Shown: piece by piece, positions 1 to 64,000 of the stretch | Position numbering within the stretch: the stretch's first letter is position 1 | Layout of the letters: the number at the start of each line of letters is the position of its first letter | NCBI RefSeq assembly: GCF_026625705.1 | Contig: NZ_CP113059.1 | Location: 930,001-994,000, forward strand | Length of the DNA stretch: 64,000 nt | DNA from: Pedobacter sp. SL55 | GTDB taxonomy: Bacteria; Bacteroidota; Bacteroidia; Sphingobacteriales; Sphingobacteriaceae | Direction: 5' to 3' | Made by a program: the position numbers and the translations under genes | The notes under the pieces: model-generated | What the model was told of the DNA's origin: nothing | What the model saw: only the letters and a program-made list of their open reading frames with translations | Database searches by the model: none

Positions 1-303
1 GTAATGGGACACCAACATTGTGGTGCCGTAAAAGGCGCAATAGACGATGTTAAACTAGGAAACATTACCGCTATGTTGACGAAAATAAAGCCGGCCGTAG
101 CCATGAGCCAAGATTTTATCGGACAAAAAACATCAAAGAATGATGAATTTGTAAAACATGTTTCAGAAAACAACATCAAACACGCTATCCAACAAATTCA
201 CGAAAAAAGCCCCATACTTAAAGAAATGGAAAGCAAAGGCGAAATTAAAATTGTTGGTGCCTTTTACAGGTTAACAGACGGCACGCTTGAATTCATCAAA
301 TAA
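1..303 (+). CDS. Carbonic anhydrase, beta class, C-terminal part
   Basis: The last 100 codons of a beta-class carbonic anhydrase, a zinc enzyme interconverting CO2 and bicarbonate. The frame is open from base 1, so the 5' end lies outside the window; the ATG at 4 is internal. GHQHC at the start gives the His and Cys of the H-x2-C half of the zinc site; the C-x-D-x-R half would lie upstream. The end (IVGAFYRLTDGTLEFI) is the usual last strand of the family. The missing N-terminus prevents telling whether it was exported. Confidence 0.85.
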   Translation, partial: VMGHQHCGAVKGAIDDVKLGNITAMLTKIKPAVAMSQDFIGQKTSKNDEFVKHVSENNIKHAIQQIHEKSPILKEMESKGEIKIVGAFYRLTDGTLEFIK

Positions 304-599
304 CAACCGATGCCATGACGCCATAGCTGGTTTAGCGTTTCCCTTCGGATCAGTAAGCCTAAAAGAAAAACCGAAGTGCTCAATTCGCAAAAGAAACATA
401 AAGCTGCTGTGGCTGTCATTTTTTATAAACAAAACATACACTAAATTTTACAACCTGGAGCGCTCTATGCATACATGAGAACATTTAGTCTCCTTTCACT
501 ATACTTAAAAACAGACCGATTTTAATCACTTTTCAACTGCACATGCCATCATTTAGCTCATATTCTTACTAACTTTAGCAAGAATAAATCCAAGGGTAC
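304..599. other. Intergenic region, no gene seen
   Basis: About 300 bases between the carbonic anhydrase and the beta-lactamase. A 63-codon open frame overlaps the carbonic anhydrase end, but its protein looks like translated spacer. No tRNA, hairpin terminator or repeat is visible. A TAACTTTA at about 574-581 resembles the TAnnTTTG -7 element and could belong to the downstream gene, but no matching TTTG is well placed. Confidence 0.5.
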
Positions 600-1358
600 A
601 TGAATACTACTGCGCAATTCTTAATTACCGTCTGTTTGCTTTTTTGCATTGTTAATTGTGGTTCGCAAAAAGTCGAAAGGTTTTTTCCGAAAATTGTCTA
701 CAAAACCAATGATTTAACAGTAACTCAAATTTCAGACAATGCTTTTGAACACACCTCCTACCTCCAAACCAACGATTTTGGAAAGGTTCCCTGCAATGGG
801 CTAATTGCTAAAGATGGCAATGAAACCATTATTTTCGATACACCCACTAACGATAAAGGCGCAGAGGAATTGATCAAGTGGATTACGGAAAAACTAAACT
901 GTAAAATCAATGCGGTTATACCAACTCATTTCCATGATGATTGCTTGGGTGGTTTAAAAGCTTTCCATGAAAATGGTATTCCATCTTACGCCTATTTTAA
1001 AACTATTGCTTTTGCTAAAGCGAAAAACTTTACGGTTCCTCAAAATAGCTTCAACAAATCGCTCAATCTTAAACTGGGCGCAAAGCATGTTACCGTAAAA
1101 TTCTTTGGAGAAGGCCATACTAGAGACAATGTAATAGGTTATTTTCCTAGCGAACAGTTAATGTTTGGCGGCTGCTTAATCAAAGAGATAGATGCCACAA
1201 AAGGCTTTCTCGGCGATGCCAATGTTTCTGCCTGGCCAACAACTGTAGAAAAAATAAGAAAGGAATATCCAAAAGTTCAAATCATTGTTCCGGGCCATGG
1301 CGAACGAGGCGATAAAAAATTGTTGGACTACACCATCCGCTTATTCGAGAAACAGTAA
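600..1358 (+). CDS. Subclass B1 metallo-beta-lactamase, predicted lipoprotein
   Basis: A 252-residue zinc hydrolase expected to open beta-lactam rings. The signal peptide ends in a lipobox (IVNC, Cys20), so the enzyme should be membrane-anchored outside the cytoplasm, as NDM-type enzymes are. The complete B1 zinc set is visible: HFHDD (His110, His112, Asp114), GEGH (His173), GGC (Cys192) and PGHG (His233). Lys195, three residues after the Cys, is the B1 substrate-binding Lys. Cysteine rather than serine or histidine at the second site separates it from subclass B3. It stands alone, without a mobile element or visible regulator, which suggests an intrinsic chromosomal gene. Activity and spectrum cannot be read from sequence. 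Confidence 0.88.
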   Translation: MNTTAQFLITVCLLFCIVNCGSQKVERFFPKIVYKTNDLTVTQISDNAFEHTSYLQTNDFGKVPCNGLIAKDGNETIIFDTPTNDKGAEELIKWITEKLNCKINAVIPTHFHDDCLGGLKAFHENGIPSYAYFKTIAFAKAKNFTVPQNSFNKSLNLKLGAKHVTVKFFGEGHTRDNVIGYFPSEQLMFGGCLIKEIDATKGFLGDANVSAWPTTVEKIRKEYPKVQIIVPGHGERGDKKLLDYTIRLFEKQ

Positions 1359-1367
1359 AACTATTTA

Positions 1368-1817
1368 TTAACTCAGCTTCAACCACTCTTCATAGCTAAT
1401 TACACCTAATTCCAGTTTTCCTTCTCCTTCTAGCATAGCAATAAATTCCAAGTCATGTCCATCGGGATCTTTAAAGTAAATGGCCACTGCCGGCATCCAG
1501 GCAAAAACCATCGGCTTTTCAGTTCCATCTTTTAAAAAATTGTAAGGCTGTAGGCTGCGTTCTTTTAAAAATGCTACCGATTTATTCAGCACATCATCTA
1601 ACTCGCATCTAAAAGCAAAATGACGAATATCTATTTCTTCTTTTGGCTTTTCCCACAAACCTAACATTGCACCTTTGGGCTCGCCAATCCAAAAGAAAGC
1701 TACTCTACGCTCATCATTATAACCGCATTTAATTAACCCCAATACGTTTTTATAAAAATCGATAGACCTTTCTAGATCCTCTACAAAGATGTGCGTTTCA
1801 AATAATCCTTTAATCAT
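1368..1817 (-). CDS. VOC family protein (glyoxalase/bleomycin-resistance fold)
   Basis: A 149-residue protein of the vicinal oxygen chelate superfamily. The start FETHIFVEDLERSIDFYKNVLGL is shown here only in part (ETHIFVEDLERSIDFY) and is the typical first beta-alpha-beta unit; YFKDPDGHDLEFI near residues 115-127 is the matching C-terminal strand with its metal-ligand Glu. Substrate cannot be assigned; members include glyoxalases, dioxygenases and antibiotic-binding proteins. It is convergent with the beta-lactamase, 9 bases between stop codons, and has no obvious operon partner. Confidence 0.8.
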   Translation of the reverse strand: MIKGLFETHIFVEDLERSIDFYKNVLGLIKCGYNDERRVAFFWIGEPKGAMLGLWEKPKEEIDIRHFAFRCELDDVLNKSVAFLKERSLQPYNFLKDGTEKPMVFAWMPAVAIYFKDPDGHDLEFIAMLEGEGKLELGVISYEEWLKLS

Positions 1818-2022
1818 GAAACGAAGTTACATCTAACACCTAGGCTAAGAAAATCACTTCTTTCAATCAGTTTATCAAGAAAATCTATGAATGAAATTTT
1901 GCAATAAAAGAAACGGGGACTTAGCATACCGCCTTGTCCCCGCCATCTAAATTAACGCTCTCAGATATATAAACTCATTCATTGAAACTTTATTATATAT
2001 CGCTTTAAAAAAATCATAAAAA

Positions 2023-2047
2023 AGCCCAAGTATAAAAAACTTGGGCT
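2023..2047 (-). terminator. Rho-independent terminator after the fasciclin gene
   Basis: Perfect 9-bp stem: AGCCCAAGT at 2023-2031 pairs with ACTTGGGCT at 2039-2047 around a 7-base loop. Read on the minus strand it is followed by a T-rich run (TTTTTTATGATTTTTTT), 27 bases after the fasciclin stop codon. Confidence 0.85.
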
Positions 2048-2073
2048 AATCAACTATAACATTAAAACGAAAA

Positions 2074-2646
2074 CTATGGCATTAACACCGCATCAATTAC
2101 ATGGATTACGCCGTTAGATTGGTTTACATCAGCAATGGTAACTTTAGCATCAGCACCTTTTGCATCTCTTACATATAAGTCTTTTCCTTTAGTCCAGAAA
2201 GTTAAGTTACCACCTTCAACAGTTTTCATGGTTGCTTTACCATTTCCTTTCTTAACTGCGGCCCAAACATCCTTTGCACTGTAATTACCTGCTAATACAT
2301 GGTAGGTTAAAATTTTAGTCAACATTGCCTTATTTTCTGGCTTTACTAAAGTTTCTACAGTTCCTTTTGGCAATTTATTAAAAGCAGCATTAGTTGGTGC
2401 AAATACGGTAAATGGCCCGTTAGAAGATAAAGTTTCTACTAAACCTGCTGCTTTTACTGCTGCAACCAAGGTGGTATGGTCTTTAGAGTTTACAGCATTT
2501 TCTACGATGTTTTTAGTTGGGTATATTGCCGCTCCTCCAACCATTACTGTTTTTTGTTTGTTTTGCGCTTGTGCTACGTCTACGCTTGCGAACATTACAC
2601 TTAATGAGCATACGCCCAGTACTACAATTTTTGTTAACTTTTTCAT
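2074..2646 (-). CDS. Secreted fasciclin (FAS1) domain protein
   Basis: A 190-residue exported protein with one FAS1 domain, a fold used in adhesion and surface binding. Residues 1-28 are a signal peptide ending AQAQ with no lipobox. The domain spans about 48-189, with the conserved FTVFAPTNAAF segment and the central YHVLAG (Tyr-His) motif. It is divergent from the sigma/anti-sigma pair and separated from it by a 337-base regulatory region, so control by that sigma factor is plausible but not shown. A ligand cannot be named. Confidence 0.87.
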   Translation of the reverse strand: MKKLTKIVVLGVCSLSVMFASVDVAQAQNKQKTVMVGGAAIYPTKNIVENAVNSKDHTTLVAAVKAAGLVETLSSNGPFTVFAPTNAAFNKLPKGTVETLVKPENKAMLTKILTYHVLAGNYSAKDVWAAVKKGNGKATMKTVEGGNLTFWTKGKDLYVRDAKGADAKVTIADVNQSNGVIHVIDAVLMP

Positions 2647-2983
2647 ACGTTTTTAATTTTGTTTTTAGTTGTGAAATGGAATAGCCAGATTGTATTCTTT
2701 TTTGTTGGTATTTCGGCAATCATGGCTATTTCATAATTTAATTAATTTAATGGTTATGAACCGCTCAAGAGTTTATTTCTAGTTAGAAAAGCCAAGTTCT
2801 CGATGGTTTCATGATTTTTATAACCGCATCTACGAGAATAGATTTATCTCTGGATTTTATTTTTATACTTTTTTTCAAAAAATCTTTTTTTTACGGGAAA
2901 GGAAATCGATACAAAACCAAATGCATATTTAATTGTTTGTGTATCATATATTTTTCTATTTTTGTTTTTAAGCATTTAAATTT
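2647..2983. promoter_or_regulatory. Divergent control region, fasciclin gene / ECF sigma operon
   Basis: A 337-base spacer. It holds an imperfect inverted repeat (about 2677-2692 against 2718-2732, TGGAATAGCCA with TGGCTATTTCA) in the predicted leader of the fasciclin gene, which could fold in mRNA or bind a protein. A promoter for the sigma gene lies at 2936-2964. The middle is AT-rich with no other recognisable signal. Confidence 0.5.
2936..2964 (+). promoter_or_regulatory. Bacteroidota-type promoter for the sigma/anti-sigma operon
   Basis: TTTG at 2936-2939 (-33) and TATTTTTG at 2957-2964 (-7, consensus TAnnTTTG) with 17 bases between them, close to the preferred 19-21. The -7 box ends 19 bases before the TTG start, leaving a very short leader. 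Confidence 0.55.
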
Positions 2984-3535
2984 TTGAACGTCCAGATCAA
3001 GCTATCCGAACAAGAAATTGTCGCTTTGTTATTAAAGCAAGACGAAAAAGGTTTTAATTATTTGTACGATAATTATGCTGGAGCTATATATGGTATCATT
3101 ACCAAAGTAGTAAGCGAAAAGGAATATGCAGATGAAATTATACAAGATGTTTTTGTGAAAATTTGGAAAAACATTGTACAATTTGACCCTGAAAAAGGAC
3201 GTTTATATACGTGGATGATTAACTTAGCAAGAAATACAGCTATAGATTACGTACGTTCTAAAGGCTATCAAAACCAACAAAAAAACCAAACCATTCCAGA
3301 ATTCGTAAATGAAAGCGAGCAGTATGCTACAGCATTAAATGTTGACCATATTGGAATGAAAGATATATTAGCTCAATTAAAGTCTGATTGGCGAGAATTG
3401 ATTGAATTAGCCTACTTTAAGGGATATACGCAGCAAGAAATTGCCGAAAGGCTTGATATCCCTATTGGCACAATTAAAACTAGAACCAGAAATGCGTTAA
3501 TTGAGTTGAAAAGATTGTTAAAAGACTACCGATAA
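2984..3535 (+). CDS. ECF-type RNA polymerase sigma factor
   Basis: A 183-residue sigma-70 family factor of the extracytoplasmic-function group. Region 2 spans about 28-95, with ADEIIQDVFVKIWKN as the -10-recognising helix. Region 4 spans about 127-180, with the helix-turn-helix YTQQEIAERLDIPIGTIKTR. The start must be the TTG at 2984: an in-frame TAA lies at 2969-2971 and no ATG lies between. Its partner anti-sigma follows in the same frame three bases after the stop. The pair probably responds to an envelope signal. Candidate targets are itself and the divergent fasciclin gene, by inference from position only. Confidence 0.87.
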   Translation: MNVQIKLSEQEIVALLLKQDEKGFNYLYDNYAGAIYGIITKVVSEKEYADEIIQDVFVKIWKNIVQFDPEKGRLYTWMINLARNTAIDYVRSKGYQNQQKNQTIPEFVNESEQYATALNVDHIGMKDILAQLKSDWRELIELAYFKGYTQQEIAERLDIPIGTIKTRTRNALIELKRLLKDYR

Positions 3536-3538
3536 GAA

Positions 3539-4354
3539 TTGGATATTAAAGAATACATATCGTCAGGAATTATAGAGGCCTATGTAATGGGATTTGCTTC
3601 TGAGGAAGAAATCAGCATTTTGGATTGTGTTAGAAAAAACAATCCAGAAGTACAGCAGGCCATTATAGATGCGCAAGAAACCTTAGAGGATTTTGCCACT
3701 AGGGAGGCTATTGCCCCACCACCGGCATTAAAATCTGCGATATGGGCTAAAATTTCAGACGAAAATCGAGAACAGCCAATTACTGCAACACAACAACCAG
3801 AAACAATTGCCACACCTCTTTATCCAACACAAAGTATAGATAATAGCAAAGCAACCTTAAAATGGTTTGCCGCTGCGGCAAGTGTTCTATTGGTAGCTAG
3901 CATTTCTCTTAACTTTTACCTAAACCACAATAAAAATAGCATCAATGCTCAATTAGCAGCATTGTCTCAAAATCAAAAAACAACCGATTTAGCTTACCAA
4001 AACCTGAAAAGCAAATGGGATATGGCAAGTAACCCTGGCGTTAGAACAATTCCACTACTTGGTGTAGAAAAACACCCAGATATGAAAGCCATGGTATATT
4101 TTGAGCAAAATTCTAATGCTGTCTACCTTACTTTAGAGAATTTGCCAATGGCTCCTAAAGATCAACAATATCAATTATGGGCAATTGTAGAAGGTAAACC
4201 GGTAAGTTTGGGCGTATACGATCAAAACTCTGAAAAAGCAATGCAACAAATGATTGCCGTAAGTGCAGCGCAAGCTTTCGCAATTACATTAGAGAAACGT
4301 GGCGGAGTAGCCTCTCCTACTATGGAGAATATGTACGTGATGGGCAAAGTTTAG
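3539..4354 (+). CDS. Anti-sigma factor, RskA-like, single-pass membrane protein
   Basis: A 271-residue partner of the upstream sigma factor. The N-terminal cytoplasmic part (DIKEYISSGIIEAYVMG) is the zinc-finger-less anti-sigma start common in this phylum. One transmembrane helix lies at about 104-124. The outer C-terminal half matches the anti-sigma-K domain (QQYQLWAIVEGKPVSLG). The start is TTG at 3539, right after the sigma stop in the same frame; a later Met at residue 17 would cut into the conserved start. It presumably holds the sigma factor at the membrane until signalled. Confidence 0.82.
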   Translation: MDIKEYISSGIIEAYVMGFASEEEISILDCVRKNNPEVQQAIIDAQETLEDFATREAIAPPPALKSAIWAKISDENREQPITATQQPETIATPLYPTQSIDNSKATLKWFAAAASVLLVASISLNFYLNHNKNSINAQLAALSQNQKTTDLAYQNLKSKWDMASNPGVRTIPLLGVEKHPDMKAMVYFEQNSNAVYLTLENLPMAPKDQQYQLWAIVEGKPVSLGVYDQNSEKAMQQMIAVSAAQAFAITLEKRGGVASPTMENMYVMGKV

Positions 4355-4358
4355 CCTT

Positions 4359-5075
4359 TTATTTAGCGAAAGCCCATTCCAAAAATTTAGGAAAAGCCTT
4401 CCCCCATGTAGGCACATCATGCTTCCCTCCAACCATTTCGTAATAAAAAATATCCGACGGACGTTGATAGCCCTTTTTTAGCAGTTCTTTAACTACATCA
4501 ACTGTATCGTCAATAGAATCGATAATAAAGTTTTGGTTGCGGTCCGCTTTTTCATCGTCAGTACCAGTCATTAGCCAAAACTTGAGTGCTGGCTTTGCCG
4601 AACTTTCTTTCAGCATTTCATGTAGAATACGATCGTCATCAGTGTAACCATCGCTCAAATCTTTTTTACGCCACCAAAACGAGCCAGAAAAAACACCAAC
4701 CAAATCAAAAACAGTGCTATGGTGCCAAGCAATATCAAAGGCCGTTAAGCCACCTAGCGAGAAACCAGCAAAAGCCTTCTTACCGCTAATATTAACGTTC
4801 ACTTCCTTATCAATAAAAGGCAATAGCTCTTCAACAATAAAACTGGTATACAAATGCGCCTTGCTGCCCCTGTTCTTAAAGTCGGGCCGGTTAGCTATGC
4901 CATATTCTTGTAAACGTTCTTGGCCAGCACTAATTCCAACAGCTACTGTAGGTTCAATCTTCCACTTTTCGTATAACGATGAAAGCGATTGATCTAAACC
5001 CATTTGAGCCAAATCTTGCCCATCATTTACTAATAAGAGGTTTACTTTTTCGTTCCCCAATAAATTATCAGGCAC
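4359..5075 (-). CDS. Esterase D/Fes-type alpha/beta hydrolase, start uncertain
   Basis: A 238-residue serine hydrolase of the putative-esterase family. The nucleophile elbow is AGFSLGG and the catalytic His is in GGKHDVPTWGKAF near the C-terminus. The given start is a GTG at 5075, but the open frame continues upstream to a TGA at 5157-5159 and encodes family-like sequence (TTYQIKSKF, then RNVDIDIYVPDN). That upstream part has no ATG, GTG or TTG, so the true start is a rare codon such as ATT at 5148-5150, or was lost through an indel. It is divergent from a second hydrolase. Substrate unknown. Confidence 0.75.
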   Translation of the reverse strand: MPDNLLGNEKVNLLLVNDGQDLAQMGLDQSLSSLYEKWKIEPTVAVGISAGQERLQEYGIANRPDFKNRGSKAHLYTSFIVEELLPFIDKEVNVNISGKKAFAGFSLGGLTAFDIAWHHSTVFDLVGVFSGSFWWRKKDLSDGYTDDDRILHEMLKESSAKPALKFWLMTGTDDEKADRNQNFIIDSIDDTVDVVKELLKKGYQRPSDIFYYEMVGGKHDVPTWGKAFPKFLEWAFAK

Positions 5076-5316
5076 ATATATGTCTATATCAACATTACGT
5101 TGAAGAAATTTCGATTTTATTTGATAGGTAGTTTTGATAACAGATGCAATAAGGTTTCAGAAGAAAAAAACACTTCTCTCCAATTCTGTTGCAAAGTTAC
5201 CATTATCCTAAAAAACAGGCAACCCTCTATTGCATTTAAGCGGCAAAAAATATTTCTCAGATATTTTTGTTGTTGATAATGATTTACTTATCTTAAGTCG
5301 TCTAAACATTATACCC

Positions 5317-6021
5317 ATGATAGAAGAATTACACAAATGGCATAGTCCCAATTTAAATAAAGAGATAGAAACCCTCGTCTTCGGTCATAGTGGCCACCCA
5401 ATTATCCTATTTCCAACAAGTATGGGCCGTTACTATGAAAACAAGGATTTCAAATTAATCGATTCGGTACAAAATTTCATTAACGAAGGCAAAATTAGGA
5501 TTTATTGCCCCGATAGTATCGATTCTTTGAGCTGGTACAACAAGCATATCCATCCGGCAGAGCGGGTAAAAAACCACATTTGGTACGATAAATTTTTATT
5601 AGAAGAGCTGCTGCCTCTAGCAAAAAGCCAAACCGGCAAAGAAAAGGTAATTACTGCAGGCTGTAGCTTTGGCGGTTACCATGCGGCTAATTTCGCCTTT
5701 CGCCACCCTTGGGCAGTTAGCCACCTGTTTAGCCTAAGTGGCGCTTTTGATATTACTGGACAATTAGATGGATTTTACAACGATGAGGTGTACTTTAACA
5801 ACCCTGTAGACTACCTACCTAACAACATTAATCCCGAACTTTGGCAAATGAAAATAGTACTGGGCACAGCCGATAGAGATATCTGTAGACCCGACAACGA
5901 GCGCATGTCTGGCATTTTACACCAAAAAGGTATACAGCATTGGCTGGATATTAGACCAAATGCCGACCACGACTGGCCAGTATGGCGAGATATGTTCCCA
6001 GAATACATTTATCAATTATAA
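5317..6021 (+). CDS. Alpha/beta hydrolase of the amidoligase cluster
   Basis: A 234-residue putative esterase/peptidase, first gene of the cluster that continues to 10565. AGCSFGGYHA is the nucleophile elbow (Ser in GxSxG context) and DHDWPVW near the C-terminus supplies the catalytic His. I chose the ATG at 5317, since upstream codons back to a TTG at 5230 are spacer-like. There is no signal peptide, so it should be cytosolic. Its place before two ligases and an amidotransferase suggests that it trims or releases the cluster's product. That role is inference. Confidence 0.75.
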   Translation: MIEELHKWHSPNLNKEIETLVFGHSGHPIILFPTSMGRYYENKDFKLIDSVQNFINEGKIRIYCPDSIDSLSWYNKHIHPAERVKNHIWYDKFLLEELLPLAKSQTGKEKVITAGCSFGGYHAANFAFRHPWAVSHLFSLSGAFDITGQLDGFYNDEVYFNNPVDYLPNNINPELWQMKIVLGTADRDICRPDNERMSGILHQKGIQHWLDIRPNADHDWPVWRDMFPEYIYQL

Positions 6022-6121
6022 AGTGGTCAGGTATCAGTAAGCGTACTAAAACAATTAACCAAATACACAGTTAAACAGTTAACCCACATTTCAAATACTT
6101 AACAAAAAACATATAACCCCA

Positions 6122-7185
6122 ATGAAGAAAATAGGAATTTTATTTGGCCAAGAGCGTTCATTTCCGCAAGCGTTTATAGACAGAGTTAACCAAAAAGCAG
6201 TAAAAGGAATTACTGCAGAGTTTGTTAAAATCGACAAAGTTTTTCAGGCCGAAAAACCAGAATATGCTGTAATCATCGATCGTATTTCGCAAGATGTGCC
6301 TTTTTATCGTGCTTACTTAAAAAATGCCGCAATGGGTGGCACAGCGGTAATTAACAACCCTTTTTGGTGGAGCGCCGACGAGAAGTTTTTTAACAATGCA
6401 CTAGCAGAAAATATTGGCGTGCCTGTACCAAAAACAGCTCTAATTCCATCAAGAGAACACCCAGACGATACCAACGAAAACTCGTTTAGCAACTTGGTAA
6501 TGCCCTTTGATTGGGATGCGATATTTGAATACACTGGTTTCCCAGCTTATATGAAACCTTTTGATGGCGGTGGCTGGAAAGAGGTTTACAAACTATGTAG
6601 CAAAGAAGAGTTTTTTGAAAAGCACAGCGAAACCAAACAAACGGTAATGATGCTGCAAGAAGAAATTATTTTTGATGATACTTTAGATGTTATTGCATTG
6701 GCGGCAAGCACGTACGTATTATGCAATACGAGCCACGTAACCCACACCATTTACGCTATGTAGTTGATGGCCCAAAACCAAGTGAAGCACTTTTAAAAAC
6801 CATAGAAGAATATACTTTAAAACTGAACCAATATTTAGGCTACGATTTTAACACCGTAGAATTTGCAGTGCGTAATGGCGTACCTATTGCTATTGATTTT
6901 TGCAACCCAGCACCAGATGCAGGCGTAGAAAGCGTTGGCGCCGAAAACTTTGAGTGGGTGGTAGAAACCGCTGCAAATTATGCTATAGAAAAAGCACTGG
7001 CTCAAGAATTTGGTAAAGACAACCTTACTTGGGGCAGTTATGTAAAATCTGGCGCAACAGGCACTCCGCTTATTGCCAAGGCAACTAAAACAGTTGCAAA
7101 ACCTGCAGCAGCAGCAACAAAAGAAAAACCTGCGGCAAAGCCTAAAGCCACCACCAAAACTGCTGCTAAAAAATCAACCAAATAA
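6122..7185 (+). pseudogene. ATP-grasp ligase (RimK-like) split by a one-base deletion
   Basis: Two overlapping frames (6122-6763 and 6721-7185) encode one ATP-grasp enzyme that would join a carboxylate to an amine using ATP. After GATGAT ending at 6679, adding one T gives GAT TAC TTT AGA TGT and restores a continuous 354-residue protein reading YFRCYCIGGKHVRIMQYEP. MKPFDGGGWKEVY near residue 143 is the nucleotide-binding Lys and glycine-rich loop; VEFAV...AIDFCNP in the second half is the metal-binding region. The last 35 or so residues are rich in Lys, Ala and Pro, like a histone H1 tail. It lies 100 bases after the hydrolase and 19 before the carboxylate-amine ligase. It may be intact in the organism. 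Confidence 0.8.
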
Positions 7186-7204
7186 ATAGCCAAACAAACT
7201 ATCT

Positions 7205-8305
7205 ATGAACGAGTTTACCTTAGGAATTGAAGAAGAATACATGATTGTTGATCCTGTAACACGGGAATTGACTTCTCATGAACAAAAAATTGTAGAAGCG
7301 GCACAAAAAATCCACAAAGACCAAGTAAAAGCCGAAATGCACCAGGCCGTGGTAGAAGTGGGTACTGGAATTTGCAAAAATACCGACCAAGCTCGCCAAG
7401 AAATTACCCAACTGCGCAAAACCGTTGCAGAATTGGCCGGCGAGCAAGGTTTACGCATTGGTGCTGCTGGTACGCATCCGTTCTCGCACTGGGAAAAACA
7501 GTTAATTACCGAGCACCCTCGTTACAACGAAATTGTTAATGAGCTGCAGGAAGCTGCCAGATCTAATCTTATTTTTGGCTTGCACGTTCACGTAGGGTTT
7601 CAATCGCGAGAGCTGGCCATACACATTGCCAACCAAGTGCGTTATTTCTTGCCTCACGTTTTTGCACTTTCTACCAACTCTCCGTTTTGGGAAGGCCGAA
7701 ATACGGGCTACAAATCATTTCGCACTAAGGTTTTTGATAAATTCCCACGTACTGGTATTCCTGATATTTTCAATAGCATCGAAGATTATGATAACTATGT
7801 AAAACTTTTAATTAAGACCAATAGTATCGATAACGCAAAAAAAATATGGTGGGATATTCGTGTGCATCCTTTCTTCGAAACTATTGAATTTAGAGTGTGC
7901 GATTGCCCAATGCTAATTGATGAAACCATGGCTTTTACAGCATTATTTCAAGCGTTATGCGCTAAATTGTATAAGCTACGTTTACAGAATTTGAACTTCA
8001 TTTCTTACAGCAGAGCACTCATTAACGAGAACAAATGGAGAGCCGCCCGTTACGGAATTGATGGAAATTTGATTGATTTTGGCAAAGAAATGGAAGTAAA
8101 TTGTCGAAATTTGGTGCTCGAACTGTTAGATTTTATAGACGATGTAGTAGATGAGTTGGGCAGCAGAAACGAAATTAACTATGTACATCAAATTTTAGCC
8201 AATGGTACAGGTGCCGATAGACAGCTCGCTGTTTTTGAGCAGACCAAAAGCTACGAATCTGTGGTAGATTACATTACCACACAAACATTAATAGGTGCTA
8301 AATAA
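7205..8305 (+). CDS. Carboxylate-amine ligase (GCS2/YbdK family)
   Basis: A 366-residue member of the glutamate-cysteine ligase 2 family, with the glutamine-synthetase-like fold. The N-terminal GIEEEYMIVDP is the family signature with metal-binding glutamates; FGLHVHVGF and RVHPFFETIEFRVCD are further core motifs. These enzymes phosphorylate a carboxylate with ATP and condense it with an amine. The E. coli relative makes gamma-glutamylcysteine weakly, but the substrate here is unknown. It sits between the ATP-grasp gene and the glutamine amidotransferase (4 bases), in one probable transcript. Confidence 0.85.
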   Translation: MNEFTLGIEEEYMIVDPVTRELTSHEQKIVEAAQKIHKDQVKAEMHQAVVEVGTGICKNTDQARQEITQLRKTVAELAGEQGLRIGAAGTHPFSHWEKQLITEHPRYNEIVNELQEAARSNLIFGLHVHVGFQSRELAIHIANQVRYFLPHVFALSTNSPFWEGRNTGYKSFRTKVFDKFPRTGIPDIFNSIEDYDNYVKLLIKTNSIDNAKKIWWDIRVHPFFETIEFRVCDCPMLIDETMAFTALFQALCAKLYKLRLQNLNFISYSRALINENKWRAARYGIDGNLIDFGKEMEVNCRNLVLELLDFIDDVVDELGSRNEINYVHQILANGTGADRQLAVFEQTKSYESVVDYITTQTLIGAK

Positions 8306-8309
8306 AAAA

Positions 8310-9134
8310 ATGAACGATATTAATTTAAAGGTAGCCGTTATAGATATGAATAACGGGTTCCCTAACCAGGGGATGAGGGGTATACAAGAGATTTTACACC
8401 GATACAAAATTTATAATCAGCTTAACCTAAAGGTTGATATTTTTGACATTAGGCAGCGAGGAGAAGTACCAGATTTAAGCTACAATATTTACATTTCTAG
8501 CGGGGGGCCAGGCAATCCTTATGATGGAGAAGGGCAAAAATGGGAAGCCGATTTTTTTGATTTACTAGATAGAATTGATGATTTTAACCTAAGTAACAAC
8601 GAAAAGAAGCACGTTTTTCTAATTTGCCATTCCTTTCAATTGGCTTGCAGAAAATACGGTCTGGGCGAGGTTACGCAGCGTAAATCTAATGCTTTTGGTA
8701 TTTTCCCTATTTCCTTAACCGAAGCTGGAGAAAAGGAACGTGTTTTTGATGGACTTTACAACCCTTTTTACTCGGTAGATAGTAGAGATTGGCAGGTGGT
8801 ACAACCTAACCAAAAGGTTTTCGAAAAAATGGGTGCACAATTGTTGGCCATAGAAAAAGAACGCCCACATGTAGATTTAGAAAGATGCATGATGGCCATC
8901 CGCTTTTCGCCTTACAAGATTGGTACACAATTTCATCCAGAAGCAGATCCAATTGGTATGAAAATGTATTTATTACTAGAAGAGAAAAAAGAATTGATTA
9001 TCAAAAATCACGGTAAAGAAAAGTATGATGACATGATTGATAGCCTGGAAAATCCAGATCGGATTATGTTGACACAAAGTGTGATTTTACCAAATTTCTT
9101 GGACGAGGCGATAAATGCGCTTCAAGAAGTTTAG
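8310..9134 (+). CDS. Class I glutamine amidotransferase-like protein
   Basis: A 274-residue GMP-synthase-type amidotransferase domain standing alone. The triad is present: Cys106 in LICHSFQL, His209 and Glu211 in QFHPEAD. SSGGPGNPYDG at about 63-73 is the oxyanion-loop region. The usual GxCxG elbow is altered to ICHSF, so it may act as a glutamine-dependent ammonia donor or as a gamma-glutamyl hydrolase. I chose the ATG at 8310, four bases after the ligase stop; a GTG at 8295 would overlap it. Within an amidoligase cluster it could supply ammonia or cut a gamma-glutamyl bond. Confidence 0.82.
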   Translation: MNDINLKVAVIDMNNGFPNQGMRGIQEILHRYKIYNQLNLKVDIFDIRQRGEVPDLSYNIYISSGGPGNPYDGEGQKWEADFFDLLDRIDDFNLSNNEKKHVFLICHSFQLACRKYGLGEVTQRKSNAFGIFPISLTEAGEKERVFDGLYNPFYSVDSRDWQVVQPNQKVFEKMGAQLLAIEKERPHVDLERCMMAIRFSPYKIGTQFHPEADPIGMKMYLLLEEKKELIIKNHGKEKYDDMIDSLENPDRIMLTQSVILPNFLDEAINALQEV

Positions 9135-9168
9135 CTGTAAAAAATTAAAGAAAGATGATGTAGAAGCA

Positions 9169-9270
9169 GCCGTCATTTCGACCTGAGGGAGCATTGAAAA
9201 TCAACGAAGTTAAATCTAGTATCTGAGGATTATTATTAGATTTCTCCTCGTTACTCGTCGAAATGACGGC
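9169..9270. repeat. Palindromic dispersed repeat, GTCATTTCGA type
   Basis: A 14-base inverted repeat, GCCGTCATTTCGAC at 9169-9182 and GTCGAAATGACGGC at 9257-9270, encloses a core with AAATCTAG and TTAGATTTCTCCTCG. A related copy lies at 47150-47235. Bases 9271-9360 carry further repeat-like text (GATTGCTTCGTGCC, GCAATGACG). It separates the amidotransferase from the second ATP-grasp gene and may weaken read-through. Confidence 0.75.
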
Positions 9271-9380
9271 ATTTTCCTAAAGTAGCACTAAATAAACAGA
9301 TTCCTTCTAACGTTGGAATGACAAGCAGCTTTAAGATTGCTTCGTGCCTAGCAATGACGTAAACAACAACGGAACTTCCT

Positions 9381-10565
9381 ATGATCACAAACCACCGACA
9401 AGCTTTTAACGCTAATTTTAGCATAGCAAAATATCAAACCTTTTTAAAACAATTAGGAGCAGGCTACCCTGAAATCACTTTTCGTGTTGCCGAGTCTCCC
9501 ATATTTATCTCAGCAGATTTAAAGCAGAAATTAATAACGGCTGGCGAGGAGATTATTGCTTTAATTAAGCAAAGCAACTTTAAACAGCTTACTCAAAATG
9601 CCATCCCTAAAGAATGGTCGGTCCCAAATGAAAACGATCATCCGCATTTTTTGACATTTGATTTTGGCCTTTGCAAAGATGAAAACGGCGAAATTTCGCC
9701 CATGCTAATCGAAATGCAAGGCTTTCCATCATTATATGGTTTTCAAGCTCTTTTGGCAAACACCTACAAAAACGCGTACGGTTTAGCAGAAAATCTATCT
9801 CCTTATTTTAACGGTTTAACCGAAGAAAGTTATTTCAAATTACTTCAAAAAGTAATTGTAGGAAACCATGAACCACACGAAGTAGTGCTGATGGATGTTG
9901 ACGCAAAAAACCAAAAAACAGCGATTGATTTCTACGCCACCGCTAATAAAATTGGCATTAAAATTCTTGCACTAGAAGAAATTAATAAAGAAGGAAATAA
10001 GCTTTTTTACACTGAAGGCAATGAAAAAATTCAAATCAAAAGAATTTATAATCGCTTAATTTTTGATGAAATAGCCGATAACACCGAGTTATTTGAACAA
10101 AGCTTTGACCCAAGAGAGGAAGTAGACGTAGAATGGATTACACATCCCAATTGGTTTTATCGCATCAGCAAATATACCATGCCCTTTTTAAACGGCAAAT
10201 TTGTGCCCGAAACTAGGTTTTTAAATGAAATAGAGGCTATTCCGCCAGATTTAGAAAATTATGTACTAAAGCCACTTTTTTCTTTTGCTGGCATGGGTGT
10301 AATTATTGATGTAACCGAAAAAGATATCGTTGAAATTAAAGATCCCGAAAACTGGATTTTGCAACGCAAAGTAACCTACGAACCACTAATACAAGCTCCA
10401 GATGGCGGGGTAAAAGCCGAAATACGCTTAATGTACCTTTGGCCAGATGGCGGAGAACCTAAGCTTTGTATTAACTTAGCCCGTTTAAGTAGAGGCAAAA
10501 TGATTGGCGTACGCTACAATGCAGATTTTGATTGGGTTGGAGGTACAGTAGGATTGATGGAGTAG
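9381..10565 (+). CDS. ATP-grasp family protein, second ligase of the cluster
   Basis: A 394-residue protein I assign to the ATP-grasp fold from its C-terminal half: YVLKPLFSFAGMGVIID (nucleotide-binding Lys and glycine loop, about 296-312), NWILQRKVTYEPLI, and KAEIRLMYLWPDGGEPKLCI followed by RLSRGKMIGVR. The N-terminal half is unlike the first ATP-grasp gene, so they are not recent duplicates. It follows the amidotransferase by 246 bases that hold a palindromic repeat, so it may be transcribed with the cluster or separately. It probably condenses an amino acid or peptide in the same unknown pathway. Confidence 0.72.
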   Translation: MITNHRQAFNANFSIAKYQTFLKQLGAGYPEITFRVAESPIFISADLKQKLITAGEEIIALIKQSNFKQLTQNAIPKEWSVPNENDHPHFLTFDFGLCKDENGEISPMLIEMQGFPSLYGFQALLANTYKNAYGLAENLSPYFNGLTEESYFKLLQKVIVGNHEPHEVVLMDVDAKNQKTAIDFYATANKIGIKILALEEINKEGNKLFYTEGNEKIQIKRIYNRLIFDEIADNTELFEQSFDPREEVDVEWITHPNWFYRISKYTMPFLNGKFVPETRFLNEIEAIPPDLENYVLKPLFSFAGMGVIIDVTEKDIVEIKDPENWILQRKVTYEPLIQAPDGGVKAEIRLMYLWPDGGEPKLCINLARLSRGKMIGVRYNADFDWVGGTVGLME

Positions 10566-10748
10566 TTTCTATATTAATATTTGTGGTTTAGCAATTAATT
10601 GGAACTGGTTATCGAAGGATTTAATTATTAGTCTTCGACAAGCTCTGACTGACACAGGATGTTCAGATCAGCATTAACTTGAGCTTCTTTTACAATATGC
10701 CAACAATTAAACAATTCATCAATAAAGCAATTACCTATATTTGTAAGC

Positions 10749-10910
10749 ATGGATATTCAATTCATATTGATGATTGTTATTTTCGCTGCTGCATTAATTT
10801 ATGTGGGGCGCATCATCTATCGTAGTATATCTCCAAAAAATGAGGGTTGTGGTACAGGTTGCGGAAAATGTGCTGCCAATTTTGATCATATTTCTAAACC
10901 AAAAACTTAA
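10749..10910 (+). CDS. FeoB-associated Cys-rich membrane mini-protein
   Basis: A 53-residue protein: one N-terminal transmembrane helix (about residues 4-24), then a short tail with CGTGCGKC (Cys34, Cys38, Cys41). Small one-helix proteins with such a cysteine cluster accompany the ferrous iron transporter FeoB in many bacteria, but no feoB is in this window. It ends 6 bases before the Crp/Fnr gene, so the two are probably cotranscribed. The start ATG, the helix and the cysteine tail together make a real gene likely; exact function is unknown. Confidence 0.75.
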   Translation: MDIQFILMIVIFAAALIYVGRIIYRSISPKNEGCGTGCGKCAANFDHISKPKT

Positions 10911-10916
10911 TTACCA

Positions 10917-11504
10917 ATGCTCGATAAATTTGCTTCCTATCTTAAAAAAAGGCTTGCTATTACAGAAGAACAGGCTGCAGAAGCCGTTAGCTGTCTAACC
11001 ATCAAAACTTACAAAAAAGGGCAAATTTTATTAAGAGCAGGCGATTTAAAATCTGAAGCTTATTTTGTTAACAGTGGTTTACTGAGGTATTTTTCTATAG
11101 ATGAGAAAGGCAAAGAGCATATCATCCAATTTGCACCCGAAGACTGGATGTTGTCTGATAGAGACACCTCTGTTTTTAACGAACCCGCCTTTTTTTATAT
11201 CGATGCCATTGAAGATACCGAAGTGGTGGTAGTAAAAAAAGATTTTTTTCCGGCTATTAAAAATATTGTACCCGAAATTTTAGAACTTAATATTTTAATG
11301 CTGCATAATTCCATTAGGTTTATGCAAAAAAGGTTAAATATGTTATTATCCGCAACTGCGGAAGAACGTTATCTCGACTTTATCAAATTATACCCCAACC
11401 TAACTTTACGAGTACCCCAATGGATGATTGCATCCTATTTAGGCATTACCCCCGAATCATTAAGCAGAGTACGTAAAGACTTAGCTAAAAAACACTTTAA
11501 GTAA
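10917..11504 (+). CDS. Crp/Fnr family transcriptional regulator
   Basis: A 195-residue regulator with an N-terminal cyclic-nucleotide-binding-like beta-roll (about 20-115; KGQILLRAGD, then NSGLLRYFSID) and a C-terminal winged helix (about 145-193; RVPQWMIASYLGITPESLSRVRKDL). No cysteine set of the Fnr iron-sulfur type is present. The ligand is not predictable. It is tightly linked to the Cys-rich mini-protein upstream and followed by yceI and pirin genes, which suggests a redox or stress context. Confidence 0.82.
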   Translation: MLDKFASYLKKRLAITEEQAAEAVSCLTIKTYKKGQILLRAGDLKSEAYFVNSGLLRYFSIDEKGKEHIIQFAPEDWMLSDRDTSVFNEPAFFYIDAIEDTEVVVVKKDFFPAIKNIVPEILELNILMLHNSIRFMQKRLNMLLSATAEERYLDFIKLYPNLTLRVPQWMIASYLGITPESLSRVRKDLAKKHFK

Positions 11505-11606
11505 TAGGTTAACTGTTAAAATTGGTTATTTGCTTAATCTATTGACTACAAAACTAATGAACGAGTGAGCCGATGAACCAAATTCATTACTTAACATACA
11601 TCAACG

Positions 11607-11634
11607 TTTAACTAAACTGCCCGCCATAACTTTG
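11607..11634 (+). promoter_or_regulatory. Probable promoter of the yceI-pirin unit
   Basis: TAACTTTG at 11627-11634 matches the TAnnTTTG -7 element exactly. The upstream box is weaker: TTTA at 11607-11610, 16 bases away. The start codon follows at 11671. Confidence 0.45.
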
Positions 11635-11670
11635 TGTTATTAAAATTAGAAACACAAAATTTAAAATATT

Positions 11671-12201
11671 ATGGCAACAACTAAATGGGCTTTAGACCCA
11701 ACCCACAGCGAATTACAGTTTAAAGTAAAACACTTAATGATAACTACTGTAACCGGAAATATCAAATCTTTCCAAGCAGAGTTATCTTCAGAAGGCGATG
11801 ATTTTACCAATGCGGATATTTCTTTTTCTGGCGACATCAATTCTATTGATACAGGTAACGGCGATAGGGACGGGCATTTGAAAAGCGGAGATTTCTTCGA
11901 TGCAGAAAAATTTCCGGCAATTACTTTTAAATCTACCAGTGTAGAAAAAGATGGCAGCGATTACCTAGTAAAAGGCGATCTCACTATTAAAGACGTAACC
12001 AAACCCGTAAAATTAAATGCAGAGTTTGGTGGTATAGCTACCGACCCATGGGGCAACACCAAAGCTGGTTTTACTTTAAGCGGCAAAATTAACCGTACAG
12101 AATTTGGCCTAACTTGGAACGCTGCATTAGAAACTGGCGGCGTAATGGTAAGCGAAGAGGTAAAAATCTTAGGCGAGCTACAATTCGTTAAACAAGCATA
12201 G
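11671..12201 (+). CDS. YceI family protein
   Basis: A 176-residue lipocalin-like protein of the YceI family, which binds isoprenoid lipids and is induced by stress in other bacteria. WALDPTHSELQFKVKHLMI at the start and a regular run of beta strands (FPAITFKSTS, LTIKDVTKPVKLNAEFGG, GFTLSGKINRTEFGL) are typical. No signal peptide is visible, so this copy seems cytosolic. The pirin gene follows after 50 bases and is probably in the same transcript. Confidence 0.88.
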   Translation: MATTKWALDPTHSELQFKVKHLMITTVTGNIKSFQAELSSEGDDFTNADISFSGDINSIDTGNGDRDGHLKSGDFFDAEKFPAITFKSTSVEKDGSDYLVKGDLTIKDVTKPVKLNAEFGGIATDPWGNTKAGFTLSGKINRTEFGLTWNAALETGGVMVSEEVKILGELQFVKQA

Positions 12202-12251
12202 TCAGTTTTTAGTTGGCAGTTAACCGTTTTCGCTAACAAATCGTATAAATT

Positions 12252-13123
12252 ATGCCTACAACAATAAAACAAGTTGCTGCTATCCTAAACCCTCCTGCTC
12301 CTCACATGGTAGGGGATGGGTTTAGGGTGCACAATTTCTTTCCAAGCGGATACAAAATTAAAATGGATCCGTTTTACTTACTCGATTACAATGCAAAAAT
12401 TGAGTTTTCGCCAACCAATAAACTCAGAGGGGTTGGCGTACATCCACATCGTGGCTTTGAGACGGTAACCATTGCTTATCATGGAGCAGTAGCCCATCAT
12501 GATAGCGCTGGCAATAGTGGTATAATTTATCCAGGCGATGTACAATGGATGACTGCCGGAAGTGGTATCTTACACAAAGAATATCATGAAGAAGCCTACA
12601 GCAAAAAAGGTGGCGCATTTCAAATGGTGCAATTATGGGTAAACTTACCTGCTAAATTTAAAATGATACTCCCAAGTATCAGGCATTAGCTAACGCTAGC
12701 ATTGCCAAATACGAATTGCCTAACGCCGGCGGAACGATAGAAGTAATTGCAGGAGAATACCAAGGCACTAAAGGCAGCGCAACCACCTTTACGCCAATTG
12801 AAATGTATAATGTGAGATTAAACGCTAACGCAAAAGCTTCTTTAAGCAGTCCAGCAAATTACAACACAGCATTAGTGGTAATAGAAGGTTCAATAACCGT
12901 AAATGGAACTGAGCAGGCAGTTACCAATCAAATGGTACATTTTGCGCATGAGGGTACAACTATTGAAATTGAAGCGAACGAAAACTCAGTAGTACTCTTT
13001 TTATCTGGAGAACCCATTAATGAGCCTATTGCCCAGTACGGACCATTCTTGATGAACAAGCCCGAAGAATTGCAACAAGCAATAGAAGATTACAATACCG
13101 GAAAATTTGGGTATTTAGAGTAG
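12252..13123 (+). pseudogene. Pirin family protein split by a one-base deletion
   Basis: Two frames (12252-12689 and from about 12668 to 13123) encode one pirin, a bicupin metal protein. The first ends in LPAKFKM and then a wrong-frame tail; inserting one base between 12665 and 12668 continues as [20 protein letters not shown] and gives a 290-residue protein. The N-terminal cupin has the iron-site motifs HPHRGFETVT and HKEYH. The C-terminal cupin ends in NTGKFGYL. As written, an ATG at 12716 could start only the second cupin. A sequence error is as likely as real inactivation. Confidence 0.82.
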
Positions 13124-13129
13124 TTAAGT

Positions 13130-13198
13130 TACGAGTTGAAAATTATGAGTTACAGGTCTGCGGATTTAAAAAGTCTCGCAACACGTAACTCATAACCT
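13130..13198. repeat. Word-cluster repeat with inverted arms between pirin and ispF
   Basis: Short near-tandem words (GTTACGAGTT, TATGAGTTAC) at about 13130-13156 face inverted ones (CGTAACTCATAACC) at 13185-13198, around a GC-richer core. It lies between convergent genes and could fold as a transcript end signal. Confidence 0.5.
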
Positions 13199-13681
13199 TT
13201 AACCAATTTTTTCTATCAAACAAACAGCATAAGCTACTACGCCCTCTTCTCTTCCAATAAATCCCATCGTTTCGTTTGTAGTTGCTTTAATAGAAATATC
13301 GTCTACAGAAATACCCATGGCTGTAGCAATATTTTCTTGCATTTGCGGAATATGAGGATTGATTTTGGGTGCTTCTAAACAAAGCATTGCATCAATATTT
13401 CCTATTTCGTAATTTTTCTCTTTAAGCAATTTTACGGTTTCCTTTAATAAAACAAGGCTGCTAATCCCTTTCCATTGTGGATCGGTATTTTTGAAATGGA
13501 ATCCAATATCTCTCAAATTTGCAGCACCCAATAAGGCGTCGCAAATGGCATGCAACAATACATCGGCATCAGAATGTCCGAATGCGCCTTTATGGTGTTC
13601 TAAAGTTACACCTCCAACCACAAAAGGGTGGTTATCTTTTAGCTGATGAACATCAAAGCCAAAGCCTACTTTTATACGCAT
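13199..13681 (-). CDS. ispF: 2-C-methyl-D-erythritol 2,4-cyclodiphosphate synthase
   Basis: A 160-residue enzyme of the MEP isoprenoid pathway. It cyclises 4-diphosphocytidyl-2-C-methylerythritol 2-phosphate with loss of CMP. GFGFDVHQL near the start and GHSDADVLLHAICDALLGA at about 35-53 hold the zinc ligands Asp, His and His; NETMGFIGREEGV near the end is the CDP-binding part. Length and motifs are normal. It follows porV by 10 bases on the same strand and is probably its operon partner. Confidence 0.95.
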   Translation of the reverse strand: MRIKVGFGFDVHQLKDNHPFVVGGVTLEHHKGAFGHSDADVLLHAICDALLGAANLRDIGFHFKNTDPQWKGISSLVLLKETVKLLKEKNYEIGNIDAMLCLEAPKINPHIPQMQENIATAMGISVDDISIKATTNETMGFIGREEGVVAYAVCLIEKIG

Positions 13682-13691
13682 AAATCTCTTC

Positions 13692-14858
13692 TTATTTACT
13701 CACGTTATCGATAGTCCACGCCAAGGTAAATCTCAATGTATTTGCCAAAGGACTATTTTGAGCATTAGCTATCAGATAAGAAAAGTCAAGATTAAATACA
13801 TTGTATTTCAATCCACCACCTAATGTTAAATATCTTCTATCTCCTTTTTGAGGATTTTCATAGAAGTAACCAGCCCTTACGGCAAACTGTTGGTTGTAAG
13901 TATATTCTATACCTGTAGAAATTCCAATCTCTTTCAGTTCTTCTTTAAAACCTCCTGGAGCATCGGCAAAAGAGCCTAAAATACCCGAAGGCACCGACCG
14001 AAAAGGATCTTTACCCGCCACGATTTCGCCATTGATATCTCTAATCGGGTTTGTTGGCACCATAAGTTTATTAAAATCAAGTGCAAAGGTAAACTGATTA
14101 TAATCATCTATGATAAACGTAGATGCACCTCCTAATTTCATATTTGCTGGCAAAAACCTTTTATTTTGTGTTTCTGCATAACTCATTTTTGTGCCAATGT
14201 TAGACAAATTTAAACCTGCTGATAAAATCGCATCCTTTCCAAAAAGAACAGTTGGTTTCTTGAAAAAAGCAGAAACGTCAACAGCAACCGCAATACCAGC
14301 TTTTTGTTGGCTACCGCTTCCCAAACCAGGAGTTAAGTTGGAGCGTATAAAACGTGCCGAAGTTCCCAAAGAGAAATTTTCTCCGAATTTACGTGAGTAG
14401 GTCGCATCAAAAGCCAACTCATTTGGGTTAAAGGTACCTTCCGTAATTCCACCCTCATTTGTATATGCTATATCTCCCAAAGAAAAATATCTTAACGAAG
14501 CCCCAATTACTGTTCTGTTATCTAGTTGGTAAAAACCACTTAAATAAGCCAAATTAATATCGGGCACTAAATTTTTAAGCCAAGGGCTATAAGACAAACT
14601 TACGCCATAAGGTTTTTCTAAAAACGCCAACTTAGCAGGGTTAATGCTCATCGCATTGCCATCAGGCATTACTGCTACACCCGCTTCGCCCATGGCACCT
14701 GCCCTAGCATCTGGAGTAATTAACAAGAAAGGAACATCAGGGTATACACCGTTGGTTTGAGAAGTGCTACTTCCTGTAGTAGTTTGAGCAAGAGCAGTTT
14801 TTCCCGCAAATAAGAACAAAAGCAACAAAGCTCTTCTCAAATAGTTTAATTTCATCAT
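13692..14858 (-). CDS. porV: Type IX secretion outer-membrane protein PorV (LptO)
   Basis: A 388-residue outer-membrane beta-barrel of the FadL-like PorV family. It carries T9SS cargo from the translocon to the PorU sortase. A signal peptide covers about 1-24. The mature start has the family hallmark PFLLITPDARAGAMGEAGVA, followed by alternating strands ending in LRFTLAWTI. It is divergent from gldJ across 440 bases, the kind of linkage seen in gliding Bacteroidota, though no porU is adjacent. It should serve the T9SS-tagged pectinases at 54.9-61.4 kb. Confidence 0.9.
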   Translation of the reverse strand: MMKLNYLRRALLLLFLFAGKTALAQTTTGSSTSQTNGVYPDVPFLLITPDARAGAMGEAGVAVMPDGNAMSINPAKLAFLEKPYGVSLSYSPWLKNLVPDINLAYLSGFYQLDNRTVIGASLRYFSLGDIAYTNEGGITEGTFNPNELAFDATYSRKFGENFSLGTSARFIRSNLTPGLGSGSQQKAGIAVAVDVSAFFKKPTVLFGKDAILSAGLNLSNIGTKMSYAETQNKRFLPANMKLGGASTFIIDDYNQFTFALDFNKLMVPTNPIRDINGEIVAGKDPFRSVPSGILGSFADAPGGFKEELKEIGISTGIEYTYNQQFAVRAGYFYENPQKGDRRYLTLGGGLKYNVFNLDFSYLIANAQNSPLANTLRFTLAWTIDNVSK

Positions 14859-15297
14859 AAAACAGTTAATCTGCGCAATTTAGTATAGAGTTTGTTAATA
14901 TCAAAGCGAGTGGTAAGCTAATTTTATATCTTTCTGCTTAACGACAATAAAGGTGCAATATTGCCCTCCAACAATCAATAGTTAATTTGTTGCATCATAA
15001 AAGGGATAATTCTACAGTCAATTTTATTAAAAACTTTAAATATCACAACCATTTATAACCAAAAGACTTAAAATTTTCGCAACATAGGGAAAATATTCCC
15101 CGTTTGTTTTTTCCAAAAAGATATCAACAATATAATCAGAAGTCTTTCGTTTAGTAGCTTAAAAAGAGAAAGTTCCATATTAATGTTACTTAATTTTAAA
15201 ATTAAATTTTGGCAGTAAAAGCTACCAAATAAAAAAGTTTTTTACTTCTCATTCTTTTTTTGTGTATTTTTAACAACTAAAGTGCAATTTGCAATAT
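14859..15297. promoter_or_regulatory. Divergent intergenic region between porV and gldJ
   Basis: A 439-base, very AT-rich spacer that must hold promoters for both T9SS genes. I find no pair of TTTG and TAnnTTTG boxes with correct spacing. For porV, TTTG followed 19 bases later by TAAATTGC is the nearest match. A small GGGAAAATATTCCC hairpin lies near 15087. No gene is seen. Confidence 0.5.
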
Positions 15298-16863
15298 ATG
15301 AATAAAATTTACTTATACGCGGTAGTATCATTATTTGGTGTTGGGGCATTAAGTTCTTGTGGTCCTAAGGGCGGAGCTGTATCTGAAAAAACTGGCTATG
15401 CCTACAATAAACGAGAAAATGGCGGCTTTGAAGTAAAAAAAGGCTATAAAAGAGGACCTGGACCTGGCTTAATTGAAATAGAAGGCGGTGAGTTTATTAT
15501 GGGCGGTAGTGCCGTTGAAATACCAGGCCAAGACATGAGCGCTTACAATTATAAAAGACAAGTTACGGTAAGCTCTTTTTATATGGATGAGACAGAGGTT
15601 TCTAATACAGATTGGCTAGAATACTTGCACTGGATTAGAACTACCTTTAGAGGAAAACCAGAACTTGCAGAGTATTACTACACAGCCTTACCAGATACCC
15701 TGGTTTGGAGAAGACCGCTTTCTTATAACGAACCTTATGTTAACAACTACTTAAGACACCCAGCTTATGGAGATTATCCAGTAGTAGGTGTAAGCTGGCA
15801 ACAAGCTACTGATTACTGTGTTTGGCGTACAGATAGGGTAAACGAATTTATTTTAAGGCAAAAAGGGATCATGACCCCATTTAAAGACCTTAATAAACCT
15901 ACAGCTAAAGGTGGTGCTCCGGTTAAAAAATCAGATACCGTATTTAACACCGATGTTTATTTAAACGGACAAATTAAAGACCTTGGTAAAAGAGCACCAC
16001 AAGATCTAAGTGCCGAAGCTGGCGGGACGGGTAAAAATAAAGTACAACGAAATGTAAGGCTTGAGGACGGGGAAATCCTTCAACCTTACCGCTTACCAAC
16101 AGAAGCTGAGTGGGAATATGCCGCTTTGGGCCTAATTGGAAATACACAGTATGCCAATATTAATGAGAAAAAAGTTTATCCTTGGAATGGTTTAGGCATT
16201 ACTTCTCCAAAAAAATCTACCAGAGGGATGATTTTGGCCAACTTTAAACGTGGCAAAGGAGATTACATGGGCGTAGGTGGCTCGCTAAATGATAAGGGAA
16301 GTATCACGCAATCTGTTCGTAGCTTTACACCTAATGATTTTGGTTTGTATAACATGGCAGGCAATGTAAACGAGTGGGTAAATGATGTTTATCGCCCTAA
16401 CACGTTCGAAGCTACCGAAGGTTTAAACCCATTTAGAGGTAACGAATACGCCGACAAGGTTAGAGACCCAAAAAGCAGTGTAATTAAAGTTGATGGCAAA
16501 GGCCGCCCAGTGATGAAATCTGCAGGTACCGGAGTTAAACAAACTTGGGCACAGTTACAATCTAACTATACAGATTCTACTTACAAAGCAGATCAACGTG
16601 GTTATAAAGATGAGCAAAAGAATCTGCCAGATGGCGAAGTAATTACGCTTTACAACGATAAATCACGTGTATACAAAGGCGGTTCTTGGAACGATCAAGC
16701 CATGTGGCTAAATCCAGCTTCTAGAAGATTTTTACAAGAAGACGAATCTACTGCTGATATCGGTTTCCGTTCGGCAATGACAATGCTTGGTGCATCAGAA
16801 GTGAGATCTGCAGGAAAACCTCAGTTTAAAACTAAAGCTAGTAAACCATTTAAGGTAAAATAA
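15298..16863 (+). CDS. gldJ: Gliding motility/T9SS lipoprotein GldJ-like (FGE-sulfatase domain)
   Basis: A 521-residue lipoprotein with a lipobox (LSSC) and a formylglycine-generating-enzyme-like domain across most of its length: IEIEGGEFIMGG, FYMDETEVSNTDW, YRLPTEAEWEYAA, LYNMAGNVNEWV and KGGSWN. In this phylum such lipoproteins are GldJ and GldK of the gliding/T9SS machinery. Adjacency to porV favours GldJ; without alignment GldK is not fully excluded, but gldL, gldM and gldN are absent here. The start is the ATG at 15298. A strong terminator follows. Confidence 0.8.
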   Translation: MNKIYLYAVVSLFGVGALSSCGPKGGAVSEKTGYAYNKRENGGFEVKKGYKRGPGPGLIEIEGGEFIMGGSAVEIPGQDMSAYNYKRQVTVSSFYMDETEVSNTDWLEYLHWIRTTFRGKPELAEYYYTALPDTLVWRRPLSYNEPYVNNYLRHPAYGDYPVVGVSWQQATDYCVWRTDRVNEFILRQKGIMTPFKDLNKPTAKGGAPVKKSDTVFNTDVYLNGQIKDLGKRAPQDLSAEAGGTGKNKVQRNVRLEDGEILQPYRLPTEAEWEYAALGLIGNTQYANINEKKVYPWNGLGITSPKKSTRGMILANFKRGKGDYMGVGGSLNDKGSITQSVRSFTPNDFGLYNMAGNVNEWVNDVYRPNTFEATEGLNPFRGNEYADKVRDPKSSVIKVDGKGRPVMKSAGTGVKQTWAQLQSNYTDSTYKADQRGYKDEQKNLPDGEVITLYNDKSRVYKGGSWNDQAMWLNPASRRFLQEDESTADIGFRSAMTMLGASEVRSAGKPQFKTKASKPFKVK

Positions 16864-16881
16864 GATTAGCTAGCTAATGAT

Positions 16882-16922
16882 AAAAAGAGAGGGCTTTACA
16901 ATTTGTAAAGCCCTCTCTTTTT
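16882..16922. terminator. Bidirectional terminator between gldJ and the biotin carrier gene
   Basis: A 19-bp stem (16882-16900 with 16904-16922, core AGAGAGGGCTTTACA / TGTAAAGCCCTCTCT) with A and T runs at its two ends, so it can end transcription from either side of these convergent genes. Confidence 0.9.
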
Positions 16923-16938
16923 ATCAAAATTTTAATAT

Positions 16939-17439
16939 TTAACCAAACTGTATCAAAATAGTATTTTTCTCTATCTTGTCTCCTTGCATTACTCCTACTT
17001 TCTTAATCACAGCATCCGTAGGAGATTTAATAATGTTTTCCATCTTCATCGCTTCTAGCACCAATAAGTTATCTCCTTTTTTAACTTCATCGCCTTCCTT
17101 TACCAAAATATTTAAGACCAAACCAGGCATAGGCGCTTTAATTTGAGATACTTTATTGGCGTTTAAATTATCTAATCCCAATTGTTTTAGTAACAAATCT
17201 AATTGTGTAGTTACTTTAACTTCGTATTCATTGCCGTTAACCTTAATTTTGGCCATCTTTTCGTGCCTATCAAAATCTACTACCTCTACGTTATAAGATT
17301 TGTTTTCGTGTAGGATATGACTAGACCGGCCGGTCAACGCCAATAGATCTAAATCTACATTTTGGCTATTTACCTGCAAAATATCGTTTGCTATAGCTAC
17401 ATCAAACTGATGTTGGTTGTTTACGGTTACTTTGTTCAT
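16939..17439 (-). CDS. Biotin/lipoyl attachment carrier protein
   Basis: A 166-residue protein whose C-terminal 75 residues form a biotinyl domain: APMPGLVLNILVKEGDEV, then LEAMKMEN with the biotin-accepting Lys. The N-terminal half resembles the carrier subunit of acyl-CoA or pyruvate carboxylases. No carboxylase or transferase gene lies next to it; the partner is probably encoded elsewhere, or upstream of rsmE on another transcript. It follows the DUF4159 gene by 3 bases. Confidence 0.83.
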   Translation of the reverse strand: MNKVTVNNQHQFDVAIANDILQVNSQNVDLDLLALTGRSSHILHENKSYNVEVVDFDRHEKMAKIKVNGNEYEVKVTTQLDLLLKQLGLDNLNANKVSQIKAPMPGLVLNILVKEGDEVKKGDNLLVLEAMKMENIIKSPTDAVIKKVGVMQGDKIEKNTILIQFG

Positions 17440-17442
17440 CGC

Positions 17443-18183
17443 TTAATTGCTTAGTGCGTATTGTATTAAGTTGGCACCCATTTTAAGTGCACTAGTCCTA
17501 CTTTCTTGTGTATCCGAAGGGTAAGTTCCATAATCTTCCCAACCGTTGCCTAAATCGCACTCATAAGAGTAATAACAAACCACACGTCCTTTATAAATAA
17601 GTGCAAAACCCTGCGGGCGCTTATTATCGTGCTCGTGTATTTTGGGCAATCCGTTAGTAAACTTAAATTTTTGATGATAAATTTTATGGTTAGCAGGCAA
17701 CTCCACGAAATCCAACTCTGGAAAAACCTTTTTCATTTGAGGGCGAATGAACTTATCTAAGCCATAATTATCATCAATATGTAGAAAACCTCCTCCAATT
17801 AAATATTTTCTAAGATTAGCCACCTCTTGTGCGTTAAAAGTCACGTTTCCGTGGCCAGTCATGTATATGAAAGGGTAATTGTAAAGTTCGGCGCTTCCTA
17901 CTTCAACAATACCCTCTTCGGCGGCAAAATTGGTAGCGATGTTTTTATTGCAAAAAGCCACAAGATTTGGCAATGCAGTTCTGTTTGCGTACCAATCGCC
18001 ACCACCAGCGTATTTGAGTTTGCCGATTTTGTAAGTTGGAGGAAAAACTGTAAAAGCTGTTAAAAGTATAAAAGATAAAAGAGCAAGGATAAAAGAACAA
18101 GGACGAGATGTTAGAAAAAAAGCAAAAGCATAGTTCTTTTTTGAAAGGGTTGCCTTAATCTTTGTTCTTTGTTCTTTGTTCAT
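17443..18183 (-). CDS. DUF4159 domain protein, exported
   Basis: A 246-residue protein with a hydrophobic export segment at about 28-47, then a DUF4159 domain: KIGKLKYAGGGDWYANRTAL, VEVGSAELYNYPFIYMTGHG, LIGGGFLHIDDNYG. The fold resembles class I amidotransferases without their catalytic cysteine; function is unknown. The ATG at 18183 lies inside rsmE (29-base overlap), and the first residues are encoded by a tandem AAAGAAC repeat, so the natural start may be further down. Confidence 0.75.
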   Translation of the reverse strand: MNKEQRTKIKATLSKKNYAFAFFLTSRPCSFILALLSFILLTAFTVFPPTYKIGKLKYAGGGDWYANRTALPNLVAFCNKNIATNFAAEEGIVEVGSAELYNYPFIYMTGHGNVTFNAQEVANLRKYLIGGGFLHIDDNYGLDKFIRPQMKKVFPELDFVELPANHKIYHQKFKFTNGLPKIHEHDNKRPQGFALIYKGRVVCYYSYECDLGNGWEDYGTYPSDTQESRTSALKMGANLIQYALSN

Positions 18184-18889
18184 TGATCCTGTTTAAAAAA
18201 TTAACTTCAAAGCAAGCCGCCAAACCAGCAGTTTCTGTACGTAGGCGGGTGTTGCCTAAAGTTACTGGTTTAAATTCGCTTTGCAAAGCCAGTTCAATTT
18301 CTTTTGGGGTAAAATCGCCCTCAGGGCCAATAAGAACAAGGTATTTTTGATGAGGTTTGATTGTTTCCGATATGGCTTTTCTATCCTCTTCGTTAATACA
18401 ATGTGCAATTAACTTATCATCAGCTTCGCTTTGCTTAATGAAATCTTTAAGGCCAATAGTTGCGTTAATTTTAGGATGATAAGCCGTTAGCGATTGCTTT
18501 ACTGCCGAAGTAATGATTTTTTCTAAACGATCTTCTTTCACAATCTTACGTTCGGAGCGGTCGCAAATAATGGGTGTAATTTCATCAACACCAATTTCGG
18601 TAGCTTTTTCTAAAAACCACTCTAGCCTATCGATATTTTTTGTTGGCGCAATGGCGATGTGTAGGTAATGATTACGTTTGCCAAATTCGCTTTGCTTATG
18701 GATAACATTTAAGTGTACCGCTCTTTTTGTCGTTTCAGCAATTTCTGCGGTATACAAACCACCCACCCCATCAATTAAATTAACCCTATCTCCTTGCTTT
18801 AGGCGCAACACTTTGGTACAGTGGCTACTTTCCTCTTCGCTTAGCGTATAAGTATTAGCGTTAATATCTGGAGTGTAGAATAAATGCAT
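18155..18889 (-). CDS. rsmE: 16S rRNA (uracil-1498-N3)-methyltransferase RsmE
   Basis: A 244-residue SPOUT methyltransferase that methylates U1498 of 16S rRNA using SAM. The knot region is visible in LVLIGPEGDFTPKEIELA and LGNTRLRTETAGLAA; RLEWFLEKATEIGVDEI lies mid-protein. The last ten residues are encoded by an AAAGAAC tandem repeat shared, in another frame, with the next gene. Length is normal for the family. Confidence 0.93.
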   Translation of the reverse strand: MHLFYTPDINANTYTLSEEESSHCTKVLRLKQGDRVNLIDGVGGLYTAEIAETTKRAVHLNVIHKQSEFGKRNHYLHIAIAPTKNIDRLEWFLEKATEIGVDEITPIICDRSERKIVKEDRLEKIITSAVKQSLTAYHPKINATIGLKDFIKQSEADDKLIAHCINEEDRKAISETIKPHQKYLVLIGPEGDFTPKEIELALQSEFKPVTLGNTRLRTETAGLAACFEVNFLNRINEQRTKNKD

Positions 18890-18898
18890 CCTTGATGT

Positions 18899-18956
18899 TA
18901 AAAGTCAAAAATAAAAATTAAAAAGACCTAGCCAAAGCCACTAAAACAATTAACCA
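18899..18956. repeat. AT-rich word repeats upstream of rsmE
   Basis: AAAAGTCAAAAATAAAAATTAAAAAG-type words (about 18899-18925) resemble those flanking the four-helix-bundle gene at 31.2-31.7 kb. They are followed by ACTAAAACAATTAACCA at 18940-18956, an exact 17-base match to 6045-6061. Confidence 0.6.
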
Positions 18957-18985
18957 GTTAAACGATTTGACAATTAACCTAGCTA

Positions 18986-20401
18986 TTAATGCAAATCTAC
19001 CATATCGCTTTTGTTAATTACAATCTCAAGCTTTACAGTTTCGATGTTTTGTTCTGTCTTTTTAAGGATAGTAAACAAATAGCCGTAGCATTCTTCACTA
19101 TCTCCTACTTCTGGAATTTTACCGAAAGCATGAGAAACCAAGCCCCCAACGGTATCAAAGTCTTCATCCTCTGGCAAATCATGTGGCAAATACTCATTTA
19201 CATCGTATACGGTAGCGTAGGCATTTACAACAAATTCAGTATCTGTAATTTTTTCTACGATAGGTTTTTCTTCATCGTATTCATCCTGTATTTCGCCAAC
19301 AATTTCTTCTACAATATCTTCTAGCGTAACCATACCCGCGGTTCCTCCAAATTCATCGAGAACAATAGCGATTTGAATACGCTTCAATTGCAGTTCACTC
19401 AATAAATCATTGATTTTTTTTGTTTCTGGAACGAAATATGGCTTCCTAATGATATCTGATAATGTCCAATCCTTTTTACTAGCTAGTAAAGGTAAAACAT
19501 CTTTTGCGTGTATAATTCCAACAATCTTATCAATTATTTCATCGTAGACAGGCATACGAGAGTATCCTTCAGAGATAATTTTTTCTACCACATCATCTTT
19601 AGAAGTATTTAATTCGATCCCCGAAATTTTGGTACGCGGTACCATGATATTCTTAACTACGCGTTCGTTAAAATCGAATACATTCTTAATCAACTCGTGT
19701 TCGTTATCTTCTAAAGCGCCGCTTTCTTTACCCTGGTCTAACAAGTATTGTAACTCCTCATTACTGTGTAACGATTCATGACCTGCGCTTGTATCAATAC
19801 CAAATGGCTTCAAGATAACCATGGCTAAACCATTTAGCAACCAAATTGCAGGCCTAAACAAGATATAGAAACCTTGTAATGGGAAAGACACGAACAATGT
19901 AGTTGCCACTGGACGTTGAATAGCCAATGACTTAGGCGCCAGCTCACCAAACACAATGTGCATAATGGTAATGATAGAAAATGCCAATATGGTAGAAATG
20001 GTGGTAATTAATGCTTCTGCAATGCCAAAATTAGCCAACGAATCATGAATAATTTCGTGCATTACTTTTTCTCCTACCACACCTAATCCAAGCGAGGCCA
20101 GCGTAATACCCAATTGTGTAGCTGCCAAATATCCATCTAAGTGGTGTAGGATATTTTTTGCCATTTTACCTACTCTGCTGCCAGATTTAGCTTTAATTTC
20201 AATTTGCGACGCCCGAACCTTGACAATTGCAAATTCGGCCGCCACAAAAAATCCGTTTAAAAACACTAAAAATAATGCAAATATGAGGCGCCACCCTATA
20301 GATCCACTTTCGGTTTCGGGCGTAGTTACTACTGCTAAAACCGGACTTGGAAGATATGCATTAACAAATGCAATTATTGGTGTACAGACGGGGTAAATCA
20401 T
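18986..20401 (-). CDS. CNNM/HlyC-CorC family membrane protein with CBS domains
   Basis: A 471-residue protein: three or four transmembrane helices in the first 190 residues (CNNM domain), a CBS pair at about 210-345 (VPRTKISGIELN, RMPVYDEIIDKIVGIIHAKD), then a CorC-HlyC domain (DEFGGTAGMVTLEDIVEEIVGEI). Relatives are implicated in divalent cation efflux; GldE of gliding bacteria belongs to the same family, but its usual neighbours are absent. I chose the ATG at 20401, seven bases after ppa, over one at 20446 inside it. Confidence 0.85.
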   Translation of the reverse strand: MIYPVCTPIIAFVNAYLPSPVLAVVTTPETESGSIGWRLIFALFLVFLNGFFVAAEFAIVKVRASQIEIKAKSGSRVGKMAKNILHHLDGYLAATQLGITLASLGLGVVGEKVMHEIIHDSLANFGIAEALITTISTILAFSIITIMHIVFGELAPKSLAIQRPVATTLFVSFPLQGFYILFRPAIWLLNGLAMVILKPFGIDTSAGHESLHSNEELQYLLDQGKESGALEDNEHELIKNVFDFNERVVKNIMVPRTKISGIELNTSKDDVVEKIISEGYSRMPVYDEIIDKIVGIIHAKDVLPLLASKKDWTLSDIIRKPYFVPETKKINDLLSELQLKRIQIAIVLDEFGGTAGMVTLEDIVEEIVGEIQDEYDEEKPIVEKITDTEFVVNAYATVYDVNEYLPHDLPEDEDFDTVGGLVSHAFGKIPEVGDSEECYGYLFTILKKTEQNIETVKLEIVINKSDMVDLH

Positions 20402-20408
20402 TAAGGGA

Positions 20409-20951
20409 TTATCTAAATGTTGTATTATAGAGCTCGATGCTCTCATTGATCACTTTGTGCGCATATCTAACGCCCAAAAGGTGTTCAATAGTTACTTGTT
20501 TGTTCTCTAATGCTTTATAATCTTGAAAGAATTTTACAATTTCTTTCATGGTATGCGGAGGTAGCTCTGTTAAATCATTGATGTAATTAACAGACGGGTC
20601 ATTTTTTGCCACTGCAATAATTTTATCATCTTGCTCACCATTATCAATCATGTGCATTACACCAACAACTTTAGCTTCTATAATAGTCATTGGGTAAACA
20701 TCTACAGAACATAAAACTAAAATATCCAATGGATCTTTATCATCGCAATAAGTTTGCGGAATAAAGCCATAATTTGCTGGATACATTACTGAGGAGAATA
20801 ATACTCTATCTAACTTGATTAAGTTAGAATCTTTATCTATTTCGTATTTTGCTTTTGATCCTTTTGGGATTTCGATAATTGCATTTACTGTTTCTGGCAA
20901 ATTATCGCCAGGAGATACGCCGTGCCACGGATGGGTTTCGTCTTTGATCAT
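20409..20951 (-). CDS. ppa: Inorganic pyrophosphatase
   Basis: A 180-residue family I soluble pyrophosphatase that splits PPi into two phosphates, pulling biosynthetic reactions forward. KAKYEIDK, YPANYGFIPQTYCDD and the metal-binding DDKDPLDILV are the family signatures. Complete and normal in length. It lies 8 bases after the DedA gene and just before the CNNM gene, probably one operon. Confidence 0.95.
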   Translation of the reverse strand: MIKDETHPWHGVSPGDNLPETVNAIIEIPKGSKAKYEIDKDSNLIKLDRVLFSSVMYPANYGFIPQTYCDDKDPLDILVLCSVDVYPMTIIEAKVVGVMHMIDNGEQDDKIIAVAKNDPSVNYINDLTELPPHTMKEIVKFFQDYKALENKQVTIEHLLGVRYAHKVINESIELYNTTFR

Positions 20952-20959
20952 CTTTTTCT

Positions 20960-21616
20960 TTAAATCTCTTTGTCTTCTAAATTATTCGTGTTCTTTATTC
21001 TATTTTTTACAAAGGTAATCACCAAAGGGATTGTTGTGATTAAAATAAATCCAAATATGATGTAACCTAAGTATTCTTCAATTTGTTTTGAAAAACTTTT
21101 ACCTAAAAAATAACCCAGCAAAGTTAAGGAACAAATCCATAAAAGTGCACCCGAAACATTATAGAGTACAAATTTCTTGAAATCCATTCTGATGATACCC
21201 GCTACGATAGGTGCAAATGTTCTTACAATAGGTACAAACCTGCCCATAATTAAGGCAAAAGCACCTTGTTTTCGGTAATATTCTTCTGCTGTTTTAAGGA
21301 ATTTTTTCTTGAAGAAGAAAGTGTCTTTTCTGGTATGTAAAACTGGCCCTGTTTTTCTACCGAACCAATATCCTGTAAAGTTTCCTGAAATAGCTGCAAC
21401 AATTAATGAGAAAACTAATACGTAAATATTCACATCTAGCTTGCCAGTTGCGACAAACATTCCCGCTAAGAATAAGAGATAATCTCCTGGCAAGAAGAAG
21501 CCGAAGAAAAGCCCTGTCTCAGCAAAAATAACGAAAACAACCAAATAGAAACCACCTTCCCTAAGGAGTTTTTCAGGATCAATGAGATGCTGCAGATGGT
21601 TCCAAAATTGCTCCAT
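20960..21616 (-). CDS. DedA family integral membrane protein
   Basis: A 218-residue DedA/VTT protein with about five hydrophobic segments and the motifs FGFFLPGDYLLFLAG and GRFVPIVRTFAPIVAGI. Family members act as flippases or transporters for lipid carriers such as undecaprenyl phosphate, and affect membrane potential. The specific substrate is not visible. First gene of the dedA-ppa-CNNM set. Confidence 0.87.
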   Translation of the reverse strand: MEQFWNHLQHLIDPEKLLREGGFYLVVFVIFAETGLFFGFFLPGDYLLFLAGMFVATGKLDVNIYVLVFSLIVAAISGNFTGYWFGRKTGPVLHTRKDTFFFKKKFLKTAEEYYRKQGAFALIMGRFVPIVRTFAPIVAGIIRMDFKKFVLYNVSGALLWICSLTLLGYFLGKSFSKQIEEYLGYIIFGFILITTIPLVITFVKNRIKNTNNLEDKEI

Positions 21617-21695
21617 AGTTACAATTATTCGTAAAACTACAAATAATATTCTATATGGTTATCTTAACTAGAGTGATTTTTAGCTTTTAAGATTT

Positions 21696-22847
21696 TTAGA
21701 AATCGGCTATCCTATTCCAAGGTAAAATTTGTGTTTCGTATTGCCTCCTATAATTCTCTCCACCATATACAATATACTTAGATAAATGATAACCCGATTG
21801 TATTTTCTCAAAGAACGTTAAACTTTTAAAAAAATCATCTTTAATGGTTTTACCTGCTTTAATTTCCATAAGTTTTATATGCCCTCCTAAATCAGCTAAC
21901 AGATCTATCTCATTTCCAGTATTATCTCGCCAAAAATATGCAGGCGCATTATCCCCTTTATTTCCTCGATTTTTAATGTATTCTGTAATTACATAGTTCT
22001 CAAATAATGCGCCTTTCGAAAAATGGACATTAAGCTCCTCAGCTTCACGAATCCCAAGTAAATAGCAAGCCAGTCCTGTATCGTAAAAATATAGCTTCGG
22101 TGTTTTTACAACACGTTTATTAAAATTCACATGCCATGGATGCAAGCGAAATAGAACAAAACTAGCTTCAAGTATAGAGAGCCAACTTTGTATTGTCTTA
22201 TGATCTACACCGATCTCATTACCTACATCAGAAGCGTTAAATAGCTGACCAATTCTACCCGCACATACCTTTAAAAAGGTACTGAATAAATTAAGATTTT
22301 TTATTTGTAGAATACTCCTTACATCACGTTCTATATAGGTTTGGATGTAAGATGGAAAATAGTCAAGAGGAGCTATCTGCCTATCGTAAATAGCGGGATA
22401 ACCTCCCTTATATATACTTTGGGATAAATTCTGTTGGTAAGAAACATTAAGTTCAGTTTGTGAAAAAGGAAGTAAGTGGAAAATATACGTCCGCCCAGCA
22501 AGGGATTGGCTTATCTTCTCTAAAAGCAGAAAATTTTGCGAACCCGACAGTATGTATTGTCCAGCTTTCTTATTTTCATCTACAACGCCTTGTATATAAG
22601 AAAATAATACTGGAACATTTTGCGCCTCATCTATAATTACTTTATCATTGTATTCTTCTAAGAATCCACGCGGATCATTTTCAGCATATAAACGTGTATC
22701 AAGATTTTCGAGTGTTACATAGCGATAATCTGCAAAGACTTGCTTACACAGAGTTGTCTTACCCGATTGTCTTGGTCCCGTTATAGTAATTACAGGAAAT
22801 TTCTTAGCTATTTCTTTGAGCTTTTCAGTTATCTCCCTTTTTAACAT
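21696..22847 (-). CDS. AAA ATPase with DUF4143 domain
   Basis: A 383-residue protein with an N-terminal P-loop ATPase (TGPRQSGKTTLCKQ Walker A at about 22-35; KVIIDEAQ Walker B; LSGSQNFLL sensor) and a C-terminal DUF4143 region with a nuclease-like FWRDNTGNEIDLL ... LMEIKAG motif. These ATPases are often horizontally spread and have been proposed as stress or toxin-antitoxin-like factors; function is unproven. It has its own spacer with a large palindrome and is separated from nuoN by a terminator, so it is probably independent. Confidence 0.85.
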   Translation of the reverse strand: MLKREITEKLKEIAKKFPVITITGPRQSGKTTLCKQVFADYRYVTLENLDTRLYAENDPRGFLEEYNDKVIIDEAQNVPVLFSYIQGVVDENKKAGQYILSGSQNFLLLEKISQSLAGRTYIFHLLPFSQTELNVSYQQNLSQSIYKGGYPAIYDRQIAPLDYFPSYIQTYIERDVRSILQIKNLNLFSTFLKVCAGRIGQLFNASDVGNEIGVDHKTIQSWLSILEASFVLFRLHPWHVNFNKRVVKTPKLYFYDTGLACYLLGIREAEELNVHFSKGALFENYVITEYIKNRGNKGDNAPAYFWRDNTGNEIDLLADLGGHIKLMEIKAGKTIKDDFFKSLTFFEKIQSGYHLSKYIVYGGENYRRQYETQILPWNRIADF

Positions 22848-22865
22848 ACATCAAATATAATCAAA

Positions 22866-22906
22866 TTTTTTACAATTTGGGAATTAAATTCCCAAATTGT
22901 AAAAAC
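22866..22906. repeat. Large palindrome upstream of the DUF4143 ATPase gene
   Basis: A near-perfect inverted repeat (TTTTACAATTTGGGAA at about 22868-22883, TTCCCAAATTGTAAAA at 22889-22904) 19 bases upstream of the ATPase start codon. It may be a terminator for read-through from nuo, an operator for the ATPase gene, or a leader hairpin that hides its start. Confidence 0.7.
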
Positions 22907-22933
22907 TACTTTTTAAGGCAATTTTAAATACAA

Positions 22934-22965
22934 AAGCGGAGATATCCTGTTGAATATCTCCGCTT
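22934..22965 (-). terminator. Terminator at the end of the nuo operon
   Basis: A 12-bp perfect stem, AAGCGGAGATAT at 22934-22945 with ATATCTCCGCTT at 22954-22965. On the minus strand it follows the nuoN stop by 18 bases and is followed by TTGTATTT. Confidence 0.8.
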
Positions 22966-22983
22966 GCAATGCAATAATATGAA

Positions 22984-24357
22984 CTATATCAGGTTCAAAA
23001 TAAGTGCCGGATAAATACCTAAAACTAAGATCACTATCGTAGAAATAACCAGTACCACTTTGTATTGAACAGGTGTATCCAACTCTACTTCTTTTCCTTC
23101 TTTGAAATAAACAGCGATGATTACTCTGAAATAATAGTAGAAACCAACCAAAGCATTTAAAATAGCGATTACTACCAGAATAATTTGATAGTTCTCCATT
23201 ACGTTTAAGAACATCACATATTTACCAATGAAACCTGCCGTTAAAGGAATACCCGCCAACGAAAGCATCGCGATAGTTAAGGCTAATGCGGCCAAAGGGT
23301 TACGTTTAGCCAAACCATTAAAGCTTTCAATATCGTCGCTACCTGTTTTCTGTTTTACGTTAATTAATACCGCAAAAGCCACAATACTCGCAAAAGTATA
23401 GGCAGCAGCATAAACTAATACGTTACTTGCTGAATTAGCCGTTAAAACGATTAAAGAAAACAATAAGTAACCTGCATGAGAAATACTCGAATAAGCCAGC
23501 ATTCTCTTAAAATTCTTTTGGAACAAGGCCGTAATATTTCCTAAGCACAATGTGATGATTACGATGATCATTAATGCCGGCATCCAGAAATCGTGCAAAG
23601 GCTCAAAAGCACCTGCGAACAATCTTAAGAAAGCTGCAAAACCTGCAGTTTTAACTACCGTAGACATGAAAGCCGTAATCAAGGAAGGCGCACCTTCGTA
23701 CACGTCTGGTGTCCAGAAGTGGAAAGGAGCAGCACCCACTTTAAAGCACAAACCTACCATCATTAAAATAATGCCTGGGTAAAACAACGGCGATACATGA
23801 GTTACGTTGTTTACCAAGTTGGTTTGGATCACATCGATATCAAAAGAACCTGTAGCACCATAAACCAACGCGATACCGAACAATAAGAAACCTGTTGAAA
23901 AAGCTCCCATTAAGAAATACTTCAAAGAAGCTTCGTTAGAGGCAAAATTGAGCTTTCTAATACCTGCTAAGATGTACAAACACACTGACATGATTTCTAA
24001 ACCCACAAATAACATCGACAAGTTTTTATAAGAAACCATGATGATGATACCGCATAAGGCAAAAAGTATCAAAGTGAAATATTCGGCAATGTTTTGGCTA
24101 TTTTCAGCAAAATAACGTTGTGTTAATAGGAAAATGAATAAGGTTCCAATAATTGAAAGCCCGCCGAAAGCTAATGCAAAATTGTCTATCTGCATCATTC
24201 CGAAGTATACCGTTGGCTGATCCCAAGAACAAATGGTAAAACCTAAAGCAACCAAAAGACCAAGCAAGGTAATAGGCAATAAAGCTTTTTTGGCTTTAAA
24301 TAAACCTGTATAAAGAACTACTAAAGCCGTTACGGCAATGGTTATAATAATATTCAT
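22984..24357 (-). CDS. nuoN: NADH-quinone oxidoreductase subunit N
   Basis: A 457-residue antiporter-like membrane subunit of complex I with about 13-14 helices. It forms part of the proton-pumping arm. FHFWTPDVYEGAPSLITAFM and ISHAGYLLFSLIVL carry conserved helix lysine/histidine surroundings of the Mrp-type family. Last gene of the operon, 2 bases after nuoM, followed by a terminator. No truncation. Confidence 0.95.
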   Translation of the reverse strand: MNIIITIAVTALVVLYTGLFKAKKALLPITLLGLLVALGFTICSWDQPTVYFGMMQIDNFALAFGGLSIIGTLFIFLLTQRYFAENSQNIAEYFTLILFALCGIIIMVSYKNLSMLFVGLEIMSVCLYILAGIRKLNFASNEASLKYFLMGAFSTGFLLFGIALVYGATGSFDIDVIQTNLVNNVTHVSPLFYPGIILMMVGLCFKVGAAPFHFWTPDVYEGAPSLITAFMSTVVKTAGFAAFLRLFAGAFEPLHDFWMPALMIIVIITLCLGNITALFQKNFKRMLAYSSISHAGYLLFSLIVLTANSASNVLVYAAAYTFASIVAFAVLINVKQKTGSDDIESFNGLAKRNPLAALALTIAMLSLAGIPLTAGFIGKYVMFLNVMENYQIILVVIAILNALVGFYYYFRVIIAVYFKEGKEVELDTPVQYKVVLVISTIVILVLGIYPALILNLI

Positions 24358-24359
24358 GC

Positions 24360-25826
24360 TTAGTTAATCCCTGTTAATTTATGATTAATCTGTTGTAATA
24401 AGTGTTGTACTGAGGCGTCTGAAATTTGCATTAACGGCTTTGGATAAACGCCAATTACAATGATCAAAGCACAGATGGTGTACAATACTACTTTTTCCGT
24501 TCCGTTGATATCTTTAAAGCTAGCGGTAAGTGCATTCGTTTCGCCCAACATAATCTTTTGATAACTTCTGAACATATAAACCGCTCCGAAGATAATGGTT
24601 AAACCTGCTACCGCACCTAACCAAGCATTATAGTTGTAAACACTCATCAATAATAAAAACTCGCCAATAAAACCGTTAGTTCCTGGTAAAGCTACAGTAC
24701 CTAAAAGGATAATCAAGAAAGTGATTGCCAATTGAGGTGCTACTTTTGCTAAACCGCCCAATTCATCAACTTTGTTAGTTTCTAGGCGTGATTTGATGAT
24801 ATCCAATACGAAAAACAAACCAATTACATTGATACCGTGACTTAACATCTGGATCATGCTACCTTGCAAGCCTTGCTGGCTTAAAGTAAAAATACCTGCT
24901 GCAATTAAACCTACGTGACTGATGGAAGAATAAGCTACCAAACGTTTGGCATCTTTTTGCATGAAAGCAATAATAGCTGCATAAACCACACCAACGATAA
25001 CCAAAACCATTACTAAGCCAGTCCAATCTTGAACGCCTTGAGGTACAATTGGCAATAACCATCTGATTATACCATAAATACCCATCTTTAACATGATACC
25101 CGATAACAACATGGTTCCTGGAGTTGGCGCTGTAGTATAAGTATCTGGTTGCCAAGTGTGGAATGGAAAAATTGGCATCTTAATGGCAAACGCAATAAAG
25201 AAAGCCCAAAAAATCCAGCCTTGCTGCGTGGCATCTAATTCTAATTTATAAAATTCAGCTAGTTCAAAATTGTTAGCTGGGTTTTGTAGATACAAATAAA
25301 TGATACCCAAAAGCATGAATAAAGAACCTGCAATGGTGTAAACGAAGAACTTCATGTTTACCTTGATGCGGTCTTTACCTCCCCAAGTAGCACAGATGAA
25401 GTAAATTGGAATTAAAGCAGCTTCCCATCCAATGTAGAACAAGAAAGCGTCTAAAGCTGTAAACACCAATAACAAACCAGTTTGCATGAACAAAACTAAA
25501 GCATAAAAAGCATTGGCGTTTTTATATTCATGTTTAAAGCTAGCTAAAATGATTAGTGGTGTTAAAACATTCGTTAATAAAACCGTAATCATGCTAATTC
25601 CATCAATACCAACATGGAATTTAATGCCCAGTTGTTCAATCCAAGGGAAATTAACTACAAACTGTGTGCTTGCATCTGGTGTAAAGCTGCATAGCAATCC
25701 AACTGTTACTCCCAATGATAAAATTGAGAAGAGTAATGCAGCTACCTTAGCGGTGTTTTGCTTGGCAAATAAAGCGGTGGCAATGGCGCCAACTAAGGGT
25801 AGAAATATGAGTATTAAAAGTTCCAT
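24360..25826 (-). CDS. nuoM: NADH-quinone oxidoreductase subunit M
   Basis: A 488-residue antiporter-like complex I membrane subunit. FPFHTWQPDTYTTAPTPGTM and AYSSISHVGLIAAGI are the conserved half-channel segments, and GWEAALIPIYFI contains the key Glu of helix 5. Complete. It lies 19 bases after nuoL and 2 before nuoN. Confidence 0.96.
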   Translation of the reverse strand: MELLILIFLPLVGAIATALFAKQNTAKVAALLFSILSLGVTVGLLCSFTPDASTQFVVNFPWIEQLGIKFHVGIDGISMITVLLTNVLTPLIILASFKHEYKNANAFYALVLFMQTGLLLVFTALDAFLFYIGWEAALIPIYFICATWGGKDRIKVNMKFFVYTIAGSLFMLLGIIYLYLQNPANNFELAEFYKLELDATQQGWIFWAFFIAFAIKMPIFPFHTWQPDTYTTAPTPGTMLLSGIMLKMGIYGIIRWLLPIVPQGVQDWTGLVMVLVIVGVVYAAIIAFMQKDAKRLVAYSSISHVGLIAAGIFTLSQQGLQGSMIQMLSHGINVIGLFFVLDIIKSRLETNKVDELGGLAKVAPQLAITFLIILLGTVALPGTNGFIGEFLLLMSVYNYNAWLGAVAGLTIIFGAVYMFRSYQKIMLGETNALTASFKDINGTEKVVLYTICALIIVIGVYPKPLMQISDASVQHLLQQINHKLTGIN

Positions 25827-25845
25827 TTATAATATTTGAACTAAT

Positions 25846-27747
25846 TTAAGCGATAAACCAATAAGTGTAAGCCAACAATGCCACAATACCAACAACCATC
25901 ATGATGATGTAATAACCCACATTACCCGATTGCAATAATCTTAAGCTCTTGCTACCCTCATTGGTAGTCCAGCCTAAACCGTTTACCAAACCATCAATTA
26001 CTTTGTTATCGATAATTTTATAGAAGAAATTAGAAAATGCATCTAAAGGCTTTCTAATGATGGTATCGTAAATTTCATCTAAATAGAATTTGTTGTACGA
26101 TAATTTTTCGAAAGCAGTACGAGTTGCTTCATCAGCAACAGGAACATCTGCCTTTTTAACGTATTTGCTGTAAGCTAAAAGTATAGCGACAATAGCAGCC
26201 AATACAGAAACACCCATCAAAGTAAATTCTGTAGTATGATCTAGCTCTAAATGATTCTGGGTAACCTTAGCTCCGATTAACCAATGTGCTAACCATTCGT
26301 TTCCACCAAATACATGAGGAATATTTAACAAACCACCAACAGCGGCCAAAATTGCCAATACTACCAATGGAATAGTCATTGATTTTGGCGACTCGTGGAT
26401 ATGCTCTTCTGTATGATGAGAACCTCTGAACTTTCCGTAAAAAGTTAAGAACATCATACGGAACATATAGAATGCAGTTAAAAATGCTGTCAATACACCT
26501 ATACCCCAAAGTATCGGACTAAATTGGTAAGTATGTGCTAAAATCTCATCCTTAGAGAAGAAACCTGAGAATGGAGGTAAACCAGCGATTGCAATGGTAC
26601 CCACCATCATGGTAGCGAAAGTAGTTTTCAATTTAGCTTTTAATCCACCCATGTGGCGCATATCTTGCTCATGGTGTAAAGAGTGTATTACCGCACCAGC
26701 ACCTAAGAACAACAACGCTTTAAAGAAAGCATGAGTTAATACATGGAAGAATGAACCTGTATAAGCGCCAACGCCTAAGCCTAAAAACATATATCCCAAT
26801 TGAGATACCGTTGAATAAGCCAATACTTTTTTAATGTCTGTTTGAGTTAAGGCAATTAACGCCGCAACTAATGCTGTGGCCGCCCCTACAATAGCAATGA
26901 TATTTTGCGCAATTGGAGCTAAATCGAACACTACGCTCGAGCGTGCAATCATGTAAATACCGGCGGTTACCATGGTTGCCGCGTGGATTAAAGCCGAAAC
27001 TGGAGTTGGTCCAGCCATTGCATCTGGCAACCAAGTAAACAAAGGCAACTGTGCAGATTTACCGCAAGCACCAATAAACAACAATATTGCAATGATGGTA
27101 ATGGTATCGTTTCCTGGCAACATATTAGCAGCCTGTGGGAACACTTTTGCAAACTCTAAACTTCCGAAAACTTGGAACATTAAGAACACACCTAAAAGGA
27201 AGCCTAAATCACCAATACGGTTCATCACAAATGCTTTTTTAGCCGCACTTGCATAACTGCTGTTGGTAAACCAGAAACCGATTAATAGGTATGAACATAA
27301 ACCTACGCCTTCCCATCCAATAAACATTACAATGTAGTTAGAGCCTAAAACCAAAATCAACATGAAGAAGATAAATAGGTTTAAGTAGGCGAAGAACTTT
27401 CCAAAGCCCGCATCCTCGTGCATATAAGCTGTAGAGTAGATGTGGATCAAGAAGCCAATTCCTGTGATGATCAAGAGCATAATTGCACTCAAAGGATCAT
27501 ATAGAAACGACAAAGGAATTTTCAAATCTCCAACACTAATCCAATCGAAGAAGTTAACAGTGAATTGCTTTTCTACACTTGAACTAAGCTCAAAGAAAAA
27601 ACAAACGCTAAGGATAAATGAAGCTAAAACCACTCCGCTGCCAATAAAACCAACAGCACCTTTGCTCAGCGAGTTTCTGCCCAAGCCGTTTATCACGAAG
27701 CCTAAAAGCGGAAGAACTGGAATTAACCAAAGTAAACTTGTAATCAT
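25846..27747 (-). CDS. nuoL: NADH-quinone oxidoreductase subunit L
   Basis: A 633-residue distal membrane subunit of complex I. Core antiporter motifs are present (FIGWEGVGLCSYLLIGFW, PLFTWLPDAMAGPTPVSALI, AYSTVSQLGYMFLGLGVGAY). The C-terminal extension (about 490-633) contains the lateral helix and last anchor helix typical of NuoL. It begins 15 bases after nuoK. Confidence 0.96.
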   Translation of the reverse strand: MITSLLWLIPVLPLLGFVINGLGRNSLSKGAVGFIGSGVVLASFILSVCFFFELSSSVEKQFTVNFFDWISVGDLKIPLSFLYDPLSAIMLLIITGIGFLIHIYSTAYMHEDAGFGKFFAYLNLFIFFMLILVLGSNYIVMFIGWEGVGLCSYLLIGFWFTNSSYASAAKKAFVMNRIGDLGFLLGVFLMFQVFGSLEFAKVFPQAANMLPGNDTITIIAILLFIGACGKSAQLPLFTWLPDAMAGPTPVSALIHAATMVTAGIYMIARSSVVFDLAPIAQNIIAIVGAATALVAALIALTQTDIKKVLAYSTVSQLGYMFLGLGVGAYTGSFFHVLTHAFFKALLFLGAGAVIHSLHHEQDMRHMGGLKAKLKTTFATMMVGTIAIAGLPPFSGFFSKDEILAHTYQFSPILWGIGVLTAFLTAFYMFRMMFLTFYGKFRGSHHTEEHIHESPKSMTIPLVVLAILAAVGGLLNIPHVFGGNEWLAHWLIGAKVTQNHLELDHTTEFTLMGVSVLAAIVAILLAYSKYVKKADVPVADEATRTAFEKLSYNKFYLDEIYDTIIRKPLDAFSNFFYKIIDNKVIDGLVNGLGWTTNEGSKSLRLLQSGNVGYYIIMMVVGIVALLAYTYWFIA

Positions 27748-27762
27748 TTTATTTTATTAGAA

Positions 27763-28092
27763 TTACCACTTAAGGCGATTTAATACATTAATATCTATTG
27801 ATTGTGTGTTGCGGTAAACCATCACGATGATACTTAAACCAATGGCTACTTCTGCAGCGGCCAAAGCCATAATGAAGAATACGAACACTTGCCCTGATGG
27901 ATCATTATGATGTACCGAGAACGCTGCTAAAAGCAAGTTTACTGCGTTTAACATTAACTCTACCGACATGAAAATGATGATCGCATTTCTACGAACCAAC
28001 ACGCCAATAACACCAATAGTGAAAATGATGGCACAGAACCAAATGTAGTGGTTCAATGGTACGCCCTGCATATTTGCGAATAAACTATCCAT
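27763..28092 (-). CDS. nuoK: NADH-quinone oxidoreductase subunit K
   Basis: A 109-residue small membrane subunit with three transmembrane helices. MSVELMLNAVNLLL carries the conserved membrane Glu of helix 2 and AAAEVAIGLSIIV that of helix 3, both needed for proton transfer. The start overlaps the restored end of nuoJ. Confidence 0.95.
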   Translation of the reverse strand: MDSLFANMQGVPLNHYIWFCAIIFTIGVIGVLVRRNAIIIFMSVELMLNAVNLLLAAFSVHHNDPSGQVFVFFIMALAAAEVAIGLSIIVMVYRNTQSIDINVLNRLKW

Positions 28093-28593
28093 TAGTTTTT
28101 TCCTCCTTTTTGGTTAAAAGTGCATTGCACCAACCATTGCACTTAACAATAGCAATGACGATAATTCGAACGGTAACATAAACGGACCGAATAATTCTTT
28201 ACCTAAGTTTTCTACCAATCCTAAGCTTGGATTTTTCAACACCAAAGGATCAGCAATTGCTACCGATTTTAAAGAACCAATTAAAGTTACCGCTAAACAT
28301 CCGCCAGCAATTACACCAATTATCCTTAGCACCATTGATTTGTTGGGCTCGTTTTGTTTATTGAGGTTAAGCAACATCAATACGAAAAGGAAAAGCACCA
28401 TAATGGCTCCCATGTAAACAATGAAGTTAACTACCGCCAAAAATTGTGCATTCAATAAGATGTAATGAACTGTAAACGTAAAGAACGTTAGAATTAAGTA
28501 TAGCACGCTATGGATTGGATTTTTCGCAAAAACCACCATCAGCGCAAAGAATACGCTTAATGTTGCTACAAAATAGAATACTGATGTACCCAT
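28085..28593 (-). CDS. nuoJ: NADH-quinone oxidoreductase subunit J, end altered by a frameshift
   Basis: A membrane subunit with five helices (VVNFIVYMGAIMVLFLFVLML is helix 3, shown in part: YMGAIMVLFLFV). As written the frame stops at 28114 after VGAMHF, a premature end for the family. Adding one base at 28122/28123 (ATGCA to ATGGCA) continues as LLTKKEEKTNG and stops at 28085, giving 169 residues and an 8-base overlap with nuoK. The shorter 159-residue form (28114-28593) is the literal reading. Confidence 0.8.
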
Positions 28594-28620
28594 TAATTTT
28601 TATTTAGTTGTTATTTGTTG

Positions 28621-28667
28621 GCCACAGATGCACAGATTATCAATCATAATATCTGTGCATCTGTGGC
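28621..28667. repeat. 17-bp perfect hairpin between nuoI and nuoJ
   Basis: GCCACAGATGCACAGAT at 28621-28637 pairs with ATCTGTGCATCTGTGGC at 28651-28667, loop of 13. It starts 4 bases after the nuoI stop. There is no T-run on the minus strand, so it looks like an inserted palindromic repeat that may stabilise or attenuate the nuo message rather than a terminator. Confidence 0.8.
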
Positions 28668-28671
28668 TAAA

Positions 28672-29169
28672 TTATTTTTCTAATGGAGCTTCTACCAATT
28701 TATCTTTACCGTAAATGAAATCTTTACGTAAATAATCTGCTGGTACAATTGGTCCATCTAAGTAGATGGCCTCTTTAGGGCAAGCCTCTTCACATAAACC
28801 GCAGAAAATGCAACGCAACATGTTGATTTCGTAAACCGATGCATATTTCTCTTCGCGATACAAGTGCTTCTCGTCGTTCTTGCGCTCAGCAGCAATCATG
28901 GTAATTGCCTCTGCTGGACAAGACAATGCACACAAACCACAAGCTGTACAACGCTCTCTACCTTGTTCGTCTCTTTTCAGCGAGTGCATTCCCCTCCAAT
29001 TGATAGAAAATTCACGCTCCTGCTCCGGATATTTAATGGTAGCTGGCTTTTTGAAAAAGTGACCAATAGTCGTTTTCATGCCACTAGCAATAGCCGGAAG
29101 ATAAATCCTCTCCGCCAAGTTAAGTGGTTTCGAAACCAATACTTTTTTCTTATTGCTTAATGATTCCAT
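28672..29169 (-). CDS. nuoI: NADH-quinone oxidoreductase subunit I
   Basis: A 165-residue ferredoxin-like subunit that carries two [4Fe-4S] clusters (N6a, N6b) between the peripheral arm and quinone site. Both C-x2-C-x2-C-x3-C-P motifs are present: CTACGLCALSCP and CIFCGLCEEACP. It lies 7 bases after nuoH. Confidence 0.96.
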   Translation of the reverse strand: MESLSNKKKVLVSKPLNLAERIYLPAIASGMKTTIGHFFKKPATIKYPEQEREFSINWRGMHSLKRDEQGRERCTACGLCALSCPAEAITMIAAERKNDEKHLYREEKYASVYEINMLRCIFCGLCEEACPKEAIYLDGPIVPADYLRKDFIYGKDKLVEAPLEK

Positions 29170-29176
29170 CTCTCTG

Positions 29177-30211
29177 TTAAAATTTTAAAATAGCAATAAC
29201 AATACCTGTGATAATGATATTCGCGATAGCTAAAGGAATTAAACCTTTCCATCCTAAATTCATCAACTGATCGTAACGGAAACGAGGGATGGTCCAACGT
29301 ACCCACATGAAGAAGAAAATGAATGCAAATATTTTTAGGAAGAAGATTAACGTACCAAATAAAGGAGCCCAAGTTGGACCCAACAATTCAGCCATGTAAT
29401 CCATTCCTGGATAGTTGTAACCTCCAAAGTACAATGCTGCCATTATGGTAGAGGACACAAACATGTTGATATACTCAGCAAACAGGTAAAAACCTAATTT
29501 CATTGATGAATACTCAATGGTATAACCACCGTTTAACTCGGCCTCACACTCAGGTAAATCAAATGGAGCACGGTTGGTTTCGGCAAAAGCACATACCATA
29601 AAAATGATAAAGCCTAAAGGCTGATAAAGTACATTCCAGTGCCAGCCGTGTTGTTGTGCTACAATTTCTCTTAAACTAAGTGAGTTGGTAACTAACAGCA
29701 AAGCGATGATAGACAAGCCCATCGCAATTTCATAGCTGATATTTTGAGAAGCCGCACGAATAGAACTTAACAACGAATATTTATTGTTAGATGCCCAACC
29801 ACCAATCATCACGCCATATACGCCTAAGGCAATAACACCAAAAATGTATAGTAAACCAACGTTGATATCGGTTACTTGCAATTTCACTAGTCTATCCCCA
29901 ACCATCATATCTTGTCCCCAAGGAATAACTGCTGTACCAATACAAGCACATAGCATAGCTAAACCTGGGCCAATCATAAACAGCCATTTATTGGCATTCG
30001 CTGGAATAATTTCTTCTTTCATGAACATCTTTACACCATCGGCCAAGGGTTGTAAAATCCCAAAGGGACCAGCTCTATCTGGACCTAGCCTATCTTGTAA
30101 AAAAGCGGCAACCTTACGCTCAGCATAAGTAGAATACATTGCAATTAATAAACTAATTGCAAATATTGCTGTAACCAATATAAATTTCTCTATGACGAAA
30201 TCGATTTCCAT
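29177..30211 (-). CDS. nuoH: NADH-quinone oxidoreductase subunit H
   Basis: A 344-residue membrane subunit that forms the quinone-binding chamber with NuoB and NuoD. YAERKVAAFLQDRLGPDR and AETNRAPFDLPECEAELNGG are the hallmark loop motifs. Eight transmembrane helices are expected. Its ATG overlaps the nuoG stop by one base (TAATG). Confidence 0.96.
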   Translation of the reverse strand: MEIDFVIEKFILVTAIFAISLLIAMYSTYAERKVAAFLQDRLGPDRAGPFGILQPLADGVKMFMKEEIIPANANKWLFMIGPGLAMLCACIGTAVIPWGQDMMVGDRLVKLQVTDINVGLLYIFGVIALGVYGVMIGGWASNNKYSLLSSIRAASQNISYEIAMGLSIIALLLVTNSLSLREIVAQQHGWHWNVLYQPLGFIIFMVCAFAETNRAPFDLPECEAELNGGYTIEYSSMKLGFYLFAEYINMFVSSTIMAALYFGGYNYPGMDYMAELLGPTWAPLFGTLIFFLKIFAFIFFFMWVRWTIPRFRYDQLMNLGWKGLIPLAIANIIITGIVIAILKF

Positions 30212-31221
30212 TAGATTTTAAAGGTTTTTTCTAGTTCGCGTTGATTTGCTTCTTGTAAAGCTAAGTTTTCTTTAATTACTGGAAGCGGTTTGAATGTCTC
30301 GTAATGGTTTGACGCAATCACCGAAGTTTCAGAAATGTGTGTTGGGTGCTCCAACGTCCAATCAGCAGTTTTTTTCTTATCGAAACGACATTCGTTACAG
30401 ATAAACTCTTCTACTTCCCCAAATTGATCTTTTCTAGCCGTAACACGTAAAACGTCTTCTCCTTTGTACCACAACGTTACTTTACCATTGCATTTTTCGT
30501 GTGAGCAGTTTCTGTGTGCATCAATTGGCTTTGTAAACCAAACACGATTTTTAAAGCGGAAAGTTTTATCGGTTAAAGCACCAACTGGGCAAACGTCAAT
30601 TACGTTTCCTGAAAAATCGTTATCAACAGCAGTTTGAATATAAGTTGAGATTTCTGAGTGATCTCCACGATTTAAAATACCGTGAACACGTTTATTCGTG
30701 ATTTGATCTGCAGTAAACACACAACGATAGCATAAAATGCAACGGTTCATGTGCAACTGAATCTTATCGCCAATATCTATTCTGTCAAACGTTCTACGCT
30801 CGAACTCATATCTTGTTTTTTGTAAACCGTGCTCGTAGCCCAAGTTTTGTAAATCGCACTCGCCAGCTTGATCGCAAACAGGGCAATCCAATGGGTGGTT
30901 AATTAGTAAAATCTCTACCACACCTGCACGAGCTTCCAAAACTTCTGGCGATGTAATGTTTAGCACTTCCATCCCATCCATCACTGTGGTACGGCAAGAA
31001 GCTACCAACTTCGGCATTGGCCTAGGATCTTTTTCAGAACCTTTGCTTACCTTCACAATGCAGGTACGACATTTACCTCCACTACCCTTCAATTTAGAAT
31101 AATAGCACATGGCAGGAGGTACAATATCTCCTCCAATTTGGCGGGCAGCATTTAAAATGGTGGTACCATTTTCTACCTCTACCGTTATTCCGTCTATGGT
31201 TACTTTAACTAAATCACTCAT
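30211..31221 (-). CDS. nuoG: NADH-quinone oxidoreductase subunit G, short form
   Basis: A 336-residue iron-sulfur subunit. The N-terminal 2Fe-2S domain (CYYSKLKGSGGKCRTC), the His-Cys segment (HPLDCPVCDQAGECDLQ) and the 4Fe-4S motif (CILCYRC ... CPVGAL) are all there. The long molybdopterin-oxidoreductase-like domain of E. coli NuoG (about 900 residues) is absent; the protein ends after a small zinc-ribbon-like part (CNECRF). Short NuoG is usual in this phylum, so this is not a truncation by mutation. Confidence 0.9.
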   Translation of the reverse strand: MSDLVKVTIDGITVEVENGTTILNAARQIGGDIVPPAMCYYSKLKGSGGKCRTCIVKVSKGSEKDPRPMPKLVASCRTTVMDGMEVLNITSPEVLEARAGVVEILLINHPLDCPVCDQAGECDLQNLGYEHGLQKTRYEFERRTFDRIDIGDKIQLHMNRCILCYRCVFTADQITNKRVHGILNRGDHSEISTYIQTAVDNDFSGNVIDVCPVGALTDKTFRFKNRVWFTKPIDAHRNCSHEKCNGKVTLWYKGEDVLRVTARKDQFGEVEEFICNECRFDKKKTADWTLEHPTHISETSVIASNHYETFKPLPVIKENLALQEANQRELEKTFKI

Positions 31222-31226
31222 TCTTC

Positions 31227-31672
31227 AAGTCAAAAGTGAAAATTAAAAATTAAAAACAATCACTGGCTTTTAACCTATTCTTTATTTATATTGATTATTA
31301 TCGAGGCGATTATTTTTGATATTTCATCAACCTCTTTTAATAATTCTTTTACTATCTCTTTGTCAACTCTAACTACGTCTGTATCTCTAATTAAACAGAG
31401 CCAATATTTAGTTTCGTTTGCAGATTTCAGTGCTATTGTATAAAAGTTTCTAAAATCTTTCCTCGAACTTCCCGCCTTAGCCTCCACTACATTAGCGCCA
31501 ATTGAAGTTGCACTTCTTAATAATTGATCAACAATTGAAAAGTATAGTCTTTCGATTTTGGTTTTAGATATTAAGTTGATAATAGCTTTCGAAAAATGAT
31601 AAGCTCTTATTTTAATATCGTATGCCTTTTCTTCAGACATTTTTTACTTTTTAATTTTGATTTTTAACTTCC
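31227..31672. repeat. Imperfect AT-rich inverted repeats flanking the four-helix-bundle gene
   Basis: Left block about 31227-31257 (AAGTCAAAAGTGAAAATTAA and on), right block about 31641-31672 (TTTTTACTTTTTAATTTTGA and on). They are made of the same words in opposite orientation and enclose only the four-helix-bundle gene. The right block also encodes the last codons of nuoF (VKNQN). Confidence 0.55.
31275..31640 (-). CDS. Four-helix-bundle protein (23S rRNA intervening-sequence type)
   Basis: A 121-residue protein of the four-helix-bundle/S23 family: IKIRAYHFSKAIINLI, YFSIVDQLLRSATSIGANVVEA, FRNFYTIALKSANETKYWL and a final EVDEISKIIASII helix. Relatives occur inside 23S rRNA insertions and near diversity-generating retroelements, and as solitary genes; their function is unknown. 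It has no role in complex I, yet sits in the nuo operon between nuoF and nuoG, bracketed by inverted AT-rich repeats, which points to insertion. Confidence 0.85.
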   Translation of the reverse strand: MSEEKAYDIKIRAYHFSKAIINLISKTKIERLYFSIVDQLLRSATSIGANVVEAKAGSSRKDFRNFYTIALKSANETKYWLCLIRDTDVVRVDKEIVKELLKEVDEISKIIASIIININKE

Positions 31673-33026
31673 TCTACAGGAGCCTTCTCTATCGGATTAG
31701 CATAATTCGCTAAACCATAATTAGTGCTTTGGCTTTTCATCGGCTCTTTTACATGCCACTCAAACTCATCTCTGAAATGTCTGATAGCACTTGCTACTGG
31801 CCAAGCTGCTGCATCGCCTAGCGGACAAATCGTATTTCCTTCGATTTTACGTTGTACATCCCACAAAAGATCAATGTCTTCCATAGTTCCATGTCCATGC
31901 TCAATTTTATGAAGGATTTTCTCCATCCATCCTGTACCCTCACGGCAAGGCGAACATTGTCCGCAACTTTCGTGATGATAGAAACGAGAAAAATTCCAAG
32001 TATTGCGAACGATACACTGGTCTTCATCAAAAGCGATGAAACCACCTGAACCTAACATGGTACCTGTTGCAAAACCACCTTCAGATAACGACTCGTAACT
32101 CATTAAACGGGGATCGCCGTTAGCGTATTTTAAGGTTAAGTTAGCCGGCAAAATTGGCACCGATGAACCTCCAGCTACGGTTGCTTTTAGTCTTTTACCA
32201 TTGGCAATACCACCACAGTACTCATCAGAATAAATGAATTCTTCTACTGGTAAGCCTAATTCTATTTCATAAACTCCTGGTTTTACCAAGTTACCAGAAG
32301 CTGATATCAATTTCGTTCCTGTACTTCTTCCAATACCAATTTTAGCATATTCATCGCCACCATCATTGATAATTGGAACTACAGCCGCAATAGATTCTAC
32401 GTTATTCACTACAGTTGGGCAACCATATAATCCTGCAATTGCCGGAAATGGTGGCTTAATACGAGGATTTCCTCTTTTTCCTTCTAGTGATTCTAACAAT
32501 GCAGTTTCTTCGCCACAGATATAAGCACCACCACCTGGCTGAACGTAAAGCTCTAAATCATATCCAGTGCCCAAGATATTTTTACCTAACCAACCTGCAG
32601 CTTTTGCCTCTTCAATTGCTCTTTCTAAAATCCTGATTTGAGGCATCATTTCGCCTCTTACATAGATGTAAGAAGTATTTGCCCCCAAAGCAAAACTAGA
32701 AACAATCATTCCCTCAATTAAAGCATGAGGAATGTGTGTCATTAAATATCTATCCTTGAAAGTACCCGGTTCAGATTGTCACCGTTGCAAACTAAGTAAC
32801 GAGGCACACCTTCTGGCTTAGCCAAAAAGCTCCATTTCATCCCGGTAGGGAAACCTGCACCACCACGACCTCTCAATCCAGATTTCTTTACTTCTTCAAC
32901 AACATCTTCTGGAGTTAAGGTTTTCAATGCCTTTTCCACCGCACGGTAACCGCCTTTTTCACGATAAACCGCTAGCGTATTGATGCCAGGTACATTGATA
33001 TGTTCTAATAATAGTTTACGTCCCAT
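31651..33026 (-). pseudogene. nuoF: NADH-quinone oxidoreductase subunit F split by a one-base deletion
   Basis: The NADH- and FMN-binding subunit. Two frames (32742-33026 and 31651-32742) make one 458-residue protein. The first reads [15 protein letters not shown] (NADH/FMN site) and YLVCNGD, then leaves frame. Restoring one base between 32777 and 32778 (GACAATC to GACGAATC) gives [20 protein letters not shown] and continues without break. The second part contains the 4Fe-4S ligands (ESCGQCSPCREG). Complex I could not oxidise NADH without this subunit, so an error in the sequence is more likely than decay. Confidence 0.9.
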
Positions 33027-33090
33027 TGTGTTAGATATGAGATATGAGATGTGAGATAGGAGACTAAGCGTCCAACCTCAATTCTCAAAT
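33027..33090. repeat. Word-cluster repeat between nuoE and nuoF
   Basis: GATATGAGATATGAGATGTG words at about 33035-33059 face an inverted, decayed block (CCTCAATTCTCAAATCT) at about 33075-33091. It widens the spacer between two genes that are otherwise tightly packed. Confidence 0.5.
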
Positions 33091-33615
33091 CTATTGTCGC
33101 AAATCTTTATTTTTTAAATCGTCAATTAATTGATCTACCGATTGCTCGGTTAAATTTTCGTAGAAAGTATATTCTGGGCCAATCTGTAAAACTGGACCAA
33201 AACCACAAGCCGCCAAGCACTCTACACCTCTCCAGCTAAACAAGCCATCTTCAGTCACTTCTCCTTCCTTAACGCCAAGTTTCTTTTCGATATGATCCAT
33301 GATTTTTTCGGCACCCACTAAACAACAAGGTCCAGTACGGCAAACCTCCAAAACATATTTTCCTTTGGGTTGTAAAAAGTACATGGTATAGAAACTCGCT
33401 ACTTCATATACTTCGATAGGCTGAATATTTAAATACTCCGCAACTTTATCCATTGCTGGCACACTCGTCCAACCAAACTCTGCTTGTACTAAATGTAATA
33501 AAGGCAGCAAAGCCGATTTCTGCTTTCCTTCCGGATAGCGTTTCACAATCTCATCAAACTTAGCTAGCAAAGCTGATGAAAATTCTACAGGTTGTGTTTC
33601 TTCTACTTTAAGCAT
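33091..33615 (-). CDS. nuoE: NADH-quinone oxidoreductase subunit E
   Basis: A 174-residue thioredoxin-like subunit with one [2Fe-2S] cluster (N1a). The four Cys ligands are in CRTGPCC (two) and ECLAACGFGP (two). Partner of NuoF. Its ATG lies just inside the nuoD end (8-base overlap). Confidence 0.95.
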   Translation of the reverse strand: MLKVEETQPVEFSSALLAKFDEIVKRYPEGKQKSALLPLLHLVQAEFGWTSVPAMDKVAEYLNIQPIEVYEVASFYTMYFLQPKGKYVLEVCRTGPCCLVGAEKIMDHIEKKLGVKEGEVTEDGLFSWRGVECLAACGFGPVLQIGPEYTFYENLTEQSVDQLIDDLKNKDLRQ

Positions 33616-34822
33616 CTAATTCTCCTGCAATAATGTTCAAGCTACTCATGTTAATGATGGCATCAGATAATAACATACCCTCACTCATTTTCGCGTACAT
33701 TTGGTAGTTAATAAAACTCGGTCTTCTAAAGTGCAAACGATACGGACTTCTGCCTCCATCGTTAATTAAATAGAAACCAAGCTCACCATTACCACCTTCA
33801 ACAGCGTGGTAAACTTCTGCTTTTGGCGCATCAATTTCGCCCATCACAATTTTAAAGTGATAGATCAATGCTTCCATATTGTTATAAACTTCTTCCTTTC
33901 CAGGCAAATAAAAATCAGGAACGTCAGCATGAAAAATTCCCTTCGGTTCTGATTTCAATTTTTCCATGGCTTGTTCGATAATGCGCACACTTTGCCACAT
34001 TTCTTCGTTACGCACCAAATACCTATCGAAAACATCACCACTTGTGCCTACCGGGATTTCAAAATCAAAATCCTGATAAGATGAATACGGCTCACTTACA
34101 CGAACATCGTAATCGATACCTGTAGCACGCAATAATGGCCCAGTCCAGCTATAGCTCAAAGCATTCTCTGCAGTTACCTCAGCCACACCTTTGGTACGGT
34201 CAATAAAAATTCTATTACGGTTTAGTAAGCTTTCAAACTCTTTTAACGCAACAGGAAAATCTTTCAAAAACTTATTGATTTTCGCAAATGCAACTTCGTT
34301 AAAGTCTCTTTCTAAACCACCAATACGACCAATGTTAGTCGTTAAACGAGCACCACAGATTTCCTCAAAAATCTCATAAATATGCTCTCTGTATTGGAAA
34401 AGGTAAAGGAAAGTTGTAGTTGCACCCGTATCTTGAGCAATAATGGTATTACAGATGATGTGATCGGCAATACGTGAAAGCTCCATAATGATCACCCTTA
34501 AATAATCTACCCTTTTCGGGATTTGAATATTTAAAAGCTTCTCTACCGTCATGTGCCAGCCCATGTTATTGATAGGCGACGAACAGTAGTTTAAACGATC
34601 TGTTAATGGTGTAATTTGATAGAATGGACGATGCTCTGCAATTTTCTCGAAAGCCCTGTGGATATATCCAATGGTTGATACACCACTTACAATTCGCTCG
34701 CCATCCATTTGCAAAACATTTTGGAACACACCGTGTGTTGCTGGGTGCGTAGGCCCTAAGTTTAGGGTTACCAATCCATCTTGCGGATCATTATCTGTAT
34801 ATACTGGTTGATTGTGAGTCAT
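33608..34822 (-). CDS. nuoD: NADH-quinone oxidoreductase subunit D
   Basis: A 404-residue subunit related to hydrogenase large subunits; it lines the quinone cavity with NuoB. LNLGPTHPATHGVFQ carries the quinone-site His, and GELGFYLINDGGRSPYRL is the other core motif. It is separate from NuoC, unlike the fused NuoCD of enterobacteria. Confidence 0.96.
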   Translation of the reverse strand: MTHNQPVYTDNDPQDGLVTLNLGPTHPATHGVFQNVLQMDGERIVSGVSTIGYIHRAFEKIAEHRPFYQITPLTDRLNYCSSPINNMGWHMTVEKLLNIQIPKRVDYLRVIIMELSRIADHIICNTIIAQDTGATTTFLYLFQYREHIYEIFEEICGARLTTNIGRIGGLERDFNEVAFAKINKFLKDFPVALKEFESLLNRNRIFIDRTKGVAEVTAENALSYSWTGPLLRATGIDYDVRVSEPYSSYQDFDFEIPVGTSGDVFDRYLVRNEEMWQSVRIIEQAMEKLKSEPKGIFHADVPDFYLPGKEEVYNNMEALIYHFKIVMGEIDAPKAEVYHAVEGGNGELGFYLINDGGRSPYRLHFRRPSFINYQMYAKMSEGMLLSDAIINMSSLNIIAGELDA

Positions 34823-34824
34823 AA

Positions 34825-35324
34825 TTATCTACCAAAGTATTCATCTTTTTTATCTACCCTATTAGGATCTTCTAAAGGATATTGTTTAAGCATTGGGTAA
34901 CGTTTAGCTCATCCATGTTTAATATTCTTCTCAAGTCTGGATGTCCTTCGAATTTCACGCCGAAGAAATCATAAGTTTCTCGCTCCATCCAATTTGCCCC
35001 GTTCCATAAAACGGTAGCCGTAGCCACTCTTGGATCATTTTCTTGCAAGAAAACCTTCAATCTAACCCTGATACCGCTTACCATGCTATGTAAATGATAA
35101 ACCACAGCAATTTTTTCTTTCTCAGGATAGTGTACTGCCGTAATATCTGTTAAAAAGTTGAAGTTGATCTTTCCATTTTCCTTTAGAAAAGAAAGCACTT
35201 CAATCACTTTATCTTTCGTAGTAGAGAAAGTTAACAAGCCATAAGGCTCTGAAACATCAAAAAGCTGCTCGCCGAATTTTTCGCCCAGCAGATCAACTAA
35301 CTCTGTATTTGTTGCTTTAGCCAT
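34825..35324 (-). CDS. nuoC: NADH-quinone oxidoreductase subunit C, end altered by a frameshift
   Basis: A subunit of the peripheral arm. NWMERETYDFFGVKFEGHPDLRR is the family signature (given here as ERETYDFFGVKFEGHPDLRR). As written the frame ends at 34872 with a foreign tail after MDELNV. Adding one base at 34898/34899 gives HPMLKQYPLEDPNRVDKKDE and stops at 34825, two bases before the nuoD ATG, for 166 residues. The literal 150-residue frame is 34872-35324. Confidence 0.88.
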
Positions 35325-35866
35325 TATAGTATTCCGTAACCTGCTAACAGTTCTTTATATTCAGGAGAATGTCTTCTTCTACCCGATTCATTTTTAACCA
35401 AATCTTGGATGCGCTGAAAACCATCTAAAATAGCTTCCGGTCTTGGTGGGCAGCCGGGCACATACACATCCACAGGGATAATTTCATCAATGCCTTGTAA
35501 TACCGAGTACGTATCAAAAATACCACCACTAGATGCGCAAGCACCTACAGCCATTACCCAACGCGGCTCGGCCATTTGGAGATAAACTTGTTTCAACACT
35601 GGCCCCATTTTTTTTGCAATAGTGCCCATTACCATTAAAACATCTGCTTGGCGAGGCGAGAAACTCAAACGCTCTGAACCGAAACGTCCAAAATCATAAT
35701 GTGAGCCCATGGTTGCCATAAATTCGATACCACAACAAGAGGTTGCGAAGGGTAAAGGCCACAACGAATGCGAACGAGCCAATCCAATTGCCTTGTCTAA
35801 AGAAGTAGCGAAAAAGCCATTTCCTTCTATGCCTGGAGGCGCTTCTACTATTTTGATTTCACTCAT
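35324..35866 (-). CDS. nuoB: NADH-quinone oxidoreductase subunit B
   Basis: A 180-residue subunit that carries the last cluster, N2, next to quinone. The ligands are seen in TSCCGIEFM (paired Cys), VGACASSGG and VPGCPPRPEAI. I chose the ATG at 35866 (MSEIKIVEAPP); longer in-frame starts run into the hairpin spacer. The stop shares a base with the nuoC start. Confidence 0.96.
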   Translation of the reverse strand: MSEIKIVEAPPGIEGNGFFATSLDKAIGLARSHSLWPLPFATSCCGIEFMATMGSHYDFGRFGSERLSFSPRQADVLMVMGTIAKKMGPVLKQVYLQMAEPRWVMAVGACASSGGIFDTYSVLQGIDEIIPVDVYVPGCPPRPEAILDGFQRIQDLVKNESGRRRHSPEYKELLAGYGIL

Positions 35867-35881
35867 GTCTATAAACAAAAA

Positions 35882-35910
35882 TGCTTGTCCAAATATAACT
35901 AGGACAAGCA
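35882..35910 (-). terminator. Intrinsic-terminator-like hairpin between nuoA and nuoB
   Basis: TGCTTGTCC at 35882-35890 and GGACAAGCA at 35902-35910 form a perfect 9-bp stem. On the minus strand the next bases are TTTTTGTTT, then the nuoB start. It has the full form of an intrinsic terminator and could attenuate nuoB-N relative to nuoA. Confidence 0.7.
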
Positions 35911-35989
35911 GCAAATCTACGATATTTAGCCTTATTTAGGTCAACCTATCATCATTTAGAAACAATCTAAATAATTGCTTTGATCGTTT

Positions 35990-36361
35990 CTAATGCCAAT
36001 CTAATGCTTTCTTTTTAAGGATATAGATGAAGCCAAGTAACAATGTTCCCATAAAGATAAACATCTCAATAATACCGTTCCAACCTAACTCTCTAAAGTT
36101 AACCGCCCAAGGGTACATAAAGATAACCTCAACATCAAAAAGCACGAACAATATGGCTACCAAAAAATATTTGATTGAAAACGGTTGGCGGGCATTACCT
36201 ATTACTTCTACACCCGATTCAAAAGAAGTCAGTTTATCTTTAGTTTTTCTTTTAGGCCCCAGTAAGTGAGTAGCAAATAAGGTTACCACTACGAAACCTA
36301 AAGCTACAATTACCTGAAATATAATAGGAATAAAATCTTGAGCTGTACTTTGTGCTTGCAT
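35990..36361 (-). CDS. nuoA: NADH-quinone oxidoreductase subunit A
   Basis: A 123-residue, three-helix membrane subunit, first gene of the operon. SFESGVEVIGNARQPFSIKY and FVLFDVEVIFMYPWAV are the family signatures with the conserved acidic loop. I chose the ATG at 36361; a TTG at 36385 lies inside the -7 promoter box and cannot be the start of translation. Confidence 0.94.
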   Translation of the reverse strand: MQAQSTAQDFIPIIFQVIVALGFVVVTLFATHLLGPKRKTKDKLTSFESGVEVIGNARQPFSIKYFLVAILFVLFDVEVIFMYPWAVNFRELGWNGIIEMFIFMGTLLLGFIYILKKKALDWH

Positions 36362-36382
36362 AACAATACTAATAGTTGTGGG

Positions 36383-36413
36383 CAAAATTAAAATAAAAAG
36401 GCAGGATTACAAA
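36383..36413 (-). promoter_or_regulatory. Promoter of the nuo operon
   Basis: On the minus strand TTTG (36413-36410) and TAATTTTG (36390-36383) are 19 bases apart, an exact match to the phylum consensus. The predicted start of transcription is near 36376, about 15 bases before the nuoA ATG. The -33 box lies in the loop of the upstream terminator. Confidence 0.75.
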
Positions 36414-36424
36414 CCCTGCCTTTT
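36396..36424 (-). terminator. Terminator of the ExbB/TonB/TPR operon
   Basis: AAAAGGCAGG (36396-36405) pairs with CCTGCCTTTT (36415-36424). On the minus strand it follows the TPR stop by 16 bases and runs into TTTTTATTTTAATTTT. Confidence 0.85.
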
Positions 36425-36440
36425 CTTTAATTATATCTAA

Positions 36441-38156
36441 TTACTTTTTAGTTGGTGCTTTTTTCGTTGCACCTCCTCCAGCTAAGAACTTTAAGTTATC
36501 TGTTGCTAAAGCATTTGTTGGATCAATAGCTAAAGTTTTGTTGAAATACTCTTTAGCTTTTTCTTTATCTGTGCTAGCAAATACAGCCCCAAGATAATTA
36601 TAAGCCTCACTTAATGTTGCTTTATTAGCAGCTACTTTTTCAGGTTTTGCAGTTACCAATTCTATAAATTTCTCATAGTAAGGTACCGCTAGTTTCTGCG
36701 TGCTTTCTGCATCATCTAAATTTTTGTTGATACGTGCCCTAAATAAGTAAGCAGTTTCGTAATCCGGTGCTAATTTTGTTAACTTAGAGAAAGCCGTATC
36801 TGCTTTAACCAAAGCATCTTTAGTTGGGTTTTTATTATCTCTTACAGCAAAAACATAATCAAAATAGTGAGAAGCTCCTAAATAGTAGTAGTTCATAGCT
36901 ATGTTAGGATCTTTAGAATTTGCCTGAGTTACTTTATCATACACTTGCGCCGCTTTTGCAAAGTTTTTAGCGGCATAGCACTTCGCACCGATAGCTGCCA
37001 ATTCCTCAACTTTAGTAGAATCTAATTCTACCGCTTTTGAAATATTGATGAAAGCTAAGCTATCTTGACCTAAATTTTGTTGTGCTTTACCCAAGTACAA
37101 ATAATCTGAACCGATGATACGAGAAGCATCTTGCGTTCTAGCAAATAGTTCGTTCATGTATTTCACACCTTGCTCATAGTTCTTATTTTCTACAGCAGAG
37201 TAACCTCTCATCCTAGTTACTACAAAGTTTTTAGGATTTTTAGGATCTGGCGAATTTAAGGTTGCAACTTCTTGTCCTAATGTAGCAAAATCACCAGCAT
37301 ACACTAAAAACTGAGCATAACGTAAACGAGAATCGAAAGACTTATCTGTTAAATCTAAATACCTTCTCATGTTAGCTAAAGCATCAGCTTTCTTTGCAGC
37401 ACCATTTTTAGGATCTGCAAAAGACCATTGCATCTGAATTTCTGCCAACTCTCTATAGGCAGGGCCATAGTTAGGGTCTGTTTCGATTACTTTTTTCACT
37501 TCTGCTTCTGCTTCTGGAAACGCAAAAGCGTCTTTATACATTTTTCCTATTTGCACGTGTGCTCTAGATAAATTTGGTGTAATATCTAATGCTCTTAGGT
37601 ACATTGGATATGCTTCCGTATTTTTCCTTTGTTTAGCATAGTAATCTGCCAATGCTAAGAAAGTTTCCGGATCTTTATCTTTCGAATCTAAGTCATCAGC
37701 TTGTTGCAAGTTTGGCAATGCTAATGCGTAATCTGGATTTTCTTGATCAATGTAAGCTCTACCAATTGCTAGGTATGTGGTGTAATCCTTCTTCTTAAGA
37801 TCAATAGCTTTATCGAAATTAGTTTTGGCATTAGTTGCATTTTTTTGTGCTAAATCAGCCTGTCCTAAGCCAACATAATTTAATGCATTTTTTGGATCGG
37901 CTGTTGTACCATTTGTAAATGCTACCCTAGCCGAGTCAATATCATCAGTTAATAAATAAACTTTACCTAAATTAAAGTAATTTTCGCCTTCTTTAGGTTG
38001 GTTTGCCACTAAAGTTTTAAGCATAGATGTGGCTTTTTGATACTGTTCAGCATCGATAGCTTTCTTAGCATCGGCTAAACTTTGAGCAAATGAGGCAGTG
38101 CTACCCATCAATAATAAGCCCGTGGCCAAGGCTATGTTCTTCTTAATCATTTTCAT
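36441..38156 (-). CDS. Exported tetratricopeptide-repeat protein
   Basis: A 571-residue protein with a signal peptide (1-24, ending SFAQ) and about 12 TPR-like helical pairs through its length (for example ENYFNLGKVYLLTDDIDSAR, EAYNYLGAVFASTDKEKAKE). TPR proteins are scaffolds for protein complexes. It is the last gene of the ExbB-TonB operon, so it may organise the TonB or PstS-like system in the periplasm. It ends in Lys-rich KKAPTKK. No enzymatic motif. Confidence 0.85.
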   Translation of the reverse strand: MKMIKKNIALATGLLLMGSTASFAQSLADAKKAIDAEQYQKATSMLKTLVANQPKEGENYFNLGKVYLLTDDIDSARVAFTNGTTADPKNALNYVGLGQADLAQKNATNAKTNFDKAIDLKKKDYTTYLAIGRAYIDQENPDYALALPNLQQADDLDSKDKDPETFLALADYYAKQRKNTEAYPMYLRALDITPNLSRAHVQIGKMYKDAFAFPEAEAEVKKVIETDPNYGPAYRELAEIQMQWSFADPKNGAAKKADALANMRRYLDLTDKSFDSRLRYAQFLVYAGDFATLGQEVATLNSPDPKNPKNFVVTRMRGYSAVENKNYEQGVKYMNELFARTQDASRIIGSDYLYLGKAQQNLGQDSLAFINISKAVELDSTKVEELAAIGAKCYAAKNFAKAAQVYDKVTQANSKDPNIAMNYYYLGASHYFDYVFAVRDNKNPTKDALVKADTAFSKLTKLAPDYETAYLFRARINKNLDDAESTQKLAVPYYEKFIELVTAKPEKVAANKATLSEAYNYLGAVFASTDKEKAKEYFNKTLAIDPTNALATDNLKFLAGGGATKKAPTKK

Positions 38157-38229
38157 TGTCTCTATTTGTTAAGTTGAAATTTAAACTTCTTGTACTTAAA
38201 GTAGTTTACTTTTCCGTAATTAATAATTC

Positions 38230-39147
38230 TTATTTCTTATTAGTTTTTAAGTTAAATTCTCTTTGCGCTAGCTCATGTGGCCCAAGACCAGATTTAAGCA
38301 CAATTAATTGTCCACGAGGACTTGATAACCAAGTTGCAAATCCCGTGCCTAAACCGCTCGTTCCTTCGGCATTAATGATATAAACATTTCTAAGAAATGG
38401 ATATTTACCATTAATTAAATTCTCTTGAGTAGGCTTGTAATAAGCGTCTGCGTTCTTTTTACCTGCCAAATTTTTAACAGCTAATGTTTTTACATTGGCT
38501 AAAAACGGCGATGGGTTTTTAACATTTTTTAACAACCAGTTTACTCCAATAACTCCTACGTAACCTTTATTTTCGGCTACGTACTTAATTACATCGTTGG
38601 TTGTTTTTAACGTATAAACTCCCGATTTTGGTAATTCTTTAATACCTGCAGAGTCTATAAAATATCTAATGGTGCTTGAATAGGCATTGTCAAAAACCAA
38701 CTTTTTACCAGTTGTAGAACTACCTTTCATGATCTCATAAGCTTCTGCTACAGTTATTGTACTGTCTGCATCTGCTTTATTCGCAATCAATGCCAATCCA
38801 TCTATTGCAAATCTATCTACATAGATAGGGCTCTGTCTTTTTTTATAAAACTGTTCTTCTTCTGGTTTTAGCATCCTAGACATTACCAGCATCTTCACAT
38901 CTCCACTTCTAAACTTTGGCAATATCTCGTTTTCGTTACCCACTATGGTATTTACCGTTGCATCTGGATAGTCAGATTTAAAAACAGTAATCTGCCTATC
39001 TAAAATTCGAGCATAACTTTCGTCTACCAATATTGTTGTACTTCCAGAAGTTCTTTTTTCGCCTACTTCATCGCTATTTGTTTTTCTGTTGCAAGAAAAC
39101 AAAGACAAGGCAAGCGTAGCGAGCACTAAACTAGATACTATTCTCAT
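38230..39147 (-). CDS. PstS-like phosphate-binding lipoprotein
   Basis: A 305-residue substrate-binding protein with a lipobox (LFSC) and the phosphate-binding-protein fold: FAIDGLALIANK, SSTTGKKLVFDNAYSSTIRY, and a C-terminal GTGFATWLSSPRGQLIV that matches the PstS end. No PstABC permease is nearby. Its ATG overlaps the stop of the small membrane protein gene (ATGA). In a TonB operon it may sense or hand over a ligand rather than feed an ABC transporter. Confidence 0.82.
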   Translation of the reverse strand: MRIVSSLVLATLALSLFSCNRKTNSDEVGEKRTSGSTTILVDESYARILDRQITVFKSDYPDATVNTIVGNENEILPKFRSGDVKMLVMSRMLKPEEEQFYKKRQSPIYVDRFAIDGLALIANKADADSTITVAEAYEIMKGSSTTGKKLVFDNAYSSTIRYFIDSAGIKELPKSGVYTLKTTNDVIKYVAENKGYVGVIGVNWLLKNVKNPSPFLANVKTLAVKNLAGKKNADAYYKPTQENLINGKYPFLRNVYIINAEGTSGLGTGFATWLSSPRGQLIVLKSGLGPHELAQREFNLKTNKK

Positions 39148-39383
39148 TCTATTTTATTATCTCTTACTATCCTAAAAAACCTAATTGCAGCATAAATTAC
39201 CAAAACAATACCAAAGGCTACACGATATTCTTGAGGAAATTTTTGAGGATCTAAATGAATTACATCACCAAAAAATACAACTATTACGGCAATTGTACAA
39301 AAAAGTACAATCATCGTAACCCCTAAAATAAGCAGAAATCGCTGTTGAGGCGATTTCTGCGTTGAATTATCTGAATTTAGCAT
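39144..39383 (-). CDS. Small two-helix membrane protein
   Basis: A 79-residue protein of unknown function with two hydrophobic helices (about 16-38 and 56-70) and short polar ends. It lies 12 bases after tonB and overlaps the PstS-like gene, so translation of the two is likely coupled. Its constant place between tonB and the binding protein suggests an accessory membrane part; nothing more can be read. Confidence 0.7.
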   Translation of the reverse strand: MLNSDNSTQKSPQQRFLLILGVTMIVLFCTIAVIVVFFGDVIHLDPQKFPQEYRVAFGIVLVIYAAIRFFRIVRDNKIE

Positions 39384-39395
39384 CTTGACACTAAA

Positions 39396-40211
39396 TTATT
39401 GTTGCAAAGTAAATGCGATAGGCATATTGTATTTTACCCTTACAGGTTTACCATTTTGCATTCCTGGGTTCCATCTTTTACTAGACTTAACTACCCTAAC
39501 AGCCTCCTCATCGGTACCGTAGCCTAATTTTCTGTCAACTTTTACATCGGTAACAGAACCGTCTTTCTCTACAGTAAACGAGATAAATACCTTACCTTGG
39601 ATATTGTTCTCTGCAGCCATTGGCGGGTACTTTAAGTTATCGCCAATGAATTTGTAAAACTTATCCATACCGCCTGGATAGGTTGGAGGATTTTCCATAC
39701 TCACAAAGCTGTAAACGGTGTTATCTTCTACCACAACAGCTTGTTTAGGGCCTTCGCCAGCAGCAGTAATTTGTACTACATCTGCAGTTGGGTCACCTTC
39801 CATGGTCTTTTGTCCTGGATCTGCTTTCTTCAAATCCTCAACGGTTGGCGGTTTCTCGTCACGTACCTCGTTATCCGGTTTTACAATCGGCGGAGGGAAC
39901 TTGATTTGATCTTGCTTTGGTGGAGGTGGCTCTACCGGAGGAGGTGTTTTAACCTCTGGGTTAATTGGTGGAGGTGGTTGCATAATTACCTCCCTTATTG
40001 TCTCTTCAGGTTCTACCGGCCCCATTCCTTTAAGCAACGAATAAATTTTCGGTGTAAAGAAAAGAAAAACGAAAACCGAACCTGCAAGGAGCAATGACTT
40101 AGTTGTATTCCAAGAATTTTGTTGGCGAAGCTTGTAAGCTCCGTAACTTTTATTCTTGTCTTCGAACACTACGTCTATCCAACCTCTATTATATAAATCT
40201 ATTTTAGACAT
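39396..40211 (-). CDS. tonB: TonB energy transducer
   Basis: A 271-residue TonB family protein that links inner-membrane proton-motive force to outer-membrane receptors. The start YNRGWIDVVFEDKNKSYGAY is typical of this phylum. One transmembrane helix lies at about 37-57, then a Pro-rich spacer (PPPPINPEVKTPPPVEPPPP), and a TonB C-terminal domain at about 185-270 (YPPMAAENNIQGKVFISFTV, WNPGMQNGKPVRVKYNMPI). Third partner of the ExbB-ExbD-ExbD set. Confidence 0.92.
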   Translation of the reverse strand: MSKIDLYNRGWIDVVFEDKNKSYGAYKLRQQNSWNTTKSLLLAGSVFVFLFFTPKIYSLLKGMGPVEPEETIREVIMQPPPPINPEVKTPPPVEPPPPKQDQIKFPPPIVKPDNEVRDEKPPTVEDLKKADPGQKTMEGDPTADVVQITAAGEGPKQAVVVEDNTVYSFVSMENPPTYPGGMDKFYKFIGDNLKYPPMAAENNIQGKVFISFTVEKDGSVTDVKVDRKLGYGTDEEAVRVVKSSKRWNPGMQNGKPVRVKYNMPIAFTLQQ

Positions 40212-40239
40212 TGTTCAATTTTTTAATTGTTAATAATCA

Positions 40240-40788
40240 CTACCAAATCCCGTTAGATTTCATAAACTCTTTCTCACCATCCAAAATATGACTAGGATCG
40301 TCATCAACAGCAGGCGCACTGATGTTGGTTTTTGTAATAGCGATTTCATCCATGATATCTACAAAGTTTTTATAGGTAGAGCCATCTGTAGGCTTCACTA
40401 TAATTACAATATCGCGACCGGTTTTATCCTTTACATCTTTTTTGTTTTTCAACAATGAAGCTTCGATATCACCAAAACCTTCGATGGTTGGTGCATTGGT
40501 TGCCGAGGGCTGTCCCATGTACCAAGCAATTTTATCGTTTTTGCCCAATAAGATGGTCATTGTTTGCGACTCCTTTAATTCTAATCTGTTTTCATCTTTG
40601 GCATCTTTATCTGGCTTGGCTATTTCCATAGCTGCTGGTTTAGATAATGATGTTGTTAGCATGAAGAACGTGATTAGCAAGAAAGCCAAGTCAACCATTG
40701 CAGTTAAATCTACCTTGGTAGCCTGCTTCTTGGTTCTTACTTTGCCGCCTTTTTTACCTCCGCCGGAGGAGGTGTCTAATTCTGCCAT
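40240..40788 (-). CDS. exbD: ExbD/TolR biopolymer transport protein, second copy
   Basis: A 182-residue subunit of the TonB motor. VDLTAMVDLAFLLITFFMLT contains the single membrane helix with the proton-carrying Asp. The periplasmic domain follows (about 65-180). Cytoplasmic tail Lys-rich. Closely related to the exbD at 47241 and distinct from the first exbD of this operon. Confidence 0.9.
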   Translation of the reverse strand: MAELDTSSGGGKKGGKVRTKKQATKVDLTAMVDLAFLLITFFMLTTSLSKPAAMEIAKPDKDAKDENRLELKESQTMTILLGKNDKIAWYMGQPSATNAPTIEGFGDIEASLLKNKKDVKDKTGRDIVIIVKPTDGSTYKNFVDIMDEIAITKTNISAPAVDDDPSHILDGEKEFMKSNGIW

Positions 40789-40799
40789 AGCTTATATGA

Positions 40800-41419
40800 T
40801 TATTCTCCGCCGCCTTCCGACGATGTAATTAAACTAAATTTGTTAATTTTTTGGTTTTGGAAAACTTCTACCACCTTACGTACTACTGGATATTCGGTTT
40901 TACCATCACCTTTTATGGCCGCGTTTAAGTCGATACCATAAATTTCGCCATTAGCCATACGAGCTTCTTTTAACCAATTAAACAGCTCGTTGTTTTTGGT
41001 AGAATCTAACGGAATACCCGTTTGTAAACCAGACTTTTCACGTTGAGGACCATCCATTGCCAAAAACTGCTTTAGGTTTCCAATAGGAACTCCGAAGGCT
41101 GGCAGTACAGAAAAACGCTTAAGCTCTTCTTCTGTAAATTGAAGCCCGTAAGAAGCACCCATTTTTTGTAAAGTTGCTCTCTTCACATCCTGTCCAACGA
41201 TGTCTAAAAATACTTTGCCCTTTCCAACGCTAACAATTACCACTCCTTTGTCTGGCAATTTATATTGCACGGTAGACGATGGTGTTGCAATCTCTAGCGG
41301 ATCTGGTTGGCGGGCAGTAGCTGTTAAAATAAAGAACGTAAGTAATAAGAACGACACGTCGCACATGGCAGTCATATCGATCGAAGTTTACTGGTTCTTT
41401 TTACCTTTGCTTTTGCCAT
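40800..41419 (-). CDS. exbD: ExbD/TolR protein, first copy, N-terminus broken by a one-base deletion
   Basis: DMTAMCDVSFLLLTFFILTA is the membrane helix with its essential Asp. The ATG at 41419 reads MAKAKVKRTSK and then hits a stop. Restoring one A in the run at 41387-41389 gives TSIDMTAMCD and a continuous 206-residue protein with the normal Lys-rich cytoplasmic start. The literal frame begins at an internal ATG (41375) and lacks the cytoplasmic tail. Confidence 0.85.
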
Positions 41420-41504
41420 AATTAAATAATTATCTAAATCTTTTTATTAATGATGTTAATTGTTCCGGTTTTCCATAAAGCCGGGAAAAGATTTTTAATA
41501 ATTC

Positions 41505-42335
41505 TTATTTATGGGTACTAGCGTAAGTTTGAACGATGCTAAATCCAGCCTCATCGATAGCGTAAGTTAACTTATCGATTTTTGAAGTAAGGATATTGTA
41601 CATGATAATCGCTAAAGTAGAAGTACCGATACCAGTAGCTGTACACATTAACGCCTCAGAGATACCTACCGCTAATGCTGCTTGATCTGGAGCTCCAGAG
41701 TTAGCTAAACCTGCGAAGGCCTTGATCATACCAGTTACTGTACCTAATAGACCTGTTAATGTACCGATAGATACTAATGTTGCAATTACAGTTAAGTTTT
41801 GCTCTAACATTGGCATTTCTAAAGTAGTTGCTTCTTCAATATCTTTTTGAATAGCTAATACTGATTGCTCTACGTCTAATCTTGAATCAGATTCTACTTC
41901 GCTATATTTTTTCAAGCCAGACTTGATTACGTTAGCTACTGAACCTTGTTGTTTGTCGCACTCGGCGATAGCAGATGAAATGTTGTTAGTTTTCAAGAAA
42001 CCTTGAATTTTAGTAACGAAAGCTTGTAAACTTCCTTTACCTGTTGCTTTACCAATAACAATCATACGCTCTACAGAGAAAACGATTGTCATTAATAATA
42101 GACCAATTAAGATTGCCACGATAGGACCACCTTTATAAGCCATACCTGCGTAGTTACCTTGTTTAGGTAGGTTATCTACGTTGTTGTCAATAAAGTTGTT
42201 TGCATCACCTAAAACAAATTTGAAGATACAGATACCAATAATGATACAGATAGGAATAACTAACGTTGCAAATAAGTTAGATGCCGACGAGCTACCCTCG
42301 TTTTTAGCTGGTGTAGGTTTTGGTGCGTTTGCCAT
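41505..42335 (-). CDS. exbB: MotA/TolQ/ExbB proton channel protein
   Basis: A 276-residue ExbB family channel subunit. It has membrane helices at about 22-42, 72-92, 160-185 and 205-230; LVSIGTLTGLLGTVTGMIKAF is the proton-channel signature (part shown: TLTGLLGTVTGMIKAF). ISEALMCTATGIGTSTLAII lines the pore. First gene of the operon, with a good promoter upstream. Confidence 0.93.
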   Translation of the reverse strand: MANAPKPTPAKNEGSSSASNLFATLVIPICIIIGICIFKFVLGDANNFIDNNVDNLPKQGNYAGMAYKGGPIVAILIGLLLMTIVFSVERMIVIGKATGKGSLQAFVTKIQGFLKTNNISSAIAECDKQQGSVANVIKSGLKKYSEVESDSRLDVEQSVLAIQKDIEEATTLEMPMLEQNLTVIATLVSIGTLTGLLGTVTGMIKAFAGLANSGAPDQAALAVGISEALMCTATGIGTSTLAIIMYNILTSKIDKLTYAIDEAGFSIVQTYASTHK

Positions 42336-42430
42336 TTTTTTTTGATTTTTTAGTTTAGCATTTGTTTTTTAAATTTCAAAATAAATATAAGTTAATACAC
42401 AACGCAGCCCAGGCCGAATTGTTGCGGAAG

Positions 42431-42460
42431 CAAATTTATAATTTTGATTTAAATTACAAA
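42431..42460 (-). promoter_or_regulatory. Promoter of the exbB-exbD-exbD-tonB operon
   Basis: On the minus strand TTTG (42460-42457) and TAAATTTG (42438-42431) with 18 bases between. The leader to the exbB ATG is then about 90 bases. Confidence 0.65.
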
Positions 42461-42520
42461 TTAAATATTCGTTACACAATTAATTCGTTACTCAAGCCAA
42501 CGAAGCGTTCTTAACTAAAA

Positions 42521-42543
42521 AAGATTGCCTGTGAGGCAATCTT
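42521..42543 (-). terminator. Terminator of pckA
   Basis: AAGATTGCCT at 42521-42530 and AGGCAATCTT at 42534-42543 with a 3-base loop. On the minus strand it is followed by TTTTAG, 57 bases after the pckA stop. Confidence 0.85.
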
Positions 42544-42599
42544 AACGCAATTAAAACTAAAAATTTAATTAAATGCAAATTTTTGAAAGAAAAAAAGTG

Positions 42600-44207
42600 T
42601 TACACCTCAATTTCTATCAAGTTTGGCATTCCTTTTTTGAGTTCATCATCAGCAAAAGCTTCGAATTCCTTAAAGTTATCTAAAAATGCCTGAGCGAGTT
42701 CATTTGCTTTAATATCGTAATTATTGGCATTTCTCCAAGTGTTTCGCGGGTTTAAAACCTCTGCCGGAACATTTGCACAACTTACGGGCATAGCGAGACC
42801 AAAAACAGGGGCGAAAGTAATAAAATCTACCTTTTCTAGCTCTCGGTTAAGCGCTGCCGTAATCATAGCCCTTGTGTAAGCTAGTTTCATTCTGCTGCCC
42901 ACACCATAAGGGCCGCCGCTCCAGCCCGTATTTACCAGCCATACATTTACTTGATGCTTTTTCATTTTTTCGCCCAATAGCTTGGCGTAAGCTGTTGGGT
43001 GTAAAGGCAAAAATGCTTTACCAAAGCAAGCAGAAAAAGTTAATTGCGGCTCGGTTACACCGGTTTCTGTACCAGCAACCTTTGCTGTATAGCCAGAAAT
43101 AAAATGAAACATTGCTTGTGCAGGAGTTAACTTTGAAATTGGAGGCAAAACTCCAAAAGCATCTGCGGTTAAAAAGAAAATATTTTTTGGAACGGGTGCT
43201 ACCGATGGCTCTAAAGCATTATCAATGTGGTTTAATGGATAAGCCACACGGGTATTTTCCGTTTTTTCGATATTTGCAAAATCTACATTTCTGGTTTCAG
43301 AAAAATAATTGATGTTCTCTAGTAGTGCCCCAAATTTAATAGCATTGAAGATTTGAGGTTCTTTTTCTGCTGTTAAATCTACACATTTTGCGTAGCAGCC
43401 TCCTTCAAAATTAAAGATGGTTCCTTCGCCCCAACCGTGTTCGTCATCGCCAACTAATGCCCTATTCGGATCGGCAGATAAAGTTGTTTTTCCCGTACCC
43501 GATAAGCCAAAAAACACGGCAGTATCTCCATCCTTACCTACATTTGCCGAACAATGCATTGATAAAGTATTTTTTTCTTTAGGCAAAATGAAATTAAGCA
43601 CAGAGAATATTCCTTTCTTAATTTCGCCAGTATAGGCCGTACCACCTATAAGAATAATTTTTTTAGAGAAATTAAGAATAGAAAAGTTTTCTTGCCTGGT
43701 ACCATCCGTTGCTGGATTAGCTAAAAAAGATGGAATGGCGATAATTGTCCACTCTGGTTGGGCTGGTATTTCTTCTTCGCCATATCTTAAAAAAAGATTA
43801 TTGGCGAATATATTTTGAAATGCATGCTCGGTAATAACCCGAATGCTAGTGCTATAATTTTTATTGGCACAGGCATAAGCATCTCTTACGTACACTTCTT
43901 TATCACTTAAAAAGGATAGCATTTTTTGATAAAGCGCATCAAAATGTTGCGTACTTATTTTAATATTGATATCTCCCCACCAAACGCTTTCGTTGGTTAC
44001 ATCATCGGCAACGATAAATCTGTCTTTAGGAGAACGGCCTTTAAATTTTCCTGTATCAATTGCTAAAGCACCAGAATCGGCTAGTGTGCCCTCTCCATTT
44101 TTGATTGCTTCTTCAACTAACTCTGGAATACTTAGCTGATATTTGAATTGCAGCGAAGCCAAACCTAGATAATCTAACTGAGGTTTTTGGATACTATATT
44201 TGGTCAT
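42600..44207 (-). CDS. pckA: Phosphoenolpyruvate carboxykinase (ATP)
   Basis: A 535-residue gluconeogenic enzyme: oxaloacetate + ATP to PEP + CO2 + ADP. GLSGTGKTTLSADPNR is the kinase P-loop, RSPKDRF the substrate-binding segment, and IGGTAYTGEIKKG and MHCSAN are further ATP-PEPCK signatures. Length is normal. Monocistronic, with its own terminator; TAGCTTTG just upstream (44236-44229) is a possible -7 box. Confidence 0.97.
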   Translation of the reverse strand: MTKYSIQKPQLDYLGLASLQFKYQLSIPELVEEAIKNGEGTLADSGALAIDTGKFKGRSPKDRFIVADDVTNESVWWGDINIKISTQHFDALYQKMLSFLSDKEVYVRDAYACANKNYSTSIRVITEHAFQNIFANNLFLRYGEEEIPAQPEWTIIAIPSFLANPATDGTRQENFSILNFSKKIILIGGTAYTGEIKKGIFSVLNFILPKEKNTLSMHCSANVGKDGDTAVFFGLSGTGKTTLSADPNRALVGDDEHGWGEGTIFNFEGGCYAKCVDLTAEKEPQIFNAIKFGALLENINYFSETRNVDFANIEKTENTRVAYPLNHIDNALEPSVAPVPKNIFFLTADAFGVLPPISKLTPAQAMFHFISGYTAKVAGTETGVTEPQLTFSACFGKAFLPLHPTAYAKLLGEKMKKHQVNVWLVNTGWSGGPYGVGSRMKLAYTRAMITAALNRELEKVDFITFAPVFGLAMPVSCANVPAEVLNPRNTWRNANNYDIKANELAQAFLDNFKEFEAFADDELKKGMPNLIEIEV

Positions 44208-44342
44208 ATTTTTGGTTTAAATATGGGCCAAAGCTAAGGAGATATTTACGCAAAAAATGCCAATTTTAGATAAAAATTTTACTTATTGTGGCATTTACAC
44301 TAAGAATTAAAACACTGAATAACAGTTGATTATAAATAAAAA

Positions 44343-44699
44343 TTAGCCTCCAGATTTCTTTACTTTATAGCCTTCTTTTTGAAGAAATAAAAATGCTTTT
44401 TCTTTAAAATCTCCCTGCAAAATAACTTCTCCATCTTTAGCGCTTCCGCCTACCCCACATTTTGTCTTCAAGGTTTTGGTTAATTTCTCTAAATCGGCAT
44501 CTGTACCCACAAAGCCAGTAATTAAAGTTACTGTTTTGCCACCGCGATTTTTGCGATCTAGCATTACCCTTAAATCTTGTTGCGCATTGGGCAAGGTTTC
44601 TTGCGCTACGGCTTCTTGATTTTCATAAACAAAATCTGGATCGGTAGAAAACATGATGCCTCCAAAATCATTTAGTGTATTTTTCTTTTGTTTGCTCAT
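44343..44699 (-). CDS. SUI1/YciH family translation factor
   Basis: A 118-residue protein with a C-terminal SUI1 (eIF1-like) domain at about 45-115: KTVTLITGFVGTDADLEKLT, KTKCGVGGSAKDGEVILQGD. Bacterial members such as YciH help discriminate initiation complexes under stress. Short N-terminal extension. It follows the lipid kinase by 38 bases. Confidence 0.88.
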   Translation of the reverse strand: MSKQKKNTLNDFGGIMFSTDPDFVYENQEAVAQETLPNAQQDLRVMLDRKNRGGKTVTLITGFVGTDADLEKLTKTLKTKCGVGGSAKDGEVILQGDFKEKAFLFLQKEGYKVKKSGG

Positions 44700-44737
44700 A
44701 TTGATAGGGGTCAGGAACTAGGTGTAAGGGATTAGTT

Positions 44738-45622
44738 TTAATTGCTTAATATCTTTAACGATGCTGGCACTATTTTTATTTCTAAATTTTCGCCAAGCTG
44801 TAGTGGTTCTCCATCTAAATGTACCGCATCTGGGGCATTTCTTTCTATTTTGATATGCTTTCCTCTAATAATTTTTACCAAACTAGATTTATGCGTTTTT
44901 GCGGTAATCATTTGAAAAGCCAAAACAGGTAGTTTTACCAAAGATATAGGATGGATAATGCAAACATCTAAATAGCCATCTGTTAAAGACGAATCTGGAG
45001 AGATATACACATTGTTCCCGTACTGTGAGGAATTGGCAATGCTTATAGCGAAAGCGTCTTTATCGTATTTCACGCCATCAATTTCTATACGATAAGGCTG
45101 AGCTCTATAAGTAGTAATTTCCTTAAAACCCAATTCTACATAGCTTTTTAGGCCTCTTTTTTTATTTCCCGCAAAAACAGAACTCAAATGCGCATCGAAA
45201 CCCATGCCAGCCATGTTGAAAAATTTTTTACCGTTTAATTCTGCGGTATCGATGACTTGGTGTTTACCAGTATTGATTAGCGAAATTGCTTTTTGCGCAG
45301 TTAAAGGGATGTTTAAAAACCTAGCCAATCCGTTACCCGAACCGAAAGGAATGATGGCCAATATTTTATCGCTGTGCACTAATTTACTTGCTACCTCGTT
45401 AATGGTACCATCGCCGCCAACGGCTACAATGATATCGTAATTTTTCTTTTCGGCTTCTTCTGCTAACTCTGAGGCGTGCCCAACATATTCTGTAAAAGTA
45501 TAAATGGGCGCAAATTTTTGCTTATCAAGATATTGATCTATTAAAGCAGGTAAACTCGATTTCTTTTTTCCGCCAGAAATTGGGTTGATAATAAAAAGGA
45601 TATTGGATTTGTTTACCGACAT
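44738..45622 (-). CDS. Diacylglycerol kinase family lipid kinase (YegS/BmrU type)
   Basis: A 294-residue enzyme that phosphorylates a lipid head group with ATP. VAVGGDGTINEVASKL is the nucleotide-binding GGDGT motif and IPFGSGNGLAR the second family motif; VHLDGEPL lies in the C-terminal sandwich. The substrate lipid is unknown; diacylglycerol and sphingoid bases are options, the latter of interest because this family makes sphingolipids. It is upstream of the SUI1 gene on the same strand. Confidence 0.88.
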   Translation of the reverse strand: MSVNKSNILFIINPISGGKKKSSLPALIDQYLDKQKFAPIYTFTEYVGHASELAEEAEKKNYDIIVAVGGDGTINEVASKLVHSDKILAIIPFGSGNGLARFLNIPLTAQKAISLINTGKHQVIDTAELNGKKFFNMAGMGFDAHLSSVFAGNKKRGLKSYVELGFKEITTYRAQPYRIEIDGVKYDKDAFAISIANSSQYGNNVYISPDSSLTDGYLDVCIIHPISLVKLPVLAFQMITAKTHKSSLVKIIRGKHIKIERNAPDAVHLDGEPLQLGENLEIKIVPASLKILSN

Positions 45623-45653
45623 AAATAATTAGCACACAAAATAATCGATAATT

Positions 45654-45685
45654 TTTGAGTATTAAAATTTATTGTGGTAGTTTTG
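45654..45685 (+). promoter_or_regulatory. Promoter of metK
   Basis: TTTG at 45654-45657 and TAGTTTTG at 45678-45685 with 20 bases between them, an exact consensus match. Predicted transcription start is near 45692, just before the riboswitch. Confidence 0.8.
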
Positions 45686-45691
45686 CACTGT

Positions 45692-45770
45692 TAAAGTGGA
45701 CTGATTTGCTATTTCCGTAGAGCGTTAAGTATCGGAACTGATTGCAACCACGTAAAAAAAAGTGCTAATA
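45692..45770 (+). ncRNA. SAM-II riboswitch upstream of metK
   Basis: The leader holds the SAM-II core in order: GTGG (45696-45699), TGATTTG (45702-45708), TTGCAA (45742-45747), CCACGTAAA (45748-45756) and AGTGCTAA (45761-45768). GTGG and CCAC form P1, and the GCTAA end closes the pseudoknot. An extra hairpin (TTCCG ... CGGAA, about 45713-45737) extends the loop between the first two parts. SAM made by MetK would bind and mask translation or alter the message, giving feedback. About 88 bases separate it from the ATG. Confidence 0.8.
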
Positions 45771-45856
45771 TGTTTCTACACTTCTATTTACAACCGTAAG
45801 GGTGGATCTTTGCCATTTTAACTTTTATTGCTTTTTTAATTAAATAAAAACTTAAA

Positions 45857-47143
45857 ATGTCGTATTTATTTACATCAGAATCGGTATCTGAAGGTCACCC
45901 AGATAAAATTGCTGACCAAATTTCGGATGCTTTAATCGATAATTTTTTAGCCTTTGACCCAGAATCTAAAGTGGCTTGTGAAACTTTGGTTACTACAGGC
46001 CAGGTTATTTTAGCTGGCGAGGTAAAATCTAAGACCTATTTAGATGTGCAACAAATTGCCAGAGATGTGATCAAGAAAATTGGTTACACCAAAAGCGAAT
46101 ATATGTTCGAAGCAAACTCTTGTGGTGTACTTTCTGCAATTCACGAGCAATCTCAAGATATTAACCAAGGCGTAGATAGAACTACCAAAGAAGAGCAAGG
46201 TGCTGGCGACCAAGGAATGATGTTTGGTTACGCAACCAACGAAACCGAAAACTACATGCCATTGGCACTTGATTTATCTCATGCTTTGCTGAGAGAATTG
46301 GCTGTTTTGAGGAGAGAAAATGCTGAAATTACTTATTTACGCCCTGATGCTAAATCTCAAGTAACCTTAGCATATTCGGACGATAACCAACCGCAAAGAA
46401 TTGATGCGATTGTGATTTCTACGCAACATGATGATTTTGTGAAAGCTAAATCTGAATCTAAAGCAGATAAAGATGCCGCAAACGATGAGATGTTGGTTAA
46501 AATCAAGAGTGATTTAATTTCGATTTTAATTCCGAGAGTTAAAGCTAAATATCCGCAATATGCGCATTTATTTAATGATGATATCACTTATCACATTAAC
46601 CCAACAGGTGTGTTTGTTATTGGTGGCCCACATGGCGATACCGGCTTAACTGGTAGAAAAATCATTGTAGATACTTACGGTGGTAAAGGTGCTCACGGTG
46701 GTGGTGCATTCTCTGGAAAAGATCCAAGTAAGGTAGATAGAAGTGCTGCGTATGCCACACGCCATATCGCTAAAAATTTGGTTGCTGCAGGTTTATGTGA
46801 TGAAGTTTTGGTACAAGTTTCTTATGCTATTGGTGTTGCCAAACCTACTTCTATTAATGTGGTAACTTACGGCACTTCAAAAGTTGGTTTAACTGATGGA
46901 GAAATCAGCAAGAAAGTAGAGGCGATTTTTGATATGCGCCCTTACTTTATTGAACAACGTTTAAAATTAAGAAACCCAATTTATAGCGAAACTGCTGCTT
47001 ATGGGCACATGGGCCGACAAGCTGAAACGGTTACTAAATCTTTCAAATCTCCAAGCGGAGAAGAGAAAACAGTAACGGTTGAGTTATTTACTTGGGAAAA
47101 ACTAGATTACGTAGACCAAGTTAAAACTGCTTTCGGTTTATAA
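45857..47143 (+). CDS. metK: S-adenosylmethionine synthetase
   Basis: A 428-residue methionine adenosyltransferase: methionine + ATP to SAM + PPi + Pi. [25 protein letters not shown] and [19 protein letters not shown] are the family signatures for metal, ATP and the flexible loop. Complete, monocistronic, and preceded by a promoter and SAM-II riboswitch, so probably feedback-regulated by its product. Confidence 0.97.
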
Positions 47144-47149
47144 TAATAT

Positions 47150-47235
47150 GCCGTCATTTCGACGAGGTACGAGGAGAAATCTAGCTATTATTGATAACAT
47201 CTCGTTAGATTTCTCTCTGCGCTCGAAATGACGGC
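47150..47235. repeat. Palindromic dispersed repeat, second copy, between metK and exbD
   Basis: GCCGTCATTTCGA (47150-47162) and TCGAAATGACGGC (47223-47235) enclose AGGAGAAATCTAG and GTTAGATTTCTCTC, a second inverted pair. It fills the whole gap between convergent metK and exbD and can fold on either strand, so it may serve as a two-way terminator. Related to the copy at 9169-9270. Confidence 0.8.
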
Positions 47236-47240
47236 AACTT

Positions 47241-47777
47241 TTAAATCCCTTTAGCCTTCATAAAGAACTTTTCTTCATCAAGCAGATATTTATCATCTAT
47301 CGCATAAGTATTTATTTTATTGATGCTCATCTCATCAACTACATCTACAAAGTTTTTATAAACAGATGTACTTGTAGGTTTAATAATTACATACATTGCT
47401 TGATCTTTCGACGCCTTATGGGTTTCGGCTACTATCTTTTGATTAGCGAGTAAAGTCTTTCTAATTTCTGAAAGATTAGCCACCCGCATTGGGCTTTTAG
47501 ATGCCTCTCCCAGATAGTAAACCACTTTATCATCCTTACCCAGCAAAACAGTTAAAGTTCTAGAGGCTGGCCAAGGTTCCAATTTCTCTATTGTTGGCAC
47601 GGGGTCTGGCTTAGCAATCTCCATCGCATTCATTTTACCCAACGAAGTAGTGAGCATAAAAAATGTAATGAGCAGAAACGCCAAATCTACCATTGCGGTT
47701 AAATCAACTCCGGGAGTAGGTTTTCTGGAGCTTCCTCTTACGGCCTTGCCGCCTTGAGGAACATTAAGTGTTGCCAT
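47241..47777 (-). CDS. exbD: ExbD/TolR family protein, lone copy
   Basis: A 178-residue ExbD with VDLTAMVDLAFLLITFFMLT as its membrane helix and proton-carrying Asp. The periplasmic part resembles the second exbD of the 40-42 kb operon (MEIAKPDP, IIKPTSTSVYKNFVDVVDEM), so they look like duplicates. No exbB or tonB accompanies it; it may swap into the same motor. Confidence 0.9.
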   Translation of the reverse strand: MATLNVPQGGKAVRGSSRKPTPGVDLTAMVDLAFLLITFFMLTTSLGKMNAMEIAKPDPVPTIEKLEPWPASRTLTVLLGKDDKVVYYLGEASKSPMRVANLSEIRKTLLANQKIVAETHKASKDQAMYVIIKPTSTSVYKNFVDVVDEMSINKINTYAIDDKYLLDEEKFFMKAKGI

Positions 47778-47833
47778 CTTTTTTTAGTTTAGTTTTAAGG
47801 ATGATGACAATTGCAAGCGCTTTTCATAAAAAA

Positions 47834-47855
47834 AGCGATTAAAATTTTAATCGCT
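47834..47855 (-). terminator. Terminator of the superoxide dismutase gene
   Basis: AGCGATTAAAA at 47834-47844 and TTTTAATCGCT at 47845-47855; on the minus strand followed by TTTTTTTATG, 12 bases after the stop. Confidence 0.8.
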
Positions 47856-47866
47856 CTCTATCTCTT

Positions 47867-48394
47867 TTATTTTACCGCACTTATAACGCCACAACCTATT
47901 CTTGGACCAGAGTTGCCGGTGGGTTGTGTTACATAATCATCGGTACCGCCGTGTACAATGATACCTCTGCCAATGATATTTTTTACATCTCCATCGGCAA
48001 TGCTCCACCTAAAAGTGCTTATCGAAATTTTAGCATGGCCTTTACTGTCTAATTGAATGTTCCCTATATCTCCCGAATGGTAACTATCAGAATCCCATTT
48101 ACCATGCGATTCAGCGGTTGGATTCCAATGTCCATGCGTATTCTCTCCCATGTTACCACAATCGCCATGTTCGTGGAAATGCACTGCAACAGTACTATCC
48201 ACACGCTCGGGCATATTAATTTCTAAATCCATTTTGATTTTCCCATCTGCCATTTGAAAAAATTTAGCAGAACCAATTGGCTGGTTAGTTGCCGTTGAGT
48301 TTAAAACGGAATTAGCTACCTCTCGCTCTTTATTAGCGCATGAAGTTACAATTGTTGATAAACCTAAAGCTAAGTATAAAATGTAATTTTTCAT
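47867..48394 (-). CDS. sodC: Cu,Zn superoxide dismutase, predicted lipoprotein
   Basis: A 175-residue SodC-type enzyme that dismutates superoxide outside the cytoplasm. The signal peptide ends in a lipobox (VTSC). Metal-site segments: VHFHEHGDCG (Cu ligands), THGHWNP, and IIVHGGTDDY; the terminal GPRIGCGVI holds the second disulfide Cys. I chose the ATG at 48394, directly before the signal peptide. The copper and zinc ligands appear complete. Confidence 0.88.
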   Translation of the reverse strand: MKNYILYLALGLSTIVTSCANKEREVANSVLNSTATNQPIGSAKFFQMADGKIKMDLEINMPERVDSTVAVHFHEHGDCGNMGENTHGHWNPTAESHGKWDSDSYHSGDIGNIQLDSKGHAKISISTFRWSIADGDVKNIIGRGIIVHGGTDDYVTQPTGNSGPRIGCGVISAVK

Positions 48395-48558
48395 TTTTCT
48401 AATATTAAGATAAAACTGATTTAAGTAGATAAATGAGCTTAATTTGACCAGGTTTAAGCAGAACAACGTATAACTATATTAGTTTTATAAAATGTATTTT
48501 AAAAACAAAACCATTCTTATTTAGGGTTGTTTTACATATAAATCAAGATGTAAACGTT

Positions 48559-48906
48559 ATGGAACAGCCAGCAGAAATGAATACCCTTAGTCAGATTTTA
48601 GAAAAGTTGAGAAAAAAGGGGATAGATAACGAATTAAAAATGACCGACCACGGTAAAATGCAATCTAAAACTTTAGATAAAATATATGCACCCGAAGATT
48701 TGAACATCGTTAAAACTTACAGGTTTGAAGGAATGTCGGATCCGGGAGATAATTCTGTATTATACATGGTAGAGGACAGCGACAAGAATATGGGTTATAT
48801 TTTAGATTCTTACGGTGCTTACTCTGATAATGATGGGCCAGCATTTGCCGATTTCTTGAAGAAAATCAATACGGTGGATAGAGACGAGCAAGAACTTTTT
48901 AGATAG
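48559..48906 (+). CDS. Conserved hypothetical protein
   Basis: A 115-residue cytosolic protein without signal or membrane segment, rich in acidic residues. Segments such as LSQILEKLRKKGIDNELKM, YAPEDLNIVKTYRFEGMSDP and SVLYMVEDSDKNMGYILDSYG look like a small alpha/beta domain. I recognise it as a type common in this phylum, but no function is established. It stands alone between divergent sodC and the inverted-repeat element. Confidence 0.7.
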   Translation: MEQPAEMNTLSQILEKLRKKGIDNELKMTDHGKMQSKTLDKIYAPEDLNIVKTYRFEGMSDPGDNSVLYMVEDSDKNMGYILDSYGAYSDNDGPAFADFLKKINTVDRDEQELFR

Positions 48907-48922
48907 AAAATTATCTGTTATT

Positions 48923-49126
48923 GAAGAGGCTGTATCAAAAATGATGATATGAATTTGCTAGCGAAATAATATTTTGAAAGTTGTCATGCTCAGGTCTACG
49001 GGCATTGTAAAGCAAAATTTATTTTAATTTAAACCGCTTTACAATTCCCGCCTTTGCGGGAATGACGATAACGCCAAGTTTAACTCTTTTAAAATTATGC
49101 CTTTCTTATTTTGATACAGCCTCTTC
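48923..49126. mobile_element. MITE-like element with perfect 18-bp terminal inverted repeats
   Basis: GAAGAGGCTGTATCAAAA (48923-48940) is repeated inverted at 49109-49126. The 204-base element has no gene. Inside are a second inverted pair (ATTGTAAAGC 49004-49013 / GCTTTACAAT 49036-49045) and a GC hairpin (TTCCCGC 49045-49051 / GCGGGAA 49056-49062). Ends of this type border insertion sequences in the phylum. No clear target-site duplication is visible. Confidence 0.75.
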
Positions 49127-49130
49127 GTTT

Positions 49131-50477
49131 TTAATATCCACTATCATCTAATGCAAAAGTATTTTTCCTTTCCTTCCATTTTCCCTGAGTGAAATCTGGA
49201 AATTCTTGGGGCTTATTCCCCTCCTTTAATGATTTGGTAGATAGCGGTGTAATTACACTCATGGTTACCGAATCATAAACATCTATTGGCGTTTGTTTTT
49301 TATCTCTCACTGCGATGATAAAAGCGTTGAACACAAACCAATCCATGCCACCGTGCCCTGCACCTAAAGCATTACTTTCATATTTTTTCCAAAGTGGATG
49401 ATCGTACTTTTTAAACCAATCTTCGGCTTTATCCCAAGCGTGTGGTTTAGAAACGCCTTCAATATGCACCGATTTATTTACATCCATCCACAAACCATCT
49501 GTACCTTGTATTCTAAAACCTAGTGAATACGGACGTGGCAAATGCGTATCATGCGTTAGCATTACCGTTTCGCCATTGGCACAATTTAACAAAGTGGTGG
49601 TCACGTCGCCATTTTTATAATTGATTTTCGCATTTGGATGCCCAGGCGACTTCTTCTCGACATAATCTGCCAAACCCTTCGCTTTGGAACTGAACGATAC
49701 CAAATTTGTAAACCTATTTCCTCTATTAATATCTACACATTGCATAATTGGCCCCACACCATGGGTAGGATATAAATCGCCATCTACATCGATGTTGAAC
49801 TGGGTGCGCCATTGTGCTTCACTTAAAGCTTTGGGGCCAAACTCTACCCCACCGCCATAATATTGCTTGCCATTATTAAATAAAACTTCTCGCAAATCGT
49901 GCTGGTAGCCACCTTCCAAATGCACCAATTCGCCAAAAATCCCTTGCCTAACCATATTTAATGCTGCCAAAACATCTCTACGGTAGCATACATTTTCTAA
50001 AGTCATGTAAGGCATTCCCGTTTTTTCTGATGTTCTTACAATATCCCAATGCTCTTTAACGGTTAGTCCTGCAATTACTTCACAGCCCACATATTTACCC
50101 GCATTCATGGCATAAATGGATTGCTCGTGATGAAACTGCCACGGTGTAGAAATAATGATAGCATCAATATCTTTTCGATCTACCATCGCTTTGTAAGCAT
50201 CTAAACTGCCTGTGTATTCTTTTGCCGCAGCTCTACCAGATTTAGCAATGGCTTCTCGGCATATTTTAAGTGAGCTTTCTTGCGTATCGCAAACGGCAAC
50301 AATCTCTACATCATCCCTTAACAAGCCTTCTTTGATGTGGTTCATGCCCCTTGCGCCAACGCCAATATAGCCCAAACGCACTTTTTGGTTATCTTTTGCA
50401 AATAGAGCACCCGAAGGCAAAATGGTAAAGCCTGCTGATGCAATAGCCCCAGTTTTAATAAAATTTCTTCTTTCCAT
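49131..50477 (-). CDS. Gfo/Idh/MocA family protein, GH109-like, Tat-exported
   Basis: A 448-residue NAD(P)-dependent oxidoreductase-fold protein. A twin-arginine signal (RRNFIKTG) predicts export of the folded protein. The Rossmann motif GYIGVGARGMNHI follows at about 35. GAGHGGMDWFVFN near 378-390 resembles the GHGGMD motif of family GH109 glycosidases (alpha-N-acetylgalactosaminidases with bound NAD), so it may be a glycoside hydrolase rather than a dehydrogenase. Substrate unknown. Monocistronic. Confidence 0.83.
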   Translation of the reverse strand: MERRNFIKTGAIASAGFTILPSGALFAKDNQKVRLGYIGVGARGMNHIKEGLLRDDVEIVAVCDTQESSLKICREAIAKSGRAAAKEYTGSLDAYKAMVDRKDIDAIIISTPWQFHHEQSIYAMNAGKYVGCEVIAGLTVKEHWDIVRTSEKTGMPYMTLENVCYRRDVLAALNMVRQGIFGELVHLEGGYQHDLREVLFNNGKQYYGGGVEFGPKALSEAQWRTQFNIDVDGDLYPTHGVGPIMQCVDINRGNRFTNLVSFSSKAKGLADYVEKKSPGHPNAKINYKNGDVTTTLLNCANGETVMLTHDTHLPRPYSLGFRIQGTDGLWMDVNKSVHIEGVSKPHAWDKAEDWFKKYDHPLWKKYESNALGAGHGGMDWFVFNAFIIAVRDKKQTPIDVYDSVTMSVITPLSTKSLKEGNKPQEFPDFTQGKWKERKNTFALDDSGY

Positions 50478-50809
50478 ACAGTTGGTTTATTTGTGGTTGT
50501 ATTTATGGGCTTAAATTAAAAAAAATGATAGACGAAATCTAATTGCGCCATACATTTTCGACAATAAAAACGCAACCGATTTTGATTGTTAACTTTTGGC
50601 TAAAGCCATCTTCCTATTTTACCTACACCCTTGACTAAAGCCAAGGGCAATTAGCTTATCGTCTTACTTGCCTATTAGAGCTAGAACCAAAGACAATGAA
50701 CTCATCTCTACATATCATTGTTTCATATTTTTACTGATAGCTATTTGATGGGAATCTTTTGGCTTTAGGCTAAATCTTAGAAAATTTTCCTAACCTAATC
50801 GAAGTAAAA
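50478..50809. other. Intergenic region with GGCTAAAGCC-type repeats
   Basis: A 332-base spacer between divergent genes. It holds several copies of the word GGCTAAAGCC or CTAAAGCCAA (near 50597, 50636 and 50760) and a small hairpin, CCCTTG ... CAAGGG (about 50629-50648). No gene is seen. Confidence 0.5.
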
Positions 50810-51256
50810 ATGTTTGCTAATTATCTATTTCCTATTTTTGATTTATTAATGAGCAAAACCACTACCTATACTATCTCTAAACTTCCACTTGATGTTAGGT
50901 TTGCTAACAAAGTAACGAGTATAGATTTTACACCGTACACCCAAAAAGAAACTTTAAGCAGGTTATATCAAGAAAGTGCTACAATAGTAATAAAAATTAA
51001 AACCGACTACAGAAACCACTATCAAAAAGAGCTTAAAATAAAAAATGCTTCATTTATTGCCGAAATTTGGGGACATTTAGCTGCCTATCGCCTGGCACTG
51101 TGGATGCAGCGAAACATTAAATTATGGCCTGTACAAAAGCTTGCAAAGTTTGTAGCTTTTAGAAGCGGCGTGATAGATTGCGGCGAGGGTAGTGTAGACA
51201 CCAATCGTTGGTTTTGGGATATATTGGCCAGACTATTTTTTAGTAAGTACAAATAG
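50810..51256 (+). CDS. Hypothetical protein
   Basis: A 148-residue protein I do not recognise. A second ATG at 50852 (MSKTTTYTIS) may be the real start, as the preceding residues look like spacer or a weak hydrophobic lead. The middle is Lys/Tyr-rich (IKIKTDYRNHYQKELKIK); the end is Trp-rich (AYRLALWMQRNIKLWPV, NRWFWDILARLF), suggesting amphipathic helices. No membrane segment is clear. It lies upstream of the MBL-fold gene, 118 bases away. Confidence 0.55.
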   Translation: MFANYLFPIFDLLMSKTTTYTISKLPLDVRFANKVTSIDFTPYTQKETLSRLYQESATIVIKIKTDYRNHYQKELKIKNASFIAEIWGHLAAYRLALWMQRNIKLWPVQKLAKFVAFRSGVIDCGEGSVDTNRWFWDILARLFFSKYK

Positions 51257-51373
51257 CTGAAGATTCTAAACTACCAAAAACATGAACTTTTCAACAAAAC
51301 AAAATTGAGCTTTTTAACAAAGCAGTATTCGGTTTTTATGTAGACTTTTGTGATATAAATTAATCATCTATTG

Positions 51374-52501
51374 ATGAAAAGAATCCTAAAAATACTTAAA
51401 GCAACTATGATATTCTTTATAAGTTTAGCCCTAATATTGGCTATTTCTACCTATTTCTATATGCGCCTACCCAAATTTGGCAAAGCGCCCAGCGGCAAAC
51501 GTTTAGCGCTTGTACAACAATCTCCCAACTATAAAGATGGCAAGTTTCAAAATTTTCACTACACGCCAGATTTAACGGAAGGCTATTCGATGCTGGGCAT
51601 TATGTTCGATATGTTTTTTAAAACCCATCCGAGAAGGAAACCTGTAGACAGCATTCCATCGGTAAAAACAGATTTATTGAATTTACCTGTAGACTCTAAT
51701 GTGTTGGTTTGGTTTGGGCATTCCTCTTACTTTATGCAAATTGAGGGTAAACGTTTCTTGGTAGACCCTGTATTTAGCGGCAATGCTTCTCCTATTCCAG
51801 GCACTACCAAATCTTTTAAAGGTGCAGATATTTACAGTGTGGCCGATTTGCCCAACATCGATTACTTAGTGATTAGCCACGACCACTATGATCATTTAGA
51901 CTACGAAACGATTATCGCCCTAAAAAATAAAGTAGGCAAGGTAATTTGTGGCTTGGGCGTGGGCGAACATTTTGAATATTGGGGATATGCTCCACAAAAT
52001 TTAATTGAAAAAGATTGGCATGAAAAAGTGGATTTAGGCAATGGTTTCGTTTTAAACACCGTTCCGGGCAGGCATTTTTCTGGCCGCGGATTTAAACGAA
52101 ACAACACTTTGTGGACTTCTTACCTACTGGAAACACCTAAGGGTAAGATATTTATTGGTGGCGATAGCGGCTACGATACACACTTTGTGGAGATTGGCAA
52201 CAAGTTTGGCCCTATTGATTTGGCTATTTTGGAAAACGGCCAGTACAATGTAGCTTGGCAGGCCATACATACCCTACCGCAAGAAACAGTACAGGCAGCG
52301 AAAGATTTAAAAGCGAAACGGTTTTTCCCGGTACATTCGTCTAAATTTATGTTAGGCATGCACCCATGGGACGAACCTTTAAACGAAGTAAGTAAAATAA
52401 ATAATGGCGAAATCCCGATAGTTACGCCTATGATTGGCGAAGTAGTTAACCTAAACAACGAAAATCAAGTATTTACACAATGGTGGAGAGGAGTTAAATA
52501 A
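51374..52501 (+). CDS. MBL-fold metal-dependent hydrolase, NAPE-PLD/UlaG-like
   Basis: A 375-residue metallohydrolase with an N-terminal membrane anchor (about 10-30). VWFGHSSYFMQIEGKRFLVD and VISHDHYDHLDYETI (HxHxDH) form the binuclear metal site; FIGGDSGY and FFPVHSSKF supply further ligands. Best resembles the phospholipase D-like/UlaG branch, not beta-lactamases. The start is the ATG at 51374. Its stop overlaps the AraC gene start by one base (TAATG), so the two are coupled. Confidence 0.87.
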   Translation: MKRILKILKATMIFFISLALILAISTYFYMRLPKFGKAPSGKRLALVQQSPNYKDGKFQNFHYTPDLTEGYSMLGIMFDMFFKTHPRRKPVDSIPSVKTDLLNLPVDSNVLVWFGHSSYFMQIEGKRFLVDPVFSGNASPIPGTTKSFKGADIYSVADLPNIDYLVISHDHYDHLDYETIIALKNKVGKVICGLGVGEHFEYWGYAPQNLIEKDWHEKVDLGNGFVLNTVPGRHFSGRGFKRNNTLWTSYLLETPKGKIFIGGDSGYDTHFVEIGNKFGPIDLAILENGQYNVAWQAIHTLPQETVQAAKDLKAKRFFPVHSSKFMLGMHPWDEPLNEVSKINNGEIPIVTPMIGEVVNLNNENQVFTQWWRGVK

Positions 52502-53292
52502 TGGAAATTAAAGGCATTGAAATTACTTCTTGCTACATTGGGCCAGAAATTTCTCCCGAACATTTTATACCCGAGCACTTGTTTATGTTTTTGGCCAAAG
52601 GCGATGTTTCTGGCTATGATGGTCATCAAAAATATACCATGAAAAGCGGCGAATACTGCTTGGTTAGGAAAAACCATTTGGCAAGATACACCAAGCAAGA
52701 AGACAATGGCGCTTTTGATAAAGTGGTGGTGGTATTTGATGAAGATTTTTTACAGCAGTTTCAGCAAAAACATCAAATTAAAAGGACTGGAAAAGCAGCC
52801 AAAGGGGCTTTTTACGAACTTACTAAAACAGCATTGGTGCCCAACTTTGTAAGCTCACTGATGCCTTACTACAATGGTTCTCACCAAATAGATGGCGCTT
52901 TTGAGCAAGTAAAAAAGGAAGAGTTACTGTTAATTCTGTTGCAGACCAATGCAGATTTGGTAAATGTACTCTTTGATTTTGGTATCCCAGAAAAAATAGA
53001 CCTAGAGATTTTTATGAACCATAACTACAAATTTAACGTGGGTATGGAACGTTTTGCCTATTTAACTGGCCGCAGTTTATCGTCTTTTAAAAGAGATTTT
53101 GTGAAGATTTTTTCTGAAACTCCCAATCGTTGGCTAATTAAGAAAAGATTGAAAGAGGCGCATTTCCTTATCCAAAAGAAAAAACAAAAACCTACAGAAA
53201 TTTACCTCGATTTGGGCTTCGAGGATTTGTCTCATTTTTCTTTTGCCTTTAAAAAGTTGTTTGGCTATGCACCTACCAAGTTGGCGGAGTAG
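52501..53292 (+). CDS. AraC family transcriptional regulator
   Basis: A 263-residue regulator: N-terminal cupin-like sensor (about 15-110; KYTMKSGEYCLVRKNHLA) and C-terminal AraC DNA-binding domain (about 165-260; FAYLTGRSLSSFKRDF, then LGFEDLSHFSFAFKKLFGYAP) with both helix-turn-helix motifs. Translationally coupled to the MBL-fold hydrolase, so it probably controls that gene or responds to its product. Confidence 0.88.
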   Translation: MEIKGIEITSCYIGPEISPEHFIPEHLFMFLAKGDVSGYDGHQKYTMKSGEYCLVRKNHLARYTKQEDNGAFDKVVVVFDEDFLQQFQQKHQIKRTGKAAKGAFYELTKTALVPNFVSSLMPYYNGSHQIDGAFEQVKKEELLLILLQTNADLVNVLFDFGIPEKIDLEIFMNHNYKFNVGMERFAYLTGRSLSSFKRDFVKIFSETPNRWLIKKRLKEAHFLIQKKKQKPTEIYLDLGFEDLSHFSFAFKKLFGYAPTKLAE

Positions 53293-53309
53293 GATTTTAT
53301 CCTATAAAT

Positions 53310-53347
53310 GAAAGCGTCCTAAACCTTCATCGTTTAAGAGCGCTTTC
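53310..53347. terminator. Weak hairpin between the AraC and pectate lyase genes
   Basis: GAAAGCG (53310-53316) and CGCTTTC (53341-53347) with a 24-base loop, between convergent genes. The loop is long and no T-run follows closely, so the call is tentative. Confidence 0.35.
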
Positions 53348-53359
53348 TTCATTACCTTT

Positions 53360-54847
53360 CTATTTCTGTTTATCTACAATGCTTTTTACCAGTTCATTGA
53401 TATAAACTTCAATGTTATCGTAAGCGGTGCTTAAATCTCTGCCATTAGCATTTGCCTTATTGGGGTCTAGCTTTTTACTGATTTCCCATTCATCTGGCAT
53501 GCCATCGCCATCGGTATCTTTTGGTGCCGGCAATGTGGCAAGAAGCGGCCAACCGCCAACATCTGCTGGACGATCTATGATGCCAAATCTACTCAACGCA
53601 TCGCCACTAGAGCCATCTGCGGTGTAAGTTTTGTTTGTAACATGGTTGATGATCCGCTGGTCTACCGCATCTCTTTTAAAACTAGCACCGCCAATTTCCA
53701 ATATTTTAGCATAGGCAATTTCGGCGCTGTGGGTAGTAACGTTGTTGTTTATTTCGAGTGGAGCATTTAATTTCATTGCGGCCTTGTCTTGCGCAGAAAC
53801 AGTTCCGTATTGCGAATGAAATTGGTTGTATACTCCGTAAGTCCAATTGTCGTTGGTTACATTTGCTCTGCCCTCCACCACGTTACCGCTAATGAAAAAC
53901 TTGCCCCATTTGTCGTAAACCGCTGCTGTAGGTTCCTTATTTTTATCAATGGAGAAAATTCTATCGATAGTACCACTTTTGGTTGCCGGCCCTGGTTTGT
54001 AGTAGTTATTAACGATGTTGATATTCATAGCTTCGCCGCCGTAGGTACTGTTGTTGCCCCAATTATACACCACATTGTTGCGGTAATCTACCAAATCGGT
54101 TAGTGCATAAGCACTGTTTGCCCGCTCGCCAAAACGTGGGTTACGGCTATCGTGGTTAGCCAATAAATTGTGATGGAAAGATGCGTTTTTACCACCCCAA
54201 ATACCTCCGTAACCATGTGCGCCTTTGCCATGTGCAGAGTTTCTTAAACTTTCTGAAATGATGCACCATTGTAGGGTAAAGTTGTCGTTATTGTAGAACG
54301 ACACACACTCATCAACCGACCAGCTCATAGAGCAGTGGTCTACCATGATATCTCTGGATTCAAAAGCGCCAATGGCATCGGCTTCTACGCCACCCTCATC
54401 GCCCATTCTAAAGCGCATAAAGCGGATAATGACATTGCTTCCCTGAATAACAACTGGATGTTTTTTTAAGGTAATACCATCGCCGGGCGCAGTTTGCCCA
54501 GCAATGGTAATATCGTTGTTGATGATTACTAAACGACTGTTTAACTCGATAGTGCCACTAATTTCGAAAATTACAATTCTTTTCCCCGAAGCTTCTACGG
54601 CAGCCCGTAAACTTCCCAAACCCGAATCATTTAAATTGGTTACTTTAATTACACGGCCGCCGCGGCCGCCAGTAACATCCTTGCCAAAGCCCTCGGCTCC
54701 GGGAAAAGCCAATGGCTGCTCGGTAACTAATATCGGTTTGGGTGCTGGGTCTATGGTATCGTCATTTTTTACTGTTTTCTTTTTACAGAACATAAGGAAA
54801 CAGGCTAGTAAACAAATACCAATTGTTCGAAAAAAGGTCATCATCAT
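53360..54847 (-). CDS. Pectate lyase (PL1-like), predicted lipoprotein
   Basis: A 495-residue right-handed beta-helix lyase that would cut polygalacturonate by beta-elimination. FPGAEGFGKDVTGGRGG opens the domain; VTNLNDSGLGSLRAAV, IAGQTAPGDGITL, and MVDHCSMSWSVDE are conserved rungs. DTDGDGMPDEWE near the end is a calcium-binding EF-hand-like motif. The short hydrophobic start with FLMFC suggests a lipoprotein; no T9SS tail. Last gene of the pectin locus, 6 bases after the pectinesterase. Confidence 0.87.
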   Translation of the reverse strand: MMMTFFRTIGICLLACFLMFCKKKTVKNDDTIDPAPKPILVTEQPLAFPGAEGFGKDVTGGRGGRVIKVTNLNDSGLGSLRAAVEASGKRIVIFEISGTIELNSRLVIINNDITIAGQTAPGDGITLKKHPVVIQGSNVIIRFMRFRMGDEGGVEADAIGAFESRDIMVDHCSMSWSVDECVSFYNNDNFTLQWCIISESLRNSAHGKGAHGYGGIWGGKNASFHHNLLANHDSRNPRFGERANSAYALTDLVDYRNNVVYNWGNNSTYGGEAMNINIVNNYYKPGPATKSGTIDRIFSIDKNKEPTAAVYDKWGKFFISGNVVEGRANVTNDNWTYGVYNQFHSQYGTVSAQDKAAMKLNAPLEINNNVTTHSAEIAYAKILEIGGASFKRDAVDQRIINHVTNKTYTADGSSGDALSRFGIIDRPADVGGWPLLATLPAPKDTDGDGMPDEWEISKKLDPNKANANGRDLSTAYDNIEVYINELVKSIVDKQK

Positions 54848-54853
54848 CTCTCT

Positions 54854-57800
54854 TTATTTTACTACTATTTTAGCTACTTGATTTACATCGGCGCCACTCA
54901 ATTTAACCAGATAAATACCTTGTGGAATGTTTCTGTTCAGCGAAATTTTGAAGCTGGCATTTGCTTGTTGTACATCAGCTTTTTCTGTTTGTAGCATGCG
55001 GCCATCTAAAGAAAAAACTCTAATTTCTACTTTCGTAGCTTTAGTTGTTGTTAGCACAAAATTAATTTCGTGGTTAGTTACCGGATTAGGATAAACCGTA
55101 AATGCTGCTTGTTGCAAATCGAACTTTAAAGCCTGTACCGAAGTTTCGCTAAATTTGCCATCGTTATCTACTGCTTTAATTTTATAATAGTTGTTGCCAC
55201 TTACCGGGTTTACATCTGTAAACTGGTAGGTTTTAACCGAGTTGCTCTCGCCAGTAGCTTTGCGTGTACCAATGGTTTCAAAAGTTTGGCCGTTTTTGCT
55301 TCGTTGCACTTCAAAATGTGAGGTGTTGTTTTCTGTAGCGGTACTCCAAGTTAAAGCAGCGGTGTTGCCTGCTTTTTTGGCATTAAAAGTTAAGCCAGTA
55401 ATTGGTAGCACTTGTATAGGCTCAGATGCAGCGCTTAATGCTCCAAACTCGCTTGCTGCCTGCACTTTGTAAGTATAATTATTTCCGGCAGTTGCCGTAG
55501 CATCTGTGTATTCGTTAGTTAAGCTAAAACCAATAACCACGTTGTTACGTGTAATTACGTATAAACGAGTGTAGCTTACCGCATCCCAAGTTAGCTTAAA
55601 GGCGCTGTTAATGTTCACATTTGCGGGCTGCTCCGGCGCTTCGGCAATTAAACGCGGATCCCAGGCATCGCCACTGCGTAAAATTACGTTTTCGTAAGAG
55701 TAAGCCGCAGCCTCTGCATCGGTTAACGAACTTTTAGCAGTACCTGTTACCGTACTGGTTACATTGCCATTGCCATCTTTTACATCGTACTCGTAGTTAG
55801 ATATACGTTGCGAAACATCTACTGGCTGCCCGTTGCTATTTACCGTACCATAATCGGCAAAAACGGCTGGAATAGCGCCCATTTTGTAATACCATCCCTG
55901 TGGGTAAATATTTACATTACTTGCCAATTTGGTATTGATAAACACCGTTTTTGGTGCATTTTGCCAAGGGCGACCTAAATAGACATCTACGCTAGCAACT
56001 CTGTCTTTAATGATTACATTATTACTAAAAACGTAGCCATAGGCCGTACCAGATTGGTGGCTTGGTGCTACAATGTAACCTCCGGCAGCCCTGTTAATTG
56101 ATAAGGTATCGGCATCGAAGAAAACATCGCCACCGCCATAAATAAAATCTACAGCACCTTCTATTCTCGATTTGCGGATGTAATGCCTTGCCGTTAAACT
56201 ATTGTAGGTAGTTAAATAAGTATCCTGATAAGACCTGAGGTAACAATTGTTCATGGCAAATTTATCGCCAATAGTGTATAACGCTAAGGCTTGCGGGCCT
56301 GCCAAGTTATTGTAACCAAAAGCGTTTTCGAACGTAATGTTCTCGAAATAAACATCGTTAGCATTAACTACCATGGTGGCACCCAAGTTTACATTATAAA
56401 CTGGCGAGCCATTGCCATCATTTCCAGATAAACGGTTGTCGGAGATGATTACGCCATTGCGGCTCTGGCCAATTAAATGGATAAAAGGCTTGTTAGTAGG
56501 TATATCGTGGTGCCCAGTATAAGTGCCATTTTTAATGAAAATTACCCATGGTGTGGTACGACTTGTTGGCGCAGCGCCAATGGCGTCAATTACTGAAGTA
56601 TAATCTCCAGAGCCATCTTTTGCCACAATGGCGTCGTATAGTTTTTTGACAGGTTCTGCTCGGTTAGCCGTGGTAAAAGTGAAACTGGTTCCTGCATAGG
56701 CGTTGCCAGACATATCTGTTAATGCTCCGTTTGGAACTGTAACTGTGTAGCTAGTATTATAGCTTAACTTCTCATAAGGGAAAGTAACCGTTTTTGAGCC
56801 AAAAACGCCTGTTAAAGTTTTTGCGCCCAGTGTGATGTTGCCTGTGCCTAATTTCACACGCTCATTAAAAGTAAGCTACTACCGAACCGCTAACCGTTGC
56901 AGTGCTAGAGCCACTGCTTGGCGTGGTAGAAACCAATAGTGGCGCAGTGCTATCGTTAATTACTTCCTTGTCTGCATACACATAGATATTGGTAAAAGCG
57001 CTGCCATCATTATCGGTGCTGTTGCCCAATAAACCACTGGTAGCATCGGCCACCCAACGCAGGTATAAACGGGTCTGGTTTTCTGCCGCTGGCGGAAGCG
57101 TAACGTTCAAATCTTTCCAAACGGTATTGTACGCATCGGTAATATCAACCCTAGCTGCTTCTGTAAAGTTAGTGCCATCGGTTGAGTACTGCAAAGTCAT
57201 TACTTTATAAGCCTGATAATTGGCACTAACCATAGATTTTACTTGGATATTGGTAAAACCAGTGGTAGAAAACTGCGCTTGTAAATAACGGCGGGTAGTA
57301 GCGAAATTTGCTCCTGCTGTCCAAAACCTGATGTTTGGATAAGATGGCGAGAAAGCACCAGCATTGGATAGCCAGTTAACGGCTGTTCCATTGGGTTCAA
57401 AAGTTGAAATTGTTCCGGTGTTGGTACTTTCTGCGTAGTAATCTGCCGTTTTTGCAGTTTTAGTATTTTGATCTTTAAAGTTCCAACCTACGATAAAAGG
57501 AATTTCGTCAAAAGTAGCGGTAAAGGCTTTATTGGCGTTTACTGTAACCACACGTTGGGTGGCGTTGGTGTTGTCTTCCCATTTGCTAAACGAGGTTACT
57601 GCGTTTGGAACGATGGTCATGGTAACCTCTGTTCCTTCTTCGTACTTACCATTTACCGGTGCGGGGCTTAAATTTACCTCGCCCCAAGTAGAGCCTTCTT
57701 TAGTAACGGTAAAAGTGTAGGTGTTCTTAGCTTCAAATACTGCTTTAATAGATTTTGCAGCATCCATGGTTACCAAATATGGGTTTGCCGTCGATAAATC

Positions 57801-58568
57801 TGCATCGCCATTGGCGGCATCAACCCATTTTACAAAACGATAGCCGAAGTTTGCCGTTGCAGTTAAACTTACTGCTGTACCTGTATCATAGTCTGTTGCG
57901 TAAGGGCTACGAGCAATTGTTCCGGCAGCCGCATCACTTAATGTGGTAGTTAATGGATATTGTGTAGTTGTAGAAGTATAGTTTCCGTAAATTTTCAAAT
58001 CAAAGAGGTAGGCATTTTGGGCATCGTTTAAATTGGTAAACTTTAATGCTACATTAGTTTCGTTAATGTTAACTGTAACCTGCTGCCCAGAGCTTGGATT
58101 AGCAAATGCAGTTGATATTTCTGTCCATGCTCCCGCTCCAACTTTTTTCCAAAGTTTGTAGCCTCTGCTACTCCCCGTTGCGCCATGTGTAAAAACCACT
58201 TTAGTTATAGAGTTTAAGGGAGATAGCTCGATGTAAGAACCAACCACTTTTTGCGCTTGCGCCCAACCTGCTGTTACCTGTACGCCACCTGCATCAGCCG
58301 CTGTGGGAGCATATTTAAACCTTGTGGCATCTGCGCCAGTTGGATTTACCGCTACTTGCAGAAATTTAAAGGTTAAACTTTCGTTAGAGAAATCGGTGGT
58401 TTTGGTAACTGTTTGCTCCGTTGCCGAAGCAGCTACAGCAGTCCAATTGCTTTGGGCGTTGGTACTTGCGCCATTAAACTCTGTAGCGTAAAGCAGCTTT
58501 TCTTGCGCCCAGCTTTGCTGTAAAAAAAACAGCAGACTACAAATTAGTAAGGTAAATTTTCTATTCAT
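54854..58568 (-). pseudogene. Large pectinesterase with T9SS sorting domain, split by a one-base insertion
   Basis: Two frames (56865-58568 and 54854-56857) encode one 1237-residue secreted protein. Removing one base of the four-A run at 56867-56870 joins VVAYF to NERVKLGTGN inside a bacterial Ig-like domain. Order: signal peptide (1-21); a carbohydrate-binding-like region; two InlB/bacterial-repeat units (about 215-350); a further beta-sandwich; the Ig-like domain; a CE8 pectin methylesterase (SYQDTYLT, GAVDFIYGGGDVFFD, LGRPWQNAPK) with both catalytic aspartates; a fibronectin-type unit; and a T9SS type A tail (YPNPV ... GIYLVKL). It removes methyl groups so that the lyases can cut. Confidence 0.87.
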
Positions 58569-58601
58569 ACGCTTATTGGTTTTTGGTTTATGATGATTTG
58601 G

Positions 58602-61391
58602 TTATTTCTTTAAAATTTTTTGAGTAGTTGCTTGGGTAGCACTTTGATACTTCAAAAGATATAAGCCTTGTGGCAAATGCGCCAAAGCGATATTGGTTTG
58701 CAGCGCTCCTTTATTTACATTGGCTTGCGCTATCTTACGGCCCGAAATATCGTAAACACTTATTGTGGTGCCGGCAGATGCTTCGGGATGGTTTACAGTA
58801 ACATTGCCGAGCACCGGGTTAGGGTATATGGCAAGTTGCCCATCTAGCTTATTGTTAACCGATTTTACCTCACTAAACTTATACTTTCCATCTAAATCAA
58901 TTTGCTTTAGGCGGTAATAGTTTACTCCCGCTAGAGGTCTAGCATCTTCAAAATCGTAGGGCTGAGTACCTGCTTTATTAGCTGCCGCAAGCACACCTAT
59001 TTTAATAAAATCGTTGCCATTGGTGCTGCGCTCTATTTCAAAAGAAGCTGTATTTACTTCGTTTGTTGTTCTCCATTGCAATACCGCTTTGTGCGTTAGC
59101 TCTTTTTGAAGCGTTACCGAAAAAGAAACAAAATCAAGCGGTAGCGTTACACCAACAGGGCCGTAAATGGTTAGGTTATCTATATTCATGGTTACGGTAG
59201 CAGGCTTGGTAATTTTTAGGCGATTGATATTGGCTCCCGTAATATTTACAGTAATTAGATCGAATTTCGAAGACTTAGCAGCACTAGAAATAGGTGTTGC
59301 ATTCCACGTTTGTCCGCCATCTGTAGAAGTATAGATTTTGATGCTGTTAGCGCCAATACTAGCTCGTTGGTTTTCGTGGAAAGTAATCTTAGAAATGCCC
59401 TGACCAAACACTGGCGTAATTACATAAGGATCTTCGGTCAAAGTATAATCTGTAGTTGTAGCAGTATTTCTGTTTAATATTTTTAAGCTCGGATTAGCAA
59501 CACCATTTGTCCATTGGTTGTTAGCATCCACATCAGACACTGTTTTTTCTTCTCTTTGTGCACCGTACAAAATCCAAGTGCCATTATCTTGAACAGAGTT
59601 TTGTATGGTAGCGGGTTTAGCTATGGTGGTTACGGTGGTGTTGGTAAAAGGCTCGGTCCAATACGCTTGCGCAATAGGGTTGTTTAACACCGCCACATCG
59701 CTATAGCTTACTTGGTTGTTAGTTGCTACTAATTTTAATCTGTAATACGAAGTGAAACCCAATGGATTATTATCTGTAAAACTGTAGCTGTTTAAATTGT
59801 TGCTACTTAGGCTGGCTACCGTGGTAATTGCATTAAAATTTTGATTATCGGCGCTGCGCTCCAATACAAAACTTTGCAAATCGGTATCATTGTTTACCAC
59901 CCAATTTAGAGTTGCGGTGGTTGTACTGCTTGCGTTTAAAGTTGCGGCAAAACCCATTAGCTCGTAGCTTTGGTTTATTGATGCAGTAAGGCTGTTAAGA
60001 TAAACCTCTAGCATGGTATAACCATCTGCATTGGTTAAATTACCATCAGCAGCGTCAATTGGATTTAAGCCATTGGCTTGCTCCCAAGTATCGGGCATTC
60101 CATCTCCGTCGGTATCTATCGGTGCGGTTGCCGTATTGTAGGTAGGCCAACCGCCAACTTCCGAAGGTAAATCTATAATGCCCCTCTTGCCAGAAGTTAT
60201 GCCTACGCTATAAGCTGTCCCCGTAGCGGTTTCGCTAACTACCCGTTTATCCACCGCATCCCTAATTGGTAAATTGGCACCAGCATTTTTTAATACTTCT
60301 AAGTAAGCGTCGTTAGCACTTTGCACAGCAATAGGTTGTGCAACTGCAAACGGCACTAATGATTTGGCGGCACTTTGCGAAGCACTTGGTATTTTATCGA
60401 AACTTACGGCAGTCCAATTGTCGGCAGTTTTTGCACTGTTGCCATGCATTACATTGCCACTCAAATGAAACTCGCCTACACCTTTTGCTTCGGCTGGTTC
60501 ATAATCGGCTTCAATAAAAAGATAATCTGATGGTGTGGCTGGCCCAGGTTTGTAATAGTTATTTACCAGATTGATACGAGAAAAGCTATTATCAATATTT
60601 ACCGCTCCACCTGCAGCAGCATTTCTAGTGCCTGCGTTGTAAATTACGTTATTTCGGTAATCAACCAGTGCGTTCACATCATGCGCTCTTGCACCGTTAA
60701 ATCTGGTAGAACGGGCATTTAAGTGCGCAAAAAGGTTGTGATGATAAGATACATATTGCCCGCCCCAAACACCGCCGTAACCTCTATTTCCTTTGGCGTG
60801 CCCTGCATTAAACAAGCCTTCGCTAGCGATGCTGTATTGCACTGTTATGTTTTCCATATCGTACATAGCGGCACATTCTTCGTTGGCCCAGCTAAACGAG
60901 CAGTGATCTACAATTACATTATGGCAATTTTCTAAATCGAAACCATAAACACCTGTAGACAGCGTACTGCCTGGCCTAGAACGCAAATAACGGATGATGA
61001 TATTGCCATGATTGCCACCCAAGTTAGCTGCTCTAGCGCCGTTAATGATGAAAGAATTTCCTTTTAAGCAAATGCCATCGCCAGGTGCAGTTTGGCCAGC
61101 AATGGTAAAGTTAGATCTGTTTACTTTTATTTGCGATTGCAACTCGATAGTTCCACCAACGGCAAAAACGATGGTTAGAGGCTCTCCCGGATAAGCATTA
61201 AAAGCCTCACGAAAACTGCCCGCACCAGCGTCATTTAAGTTGGTAACCGTATATACTTTACCGCCTCTACCCAATTTAGCAAATTTGCCAAAACCTTGCG
61301 CACTTGGAAATGCGGCCAGTTGGGCATTGGAGTAAAAAACAAAGCATACAATAAATGATAACGCAAAGCTGATACGTAGCAATAAATTCAT
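58602..61391 (-). CDS. Pectate lyase (PL1-like) with T9SS sorting domain
   Basis: A 929-residue secreted lyase. Signal peptide 1-23. Pectate lyase domain about 28-430 (FGKFAKLGRGGKVYTVTNLN, IAGQTAPGDGICL, IVDHCSFSWANEECA), with the calcium-binding DTDGDGMPDTWE after it. Two fibronectin-like modules and a galactose-binding-like sandwich follow (about 480-840), then a T9SS type A tail (IYPNPVLGNVTV, ISVYDISGRKIA, LPQGLYLLKY). The lyase domain is related to the one at 53360. First gene of the pectin operon, with an operator-like palindrome upstream. Confidence 0.92.
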   Translation of the reverse strand: MNLLLRISFALSFIVCFVFYSNAQLAAFPSAQGFGKFAKLGRGGKVYTVTNLNDAGAGSFREAFNAYPGEPLTIVFAVGGTIELQSQIKVNRSNFTIAGQTAPGDGICLKGNSFIINGARAANLGGNHGNIIIRYLRSRPGSTLSTGVYGFDLENCHNVIVDHCSFSWANEECAAMYDMENITVQYSIASEGLFNAGHAKGNRGYGGVWGGQYVSYHHNLFAHLNARSTRFNGARAHDVNALVDYRNNVIYNAGTRNAAAGGAVNIDNSFSRINLVNNYYKPGPATPSDYLFIEADYEPAEAKGVGEFHLSGNVMHGNSAKTADNWTAVSFDKIPSASQSAAKSLVPFAVAQPIAVQSANDAYLEVLKNAGANLPIRDAVDKRVVSETATGTAYSVGITSGKRGIIDLPSEVGGWPTYNTATAPIDTDGDGMPDTWEQANGLNPIDAADGNLTNADGYTMLEVYLNSLTASINQSYELMGFAATLNASSTTTATLNWVVNNDTDLQSFVLERSADNQNFNAITTVASLSSNNLNSYSFTDNNPLGFTSYYRLKLVATNNQVSYSDVAVLNNPIAQAYWTEPFTNTTVTTIAKPATIQNSVQDNGTWILYGAQREEKTVSDVDANNQWTNGVANPSLKILNRNTATTTDYTLTEDPYVITPVFGQGISKITFHENQRASIGANSIKIYTSTDGGQTWNATPISSAAKSSKFDLITVNITGANINRLKITKPATVTMNIDNLTIYGPVGVTLPLDFVSFSVTLQKELTHKAVLQWRTTNEVNTASFEIERSTNGNDFIKIGVLAAANKAGTQPYDFEDARPLAGVNYYRLKQIDLDGKYKFSEVKSVNNKLDGQLAIYPNPVLGNVTVNHPEASAGTTISVYDISGRKIAQANVNKGALQTNIALAHLPQGLYLLKYQSATQATTQKILKK

Positions 61392-61810
61392 ACATATTTG
61401 GTTTAGGAAACACTATTTGACCGCCCTGCTTTACACCTAAACTATCCCGAATGAAGGGGTCTGATAATATTTGGTTAAATCAATATTAATCAGTTTAGTA
61501 CATGCTTTATGAATGGTTGAGCATAAAAATCTGTGCAAACGTTAACGGGAACGTTTGCATTATAAGAAGCTTTATGCTATCGGTTGCATAAATATTAAGA
61601 TTGATTTAAAGAAACGGTTTAAATTTCATTCCGAGCTTCACAATAAATCAGCACAATTTGTCGAAGAATTTAAGAGTAGCAATAAGCTACGCTAGCTTGC
61701 TCCAATTTATCGGAAAGCTTAGGCTGACAAACAAAGCGTTTGATAAAAACTCAAAAAGTTTCTACGTGTTTGGTGTATTCTTTTAAAGAGGCTCAATTAA
61801 TTGAACCTCT
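61392..61810. promoter_or_regulatory. Control region upstream of the pectin locus
   Basis: A 419-base spacer. It contains the palindrome at 61534-61559 and, from about 61620 to 61740, repeat-like text with small inverted words (TAGCAATAAGCTACGCTAGC). No gene and no clear TAnnTTTG promoter are visible. Confidence 0.5.
61534..61559. promoter_or_regulatory. LacI-type operator candidate
   Basis: TGCAAACGTT (61534-61543) and AACGTTTGCA (61550-61559) form a perfect 10-base inverted repeat with a 6-base spacer, about 145 bases upstream of the pectate lyase start. The half-site GCAAACG is typical of LacI/GalR-family operators, which normally have no such spacer. Confidence 0.55.
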
Positions 61811-61812
61811 TT
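61785..61812. terminator. Hairpin at the end of the 61.8 kb gene
   Basis: AAAGAGG (61785-61791) and CCTCTTT (61806-61812), with inner TCAATT/AATTGA pairing, directly at the stop codon of the gene on the minus strand. No T-run follows the stem on that strand, so termination is uncertain. Confidence 0.4.
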
Positions 61813-62392
61813 ATTTGTCTTTTAAGAAAAGTTTTTCGGGGTTAGAGAAGCTAAAAGAATGATTAGCATCATTAGTGTAAACCTTAATTAGCCTCAAATT
61901 ATTAAACCCACCAAAATAGTGCACTTCAATTATAGATTGCCCATTCAGATCTTGGTACATACAAATATAAGGCTCTTCCGTAATTCTACTTTGATAACCA
62001 CCAATCAACTTGTAAGTGTAACCTGATGTTTCCAAAGTATCTTTAAAAACACCTACAGGTATACCAGACTGGCTAAACATATCGATACTTTTAATTTTAC
62101 CATCTAATTCCATTTCGAGCTTCCTATATACTTCTCTGCTGTGAAACTCAAATCCTATTTTACCTTTAGCCAATAATTTTGGAGCTTTTTGATGTAAATA
62201 CTTTGAAGCCTTATCTAACGTAATTATTGATGAATGAGAAAACCAAATCGTATCTGTTTCAGAAAAAGTCACATTTTGACTCTTTTTAGTCGAATCTTGA
62301 TGAACTTTTGATACCTTCTTATACTTCGAAATGTAGAACATCAAAATAAGAAATGCAACGACAAGAACGGCGAGCAAAATTTTTCTGATCAT
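61811..62392 (-). CDS. Membrane-anchored hypothetical protein
   Basis: A 193-residue protein with one N-terminal transmembrane helix (about 4-23) and a positively charged stretch (KYKKVSKVHQ), the rest outside the cytoplasm. The outer part is likely beta-rich (SHSSIITLDKASKYLHQK, IEVHYFGGFNNLRLIKVYTN). I recognise no family. It follows the thioredoxin-fold gene by 11 bases and is probably in its operon. Confidence 0.6.
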   Translation of the reverse strand: MIRKILLAVLVVAFLILMFYISKYKKVSKVHQDSTKKSQNVTFSETDTIWFSHSSIITLDKASKYLHQKAPKLLAKGKIGFEFHSREVYRKLEMELDGKIKSIDMFSQSGIPVGVFKDTLETSGYTYKLIGGYQSRITEEPYICMYQDLNGQSIIEVHYFGGFNNLRLIKVYTNDANHSFSFSNPEKLFLKDK

Positions 62393-62403
62393 AATGAGGC
62401 GTA

Positions 62404-63654
62404 TTATTTTTTACTCGACATTGCTTCTATCATTTTAATTGTTTTGGCTTTATCGGCAGCAAATTTTTCTTGTTTAATGGCTAACTCTTGTAAAATAGCT
62501 AATTCTGTTTTAGCTTGCAATAAAGCAGCCATACTGTTAGGAATTTTCTCTAACAATTTAATTCTTGTTACTAGATTTTTAGAGAAACGATCCATGCTAA
62601 AGGTAGTGTTGTTTTTGAAAGAAAGTATGGTCCAAGCAACCGCACTTTTAAGTACTTGCACCTCTTTGCAATCATTTTCTAAAACTGGGTTAATCCATCT
62701 ATCTAACACACCAGAAGATATGTTTTGATAACGATCTTCTGTTAAAAGCAAATTAATGGTTGAAGCATAAACGCTCCACTTTTTTTGATACGCTAATGCA
62801 CTAACTTTTAAATCATCGGCTAGAAAATGTCTTTTTTCAAACTGCTGGTTTTCCATTAACGTTATTAATTTTTGAAAAGACTTTTCATCGAACTCTTTCC
62901 CATTTTTAACTTGCTCTAGTAACCATTTTGCATATTTATTGTAGATATTTATGGCAAATACATCCGTTCGAGTTTTTTTAAACTTTGCCTCAAAAGCACT
63001 TCTATGTTCAAAAAAATATTGCCCTGCAGTAGAAAATGGATCTGGTTGGTTTTTAGTCATCAGCTCAAAAACATCAGCATCTAGATATTGTTCTTTAGGG
63101 ATAAGCAACAAGTATTTTTCCGTTACCTCCCTAGCTCTTACATCTGCTGTTTTTACTAAAGATTGAAGAAATGCTTTCACATACTCAACGTTGTTTGGAT
63201 CTTTTTGATAACGAACCTCTAATTCTGTTAAGGAGCTGCCGCCATTGAATGCTTTTTCGGCTTCGGCCAATAAAGCGTTTGCCTCCATAAATCCTAACGC
63301 TCTATGTACTACCTCGCCCTCTGCATTTACCCATAATAAGGTTGGAAAAGCACCTACATGAAATTTCTTTTGCAAAGCAATTCCTTCTCCTTTTTCCATA
63401 TCAACTTTGTAACTGATAAAGTTCTTATTGAACAAATCGCCAACTGTTTTTAAAGGAAATATTTCTGCTGATAAGCGCTTGCAAGGCCCGCACCACGAAG
63501 TGTAACAGTCTATGAAGATGAGCTTATTTTCTTTTTTTGCCTTGGCAGTGATTTCTTTCCAAGTACCATTTTCAAAATTTATCCCCTCTGCCGTAGCCGC
63601 CAAAGCAGCTACGGAATTTAAAATGAGGAGCATTACTAACCTAAAATTTTTCAT
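62404..63654 (-). CDS. Exported thioredoxin-fold protein
   Basis: A 416-residue protein with a signal peptide (1-22), a thioredoxin-like domain (about 28-140; FIDCYTSWCGPCKRL with the CGPC redox pair) and a long helical C-terminal part of unknown role. It should reduce or rearrange disulfides in the periplasm. Its ATG overlaps the stop of the preceding TlpA-like gene (ATGA), so the two are coupled. Confidence 0.85.
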   Translation of the reverse strand: MKNFRLVMLLILNSVAALAATAEGINFENGTWKEITAKAKKENKLIFIDCYTSWCGPCKRLSAEIFPLKTVGDLFNKNFISYKVDMEKGEGIALQKKFHVGAFPTLLWVNAEGEVVHRALGFMEANALLAEAEKAFNGGSSLTELEVRYQKDPNNVEYVKAFLQSLVKTADVRAREVTEKYLLLIPKEQYLDADVFELMTKNQPDPFSTAGQYFFEHRSAFEAKFKKTRTDVFAINIYNKYAKWLLEQVKNGKEFDEKSFQKLITLMENQQFEKRHFLADDLKVSALAYQKKWSVYASTINLLLTEDRYQNISSGVLDRWINPVLENDCKEVQVLKSAVAWTILSFKNNTTFSMDRFSKNLVTRIKLLEKIPNSMAALLQAKTELAILQELAIKQEKFAADKAKTIKMIEAMSSKK

Positions 63655-64000
63655 GACTTTTTATCGAAAATTTTCGCCAACTCGATATGCAAAGCATCGC
63701 CCATTAAATTTTTGGCTACTACTTTTCCGTCTGGCCCTACCAATATATTTTGTGGAATAGCATTAATTCCATAAATCTTACCTGCTTCATTCGGCATTTT
63801 AAGGTCCGAAACCTGTTTCCAAGGTAATTGATCTACCTCTACTGCTTGCAGCCAGGCTGTTTTAAATGCCTCGATGTCTAAAGAAACGCCTAAAACCTCA
63901 AATCCCTTAGGATGATATTTGTTATACGCTTTTAAAAGGTTTGGATTTTCGGCTCTGCAAGGTTTGCACCAAGAGGCCCAAAAATCTACCAGAACGTATT
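63651..64000 (-). CDS. TlpA/AhpC-type thiol-disulfide protein, C-terminal part
   Basis: The last 116 codons of a thioredoxin-family protein; the start lies beyond the window. LVDFWASWCKPCRAENPNLL has the CKPC active site, FEVLGVSLDI and GINAIPQNILVGPDGKVVAK with the cis-Pro segment follow. Exported members of this type reduce periplasmic proteins in cytochrome maturation or stress. Stop and next start overlap (ATGA), so it is in an operon with the 62404 and 61811 genes. Confidence 0.88.
   Translation of the reverse strand, partial: YVLVDFWASWCKPCRAENPNLLKAYNKYHPKGFEVLGVSLDIEAFKTAWLQAVEVDQLPWKQVSDLKMPNEAGKIYGINAIPQNILVGPDGKVVAKNLMGDALHIELAKIFDKKS

Follow-up and report, generated by a model that had tools for sequence, protein, structure and literature searches.

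The genes est0, est, AG1, GCS2, GAT and AG2, which lie together in the window (the whole stretch of 64,000 nt that was analysed), form a real, conserved and functionally coherent cluster. The locus may well be the core of a Bacteroidota pathway in which a short peptide-like amide conjugate is assembled by successive ATP-dependent ligations and then trimmed, a reading to which we give just short of an even chance; the most likely product type is a short gamma-glutamyl-type peptide or amine conjugate. Gene content, gene order, co-inheritance, folds and conserved catalytic residues are the parts of this pathway that were observed directly. An earlier note on this DNA had supposed a peptide-like metabolite pathway, and several ATP-dependent condensations, a glutamine- or gamma-glutamyl-related cysteine enzyme and serine hydrolases all find support.

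The list of open reading frames and profile searches place est, AG1, GCS2, GAT and AG2 in a forward unit at 5317-10565 (Table 1). The closest named proteins come from Pedobacter, and the phylum is assigned to Bacteroidota on this ground. The order and strand are those the earlier note gave; AG1 is not one open frame but is split in the assembly into frames 6122-6763 and 6721-7185, with the seam at 6679-6700 located by tblastn with an intact relative. AG1 is open in relatives, and Pedobacter xixiisoli (locus L077) has an intact cluster. When the genome, one contig of 4.44 Mb, was searched with the N-terminal piece, no further AG1 turned up at E <= 1e-20. Pirin, encoded at 12252-13123, is likewise split, at about 12668-12674. 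When the window is compared with a syntenic relative locus (L031), 12 of the 16 ORFs of L031 match, and of these only AG1 and pirin do so in two frames. Assembly error could account for both splits; the AG1 break may also be a real mutation. The broken frame may mean that the strain is without the pathway, or it may reflect a sequencing error.

Table 1. Features of the locus; coordinates are positions within the 64,000-nt window.
Feature	Position	Strand	Description
est0	4359 to ~5153	-	Divergent PF00756 serine esterase/hydrolase, from Pfam and homology range
TAACTTTG	5192-5199	-	Upstream of est0; fits the Bacteroidota -7 box TAnnTTTG
est	5317-6021	+	Second PF00756 serine hydrolase; opens the forward unit
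AG1	6122-7185	+	Putative RimK/LysX-like ATP-grasp ligase; frame broken at 6679-6700 in the present assembly
GCS2	7205-8305	+	Putative YbdK-type carboxylate-amine (gamma-glutamyl) ligase
GAT	~8310-9134	+	Putative class-I glutamine-amidotransferase-fold Cys-His-Glu enzyme; alternative GTG start at 8295
AG2	9381-10565	+	ATP-grasp of predicted glutathionylspermidine-synthetase/YgiC/eukaryotic glutathione-synthetase fold

Is the neighbourhood conserved? This had been set beforehand as the refuting test, and both neighbourhood and phyletic co-occurrence proved to be conserved. The locus survey covers the best 80 of at least 583 confirmed AG1 stretches from GTDB species, many of them truncated by contig ends. 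Among these best 80, AG1 is present in 79, est0 in 75, GCS2 in 72, GAT in 44, AG2 in 42 and est in 34, and all six occur together in 28. The five genes originally proposed were thus an incomplete set, as est0 belongs to it too. Two orders are commonest: est0 est AG1 GCS2 GAT AG2 (28 loci, followed by CRP in 19) and est0 AG1 GCS2 (26 loci). Further gene families present in at least eight loci (ORFs of at least 80 aa) occur almost exclusively in one half of the best 80. GAT directly precedes AG2 in all 42 AG2-bearing loci of this sample, with no ORF between them in 39. The two genes are spaced 246 bp apart in the window. Among 52 pairs from other loci, the spacing is at most 30 bp in 18 and below zero in 7.

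Twenty GAT regions, drawn from 29 GAT-bearing genomes, were compared for their arrangement. The series est-AG1-GCS2-GAT-AG2 is found in six and AG1-GCS2-GAT-AG2 in one (L036, where an amidohydrolase gene beside GAT separates it from GCS2); AG1-GAT-AG2 without GCS2 is seen in two, GAT-AG2 only in one and GAT alone in six. The remaining four (L034, L040, L042 and L048) are a variant in which AG1 and GAT flank an ATP-grasp of some 460 aa that is circularly permuted. Homology of this protein with AG2 was considered and set aside (hhalign probability 1, with two sequences on one side), and the two are treated as positional equivalents only. In family f14, est-AG1-GCS2-AG2 occupies five of six AG1 regions (with a small ORF between est and AG1 in L055), and the sixth, L058, has AG1-GCS2 near a contig end; GAT sits elsewhere in this family, apart from the AG1 locus. 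Each of the five f14 GAT regions inspected has M24 peptidases close to the detached GAT, and an M17 peptidase is found beside the cluster in L049. An aromatic amino-acid ammonia-lyase was rejected as a core gene, as it adjoins AG1 in only three inspected genomes of one family (f22). Since loci throughout the phylum repeat this gene content and order, the locus is more than a chance assembly.

Phyletic co-occurrence was followed in 118 genomes of the phylum, the window's own included. AG1 is carried by 44 of these (two of them, G007 and G087, with weak matches of 35-37% identity), est by 46, GCS2 by 37, AG2 by 35, GAT by 29 and AG4 by 23; AG2, GAT and AG4 are restricted to AG1-bearing genomes. 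AG4 is an ATP-grasp_4 ligase that is located next to the cluster in L040, L049 and L050 and was not found in the window's genome at E <= 1e-20. Fisher p values for gene pairs with AG1 range from 1.1e-12 to 7.8e-25 and ignore ancestry, and co-variation within families is the better argument. In f14, six genomes with AG1 have GCS2, AG2, GAT and AG4, and six without AG1 have none of these, the exception being est alone in G062, which lacks AG1; the co-variation holds although neither GAT nor AG4 lies with AG1 in this family. Families f1, f4 and f10 are all-or-none for the genes they hold, as is f2 except for the lone weak AG1 in G007; f13 has only the weak AG1 of G087, and f17 has est alone, in G014. 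The six genes are a real linkage group.

What kinds of enzymes are encoded? GCS2 matches PF04107 at 212 bits (cut-off 21), NF010039 at 545.6 bits (cut-off 371) and PDB 1r8g in a profile comparison at 1.1e-65. It carries the sequence GIEEE, which represents the GhExE motif as defined in passages of PMC2588565, and residues G7, E9, E10 and E11 are invariant in 17 of 17 proteins. On PF04107 and this motif, GCS2 is assigned to the YbdK/GCS2 family of putative carboxylate-amine ligases. The ATP-grasps AG1 and AG2 both fall outside curated families. The second of them had been termed unrelated to the first; a second ATP-grasp is indeed present, and the relationship is better put as one of different subtypes, RimK/LysX-like for AG1 and of glutathionylspermidine-synthetase fold for AG2.

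The esterase genes est0 and est diverge from one common intergenic region. Their products match PF00756 (cut-off 22) at 96 bits for est0 and 27.3 bits for est, the latter standing at 77% to a relative. Homology of est0 with an intact relative extends to 5153, and the first listed start is a GTG at 5075. The -7 promoter box of Bacteroidota has the consensus TAnnTTTG. An alignment of 21 est0-est intergenic regions for regulatory sites has one short conserved block and is mostly gaps otherwise; TAnnTTTGC is kept at 85% or more. TAnnTTTG alone is no rarer than chance in the window, with 4 matches against 5.3 expected.

GAT matches PF00117 at 35.2 bits (cut-off 22.8). The Cys-His-Glu triad that the earlier note had recognized, Cys104-His207-Glu209 (numbered on the ORF window:8316-9131), shows no variation among the 20 proteins aligned, and profile match and triad together mark GAT as a class-I glutamine-amidotransferase-fold protein. 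The canonical CxGxQ nucleophile motif of class-I glutamine amidotransferases is absent; GAT has CHSFQ instead, with Gly replaced by Ser. This S106 is invariant in 20 of 20 proteins, and Q108 is retained in 19 of 20. Compared by fold, the structure model (pLDDT 92.6) scores similarly against glutaminases, homoserine acyltransferases and gamma-glutamyl peptidase, with the glutaminase-type proteins and homoserine acyltransferases slightly above the peptidase. The predicted fold would be compatible with a gamma-glutamyl peptidase or hydrolase; identity to Arabidopsis gamma-glutamyl peptidase 1 (PDB 9k7i-9k7l) is only 17-18%.

Does GAT hydrolyse, or does it donate ammonia? It might act as a genuine class-I glutamine amidotransferase and supply ammonia to AG2, or in the variant loci to the circularly permuted ATP-grasp, so that the product would be a carboxamide. 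Analogies are CarA-CarB and the osmolyte N-acetylglutaminylglutamine amide (NAGGN). The glutaminase-like active site, the slightly better fold scores to glutaminase-type proteins and the position of GAT immediately before AG2 in every AG2-bearing locus of the best 80 all speak for ammonia donation. However, 13 of the 35 AG2-bearing genomes have no GAT match, and in 7 of the 22 genomes with both genes GAT is distant from AG2 or on another contig. Moreover, the fold relatives of AG2 use, to our knowledge, amines or amino acids and not ammonia. In two genomes without a GAT match (G093 and G055; loci L064 and L069), the place between GCS2 and AG2 is taken by an M29 peptidase; these two peptidases are 62% identical to each other, and other M29 relatives in the sample reach at most 31%. 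A metallopeptidase in the slot of GAT favours hydrolysis. The M24 and M17 peptidases near GAT or the cluster, the amidohydrolase of L036 and the pairing of a GCS2-like ligase with a GATase-like thiol peptidase in another family (PMC2588565) speak for it too. Ammonia donation is thus unlikely, though far from negligible, and a hydrolytic role for GAT is ahead, but not far ahead. A strict cycle of protection and deprotection, in which GCS2 adds a gamma-Glu and GAT removes it, was considered as well and lowered: such pairing is weakened by GAT without GCS2 in 6 of 29 GAT-bearing genomes and by GCS2 without GAT in 13 of the 35 with AG2.

AG2 is predicted to have, over the whole protein, the fold of YgiC, glutathionylspermidine synthetase and glutathione synthetase. 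Glutathione-like chemistry is the closest analogy for the cluster because of this fold and because GCS2 is a YbdK homologue. Glutathionylspermidine synthetase/amidase (Gss) is a paired synthetase/amidase. AG2 is only 10-14% identical to Gss, to E. coli YgiC/YjfC and to trypanothione synthetase, and, unlike these, has no PF03738 match in the window's protein up to E 1 (the profile matches 3 of 20 AG2 relatives, the best at 5.2e-5). The present cluster also differs in that its cysteine enzyme is separate and of class-I GATase fold, and in its extra ligases GCS2 and AG1. YgiC and YjfC are termed peptidylpolyamine synthetases in passages of PMC12568646. With the glutathione route (gshA of GCS2 type plus a eukaryotic-type glutathione synthetase) the cluster shares the GCS2 family and the AG2 fold, but it differs by two ATP-grasps, two esterases and a GATase-fold enzyme. 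The view that thiol, cyanophycin and known glutathione routes do not explain the whole set holds in that no full fit was found, with the AG2 fold and the YbdK homology of GCS2 as a caveat.

Could the product then be a low-molecular-weight thiol, or a thiol-polyamine cofactor, of glutathione or glutathionylspermidine type? GCS2 would make gamma-Glu-Cys, AG2 would extend it, and the PF00756 enzymes would act as S-acyl thioesterases like S-formylglutathione hydrolase. Family and fold of the two ligases agree with such a scheme, as does a weak match of est0 to S-formylglutathione hydrolase (E 0.0042). Against it stands BshC, the last bacillithiol enzyme and the only one of that route included in the search, which was found in 117 of the 118 genomes, the window's included, in carriers and non-carriers alike. 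G109, the single genome in which BshC had no match, carries the cluster, a point in favour of a thiol. Cluster presence is otherwise not tied to a missing thiol route in this sample; bacillithiol-type synthesis is probably a general capacity to which the cluster would add, and the cluster is probably not the main thiol route. A thiol product is improbable, and outright replacement of glutathione or another thiol was lowered on the same count, though its exception is a carrier.

RimK and LysX attach amino acids to a protein's C terminus or the LysW carrier, and AG1 is an ATP-grasp related to them in sequence. Every one of the 27 AG1 proteins has a match to TIGR00768 at E <= 0.001 (best 2.5e-10); against the curated cut-off of 143.4 bits, the intact relative P0128 scores 35.4 bits and the N-terminal piece from the window 24.8 bits. 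These nearest named families, and a Lys/Ala-rich C-terminal tail of AG1 seen in several lineages, would suit ligases that act on a protein, by RimK-like glutamylation or by peptide tagging, instead of making a free metabolite. Yet among ORFs of at least 80 aa no carrier-protein gene, LysW-like or other, recurs across both halves of the best 80 of at least 583 loci, and the three to four ligases of different fold exceed what we know of tagging systems; protein modification is quite improbable. That the neighbours serve separate pathways and stand together by chance or shared ancestry was already disfavoured and is hardly credible, for although the genes are at separate loci in some lineages and GCS2 and GAT are each dispensable in places, AG1, GCS2 and AG2 vary all-or-none within f1, f4, f10 and f14, and in f2 save for one weak AG1.

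In the preferred pathway of ligation and trimming, GCS2 would join the gamma-carboxylate of glutamate to an amine, giving gamma-Glu-X; AG1, of RimK/LysX-like type, would add an amino acid to a carboxylate; and AG2 would attach a further amino acid or a polyamine-type amine to a C-terminal carboxylate. GAT might use its triad to release a gamma-glutamyl residue, or another N-terminal acyl group, from an intermediate or from the product itself, and est and est0 may hydrolyse an ester, thioester or amide within the route. We infer the step order, the substrates and a hydrolytic rather than ammonia-donating GAT. A bolder version, possible but on the doubtful side, is a widespread and hitherto undescribed pathway to a new intracellular peptidyl-amine conjugate, in which as many as four amide ligases of separate origin (GCS2, AG1, AG2 and AG4) take part, with the GATase-fold protein as a product-trimming cysteine hydrolase replaceable by metallopeptidases. 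The conjugate in that version would be glutathionylspermidine-like and not the cell's main thiol; AG4 occurs in half of the carriers.

No description of the six-gene set was found in openly licensed (CC0, CC BY or CC BY-SA) PMC text, a scope outside which an older amidoligase survey falls. That survey, by Iyer et al. in 2009, would be the likeliest place for a listing of such neighbourhoods, and this one may have been listed before. A similar pairing appears in PMC2588565, passages of which note a carboxylate-amine ligase adjoining a glutamine amidotransferase-like thiol peptidase; common to both is a ligase of GS fold, about as large as GCS2, next to a candidate peptidase of GATase fold. The ligase there is of a different family, in proteobacteria and firmicutes, and ATP-grasps and esterases are unmentioned in those passages; passages of PMC4431377 likewise make no mention of the neighbourhood.

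With GAT in 29 and AG2 in 35 of the 118 genomes, the frequency of these genes in the sampled part of the phylum is a quarter to a third. Genomes tend to keep the whole set or lose all of it, in the manner of core cofactors and stress metabolites. With five to seven genes and a narrow chemical expectation, a gamma-glutamyl peptide or a peptide-amine, a direct metabolomics test is possible.

The cluster of putative amide-ligase genes has a further partner in relatives: all 23 genomes bearing AG4, a third ATP-grasp protein, within the 118-genome sample also carry AG1, the RimK/LysX-like ATP-grasp, and none lies outside the AG1-positive set. AG4 was not found in the window's genome at E<=1e-20. 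Other genes also stand beside the cluster in relatives (see table). At three loci of one family (L068, L070 and L074, f22), AG1 is followed on the same strand by an aromatic amino-acid ammonia-lyase (PF00221), and in L068 the two genes share a one-base overlap. At locus L039, a lone GAT (class-I glutamine-amidotransferase fold) is preceded by a protein that, by eye, resembles the L036 amidohydrolase.

Features in the window and in loci of relatives (window coordinates unless a locus is named)
Feature	Position	Strand	Remark
Subclass B1 metallo-beta-lactamase	600-1358	+	NF033088, 274 bits (cut-off 200)
ECF sigma factor, then anti-sigma-like protein	2984-4354	+	anti-sigma-like 95.6 bits (cut-off 100)
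GAT-AG2 spacer	9135-9380		246 bp
Presumed pirin-like gene	12252-13123	+	two frames, seam about 12668-12674
PorV	13692-14858	-	close to cluster; 478 bits (cut-off 250)
GldJ/GldK-like lipoprotein	15289-16863	+	close to cluster; below GldJ/GldK model cut-offs
AG4	L040:10136-11314		PF13535-like ATP-grasp
AG4	L049:3396-4607		PF13535-like ATP-grasp
AG4	L050:10345-11553		PF13535-like ATP-grasp
Amidohydrolase	L036:8637-10466		PF07969, 294 bits; GCS2-GAT interval
330-aa protein	L033:10415-11407		immediately 3' of GAT-AG2; no Pfam match

The spacer between GAT and AG2, the second ATP-grasp, is shorter in many relatives than in the window, or absent; by eye, the window's spacer resembles an interspersed repeat. 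AG1 (6122-7185) ends in a histone-tail-like, Lys/Ala-rich extension, the length of which varies among relatives. Upstream, the esterase gene est0 and the pair of ECF sigma and anti-sigma-like genes are convergently oriented, and the closest families of the metallo-beta-lactamase are CHM, BMHC and CIM, each scoring below its own cut-off.

The genes for PorV, a type IX secretion protein, and for the GldJ/GldK-like lipoprotein lie beyond the gene that we take to be pirin-like, which is open in relative L031 but split in the window. It is the second such split gene there, after AG1, and two splits of this sort suggest assembly indels.
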